Shown here: positions 1 to 20,091 of the stretch, piece by piece
How the letters are laid out: every line of letters begins with the position of its first letter
How positions within the stretch are numbered: position 1 is the first letter of the stretch
Virus record (IMG/VR): IMGVR_UViG_3300037041_000148
Coordinates: 1 to 20,091 of that record
Length of the DNA: 20,091 bases
DNA from: a virus
Reading direction: 5' to 3' (one strand)
Notes under the pieces: model-generated
Told to the model about the DNA's origin: nothing
Databases searched by the model: none
Seen by the model: only the letters and a program-made list of their open reading frames with translations
Position numbers and translations under genes: made by a program

Positions 1-3000
1 CTTCAAACGCCTTGATAATATCTTCGTAGCTTGGCCCCTTCATTAGAACGCCAAAAAGCATATCGCGCATACGAAGGATAACTTCACCTCCAACATAAGC
101 AGAACCAAGCCACATCATCACAGGAATAATAGTGAGTGCCTTGCCTTCTGCTTTCGTTACCTTTTTAGGTATCTCATCCAATGTAATCTTACGATTGTCA
201 CCAAGCTCTTTTGCTTCTGCCAACCTCAAACGATAAAGTAATTGGCGAGTTTGGTCTGGAAGCTGAAAGGTTTCGTTCTTATTGGTTACTGCTTTCCAAG
301 CTGGCTCAAATGTATTCTTCCAGCTTTGACGCATTACTTGAGTGGAGAACTTCTGATACTTAAACAAGAACCTTCCGATAGGCGTATCTGTGAAAATTGG
401 AGTTTGAGCAATTGTGTAACTTCCTTGTGAGATGTTAGCGAAGTAGCGGAGTAGTTTGTCCGTTTCTGGGCCAGTGCCTTGTTCAACGATTAGTTTATCA
501 GCATCAATGTTGTTTCGGTTCAACCATGTTAATGCTCGTTTAGAAAATGAACTATTTGGATTCTTCGATAGACTTGAAAGTGTTTTCCTCAAGAATGATT
601 TTCCAATAATCATACTTTGAGTTCTGACCATTTGCTCTACTGGTGTGAATCCAGACCACTTCAACAAGAAGTCAGTTGTTTTCTGTCCTGCTTTAGCGAG
701 TCCACTTGATTCAAGAACAACTTGATGGTCGCCAACAATGTTCATCAAGTCGCGGGATACGATACCTTTTTCTCTCGCGTCTTTAAGTTCTCTTCCAAGT
801 TTGCGAAGTTCTGCAAAGGATGAAACGTAACTTGAAAGCGCACCCGGTTGTCCAACCATCGCATTGAGAGTTGTTCCACCAAAAAAGTTCAACATGGATG
901 AGGCAGGGTTTCCAAGCTGAAGTCCAGATGACCAGATATTCAGCGTTGCCATCCCCTTTACAATCGGATCATTTGGGTAGTAGCCTTCGACTCGTTCTTG
1001 TGCTGATGTGATATAATCAATTGTCCTGCGATCTCTGGTTGATTCCCTTGATCTATCCCAAAGGGTTTTTGAGTTCTCTCCAAGTTTCTGACCGAATTGC
1101 TCAATCCGACTGCTATGTTGCGCCCATCGTGCAACGTAATCTGTCATCACTTGGGTAGAGTAATCGTAAAGTTCTTCTGGGAATGCTTGCCCACGGGCAG
1201 CTTCAATTCCAGAGAAGTAATCGTTCTGACTTCCTGTTCCTTGGTAGTCAGAGATAAATACCTCTGCTTCCTCTGGAGTTTGAATCCTACCAGACTTCAT
1301 CAAGGCATCTACAATTTCATTGTATTCTTTTTGATATTTGTCTGGTTCCATCAATGCCCGCTTATACTCAGGCTTTAGAACTCGCGGCCAAAACTTTTCT
1401 ACTCTTCCGATTGGTCGCCATCTTTGTAGCCCTTTATCAAAAACTTTGATTCCGATCCTTTGGTTTTCGTTTCCAGATTCTTCACCAAACTTCTGCCAAG
1501 CAGTAACAATCTTCTGAGTGATTGGGTTTAGTTCATCAAAGAACTCAGCGGTGTCTCGCTTATTCTCTTGTGCCGCAAAGAACCTTTTGACTTCTTCATC
1601 AATCTTTTTCTTGGTTGATTTGGATTGTTTAGAATACTCATCAAATGCTGGCAGTAGAATCTTGTTGGCAAATCCAAGTCGGCGTTGAGCTTGATCGTAG
1701 TAATCATCAATAGCTGTAGCTAGCTTAGTGAATTTAGCCCTACGCAACCTGTCACTTGCAGATTCAAAAATACCACGGACAAAAGCGAAGTTCTTGATAT
1801 GACTCTCAATCTTATTATTGATTGGCATATTGTTTTCTTTGCCAATATCAATTCCTTGAACCAATCCTTCAGTAATTGTTTTTGCTTCTGGTTCTATTGG
1901 GGTTGGTTCTACTGCCATTTTTAATGGCTCTACCTCCTCTTCCCTGACAATCTCTTTACCAGCAGCAAATTGTTTCTTGGCCGTAGATAGAATAGCAAGT
2001 GCCGTCCTATTCGGATCGGACATCTGAAAGTTCTTTCCAAAAATTTTATTTGCAAACTCTTTTAGTGCATCAAGCACAGCATTCCAAAGATTCCTGCGTT
2101 GAGGATTTGCGATTGTGTAGGAAGTGAACGCAATGACCTTTCTTTCTTCAATTTGAGATTCTTCAGTATCTTCAGAATATCCTTCATCAATAATTTTATT
2201 AATTTCAGCCTTTTCTTTTAGTGAAAGAGATTTGTAAAAATTATCAAATGCTTCTTTAAATTTCTTATCTCCAAATGCGTAGTGACCAAGTTCGTGAGCA
2301 ATAATATCTCCGACATTCTCGTTCTTTTTAATAAACGCATTGTTTAAAATAAGTATTCCTTCGCTTGGATAGTATGCCGCTTTGTATTCGTATTCTTCAT
2401 CTACCGCTTCATCTACTACATACACTCGATTTGGAATTTTTCCTCCAAAATAATTTTGAACTCTGAGGTTTAACCTAACCTGACCATATCTTTCATTCTC
2501 TGCAAGTGGCGTTGGTTTAACCGCCATGTATCGCTTATCTGATCCAATTATTCCTTTTGGACGAGCTTCCATTTTTGGGTTCTTAACAAACACGCGAGAA
2601 CCAACCATGATTGCTTCATCGCCACCAACTACCGCATTTTTTGAACGAACGTCCACAAAATAACTTGAGCGAATTGGATTATATGAAACCTCCGTCCAAG
2701 CATTCGGGTCATTAATATCTGTTGGAAGTTCCGTAATAGCCTCGTAGTTTCCTTTTACTGTAGCGAGAGGGAACTTGCCAGAACCAGTTGCAATATCAAT
2801 TGCCTCCCCTTTTCCAGAAATGGAACGAGTCATCATTTTAGGATTAATGACCTTTGCTACACCTACATAAGATATTGGAGTTCCCACACGCTTGCTTGTT
2901 TCTGGAACTGGTTCATGTGCCGTTACAGCATATACAGTATCCCCTGCTGCCGTGGATCGGTTATATGTTGGGATGTCTATTCTAAACTCAACTTCCTTTC

Positions 3001-4861
3001 CGCTTTCTATTGGTGCATTTACCTTGTCCTTTTTGCCTTCGTCAATATATTGATCTATCTTTGACTTTTCTGGTATAGATTCAGCACCTTTAGAGGTAAA
3101 AGGGTTGAGCGTATCAATTAAATCCGCATACTCTCCAGCGGTAATCTCACGATTATTCAACCTAACTGCGGCGATGGCAAGCTCTGGATTCCTTGCCATA
3201 ACTTTGTTAGAAGATGCTTTATTAAAAGCGTCAGTTTCTTCTGGTGTTCTTGGAGTTATTTTTTGTCTCTCAACCGCCATTTTACGAACTTTAGCAGGCA
3301 CTTCTGTTACAGCAGGAGTCTCGGCTACGGGTTTTTGTTTTATTTCAGATATCCTTTGATCTGCTAAAGTTTGTGCATCAACAACAAGTTTATCGTCTTT
3401 AGGAAACCCCCATCCCTTTGCCTGTTTCTTTATTTCAGAAAGCGCACTTTTAATCTCAACTTCTGTTGTTGCTGCTCTTATAGATGGGTATGTCTCTATT
3501 GGTTTAACTTCCGCAAGAGTCTCGGCTACGGGGGCAGGCGTGATAGCGGTAACTTCTTGGGCAACTGGTAAGGATTCCTTAATAGTTGGTTCGATAGGTG
3601 AGGGAGTAATCTCGGCAATAGCAGGGGTAATAGGTTTTGTGACTGGTGCGGCAACTTCGGGTGCAACTTCTGATACAGGAGTAACAACTTCGGGTGCAGG
3701 TTCAGTAATCGCTTTTGCCAACTCAATCTGTTGCTTCTCTGCTTCTACCACTGGCTCGTTAGAATCTACTATGCTATCAACTTGGCCTTGTGCAGCGGCA
3801 AGGATAGCTTCTTTCTCTTTAAGTTCTAACTTGAGTTTCTGTGCGATTGGATCAGTTGATTCGATAGCTGATAGCACTTGCTTTGCATCAGCGACTTCTT
3901 GCTCAAGTTTCTGCTTGTTTGCCAGCACTGCTTTGCCTTGAGGATTATCGTTACCGATAAAAAGGTTCTCAGCTTCTTTGTTTGCACTCTCAGTAATCTT
4001 AGCTTCGGCGATTTGCTCTGGTGTGAATGGTGCAGAAACGATAGTTGCCGCTGCGCCTGCGCCACCACCAATCAACGCTTCACCGATTGCTTGCTTAGGA
4101 CTAACCTGTATTCCCTTCTTGGTTTCTATAGTCTCACCAACTTGTTGAGTCAAAGACTGCAAACCTTCGGGAATGCCTTCTCCAATAAATGAAGCGGCAA
4201 GGCGTTTGGAAAATGAACCAACTGCCTTCTCTCCACCCGGAAGATATTTGGCTCCAAAAGCATTTAGCAAACCAGAACCAGCAGCGGTTGCCACAGCATA
4301 AGCCATGTCTTCATCAGTTGGTTCTGTGTAACCATTGTTCTTGGCTCGTTCTAAAGCAACTGGCCCCACGATCTGCGCTGCTTCAAACAATGCTGGCCCT
4401 GCGAATGAACCTACTGCTGCCCCTGCAATGCTAGTAGCGGGACTTATCAATGCACCAAGTCCACCGCCAGCAACCGCGCCAGCAATACGAGTTCCAATAC
4501 TTCCAATGATTTGACCAGTCTGTTCTGCAATAGCTCTTGGAGCATACTGAGGAGCGAAGCCAGCAACTTGAAACTCGCCTTCTTGTGGCTCCATGAATCT
4601 TTGACCAGCGGAAACATAACCTTCTGGCTCTTGAATTGCGCCCTTCAATGCTGTGGCTACTGCGGGGAATCCAGCAACTTGCGCCGTTTCACCCATAGAC
4701 TCAAGTGGTTGACCAAACGATTGCTTGAGTGCCGCTGGAATCTGAGAGATTTCTTGACCAATAGAAGTGCCTACTTGATCGTCCTCATCAAGAAATGCTG
4801 CTGCATTTAATTGTTTTCTCTTAGGAGAATCCGATTCGTTTAGAAAATCTTCTGCTGTCAT
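1..4861 (-). CDS. Giant polyvalent-type virion protein with zincin-like metallopeptidase motif (3' end outside window)
   Basis: An uninterrupted reading frame of 1620 codons starts at the ATG at 4861-4859 and leaves the window at base 1, so the C-terminus is missing. Going from the N-terminus I see: a Gly/Ala-rich hydrophobic stretch (about residues 116-162) and an amphipathic GEGIPEGLQ segment (about 225); a coiled-coil-like part and a Pro/Ala/Val-rich linker (about 385-455); a globular beta-rich region (about 620-760); the zinc-protease motif HELGH at residues 856-860, followed about 45 residues later by acidic residues (ESQIEER) that could supply the third ligand; and a long helical region from about 1000 onward. 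This architecture is known from large 'polyvalent' phage and conjugative-element proteins delivered into the host with DNA. The start overlaps the stop of the upstream gene (ATGA), and a weak GGAT precedes it. It follows two internal-type proteins, so co-ejection is inferred. The substrate is unknown. Confidence 0.85.
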   Translation of the reverse strand, partial: MTAEDFLNESDSPKRKQLNAAAFLDEDDQVGTSIGQEISQIPAALKQSFGQPLESMGETAQVAGFPAVATALKGAIQEPEGYVSAGQRFMEPQEGEFQVAGFAPQYAPRAIAEQTGQIIGSIGTRIAGAVAGGGLGALISPATSIAGAAVGSFAGPALFEAAQIVGPVALERAKNNGYTEPTDEDMAYAVATAAGSGLLNAFGAKYLPGGEKAVGSFSKRLAASFIGEGIPEGLQSLTQQVGETIETKKGIQVSPKQAIGEALIGGGAGAAATIVSAPFTPEQIAEAKITESANKEAENLFIGNDNPQGKAVLANKQKLEQEVADAKQVLSAIESTDPIAQKLKLELKEKEAILAAAQGQVDSIVDSNEPVVEAEKQQIELAKAITEPAPEVVTPVSEVAPEVAAPVTKPITPAIAEITPSPIEPTIKESLPVAQEVTAITPAPVAETLAEVKPIETYPSIRAATTEVEIKSALSEIKKQAKGWGFPKDDKLVVDAQTLADQRISEIKQKPVAETPAVTEVPAKVRKMAVERQKITPRTPEETDAFNKASSNKVMARNPELAIAAVRLNNREITAGEYADLIDTLNPFTSKGAESIPEKSKIDQYIDEGKKDKVNAPIESGKEVEFRIDIPTYNRSTAAGDTVYAVTAHEPVPETSKRVGTPISYVGVAKVINPKMMTRSISGKGEAIDIATGSGKFPLATVKGNYEAITELPTDINDPNAWTEVSYNPIRSSYFVDVRSKNAVVGGDEAIMVGSRVFVKNPKMEARPKGIIGSDKRYMAVKPTPLAENERYGQVRLNLRVQNYFGGKIPNRVYVVDEAVDEEYEYKAAYYPSEGILILNNAFIKKNENVGDIIAHELGHYAFGDKKFKEAFDNFYKSLSLKEKAEINKIIDEGYSEDTEESQIEERKVIAFTSYTIANPQRRNLWNAVLDALKEFANKIFGKNFQMSDPNRTALAILSTAKKQFAAGKEIVREEEVEPLKMAVEPTPIEPEAKTITEGLVQGIDIGKENNMPINNKIESHIKNFAFVRGIFESASDRLRRAKFTKLATAIDDYYDQAQRRLGFANKILLPAFDEYSKQSKSTKKKIDEEVKRFFAAQENKRDTAEFFDELNPITQKIVTAWQKFGEESGNENQRIGIKVFDKGLQRWRPIGRVEKFWPRVLKPEYKRALMEPDKYQKEYNEIVDALMKSGRIQTPEEAEVFISDYQGTGSQNDYFSGIEAARGQAFPEELYDYSTQVMTDYVARWAQHSSRIEQFGQKLGENSKTLWDRSRESTRDRRTIDYITSAQERVEGYYPNDPIVKGMATLNIWSSGLQLGNPASSMLNFFGGTTLNAMVGQPGALSSYVSSFAELRKLGRELKDAREKGIVSRDLMNIVGDHQVVLESSGLAKAGQKTTDFLLKWSGFTPVEQMVRTQSMIIGKSFLRKTLSSLSKNPNSSFSKRALTWLNRNNIDADKLIVEQGTGPETDKLLRYFANISQGSYTIAQTPIFTDTPIGRFLFKYQKFSTQVMRQSWKNTFEPAWKAVTNKNETFQLPDQTRQLLYRLRLAEAKELGDNRKITLDEIPKKVTKAEGKALTIIPVMMWLGSAYVGGEVILRMRDMLFGVLMKGPSYEDIIKAFE
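3946..3959. promoter_or_regulatory. Inverted repeat TATCG-N4-CGATA inside the giant protein gene
   Basis: The coding strand reads TATCGGTAACGATA within the codons for LFIGNDNPQ. The 19-base block TTATCGGTAACGATAATCC is identical to that before the 320-aa gene. No start codon follows within 10 nt. Confidence 0.4.
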
Positions 4862-6282
4862 TGGTATCCAAATTGAGATTTTAGAATACCCATTGCTTCT
4901 TGTCTTGTCAATGCTCCAGACTTGACTGCTGACCTAACATCTTCTGCTGATTTATATCCTACATTTGCTTTTGCAGGAAGTCCTTTTGCCACTTCTCTTG
5001 TCGGGCCTTTTGTTGTTGGCCTTTCTACTGCAACCAATGAAGCTGTTGCTCCACGATTCGTGAGACGCTGCAATTCAGCAGGAAGTATTGTAATCGTATC
5101 AAATGCTTTAACTTGAGAATCATCAAGAATTTTCATTCTATTGTCTGGATTGTTTTTGTTAAATAGATAAGTGGATTTTACTTCTTTTGTTTCACCAGAT
5201 TCTTCATCTGTTATTTTTTCTTCAACAGTTTCCTTATCAAGATTGAAAACTCCTCCATTATTAGAAATGAAATTACCAACTTTGCCTTGATTCAATTCAG
5301 AAACAGCACCAGATACATTTCCTTCAAACTTTCTCAAGTCTTCTGCATTGGTTCCATAGGTAACAGATTGTGATTTACCAATAGTCGTTCCTTTTGCTTC
5401 AACAGATGGCTTAAGAATCAATCCTTCATATTGCTTTCCAAGAATCCTATCAGCATCTTCAACCCTGTAGAAATCTTTTCCTGCTGTAGATTGAGCTTCT
5501 TTTCTTTCTTTGAATGCAGAAGTATGTGTATCAAGCACACCCTTCTTTTCTTCATCTTTCAAAGCAAAATAATTCTGAACTGATTGACGGACATCGTTCA
5601 TTGTATCTTGAGTAGGAGGATTTTTAGCTACTTCCATTAAAGCAGATTTGAATTTTTCTGATTTAGCTGTTTTAGCAATGTTAGTTAATGAAGTAGATAC
5701 ATCAGGTTGAGCAACACCTTCCATTTCTGGAAGTGGCGTTTCAGCATCAACTTGATTTATTAAGGTTGCAATAGGCTGACCTGTTTGCGGATCAATTTCA
5801 ATAGTCTCGGTTGCACCATCCGTCATTGGAGCATTTTGATTTTGTGGGAGCAATGCGTTTTCAGCGGCTTGCTGTGGACTCATAGCTGGAAGAGCATTAT
5901 TGTTACCATACCGCTGCCCATACATTGCTTCAGTTACCCTCAAGCGTTCTTGGCTTAAATAATCATTGGCATATTGCTTAGACATTTCTGACATCTGCTT
6001 ATTCATGTTTTGAATAAATGGATTCGTAGATGACCCATACTGAAGTTGAGCATCCATCAAATCACTATAACCCTCACTCAAATTTCCTTTGCCAATTTTA
6101 TCAAACGCACTTCTATATGTAGCCTGCATCATCGGCAGCACTGCTTGAACTTGGTTCTGATATTCTTTATTTGCTAAAGATTGACCGATTTGTTGACCAA
6201 GTTGCCCAATACTATCAGACAAGACAGACCAGTTCTTAGACTGCTGCTGCGTTCCCAACATGATTTGTTCAGCGATACTCAT
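4858..6282 (-). CDS. Putative internal virion (ejection-type) protein, 474 aa
   Basis: I recognise no family here. The protein is hydrophilic and Gln/Asn-rich. An N-terminal helical part (about residues 1-125) has many QxxQ-type spacings, then comes a Pro/Gln/Asn-rich linker (about 125-190) and a Lys/Glu-rich mixed region. The short C-terminal helical tail (YKSAEDVRSAVKSGALTRQE) is of a kind seen at the ends of phage structural proteins. There is no signal peptide, membrane segment or catalytic motif. It starts 6 bp after the 579-aa gene and its stop overlaps the start of the giant protein gene (ATGA), so the three form one translational unit. Position between a repeat-rich internal-type protein and a polyvalent-type protein suggests a virion-internal or ejected component, which is inference from context. 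No clear Shine-Dalgarno sequence precedes the start; the leader is simply AT-rich. Confidence 0.75.
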   Translation of the reverse strand: MSIAEQIMLGTQQQSKNWSVLSDSIGQLGQQIGQSLANKEYQNQVQAVLPMMQATYRSAFDKIGKGNLSEGYSDLMDAQLQYGSSTNPFIQNMNKQMSEMSKQYANDYLSQERLRVTEAMYGQRYGNNNALPAMSPQQAAENALLPQNQNAPMTDGATETIEIDPQTGQPIATLINQVDAETPLPEMEGVAQPDVSTSLTNIAKTAKSEKFKSALMEVAKNPPTQDTMNDVRQSVQNYFALKDEEKKGVLDTHTSAFKERKEAQSTAGKDFYRVEDADRILGKQYEGLILKPSVEAKGTTIGKSQSVTYGTNAEDLRKFEGNVSGAVSELNQGKVGNFISNNGGVFNLDKETVEEKITDEESGETKEVKSTYLFNKNNPDNRMKILDDSQVKAFDTITILPAELQRLTNRGATASLVAVERPTTKGPTREVAKGLPAKANVGYKSAEDVRSAVKSGALTRQEAMGILKSQFGYQ

Positions 6283-6288
6283 AAATTT

Positions 6289-8028
6289 TTATGTTGTTCC
6301 GTATATTGGAGTTATTGGCTTGTAATATACATTGCCTGTTGCAGTTTTTTGAGGGGCATATTGCAATCCACCTGCTCCAGTAACAGTTCCTCCACCAGCA
6401 GCAGTAGCATATTGATTGTATGCGCCACCCGCTGCTGATACTGTAGAACCAACTCCTTTAAAAATATCTCCAACCATTTGTGCGTTACCTTGTGCTGCTG
6501 CAAGATTGTTTTGTATATTCTGTTGCTGTCCTTGTAATACATTTTGTGCGGCTCCCGTTCTTGCGTTGAATATATTTTGTGAAACTCCTGTTGCAGCGTT
6601 AAATTGATTTTGTCCAATATTTGCCAATATATTTTGTTGATTCAATGCAGCTTGAATTTCAAACTGCTTTTTGTCTATATCTTGCCCCCTGCCAGCTAAT
6701 GATATCTGCATCATTTGAGGAGTGTTTTGCAAGAAACCTTGAGATAGACTTTGCCATGCCATGTTAGTTGCCTGCATTCCCCGTGCTGCTTCTCCAATAT
6801 TGGCTGAAGCTGCGCCTGCCGCTCCAATTCCTTGAGCAACATTCTGAAGTCCTGCACCAATATTTTGATAGCCTTGTGCTGACCCCCTATAACCTTGACT
6901 TATATTTTCAAGTCCAGCACCCAAATTTTGATAGCCTTGCCCTATACCTTGATAACCTTGTGCTGCTGATTGGTATCCCATACCAACATTTTGAATGCCC
7001 TGAGCAATATTTGCTTGACCTGCGGACATTTGAGCGGTTTGCCCTGTAATATTACTTACAGCACTCAATCCATATCGTTGCCTTTCTTCAGCCGCTTCTG
7101 CCAAGTTTTTAGAAAGCATTCCTTGCGGAACTTGGAATCCAGATGTTCTTCCTGCTGCCGCTGGATTATACCCCGCTCCACCTGTCTCGGCTATTGCCCT
7201 AGTAATTTGTCGCTTAGTTACATCTGGTAAATCACCCAATAAAAGATTGCCAGCAACATCTCTTGCTTGTTGAATTAGTGGAAGTTGTTTCTGTAGAATA
7301 TCACCAGCGGCTTCATATTGTCTTTGAGATTGATTTAAAACCTCTTCTGATCGTAGAATTCGTTCACCAGATTTCTTAAGTTGCCCTTCAGATAAAAGTA
7401 TTTTTTCTTCAGCTTTTTTTAATTGATCTTCTGACATCTTCAATTTGTCTTCAGAAGAAAGAATAATTTCGCCAGCTTGATTAAGTAATGGATATGCTTT
7501 TTGAACTTCTTTATATTGATCTTCAAGCTTGCCCTCCCACTGCTTAATATCTTCCATTGCCTTTTTCCTAGCATTTTCTGCTCCGGGCAATGTAACTTCT
7601 AACTGATAAAGAGAGTTTGTAGTTACTAAGTTTGCAGCTTTAATGCCTTCGAGAACTGCGCTTGCCTTACCTCTATTTTTAATAACTGGCAATCCAGTTT
7701 TCTTGTTAAGAATTACATTGCCTTTTTTATCTGTTTTGTAAACATCAGGACTTCCAAGAAGATTGTAATCTGGTATTTTTATTTTAGGATCAATTGCAGC
7801 TACTGCCGCGCTGATACCAGCAAGGTTTGCGTTATATTTTTCACGTTCAGCTCTAAGTTCTGCCTCGTATTTAGCAACATCTGCCGTCTGTTGTTTAGCA
7901 AATTTTTTGTTAGCTCCAGCCGCTGCGCCTGCGGCTTTTTTACTTGCATCAGCAGACATAGCTGATGATGTTATCGTTCCAGCGGCAGTTATTGCCGCTC
8001 CAGCAACCATAACAGCTGCGAATCCCAT
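6289..8028 (-). CDS. Putative internal virion/DNA-ejection protein with two heptad-repeat arrays, 579 aa
   Basis: The N-terminus carries an Ala/Gly-rich hydrophobic segment (residues 3-24), then an Ala/Lys-rich helix (25-75), an organisation common in phage ejection proteins. A first array of seven charged heptads ([IL]-L/K-x-S-E-x-x type) covers about residues 189-237. A second array of ten heptads, each starting with Gly (G-Y-Q-x-x-x-Q/A type), covers residues 337-406. A long Gln/Asn/Ala-rich region follows to about 530, ending in a Gly/Ala/Tyr-rich tail. No enzymatic motif is visible. This gene has the only strong Shine-Dalgarno sequence in the window: AAGGAGGTC inside the last codons of the upstream gene, about 9 nt before the ATG. 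That implies high expression, as expected for a structural protein. The role in crossing the cell envelope during DNA entry is inferred from repeats, hydrophobic N-terminus and neighbours. Confidence 0.75.
   Translation of the reverse strand: MGFAAVMVAGAAITAAGTITSSAMSADASKKAAGAAAGANKKFAKQQTADVAKYEAELRAEREKYNANLAGISAAVAAIDPKIKIPDYNLLGSPDVYKTDKKGNVILNKKTGLPVIKNRGKASAVLEGIKAANLVTTNSLYQLEVTLPGAENARKKAMEDIKQWEGKLEDQYKEVQKAYPLLNQAGEIILSSEDKLKMSEDQLKKAEEKILLSEGQLKKSGERILRSEEVLNQSQRQYEAAGDILQKQLPLIQQARDVAGNLLLGDLPDVTKRQITRAIAETGGAGYNPAAAGRTSGFQVPQGMLSKNLAEAAEERQRYGLSAVSNITGQTAQMSAGQANIAQGIQNVGMGYQSAAQGYQGIGQGYQNLGAGLENISQGYRGSAQGYQNIGAGLQNVAQGIGAAGAASANIGEAARGMQATNMAWQSLSQGFLQNTPQMMQISLAGRGQDIDKKQFEIQAALNQQNILANIGQNQFNAATGVSQNIFNARTGAAQNVLQGQQQNIQNNLAAAQGNAQMVGDIFKGVGSTVSAAGGAYNQYATAAGGGTVTGAGGLQYAPQKTATGNVYYKPITPIYGTT
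6811..7020 (-). repeat. Ten glycine-initiated heptads in the 579-aa protein
   Basis: Residues 337-406 break into ten consecutive seven-residue units that each start with Gly (GQANIAQ, GIQNVGM, GYQSAAQ, GYQGIGQ, GYQNLGA, GLENISQ and so on). A 21-residue higher-order unit (GYQGIGQ/GYQNLGA/GLENISQ versus GYRGSAQ/GYQNIGA/GLQNVAQ) is visible, so triplets of heptads were duplicated. Confidence 0.8.
7318..7464 (-). repeat. Seven charged heptads in the 579-aa protein
   Basis: Residues 189-237 form seven consecutive heptads of the type ILSSEDK, LKMSEDQ, LKKAEEK, ILLSEGQ, LKKSGER, ILRSEEV, LNQSQRQ. They suggest a long amphipathic helix; alternate heptads match best (14-residue period). Confidence 0.75.
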
Positions 8029-8029
8029 A

Positions 8030-8572
8030 TTATTTGACCTCCTTATTTAAGTAAATATCAAGCCATGCTGATAACCTTGCATTTATAAAAAAATATACAG
8101 AAGCATCACTGGGTATATTGTGTATGATTGCAGTTGCTGCCGTGTAACAAGCTGGATTAGGGTATAACATTTTTCCCATACTATGAATATAGTTAGTTAT
8201 TTTTTCAATAATAAAATGTATTTCAGTAAAGTTTTTTTCAATGTGTTTTGAAACACTGTTCCAATTTGGGTCTGGTTTACCTTTATTGAAACTTGATCCC
8301 CAACCCGGAATTTTAATTCCAGCATTTAGATATGCTTTACATAATTCAATTGGGTCGGGTGACAAGAGTAATTCTGCCGCATCTTTTGTTGGGCCATGCG
8401 GCCCTCCCAATGTAGACAATGCCCCAATTACAGAACCAATAAAATTACCACTACCTTGACCTGATATTTTTACGGCAATTGATGAAGGGTTGTTTCTGAA
8501 AGAAGATTTGTAGTGAGCTTTGTTTAAAAGTTCCACTAACTTAGTTTTAGTTTTTACATTAGATTTTATCAT
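8030..8572 (-). CDS. Truncated citrate-synthase-like protein, probably lacking standard catalysis, 180 aa
   Basis: The sequence matches the C-terminal half of the citrate synthase / citryl-CoA lyase family in motif order. LGGPHGPTKDA (residues 55-65) corresponds to the family's GGxHG segment. IPGWGSSFNKGKPDP (88-102) corresponds to the IPGxGHxxxxxxDPR segment. NPACYTAATAII...IP (139-154) and FFINARLSAWLDIYL (161-175) correspond to the NVDxxxGxxx and LFxxxRxxGWxAH segments. Of the three catalytic residues known in citrate synthase (two His, one Asp), H59 is kept, the second His is Ser (S93) and the Asp is Ala (A141). The usual N-terminal domain is absent, since whole enzymes have roughly 250-430 residues. 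It may bind an acyl-CoA without ordinary turnover, or have another role. Its ATG overlaps the stop of the sulfotransferase-like gene (ATGA), and its 3' end carries the Shine-Dalgarno sequence of the next gene. Composition is very AT-rich. Confidence 0.7.
   Translation of the reverse strand: MIKSNVKTKTKLVELLNKAHYKSSFRNNPSSIAVKISGQGSGNFIGSVIGALSTLGGPHGPTKDAAELLLSPDPIELCKAYLNAGIKIPGWGSSFNKGKPDPNWNSVSKHIEKNFTEIHFIIEKITNYIHSMGKMLYPNPACYTAATAIIHNIPSDASVYFFINARLSAWLDIYLNKEVK
8036..8046 (-). promoter_or_regulatory. Strong Shine-Dalgarno sequence for the 579-aa gene
   Basis: On the minus strand AAGGAGGTC lies about 9 nt upstream of the ATG at 8028-8026 and overlaps the last codons and stop of the citrate-synthase-like gene. 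It is the only full-strength Shine-Dalgarno sequence I find before a start codon in this window, and it fixes the start of the downstream gene. Confidence 0.8.
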
Positions 8573-9105
8573 AATCCGTAGTTATTTAATACATTATGAT
8601 TAAGTGATGAAACGCACTCAATAAGATTATTAAATTTAATATTGTAATCTTTTACTTTTTTATAAACCTCTTTATCAAACTTTAAACCTCCAGATAAAAA
8701 TGAATATATTTCTTCTATTCTTGAATCAATTTCTTCATAGTTTATAGTTAAAGTTTCTTCGCCCTTTGACGCTTCACTAAGTAACTCGTTTTGTTTTATT
8801 ATAAAATCATCAATGCCTGTTATTCCTATTTTAGATAGTGAATCTATAACTTCATTCGCGTTTCTTTTTATAACAAGAATTCTTGGATCAAGCTCATCTT
8901 TTAATTCTTTTAACCTAAATACCTGAGACGTGTCGCAGCTTCCAATTCCTTCTGATTTTATTTTTTTTATCGCCGCTTCAAATGATTCAGATTTTCCTAT
9001 AAGCTCATGCTCGCAAGGTAATCCTGCTAATGTTAGATATAATGATAGCCATGCAGTTCTACTTCTAGGAAGGGATAAAATAATAAAATTTCTTTTATTT
9101 TTCAT
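8569..9105 (-). CDS. Sulfotransferase-like P-loop protein, 178 aa
   Basis: The N-terminus reads FIILSLPRSRTAWLSLYL (residues 7-24). This fits the 5'-phosphosulfate loop of PAPS-dependent sulfotransferases (LPRSGTTWL type). Residues R81 and S89 in ILVIKRNANEVIDSL stand eight apart, as the Arg/Ser pair binding the 3'-phosphate of PAPS does in that family. GSCDTSQ (55-61) follows a predicted helix. At 178 residues it is shorter than typical sulfotransferases (about 250-300), so the acceptor-binding part is reduced; the acceptor cannot be told. A related P-loop kinase is the main alternative. The ATG overlaps the stop of the adaptor-like gene, and the stop overlaps the citrate-synthase-like start, so both cargo genes are translationally coupled to the tail gene. 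The gene is much more AT-rich than the one before it (20-22% GC in two hand-counted lines, against 43-50% in two lines of the neighbour), suggesting acquisition. Confidence 0.7.
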   Translation of the reverse strand: MKNKRNFIILSLPRSRTAWLSLYLTLAGLPCEHELIGKSESFEAAIKKIKSEGIGSCDTSQVFRLKELKDELDPRILVIKRNANEVIDSLSKIGITGIDDFIIKQNELLSEASKGEETLTINYEEIDSRIEEIYSFLSGGLKFDKEVYKKVKDYNIKFNNLIECVSSLNHNVLNNYGL

Positions 9106-10064
9106 CGGTAGAGGAAGTAATCGTTTGGCGATGGTGATAGTAAGTCAGACCCAATTAGGTTTTCTGCTCGGCTATAGTTAGCTATCCTAAGTGGCGCGGC
9201 GGTTGGAATCTCTACATTCTCCATCTCTTTCTCTTGCTCTTGCACGGCCAAGGACAAGTTTTGCATGAACTCTTGTGCCTTACGATTCTCGCGGGAGTTA
9301 AGTGCAAGAACAGCATAGATCATTGCATCCGCATTGAATTCCATCAATTCCTTTGGATCGGTTAGATCAAAGTATTTCTTGGATGCGTAGATCGTGATAC
9401 ACTCGCAGGTTCTTGGTGCTTTGAACCTACGGAATGTAGGGTTAGCATCATTCGGTTGGTAGATGGCAATGAGAGTCTTTGCTTCCAGTGCTGTGTCGTA
9501 GGCATACACTCGAATCCTGCCTTTAGTAATTGGCTTAGTTACTCCCCGAATTCCTTTTACAAGAAGATCGGATTTTGCCAGCATTGGTGGATTCGCAGTA
9601 GTGACCTTGACCTTATGATAGGTATCATACTGGTCTTGCGCGTCAAACATCAACTCTACTCCAATGTCTTGCGGTTCTTCTACCATCACGCCGATTTGGT
9701 ATGGGTGGGTAGTATAATCTCGGAAGAGGACATGGAGTCCTCCTACCTCAATAATTCCTCTATGGCATGAATGGTCAGCATGGAGGGCAAACGCATTCGT
9801 GGCATTGAACCATTCATCCGCGAGAGATGCTGAGTCATTTCCAATCCATGCGAGTTTAATTTGCTCATAGCGAGACGGAAGCGTAAAGCAATCGTTTACG
9901 CAGCAAATTTGAACATATTCTTCTTGCGAAGTCCATGCCCTTTTATTCCATAGTAGTCGCCTTGCTTGGTTTACGGCTTTAACTCCACGCTCGTATGAAC
10001 AAGTGCCAGAGTCTCCGACGAACCCCTTCACAAGCTCTACCATCTCTTCGAGGGTATCGGCCAT
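9102..10064 (-). CDS. Putative tail/connector (adaptor-like) structural protein, 320 aa
   Basis: The N-terminus (MADTLEEMVELVKGFVGD) leads into a helix containing the pattern AVNQARRLLWNKRAW, followed by a Cys- and beta-rich part with FTLPSRYEQIKLAWI. N-termini of this kind (helix, 'N-A-R-L-W', then 'LP..y') are familiar from phage head-tail adaptor or tail-tube type proteins. The middle is beta-rich (about 90-220) and the C-terminus is helical with QEQEKEMENVEIP. It contains no enzymatic motif. It precedes the cargo pair and internal proteins and follows fibre genes, which agrees with a tail-neck role; the exact role is inferred. The start is preceded by an inverted repeat (TATCG-GTAA-CGATA on the coding strand) 6 nt away instead of a Shine-Dalgarno sequence. 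GC content is higher than in the genes on either side. Confidence 0.65.
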   Translation of the reverse strand: MADTLEEMVELVKGFVGDSGTCSYERGVKAVNQARRLLWNKRAWTSQEEYVQICCVNDCFTLPSRYEQIKLAWIGNDSASLADEWFNATNAFALHADHSCHRGIIEVGGLHVLFRDYTTHPYQIGVMVEEPQDIGVELMFDAQDQYDTYHKVKVTTANPPMLAKSDLLVKGIRGVTKPITKGRIRVYAYDTALEAKTLIAIYQPNDANPTFRRFKAPRTCECITIYASKKYFDLTDPKELMEFNADAMIYAVLALNSRENRKAQEFMQNLSLAVQEQEKEMENVEIPTAAPLRIANYSRAENLIGSDLLSPSPNDYFLYR

Positions 10065-10070
10065 AGGGAT

Positions 10071-10084
10071 TATCGTTACCGATA
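10071..10084. promoter_or_regulatory. Inverted repeat TATCG-N4-CGATA before the 320-aa gene
   Basis: The coding strand reads TATCGGTAACGATA, extended by one further matching pair to TTATCG...CGATAA. It ends 6 nt before the ATG. As RNA it could form a 5-6 bp stem with a GUAA (GNRA-type) loop. It lies in the 21-bp gap after the 55-aa gene. The same sequence plus its flank (TTATCGGTAACGATAATCC) recurs inside the giant gene. Confidence 0.6.
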
Positions 10085-10085
10085 A

Positions 10086-10253
10086 TTATTTTCCGCCAAC
10101 GGGCTTGCCAGATTTTGGCAGCGGTGCGCTGGAGTATGGGCTTGGTGTTTTAGAGCCAAGATTTGGTTTGTTGCCCATGGTTTCACGGATCATGCCGCGA
10201 GTTGGTGAGCCGCCAGAGACAAGGCGAGGATCGGTTCCTTTTAGTGGTGTCAT
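10086..10253 (-). CDS. Small Pro/Gly/Lys-rich protein of unknown function, 55 aa
   Basis: The frame from the ATG at 10253-10251 encodes a basic, Pro/Gly/Ser-rich, probably disordered peptide starting MTPLKGTDPRLVSGG and ending SGKPVGGK. I do not recognise it. An upstream ATG at 10304 would add 17 residues, but those lie inside the 3' end of the preceding gene and read as out-of-frame sequence, so the shorter start is preferred. The 26-nt gap before the start is entirely free of G on the coding strand (A/C/T only), giving an unstructured leader. It fills the space between a fibre-like gene and the adaptor-like gene, with tight spacing on both sides, which supports a real gene. A small virion component is possible but unproven. 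Confidence 0.5.
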   Translation of the reverse strand: MTPLKGTDPRLVSGGSPTRGMIRETMGNKPNLGSKTPSPYSSAPLPKSGKPVGGK

Positions 10254-10279
10254 ATATTTATTGTGGTTGTTTGTTTTGT

Positions 10280-10831
10280 TTATGCAGAGTGGATTGCAAC
10301 CCAATCTACCTGCGTGATTTGAGAAATATTATTTTCAACTCGGATAGAAAATCCAGTTGTTGTTTTACTTGCTTCAACAATAGCAAACAAGGGTGTAGCA
10401 GCGGCCCCAATAGTTGCATTGCAAAATGGAGTAACCTGTGCGCTATAATTTGTATTTGGAAGCGCGGCAAATGATACTGTTTGAATAGAGTCTCCAATTG
10501 GTATTGAAGTTATTACTCCCCTTCTAACTGTAACGGAAACTAAACCATTAACTTGTGTCTGTAATGCAGTTACATCATTTTGAAGTTCCAATACTTGTTC
10601 TGTAAGAATATCAAGTTCTTGGTTAATTTGATTGATTTCTTCTGGAGTTACATCACCCAAACCCGGAACGTCGATAGTTCCATTTGCAAGAACTTCATCA
10701 ATAAATTGTTGAAACACATTCTGCCAATTTCCAGTTGGGCAGAAATCATCTGGAACATTTGGAAATATAAGTGCTGGTGATGAATCTTGATTGTCCGTAA
10801 GCCTGTAATGGTTAATTGTTAATAATTTCAA
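10280..10831 (-). CDS. Coiled-coil fibre-like tail protein, 183 aa (TTG start)
   Basis: An N-terminal segment FPNVPDDFCPTGNWQNVFQQFIDEVL (about residues 23-48) leads to a coiled coil (EEINQINQELDILTEQVLEL and onward, about 63-93). A beta-rich C-terminal domain (about 97-183) ends in GFSIRVENNISQITQVDWVAIHSA, a layout common in short phage tail fibres. The frame has no ATG near its 5' end: the best start is TTG at 10831-10829, giving MKLLTINHYRLTDNQDSS. The first 11 codons overlap or abut the 3' end of the GIY-YIG gene by 20 bp. From codon 12 (TDNQDSS) the DNA resembles the first codons of the GIY-YIG gene (MDNQDSN). The original start was probably MDNQDSS and was displaced by the endonuclease insertion. 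Trimeric fibre or spike role is inferred. Confidence 0.75.
   Translation of the reverse strand: MKLLTINHYRLTDNQDSSPALIFPNVPDDFCPTGNWQNVFQQFIDEVLANGTIDVPGLGDVTPEEINQINQELDILTEQVLELQNDVTALQTQVNGLVSVTVRRGVITSIPIGDSIQTVSFAALPNTNYSAQVTPFCNATIGAAATPLFAIVEASKTTTGFSIRVENNISQITQVDWVAIHSA
10781..10796. repeat. Direct repeat, distal copy, flanking the GIY-YIG gene
   Basis: TGAATCTTGATTGTCC on the plus strand matches 15 of 16 bases of the copy at 11418-11433 in the same orientation. The two copies bracket the homing endonuclease body. This copy lies in codons 13-17 of the fibre-like gene. Confidence 0.6.
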
Positions 10832-11435
10832 GACAATTTATTTGTCTTTGTTTTTTTAAAGCATAAGAATTTTTAATCGCTTGAATTCTTTTTGCAAGAA
10901 AAATCGGGTCTTGTTTTATCCCTTTATATTTTTTAGATTGCTTTTCTCGTTCTTCTTTTGAAGACCATCTTTTTTTAGCAGCCAAAGACAAAATTGCCTT
11001 ATGGTTTTCGCTTAATGGAACACCTTTTTTGTGACCGCCTTTTGTTTCTGGTCGTTCAGCAACCCTTCGTTTTTGTGATTGCCTTTGTTTTTCTTTAGTT
11101 TGTTCAGAATGAAAACCAGTAGAACCGCCACCTGACATTTTATTATATCCAAATTTATTATTATTAGATTTGTAATATCTTATCCAGCTTTGCTCGCGCA
11201 AATCAAGCATATCTATATTAGTTTCTTCTAAAACATGAAACTCAAAACATTGCTTCCCATATTTGTTGTATGCGCTTTGAAGATGCTTATTGTAATGTCT
11301 GTTTTGTTTTAAATGTAAAAAATGCCTATATTCTCTATCGACAATATTTCTTGTTTGACCAATATACCAAAAGCCATTTACAGTATTTTTAATACCATAA
11401 ATGCGACCAAGTATATTTGAATCCTGATTGTCCAT
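10812..11435 (-). CDS. Free-standing GIY-YIG homing endonuclease, 207 aa
   Basis: The catalytic domain is at the N-terminus: IYGI (residues 12-15) and YIG (24-26) form the paired signature, R34/R37 in DREYRHF supply the catalytic Arg region, and E81 in LREQSWIRYY is the metal-binding Glu. GYNKMSGGG closes the domain. Two NUMOD3-like DNA-binding helices follow (HSEQTKEKQRQSQKRR about 104-120, and LSENHKAILSLAAKKRWSSKE about 139-160), then a Lys-rich C-terminus. Such enzymes cut a specific site and spread into intact copies by recombination; they are usually dispensable for the phage. It sits between the 619-aa tail gene (4-bp gap) and the coiled-coil fibre gene (20-bp overlap). The first codons are a near copy of the fibre gene's original 5' end. 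It is more AT- and Lys-rich than its neighbours, consistent with recent arrival. Confidence 0.88.
   Translation of the reverse strand: MDNQDSNILGRIYGIKNTVNGFWYIGQTRNIVDREYRHFLHLKQNRHYNKHLQSAYNKYGKQCFEFHVLEETNIDMLDLREQSWIRYYKSNNNKFGYNKMSGGGSTGFHSEQTKEKQRQSQKRRVAERPETKGGHKKGVPLSENHKAILSLAAKKRWSSKEEREKQSKKYKGIKQDPIFLAKRIQAIKNSYALKKQRQINCLEIINN
11418..11433. repeat. Direct repeat, proximal copy, at the start of the GIY-YIG gene
   Basis: TGAATCCTGATTGTCC on the plus strand encodes residues 2-6 of the endonuclease (DNQDS) on the minus strand. It differs from the copy at 10781-10796 by one base (a synonymous Gln codon change). Confidence 0.6.
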
Positions 11436-11439
11436 TGTT

Positions 11440-13299
11440 TTAATTTACGATATTGTATTCCCAATATTTTTCTTGGCAACAAGAAAATGGTTCACACTCT
11501 TGATTTTCTTCAGGGCAGTCACCTATTGGAGAATCATCGTTGTTCTTGATGTTTGCCATCAATCTTACTCGATCAACAGTAGCTGCTCCAGTTAAGTTTA
11601 CTTTGATTTGGAACTCGCTTCCTTCTACTGATGGGATGCCTGCCAAGTCATTACACTCACTTGGATCAGGAGTGTTAAACTTGTAGCGTTTGTAGCGATT
11701 GCCGCCCCGTTGTGGTAAACATTCGGTTACTACTGGCGAGCATGGTTCACATCCAAATGTCGTAGGAACTTTTAGTTGTGACCAACATGGATTGGAGTCG
11801 GCACGAAAATCAACATAGCTTTCAACGTCACCTTTTATTTCACTCAACCACATTTCTCCACCAGTAATTTTTTTGCGTAGGAACTTGTTTGTTGCGCCAC
11901 TTCGGTTGAAGTCATATCTACCAGTTGTAAAAAACGATTCAATTTTTCTGGTTCCATTTGGCCCATAATCTTCAGTTTGACTTACTGTGAATTCATAAAG
12001 ACGATTTTTATTATCTTTATCAAACGAAAATCCAAACCCCCGTTTTTCACCCTTGATAAACGCAAACAATAATTGCGTTGGTCTAAACCCAGTCCAAATA
12101 CCATTCCAACGAAATGAAAGTTGAGCATCAGGAGAAGCGGATGACGCTTGATCCAAATCAAGAACTATCATACCACGATGAAAACGATTCAACCCCTCGA
12201 CACCTTCAGCCCGATATGTTTGCGGTGCAACAGTGCTGATTAAATAGTTATCAAAAAACACTGTGGACGCGAACTGCTTCAACCAAGGAGTATCGTTCTG
12301 CACCCATTTGTTGACTTCCCTCGAAAGTTTACGAAGCGAAAAGTATCTATTGAATTCAGATTGTGTATTTGAATAGAACGCCCAACCATCGTGTGATCTA
12401 AACCAAAGTTCAGAGTTTGCTAACGCAGTATATGGAGATACGCAACCTCGCCCGATCAACGAAATACGCTGAACATTTGAAGTTGTCCATTGCGCCCTTG
12501 GTAATGAAACATCCATTGCAAATGCGCCGTTACTTGTAAGAACTACAAGCTGTCCTTGGCCGCGAAGATTCAACCCAATTTCTGGCATTACTTTCATGCC
12601 AGTTATATCGCCCATCATTGCTGGAGTTGAAAAAGCTCCACCACCAGACCAATAAATTATCTCTGTAAAGTTTTTTGTGTTGCTTGTGTCTGTAAAACCA
12701 TTGCCATAAATAATGTCAGATGCGTAAATATTGTTATTTTTATCAGAAACAAATACTCTACCAAACGCATATTCCATTATCGTTCCAATTGGCATTTCTC
12801 CTGCAAATGAATTTAATCTAGTTACGCTTGTGCTTAAATTTCCATTCCATGCAATAGGTAAATTAAATCCGTTTTGAATATACAACCAATCTTCTGCTTG
12901 CACAAACCATGTGTGCATCTGTCCCGGATCATTCCATGACCAATTTGTTGGCGTTGGTAGAGCGTAAGCATATGCTATATTATTATCTATTTTAAGAAAA
13001 TAAATTTTACCAGATACTGATAAAATCAGTCCGTCTGATGTGGTATAGTTTGTCGATCTATAGGCATACGAACCTTGAAAACTACCGCCAAGAATATCGT
13101 TAACGATAGTTTCGCTTTGTCCAGTAGCAGCTACAATTGGGATATTGCGGATGCTTGGTCTAGTTCGATTAACGCCACCTCGAAATGTCCTGTTTACCGA
13201 TTCTGATACTATAGACTCTGGTAAATACGAAGGATGCGTATCGGCATCTTGTGCTACGATACTTGTGAATCCATCAAAAACTGATCCTTCAGTTGGCAT
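11440..13299 (-). CDS. Putative tail/nozzle-type structural protein, 619 aa
   Basis: This is a large beta-rich protein with repeated short segments of the kind found in phage tail nozzle or DNA-stabilisation proteins (GKIYFLKIDNNIAYAY, EDWLYIQNGFN, ELWFRSHDGWAFYSN). The N-terminus (MPTEGSVFDGFTSIV...LPESIVSESVNRTFRGGVNRTRP) resembles openings of such tail proteins, where a short conserved arm precedes a propeller-like body. I infer a tail role from this and from its place between fibre genes and the adaptor-like gene; no diagnostic motif proves it. The last 100 residues are Cys-rich (CEPCSPVVTECLP and, near the end, CPEENQECEPFSCC). Its start overlaps the 132-aa gene by 11 bp and no Shine-Dalgarno sequence is seen. 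An inverted repeat of the TATCG-N4-CGATA family lies inside its 5' region, in the codons for ETIVNDILG. Confidence 0.7.
   Translation of the reverse strand: MPTEGSVFDGFTSIVAQDADTHPSYLPESIVSESVNRTFRGGVNRTRPSIRNIPIVAATGQSETIVNDILGGSFQGSYAYRSTNYTTSDGLILSVSGKIYFLKIDNNIAYAYALPTPTNWSWNDPGQMHTWFVQAEDWLYIQNGFNLPIAWNGNLSTSVTRLNSFAGEMPIGTIMEYAFGRVFVSDKNNNIYASDIIYGNGFTDTSNTKNFTEIIYWSGGGAFSTPAMMGDITGMKVMPEIGLNLRGQGQLVVLTSNGAFAMDVSLPRAQWTTSNVQRISLIGRGCVSPYTALANSELWFRSHDGWAFYSNTQSEFNRYFSLRKLSREVNKWVQNDTPWLKQFASTVFFDNYLISTVAPQTYRAEGVEGLNRFHRGMIVLDLDQASSASPDAQLSFRWNGIWTGFRPTQLLFAFIKGEKRGFGFSFDKDNKNRLYEFTVSQTEDYGPNGTRKIESFFTTGRYDFNRSGATNKFLRKKITGGEMWLSEIKGDVESYVDFRADSNPCWSQLKVPTTFGCEPCSPVVTECLPQRGGNRYKRYKFNTPDPSECNDLAGIPSVEGSEFQIKVNLTGAATVDRVRLMANIKNNDDSPIGDCPEENQECEPFSCCQEKYWEYNIVN
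13095..13108. promoter_or_regulatory. Inverted repeat TATCG-N4-CGATA inside the 619-aa gene
   Basis: TATCGTTAACGATA is a perfect 14-bp palindrome about 190 bp into the coding sequence, preceded on the coding strand by AAAC exactly as in the copies before the two fibre genes. No start codon follows at the usual 4-6 nt, so it would not act as a leader hairpin here. Confidence 0.45.
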
Positions 13300-13687
13300 T
13301 TGCAGTTACAGATAAGCACTCGTTGGCAACTTCATCAAAGTTATACTGTGGAATATCAGTAAATGTAATTTGCCCTGCATTGGCTTGTCTTGTAATTTCA
13401 GTTTGCCATTGAGCAACTGAAATAAGTTTTGGAGTCAGTTCGTGAGGAATTGAATCATACCAAACTTTAAGCTGAAGCAGTTTTGCAGTTGAGAAAAATG
13501 ACTCAATGTATTTTTCAGCTTCATCGTATGGATCAATAACAGGAGGCATAAGCTCTCCATCTTTTAGAATCCATCCAATATCTGCAACATCACTTGGAAG
13601 ATATATGTCAGTTTGGCTAGATACCCAAATTGCATCTGCTTCTACTATGTTTTTAACAATATTATTTTCTATTTGTGCGTATCTCAT
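13289..13687 (-). CDS. Small fibre-associated protein (tail-fibre assembly-like), 132 aa
   Basis: The sequence opens MRYAQIENNIVKNIVEADA with aromatic/acidic strands (WVSSQTDIYLPSDVADIGWIL). It then has a GELMPPVIDPYDEAEKYI segment and a helical C-terminal half with AQWQTEITRQANAG. Small proteins with this opening (a short beta domain that 'describes' a residue pair, then helices) are often encoded just after tail fibres and act as fibre chaperones or caps; here this is inference. The ATG overlaps the stop of the poly-Gly fibre gene (ATGA), so the two are coupled. The 3' end overlaps the next gene by 11 bp. No catalytic motif or membrane segment is seen. Confidence 0.65.
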   Translation of the reverse strand: MRYAQIENNIVKNIVEADAIWVSSQTDIYLPSDVADIGWILKDGELMPPVIDPYDEAEKYIESFFSTAKLLQLKVWYDSIPHELTPKLISVAQWQTEITRQANAGQITFTDIPQYNFDEVANECLSVTANAN

Positions 13688-14763
13688 AAGAAATATTTGA
13701 TAATTACAACGCCGCTTCCGCCACTACCACCGGGACTATTTGTAGTGGAACCACCGCCACCGCCACCGCCACCTCCTGTATTTGGAGTTCCAGAAGCGGC
13801 TGGAGAACTATTGCTTGGAGCACCATAACCTCCACCGCCCTGACCGCCAATTCCTCCACGGCCACCACCACCGCCGCCAGCATAATAGAGAGGTGTTCCA
13901 GAAATACTTAAAAGCAATCCATCTCCTCCTTTGCCTCCAAAGGCTCCCCCGTCTGCTCCTACTTGTCCAGCACCACCGCCACCGCCACCGCCGTAAACCC
14001 CGCCCCCAACCCCCGCACCGCCAGCATATCCTATACCTGATACGCCGAACCCACCTGATGAAGCCGGTGTATTATTATATCCACCGCCGCCGCCGCCAGA
14101 ACCTCCGGCTGCACCATTCGCGCTACTACCGACAATTGCGCCATTTCCACCACGACCACCGCCAATAACAGAGATGTTTCCAAAAATACTTGAGCCTCCA
14201 TTGCCAGCGGGGGAGCCGCCTGCTCCAATTGTAATTGTGATGCTTGAGCTTGGAGTTACAATTACATTAGTAAAGTAAAGAAGACCTCCTGCGCCTCCAC
14301 CGCCATTTGCATAATCATCATTATCAGTAACTCCTCCACCTCCACCGCCAATAACCAAAAGTTCTGCGATTCTATTTACTGTAGAAGGAACAGTCCATGT
14401 TGTGCTTGTTAAGAATGTTTGGATTGTTGGCGTTGGGCTTGGAGGAACGGGACTATCTGAATCTCTTTCTTGATAAGCTGTTTGCCAGACTGTTCCATCA
14501 TACCACTCGAAAATTCCAAGTTGTGTGTTGTAGTAGATACTACCTACAAGTGCTGGAGATGGTCTGCCAGCAGTATTCCCGCTTACAACACGATTTGCTG
14601 TTAACGATGAACTTTGGGCGGCAGCAGAAATCCATGTGGTTCCATTATACCATTCAAATACGTTTGTATCTGTATTGTAATAAACAAATCCTTGGACTGC
14701 TGGAGCAGGGCGTCTTACTGTTGGCCCTTTATTTATTAAGCCATAATAGTTTTGTAGGTTCAT
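13684..14763 (-). CDS. Glycine-rich tail fibre / adhesin-like protein, 359 aa
   Basis: Two copies of a short beta module (RPAPAVQGFVYYNTDTNVFEW at about residues 18-44, and RPSPALVGSIYYNTQLGIFEW at about 67-94) are followed by a Pro-rich hinge. From about residue 139 a long glycine-rich domain runs to the end, with GGGGGG runs separated by short variable loops and the terminal strand GVVIIKYFL. Glycine-rich domains of this build form the receptor-binding tips of several phage adhesins, so a host-recognition role is likely. I take the ATG at 14763-14761, which overlaps the preceding stop (ATGA); an ATG six codons upstream would intrude into the previous gene. The gene holds CCACCG-type triplet runs that could slip in replication. 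Confidence 0.8.
   Translation of the reverse strand: MNLQNYYGLINKGPTVRRPAPAVQGFVYYNTDTNVFEWYNGTTWISAAAQSSSLTANRVVSGNTAGRPSPALVGSIYYNTQLGIFEWYDGTVWQTAYQERDSDSPVPPSPTPTIQTFLTSTTWTVPSTVNRIAELLVIGGGGGGVTDNDDYANGGGGAGGLLYFTNVIVTPSSSITITIGAGGSPAGNGGSSIFGNISVIGGGRGGNGAIVGSSANGAAGGSGGGGGGYNNTPASSGGFGVSGIGYAGGAGVGGGVYGGGGGGGAGQVGADGGAFGGKGGDGLLLSISGTPLYYAGGGGGGRGGIGGQGGGGYGAPSNSSPAASGTPNTGGGGGGGGGSTTNSPGGSGGSGVVIIKYFL
13751..13776. repeat. CCACCG/CCGCCA simple-sequence run in the poly-Gly fibre
   Basis: A pure CCx triplet run encodes consecutive Gly codons near the C-terminus of the adhesin-like protein. A similar run lies near 13972-13992. Because the repeat unit is three bases, slippage would change loop length without a frameshift. 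Confidence 0.6.
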
Positions 14764-15557
14764 ACTGTAAATATTTTCCAAGTTAATCCATTGAAGATAA
14801 GTGTAAACAATTTCCCACTTATATTACAAATCAAATCCTCTGCCAATCCTTCGATTGTCTGTCCATTTCTGTTTATAGTCAGATTGTTTGTTTGCCATGT
14901 AGTTCCCCTATCCGCAATCATTGTAAAACTATTTGCTGCCGGGGATAATGGTAAAGTCAATGTGAATGGGCCTGCTGTTGTATCTGCAAAAATTTGTTGT
15001 CCAGATATTATTGTCGCATTTGAGTTTCTTGTAATCCATTCTGTAGGAGGTGTAGGTGTAGGAATTACAACTGTTTCAAATTGCGGGATTCCACTTGAGT
15101 TGATTTTTAGAAATTGACCATTTGTTCCAGTTGTCCAAGCAACAGGGTCTAGCGGTTGATTTCTTGTTAATACTCCACTTCCTGCTGGAAATACTGCGGG
15201 ATCAATATCTGTTTTCCAAACCAACTTGTTTTGGATGGTATTAAATGTAAGATATGATTCTTCAGTTGGATTTGTTAAAGTTTTTTTACACCCGTCATTT
15301 TCTTCTACAATTACTTTTGTAGCTGTAGTTGATGCGTCGAATGGATCGCATGAATCGAATGGATTAACAACCCATTTCAATTTACCCTGATCGGCATCAT
15401 ATGTTAAGATTGCGTCAGTCGATGGATTGGTAAGTGTTTTTTGACAGGCAGCAGAATCTTCTACAATAATACGCTTGCCATTAGAGGTCAATTCAAGTGG
15501 TTCACAAAGTAATGGGAATTCACTATCGCAAGGTGGGGCTGGAGTGCATGGAGTCAT
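14760..15557 (-). CDS. Tail fibre-like protein with C-terminal beta domain, 265 aa
   Basis: The Cys/Pro-rich N-terminus (MTPCTPAPPCDSEFPLLC) is followed by two copies of a 34-residue unit (KRIIVEDSAACQKTLTNPST... at about 29-62 and TKVIVEENDGCKKTLTNPTE... at about 81-114). A linker and a C-terminal beta domain (about 180-265) follow. That domain carries the pattern PFTLTLPLSP...SFTMIADRG...LTINRNGQTIEGLAEDL...LIFNGLTWKIFTV, common at the ends of phage fibres. The frame also has an ATG at 15593, but it would overlap the 91-aa gene by 31 bp. The ATG at 15557-15555 lies 5 nt after that gene's stop and is preferred. No Shine-Dalgarno sequence is visible for either. It is coupled by ATGA to the poly-Gly fibre. 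Fibre function is inferred from the domain pattern and neighbours. Confidence 0.75.
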   Translation of the reverse strand: MTPCTPAPPCDSEFPLLCEPLELTSNGKRIIVEDSAACQKTLTNPSTDAILTYDADQGKLKWVVNPFDSCDPFDASTTATKVIVEENDGCKKTLTNPTEESYLTFNTIQNKLVWKTDIDPAVFPAGSGVLTRNQPLDPVAWTTGTNGQFLKINSSGIPQFETVVIPTPTPPTEWITRNSNATIISGQQIFADTTAGPFTLTLPLSPAANSFTMIADRGTTWQTNNLTINRNGQTIEGLAEDLICNISGKLFTLIFNGLTWKIFTV

Positions 15558-15562
15558 AAGTT

Positions 15563-15838
15563 TTACAGTGTTTGCCAAATTGTTCCATTCCATACAAACA
15601 TGGTATCCGATGATGTATTGAAATACAATGCTCCAACAATAAGTGCATTTCCAGAATTATCTAAAGTTGGTGCAGTTGTTTTTGCTCCCAAGTAAACAGT
15701 ATTGAATTGCTCAACTTGATCTGCTGCGTATTGTGCAATACGAGCATAATAAGCTGCCTTGTTTGCAATCTCATTCATTGCCGCCTCACTTGGGCCGCAT
15801 GGATTGCATTTAGAACTTCTGGAATTTCCGCAACTCAT
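15563..15838 (-). CDS. Short fibre-like protein, 91 aa
   Basis: The protein has a Cys-rich N-terminus (MSCGNSRSSKCNPCGPSEAA), a helical coiled-coil-like part (about 20-47) and a C-terminal beta module GALYFNTSSDTMFVWNGTIW. That module is clearly related to the two 'YYNT...FEWYNGTxW' modules in the glycine-rich fibre encoded two genes on. It could be a stub fibre or an adaptor that holds the next fibres. The ATG is preceded at 5 nt by the palindrome TATCGTTAACGATA and further upstream by TTGACA; there is no Shine-Dalgarno sequence. It opens the run of fibre genes after the largest intergenic gap in the window. Confidence 0.75.
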   Translation of the reverse strand: MSCGNSRSSKCNPCGPSEAAMNEIANKAAYYARIAQYAADQVEQFNTVYLGAKTTAPTLDNSGNALIVGALYFNTSSDTMFVWNGTIWQTL

Positions 15839-15935
15839 AGTTTTATCGTTAACGATAGTTTAGGTTTGTGTCAAGGATAAATTCTCCAATTTTTTACGCT
15901 ATAAAAAAGTTATATCAAATGTAATTTTTTTTAAA
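15839..15935 (-). promoter_or_regulatory. Intergenic region with candidate promoter (TTGACA plus palindrome)
   Basis: This 97-bp gap is the largest in the window. On the coding strand TTGACA (plus-strand 15869-15874) lies 17 nt before TAACGA, which overlaps the right half of the palindrome at 15844-15857. This could be a sigma70-like promoter with a weak -10 and an operator over it. Upstream of it the gap is A/T-rich (runs of A and T near 15901-15935) with only a weak A/T stem and no convincing terminator. Confidence 0.35.
15844..15857. promoter_or_regulatory. Inverted repeat TATCG-N4-CGATA before the 91-aa gene
   Basis: TATCGTTAACGATA is a perfect palindrome ending 5 nt before the ATG at 15838. 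The coding-strand context AAAC-palindrome-AAA is the same as before the 876-aa fibre gene. Confidence 0.65.
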
Positions 15936-18566
15936 TTATAGATAAGAAATATTAATTGTTCCAGCGTCAAATGTATCTGTTCCGTTTACTGTGGTAATAC
16001 GAATGCGGTCAAGCGCACCTGATAATGCTGGTGCGCTTCCAGAGCAATTCATTGCATGGGATGTTTCAATTGATCCCAATGAAGAATAAATCCAGTTATT
16101 AGAATTTACATTAAAAATTGTTACGTTTCCTGTGCAAATGCGTGGAGCTGTTGGGGCTATATTAAATAGTAATCCAATTGCGCTTGTTGCTATATTAGTT
16201 CCAGCAGATGAAATAAAACCACCAAAAGACGAATAGCCAGATGTTGAAAACGATCCAGAACCTATTTGAATTATTATATCAGAACTTCCGGTTGTTGAAA
16301 TTTTATTGAACATTACAGTAATTTGTTTTGCAGAACTTGGAATACCAGTAAAATCAACCAAAGTTCCAGTGGCGGTTCTTGATGTTGCTAGTGTTAGTTG
16401 TCCTGCCGGTCCTACTGGCCCTTGAATTCCAGTTGCCCCTGTCGCGCCCGTGCCGCCTGTAGTTCCAATGCCCGTAGCTCCTGTGCTACCAGTTAAACCT
16501 TGAATGCCTTGGATTCCTGTTGCGCCTCGAATGCCTGTAGCTCCAGTAAGTCCAGTTCCACCAGTTAGTCCAGTAGAACCTTGAACGCCCGTTGCTCCAG
16601 TAGCTCCAGCAATACCAATTCCTGTTGCGCCAGTCGATCCAGCAATCATTGCTGTAGTTTGGATTGTCCCATCACCAAATTTAACGCCAGTTGTATCGAG
16701 TGAAAGTGCAACTGTTGCGTCTGGAGTTACGCCAATACCAACCCTTCCGCTTGCAGATACAACAAATGGAGTTGAATCAGGAGATTCGTCCTCAACACGC
16801 AATGCTTCTCCTGCCCCTGTTTGAGTTACGCGAAGTGCGGAATTTGCACTTGATGTTGAAATAACTTGAGGCTGGCTAAATGTATTAGCAAACAAAGATG
16901 CAGCTTGATAAGTCGCGCTATTATGTCTCCATGACAATTGTGGATTGCCAATCCAAATATCTCCATTAACTGGAGATGTCGGCCCAGTTCCTTGGCTAAC
17001 ATTTAATCCAGCAGATGTTGCTGTTGTTCCAACAGTCAACTTCCCTGTCATCGTGTCGCCAGACTTTAAGACATATCCAGATAAATCAGCGGTTGGGCCA
17101 GTCGCGCCCGTAGCTCCAACAACTCCACTTGCTCCAGTTGCACCTGTCGCTCCTGTAGCTCCCGCAATAGTAGCGGTAGTTTGGACTGTGCCATCGCCAA
17201 ATTTAATTCCGCTTGTATCTACGGACAAGGAAACTGCTGCGTCAGGAGTTACGCCAATACCTACCCGACCAGTATTAGAAACCACAAATGCCGTGGCATC
17301 AGGAGTTGTGTCATCCTCAACTCGCAATGCTTCACCCGTTCCTCTTTGCGTAACTCGTAAAGCAGGGAATGAATTGGAAGTGTCAACTGTTTGAATTGAA
17401 TTGAATGTATTTGGAAGATTTGTAGCTGCTGAATTATATGAAGTCCCTCCTGATCGCCAAGCGAACCTGTTACCGCCTGTAATCCATAAATCTCCATTTG
17501 CTGTAGTTGTTGGACTCGTTCCTACAATAAATCCAATATTAAGTTTAGAAGCAGTATCGTCAGCGGCAGCAATTAACTTTCCAGTCATTGTGTCGCCAGA
17601 CTTTAAAACATAGCCAGAAAGATCAGCAGTTGGGCCAGTAGCTCCAGTCAATCCCGTTGCGCCTTGTGGCCCAGTAGCCCCAACTAATCCAGAACTAACA
17701 ATCGCAAAGATCAAATTCTGAGCATTTGCAAACTGAGATGTTCCTCCAGAGGTAACTAATGTTATAGGGATCGTTACATAGCTATTTAGAACAACTGTAG
17801 GAGTTGCAGAAATTTCCCATGTCTGGAAATTGGCAGAATTACCTTGGTCTTGAATAACAAACTTGTCTCCCGTTTTGAATAACGGAAAAAATACATCAAT
17901 GTCATTTCCAAGAGAATCAATATGAGAAAGTGTAACAGTAGTTGCAGATACTTGTGTTAAATTGTTCCAAATGATTTTTCCATTAGCAGGAACTCCAGAA
18001 ACATTTACTGCGTCTGCTTGGTAATTGTAGAACGAAGCAGATTGCCCCGGTAATCCTGTTGCTCCAATTGGCCCAGTTGCTCCCGTGCCGCCTGATCCAC
18101 TCGCTCCAATCGGGCCAGTCAATCCTGTAGCTCCGCGAGGGCCAACCATTCCAGTAGCACCATCTGGCCCAATCGGCCCTTGTTGTCCTGTGGCTCCAGT
18201 AGCCCCCGATGCGCCAACCCCAGTTGATCCTTGTAAACCTGTAGCACCTTGCTGTCCTTGAATTCCTGTGCTTCCAGTCGCTCCGCGCAAACCTGTAGCC
18301 CCTGTAGTTCCGTTGATACCAGATAATCCTGTAGCCCCTGTAGCCCCTTCGCCTGTTGCCCCCGTGGCCCCTGTTGGCCCTCCCGATGGGCCAGTAGAAC
18401 CAGTTAAACCTGTCGCACCTGTTGCGCCAACCCCTGTAGCCCCTGTAGCCCCACTTGCGCCTATGGCATTTTGAGCAAGACAAGCAGATTGTGCTGCACT
18501 AATAGCAGATTCCTTAGCTGATCTTGCGTAGGATGCAACTATGATTGTCTCATTGCAATTGCTCAT
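15936..18566 (-). CDS. Collagen-like tail fibre, 876 aa
   Basis: A 36-residue N-terminal helical segment ([20 protein letters not shown]...) is followed by collagen-like G-x-y repeats, mostly GATGATG, at about residues 37-175. A beta spacer comes next, then two copies of a roughly 165-residue module (about 314-468 and 494-641). Each module begins [18 protein letters not shown] and ends GVGIGVTPD...FGDGTxQTTA, and both are bounded by further GATG runs. A C-terminal head (about 723-876) has [20 protein letters not shown]...[22 protein letters not shown], a pattern seen at the ends of many phage fibres. The protein should trimerise into a long fibre for host recognition. The start follows a perfect TATCGTTAACGATA palindrome at 5 nt. 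The repeats make this gene prone to recombination and misassembly. Confidence 0.9.
16645..17630 (-). repeat. Tandem duplication of a fibre module within the 876-aa gene
   Basis: Two related modules with their starts about 540 bp apart share near-identical borders. One example is the segment encoding [15 protein letters not shown] near 17040-17085 and again near 17580-17625. Another is the GEALRVED...[15 protein letters not shown] part. The middles have diverged, so the duplication is not recent. Confidence 0.8.
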
Positions 18567-18571
18567 TTTTT

Positions 18572-18585
18572 TATCGTTAACGATA
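18572..18585. promoter_or_regulatory. Inverted repeat TATCG-N4-CGATA before the collagen-like fibre gene
   Basis: TATCGTTAACGATA is a perfect palindrome ending 5 nt before the ATG at 18566, inside the 38-bp gap after the phosphoesterase gene. TTGACT (plus-strand 18596-18601) lies upstream on the coding strand, 16 nt before TAACGA. The arrangement parallels the one before the 91-aa gene with one base less spacing. Confidence 0.65.
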
Positions 18586-18604
18586 GTTTTGTTTCAGTCA
18601 AGTG

Positions 18605-19498
18605 TTATTTAGCTTCGATGATTTCGTATTCAAAGATTCTTTTGTCTTTTTCATATCTATCAAAATAAAATCTAATCCAATATGCTCCTGTTGGTTTAGG
18701 CGGGCCACCTCTTTCAACGTGCCACCCTCCATATCCATCTGTAAACTCTTCTTTGTATCCACCGACTTTGATGTGAGTTTGGCGAAACTGTTCAATAACA
18801 TCAGCAGTATTTAATTTGATTCTTTGAATTGGAACCTGCCATGAATCGTGTGTATGCCCCGTTACAACAAAATCAGCATCAGCAACATAAACCGCTTGTC
18901 GGTTTGTTTGGATAACCCCGCGAGTTACTGGGCCACCACCACCGCTGCCATGAAAATACCAAAGTTTGTATAATTGAATTCCAGATATTTTACCGTTTGT
19001 TTTACCACTATAAAGTGAAAATTTTATAAATCCAGAATATCCACCCCTACGCGCAATTCCTCCATTGCCTCTCAGTCTTTCAACTAATCTTTCACCAAGA
19101 TCAGTTTCGTGGTTTTTTTGAATTGCACTTTCATGATTCCCCGCCGCTCTTAAAGTCAGTATTTTTTTATAAGGATCAAGATACTTTGCAGCGGTTTCAA
19201 CTAACGAATCTAAATAATTTCCTGTAGCGTGTTCTGGACGCAAATCTTTTTTATTGCTTCTCTTGTCATACTTTCCCTGCATTGCACAAAAGAAATCTCC
19301 CGCATCAATTACAGGAGCATTTCGCTCTAATGCTAAATCCAAATGCTTTTTAAACTTCGATCTGTCACACTTTGGATTGTCCCAGTGGACATCGCTCTGA
19401 AGCAAAACCCATTGTTCATCTCCAACTTTTGCAAGATGTATTTCAATGGCGTGAACATTTCTGTTTATTTCTTTAAAATTCCACTTTGATGTTTTCAT
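18605..19498 (-). CDS. Calcineurin-type metallophosphoesterase, 297 aa
   Basis: The full metal-binding signature of the family is present in order: SDVHWDN (D36, H38), DAGDFF (GD at 67-68), AGNHES (GNHE at 120-123), YFHGSGG (H183) and GHTHDS (GHTH at 214-217). Length fits a single-domain enzyme. The family hydrolyses phosphomono- or diesters using two metal ions; the substrate (nucleotide, DNA, RNA or protein phosphate) cannot be told. C-terminal sequence GGWHVERGGPPKPTGAYWIRFYF is beta-rich and may cap the active site. It stands between the lysis-type gene and the main tail fibre in the late block, so it could be a virion component or a late enzyme. The start is preceded at 4 nt by the inverted repeat TATCG-TAAC-CGATA, which also overlaps the stop of the upstream gene. 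Confidence 0.88.
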   Translation of the reverse strand: MKTSKWNFKEINRNVHAIEIHLAKVGDEQWVLLQSDVHWDNPKCDRSKFKKHLDLALERNAPVIDAGDFFCAMQGKYDKRSNKKDLRPEHATGNYLDSLVETAAKYLDPYKKILTLRAAGNHESAIQKNHETDLGERLVERLRGNGGIARRGGYSGFIKFSLYSGKTNGKISGIQLYKLWYFHGSGGGGPVTRGVIQTNRQAVYVADADFVVTGHTHDSWQVPIQRIKLNTADVIEQFRQTHIKVGGYKEEFTDGYGGWHVERGGPPKPTGAYWIRFYFDRYEKDKRIFEYEIIEAK

Positions 19499-19502
19499 AT
19501 TT

Positions 19503-19516
19503 TATCGGTTACGATA
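19503..19516. promoter_or_regulatory. Inverted repeat TATCG-N4-CGATA before the phosphoesterase gene
   Basis: The coding strand reads TATCGTAACCGATA, with both 5-base arms intact and only the central four bases differing from other copies. It ends 4 nt before the ATG at 19498 and includes the TAA stop of the upstream gene. Confidence 0.6.
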
Positions 19517-20048
19517 ATTCTGTTAAAAGGTATGGAATTGTCTTTTGATTGTATCTACTCATTTCCGAATAGACGAGGTTAATGAATCCGTCCCATTGTG
19601 GTGGGTAGATCGTTTGACAACCTTCAGAGGAAGTCGATTTGTAACTACCCTTATGGATGTTGATAGCGATACCCATATCGTCTCCAGTAATATCTCGCGT
19701 GACTGGTAACTCTTCTTTTGCGTTAGCAGGTCGTAACGCTGGATAGCCGCCTCCGGGTTTACTAATGCCGTGATTCCCTTTACGAAATCTATGCACCCCC
19801 GTTTTAAGAACCGCAATACCTTTCTTAAAAACCGATGGATCAGTATTAGCATTAAATGTAGCGTGAACGCTTGGTGATAGTAGGATAATCGCATCGTCGT
19901 ATATGCCGCGATTATTTCCTGATGGAGCAAATGTTTCAGAATAATACCCTCTAATCCCTACCAGAGCAACGCGATCTTCAATTCTTGCTTTGATAACCAT
20001 TGCAAGAGTCTTTTCTTTCGATTGCTGCGGTCTGGAATTTGGAACCAT
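19509..20048 (-). CDS. L,D-transpeptidase-like / peptidoglycan-active protein, 179 aa
   Basis: The C-terminal half has GIAINIHKGSYKSTSSEGCQT, with H132 and C144 in the arrangement H-x-G...S-x-G-C that marks L,D-transpeptidase (YkuD)-like active sites. The spacing of 12 is shorter than usual for classical members. Earlier blocks are GVRGYYSETFAP-like and DDAIILLSPSVHATFNANTDP, then VHRFRKGNHGISKPGGGYPALRP, giving a compact beta-rich enzyme without signal peptide. In a phage late region this suggests a cell-wall lysis enzyme, which is inference. The ATG at 20048-20046 overlaps the stop of the preceding hydrophobic frame (TAATG) and has a short AAAGG 4 nt upstream; a second ATG 16 codons in is less likely. 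Confidence 0.6.
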   Translation of the reverse strand: MVPNSRPQQSKEKTLAMVIKARIEDRVALVGIRGYYSETFAPSGNNRGIYDDAIILLSPSVHATFNANTDPSVFKKGIAVLKTGVHRFRKGNHGISKPGGGYPALRPANAKEELPVTRDITGDDMGIAINIHKGSYKSTSSEGCQTIYPPQWDGFINLVYSEMSRYNQKTIPYLLTELS

Positions 20049-20091
20049 TAACCTTTGCGGATTACGTTAATAAGTCCAACAAGTCCAAGTC
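20048..20091 (-). CDS. C-terminal end of a hydrophobic small protein (5' part outside window)
   Basis: The only open frame here that ends at the next gene's start reads LGLVGLINVIRKG then TAA, with the stop sharing a base with the following ATG (TAATG). A hydrophobic stretch followed by RKG is what the end of a holin or another small membrane protein would look like, and its place just before a lysis-type gene agrees. Only 13 codons are visible, so identity is a guess. Confidence 0.3.
   Translation of the reverse strand, partial: LGLVGLINVIRKG

Follow-up and report, generated by a model that had tools for sequence, protein, structure and literature searches.

A putative free-standing GIY-YIG homing endonuclease element at the first codons of a tail-fibre gene in uncultured phages, with a possible portable non-AUG start

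Homing endonuclease genes without introns are known from phage T4, where the seg genes and mobE are GIY-YIG or HNH genes located between structural or metabolic genes, and where they start near or overlapping the stop codon of the upstream gene, suggesting translational coupling (extracts of PMC2988022). The same extracts describe mobE in the nrdA gene of phage Aeh1 and mobA in gene 60 of T4, both lying inside a phage gene that stays functional. In fungal mitochondria (Allomyces, Glomus) mobile ORFs in atp6, atp9, cox2 and nad3 bring a foreign copy of the part of the gene that they displace, resulting in a hybrid but intact gene (PMC3630166).

The locus described here shares with seg and mobE an intron-less endonuclease gene that lies between genes and starts by the upstream stop codon. 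However, the T4 neighbours are intact and the extracts of PMC2988022 do not describe a substitute downstream start, whereas the present endonuclease starts with codons of its target and the target ATG has been replaced. While the Aeh1 nrdA and T4 gene 60 targets are split into two polypeptides (same extracts), here one whole fibre protein is encoded, since the fibre ORF is whole after the insert and is not divided in two. The element resembles the fungal mobile ORFs (PMC3630166) in bringing a substitute for the displaced part of the target, but those place a replacement 3′ end on an unaltered 5′ part of a mitochondrial gene and leave the native part after the element, whereas here the native part is the left copy at the 5′ end, the replaced part is the 5′ end including the start signal, the element is found in a phage, and endonuclease-free putative scars exist, making the element a 5′ counterpart of the fungal ORFs. 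The I-TevI gene lies within a self-splicing group I intron; no such intron was found at this locus. The present element joins features of the free-standing type to a substitute 5′ part that includes the start, and it is polymorphic with the endonuclease-free putative scars; our literature search found no report of a phage endonuclease with a non-AUG substitute start.

The window, by which we mean the whole stretch of DNA that was analysed, is a virus record of 20,091 bases (WIN in comparisons), and relatives from IMG/VR are given L-numbers (L081, L122 and so on). On the minus strand the order is a gene for a 619-aa protein (11440..13299), the GIY-YIG endonuclease ORF (10812..11435), a tail-fibre-like gene (10280..10798, 172 codons counted from an ACG codon) and a gene for a 320-aa protein. 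The 619-aa gene is the upstream neighbour in the relatives as well, and the original fibre start is found 4 nt past its stop codon. The endonuclease ORF (207 aa) is as described in the first-pass annotation of this DNA and begins at the ATG of the fibre gene. An annotated phage collection held no record resembling the window, either by DNA or by the 619-aa protein, and no relative of the 619-aa protein was found among bacterial and archaeal genomes.

The GIY-YIG catalytic domain was recognised by Pfam PF01541 (26.6 bits, cutoff 22.6), by PHROG 314 (1.7e-32) and by its relationship to the catalytic domain of I-TevI (E 2.3e-9), and NCBIfam TIGR01453, a family named group I intron endonuclease, matched with 64.9 bits (cutoff 56.05). 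With a start and a stop codon of its own, the ORF takes up the insert, and no intron was found by Rfam, placing it outside any intron or intein. Two of the relatives, L081 and L082, carry the gene besides the window, and the three endonuclease proteins are 80–90% identical with dS values of 0.29–0.71 and dN/dS ratios of 0.17–0.20, showing that the endonuclease gene is under purifying selection. A fold predicted from the three sequences had a mean pLDDT of 51 and was set aside. The predicted structure of the fibre protein (mean pLDDT 80) combines a disordered N-terminus with a long coiled coil and a beta head. The best Foldseek matches, to tail fibres of R-pyocin and phage AP22 and to H-type lectins, were weak (best E 1.7e-3), and the protein also matched the PHROG 38064 tail collar family (5.7e-4).

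It had been noticed that the sequence TGAATC[CT]TGATTGTCC occurs at both ends of the endonuclease gene, and this is indeed so: the window holds exactly two copies (10781-10796 and 11418-11433) and no third copy even with up to three mismatches allowed. Dinucleotide shuffles gave a mean of 0.49 matches at that tolerance, and the repeat is by itself only suggestive of something beyond chance. Read on the coding strand, the left copy ATGGACAATCAGGATTCA and the right copy ACGGACAATCAAGATTCA are identical at 16 of 18 nt, and both are in frame and encode DNQDS. It is this in-frame match, together with the single origin at a fibre start seen in the relatives, that makes the repeat more than a chance occurrence. 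The left copy (11418..11435) is the original fibre start of the recipient and now forms codons 1–6 of the endonuclease, while the right copy ACGGACAATCAAGATTCATCA (10778..10798) is the substitute for the first fibre codons.

The 619-aa and fibre proteins were used to collect large numbers of relatives from IMG/VR, and after removal of identical junctions 128 distinct ones remained. The fibre gene starts with ATG in 115 of these and with GTG in three, in both groups directly before GAC/T-AAC/T; four are endonuclease-free with ACG, three are carriers and three have another structure. The ATG and GTG junctions, 118 of the 128, are without endonuclease, and their fibre start is offset by −8 to +6 nt relative to the end of the 619-gene stop. 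The N-terminal peptide in this group is DNQDS in 55 cases, DNQSS in 36 and DNADS in 11, with minor variants besides, and most of these fibre proteins start MDNQDSSPA, MDNQSSSPA or MDNADSSPA. The prediction that endonuclease-free relatives would have an MDNQDSS-type start close to the stop of the 619-aa gene holds over this position range, and the empty junctions bear out the claim that the endonuclease inserted at the gene boundary and took over the original ATG and first codons. The three carriers have the insert at one fixed site. In two relatives by the 619-aa gene (L331 and L332) the place of the fibre gene is taken by a different one (ATGAAACTAAATACC...).

Clean breakpoints are seen in L081 and L082; for the window itself, the nearest empty relative has an identity of only 89% upstream and 68% downstream. 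For L081, an almost perfect empty site is provided by L122: the two do not differ in the 113 nt that could be compared upstream, nor in the stretch up to and including ATGGACAATCAAGA, then L081 has the insert, and after it follows ACGGACAATCAAGATTCATCT in L081 as compared with ATGGACAATCAAGACAGCTCG in L122. The downstream mismatches lie at positions 1, 14–17 and 20, six in 21 nt, with the next one at nt 122, and within this 21-nt tract all differences are synonymous (D-S-S) except for the start codon. L082 compared with L067 gives a matching pattern (mismatches at 1, 11 and 14–17, the next at 144). The insert is positioned after fibre codon 5 or 6, and the replacement codons at the right end of the element read ACG GAC AAT CAA GAT TCA TCN. 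These patterns show that the right copy arrived with the element and replaced approximately 21 nt of the recipient, whose own sequence has, judged from the alignments, not simply been duplicated. The proposed duplication of the neighbour's 5′ codons stands insofar as both copies derive from one fibre start, but the right one is an element-borne replacement in which ATG has become ACG. The element thus carries a divergent copy of the fibre 5′ part that it displaces, and the target ORF stays intact.

The right end is conserved beyond the fibre codons. In all carriers the endonuclease stop codon is followed by a 13-nt spacer and then by ACG, and in the fibre frame a 24-nt segment, ACA ATY AAC MAT TAC AGG CTT ACG, with only two variable positions, is present before the fibre gene in eight records of seven lineages. 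In the window it reads ACA ATT AAC CAT TAC AGG CTT ACG (10796..10819). The lineages are the carriers WIN, L081 and L082 and the endonuclease-free L031, L045 (with its near-copy L046), L181 and L156; all seven have ACAATYAACMATTACAGGCTTACG in common, and three pattern scans of IMG/VR gave no lineage beyond these among the matches listed. Across the segment and the copy, WIN and L082 share 40 of 42 nt, although their endonuclease genes are only 53% identical in the final 60 nt.

In L156 the right end of the element lies at the position where, in its relatives L315–L326, a plain fibre start (ATGGATAATCAAGATTC) overlaps the stop of the 619-aa gene, and the 619 protein of L156 terminates at the stop codon of the element; the plain ATG start of these relatives shows that the segment was inserted in L156. 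In L031, L045 and L181 the 619 stop is joined to the right end at TTAA, a sequence found both at the end of the 619-aa gene and near the end of the endonuclease gene, and joints of this kind would be expected if a short-homology deletion had removed the endonuclease. As the three joints are identical, they may reflect a single deletion that spread by recombination. We infer from these junctions that the endonuclease was lost rather than never present. On the reverse strand of L156, near 6079, the old fibre start is also ACG (TTTACGGA as compared with TTTATGGA in its relatives), so that the ATG is gone from both the old and the new start sites. This double loss fits selection for ACG, for instance as a cleavage-resistant site.

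The opposite direction has to be considered, namely that the ACG start is an old natural fibre allele beside which the endonuclease inserted once, later carrying it along, and that the endonuclease-free ACG phages never had the gene. Four of the seven ACG lineages indeed lack the endonuclease, no fragment of it was seen in them, and the identical junction in three lineages would also follow from such an ancestry. On the tree of the 619-aa gene, from which L081 had to be left off because its upstream sequence is too short to place it, every ACG row is however nested among ATG rows: the allele requires six changes for six rows, each forced by supported branches, and a single ACG clade is rejected (p-AU 3e-37). 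With the segment in L156 being an insertion relative to its relatives, and the right-end tract being clearly foreign in L081 and L082, we regard an old ACG allele as unlikely. The scatter over the 619-gene tree and the 21-nt foreign tract together point to horizontal spread with replacement of the recipient flank.

The replacement of the fibre ATG raises the question of where fibre translation starts. It had been proposed that it begins at a TTG within the last codons of the endonuclease gene (10829..10831), which is in frame in WIN and L081 and is a codon accepted as a bacterial start. The TTG does exist at 10831, but it has no ribosome-binding site, lies within the coding end of the endonuclease and is not conserved as a start. 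L082, L031 and L181 lack any ATG, GTG or TTG from the preceding in-frame stop to DNQDS, which means that the TTG at 10831 is not a general start, and we consider initiation there improbable. In WIN, L081, L045 and L156 a GTG or TTG is present further upstream in frame. An internal restart downstream was rejected as well: the first canonical codon past DNQDS lies anywhere from codon 14 to codon 43, differing between the phages, and a start there would cut into the best-conserved region of the protein or remove it entirely.

Two candidate codons are present in every lineage, an ATT or ATC six codons upstream of the ACG, and the ACG itself. The candidate ATT of the window (10814..10816; ATC in L031, L045 and L181) shares its final T with the endonuclease stop TAA (10812-10814). 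Measured from the upstream stop, the ATT/ATC has an offset of −5 in the carriers and L156 and of +2 in the scars, inside the native range of −8 to +6, while the offset of the ACG is +13 or +20, outside that range. The candidate ACG (10796..10798) occupies the ancestral ATG position and is ACG in all seven lineages. The only Shine-Dalgarno element at the new start is AGG, 3 nt before the ACG, and no RNA structure beyond that of shuffled sequences was predicted there for six sequences. Of 14 genes of this phage only one has a strong Shine-Dalgarno sequence, the signal being weak or absent at most, which suggests that translation here natively relies, in all likelihood, on reinitiation coupled to the upstream stop. 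In bacteria the infC gene is an established case of an AUU start (Butler 1987 and Brombach 1987, as cited in PMC9845219). From these positions the ATT/ATC beside the upstream stop appears more likely to be the start than the ACG; we lean towards the former, hold the latter to be a possible but less favoured candidate, and expect only with low probability a start at some other codon. The disordered start of the predicted fibre structure would probably tolerate a few extra N-terminal residues.

Fusion of the fibre to the upstream protein by frameshifting, instead of new initiation, could be imagined from the overlapping or abutting frames and from the several phages without a canonical start. 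It would require +1 relative to the endonuclease in the carriers but −1/+2 relative to the 619-aa gene in the scars L031, L045 and L181, leaving no common frameshift site, and no RNA structure was predicted, which makes it very unlikely. A group I intron with the GIY-YIG ORF in frame with its 5′ exon, where splicing would restore the fibre ORF, is suggested by the NCBIfam family name and by the fact that such ORFs can be continuous with the 5′ exon, but we rejected it as extremely improbable because no Rfam match was obtained at gathering or permissive thresholds, the insert is taken up by the 207-codon ORF except for 13 nt ahead of the ACG, too little for a ribozyme core, the repeat offers no cut point at which a U would precede the 5′ splice site and a G would end the intron with the ORF restored, and the scars retain the right end without any 5′ exon.

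Collectively, comparison of the junctions argues for a free-standing GIY-YIG homing endonuclease element that, in a family of uncultured phages, has the first tail-fibre codons as its target; we assign this reading a probability of roughly 0.85. The putative target of the endonuclease would be the ATGGACAATCARGAYTC site of the empty relatives, and the element would spread by double-strand-break repair (homing). The ATG and first codons of the recipient have become the N-terminus of the endonuclease itself, which would be made from the native coupled start, while the right end supplies the 13-nt spacer and the substitute fibre codons, replacing about 21 nt and keeping the fibre frame whole. The fibre would then be made by reinitiation at a non-AUG codon, and the endonuclease-free ACG alleles would be scars of endonuclease deletion. 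Whether a portable non-AUG start (AUU/AUC beside the upstream stop, or ACG) replaces the fibre AUG and becomes fixed after endonuclease loss we put at even odds; the reason for fixation is perhaps that the change from ATG to ACG also renders the site uncuttable.

This locus presents at base resolution a case of an intron-less homing endonuclease that has entered the coding sequence of a structural gene and left the gene intact. By sequence, a phage structural gene lacks an AUG, GUG or UUG start in several natural cases, making non-AUG initiation testable in nature, and the true fibre start in such phages would be missed by a standard gene caller. The endonuclease-free scars would allow past homing to be traced after loss of the gene. 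If the proposed scheme is true, endonuclease invasion has given a structural gene a permanent non-AUG start in no fewer than seven lineages of phages.

Some other features of the window were observed. A 14-nt palindrome, TATCGTTAACGATA, occurs exactly or nearly so at six places (3946-3959, 10071-10084, 13095-13108, 15844-15857, 18572-18585 and 19503-19516) as compared with 0.27 matches expected, mostly a few nt upstream of start codons. The copy within the 619-aa gene is exact in 113 of 127 distinct relatives, its codons ATC, AAC, GAT and ATT being invariant while the neighbouring codons vary, and the palindrome may act at the DNA level, as an operator, a promoter or a nuclease site that is conserved even inside a gene. 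A 180-aa ORF at 8030-8572 is similar to the citrate synthase C-terminal domain (PF00285 with E 5.5e-6, slightly short of the cutoff) and has weaker NCBIfam citrate synthase matches, unexpected among tail genes. The ORF at 8569-9105 (178 aa) matches the PHROG 10855 hydrolase (4.9e-11) and lies between structural genes, and an 876-aa ORF at 15936-18566 contains many GATGATG collagen-like repeats.
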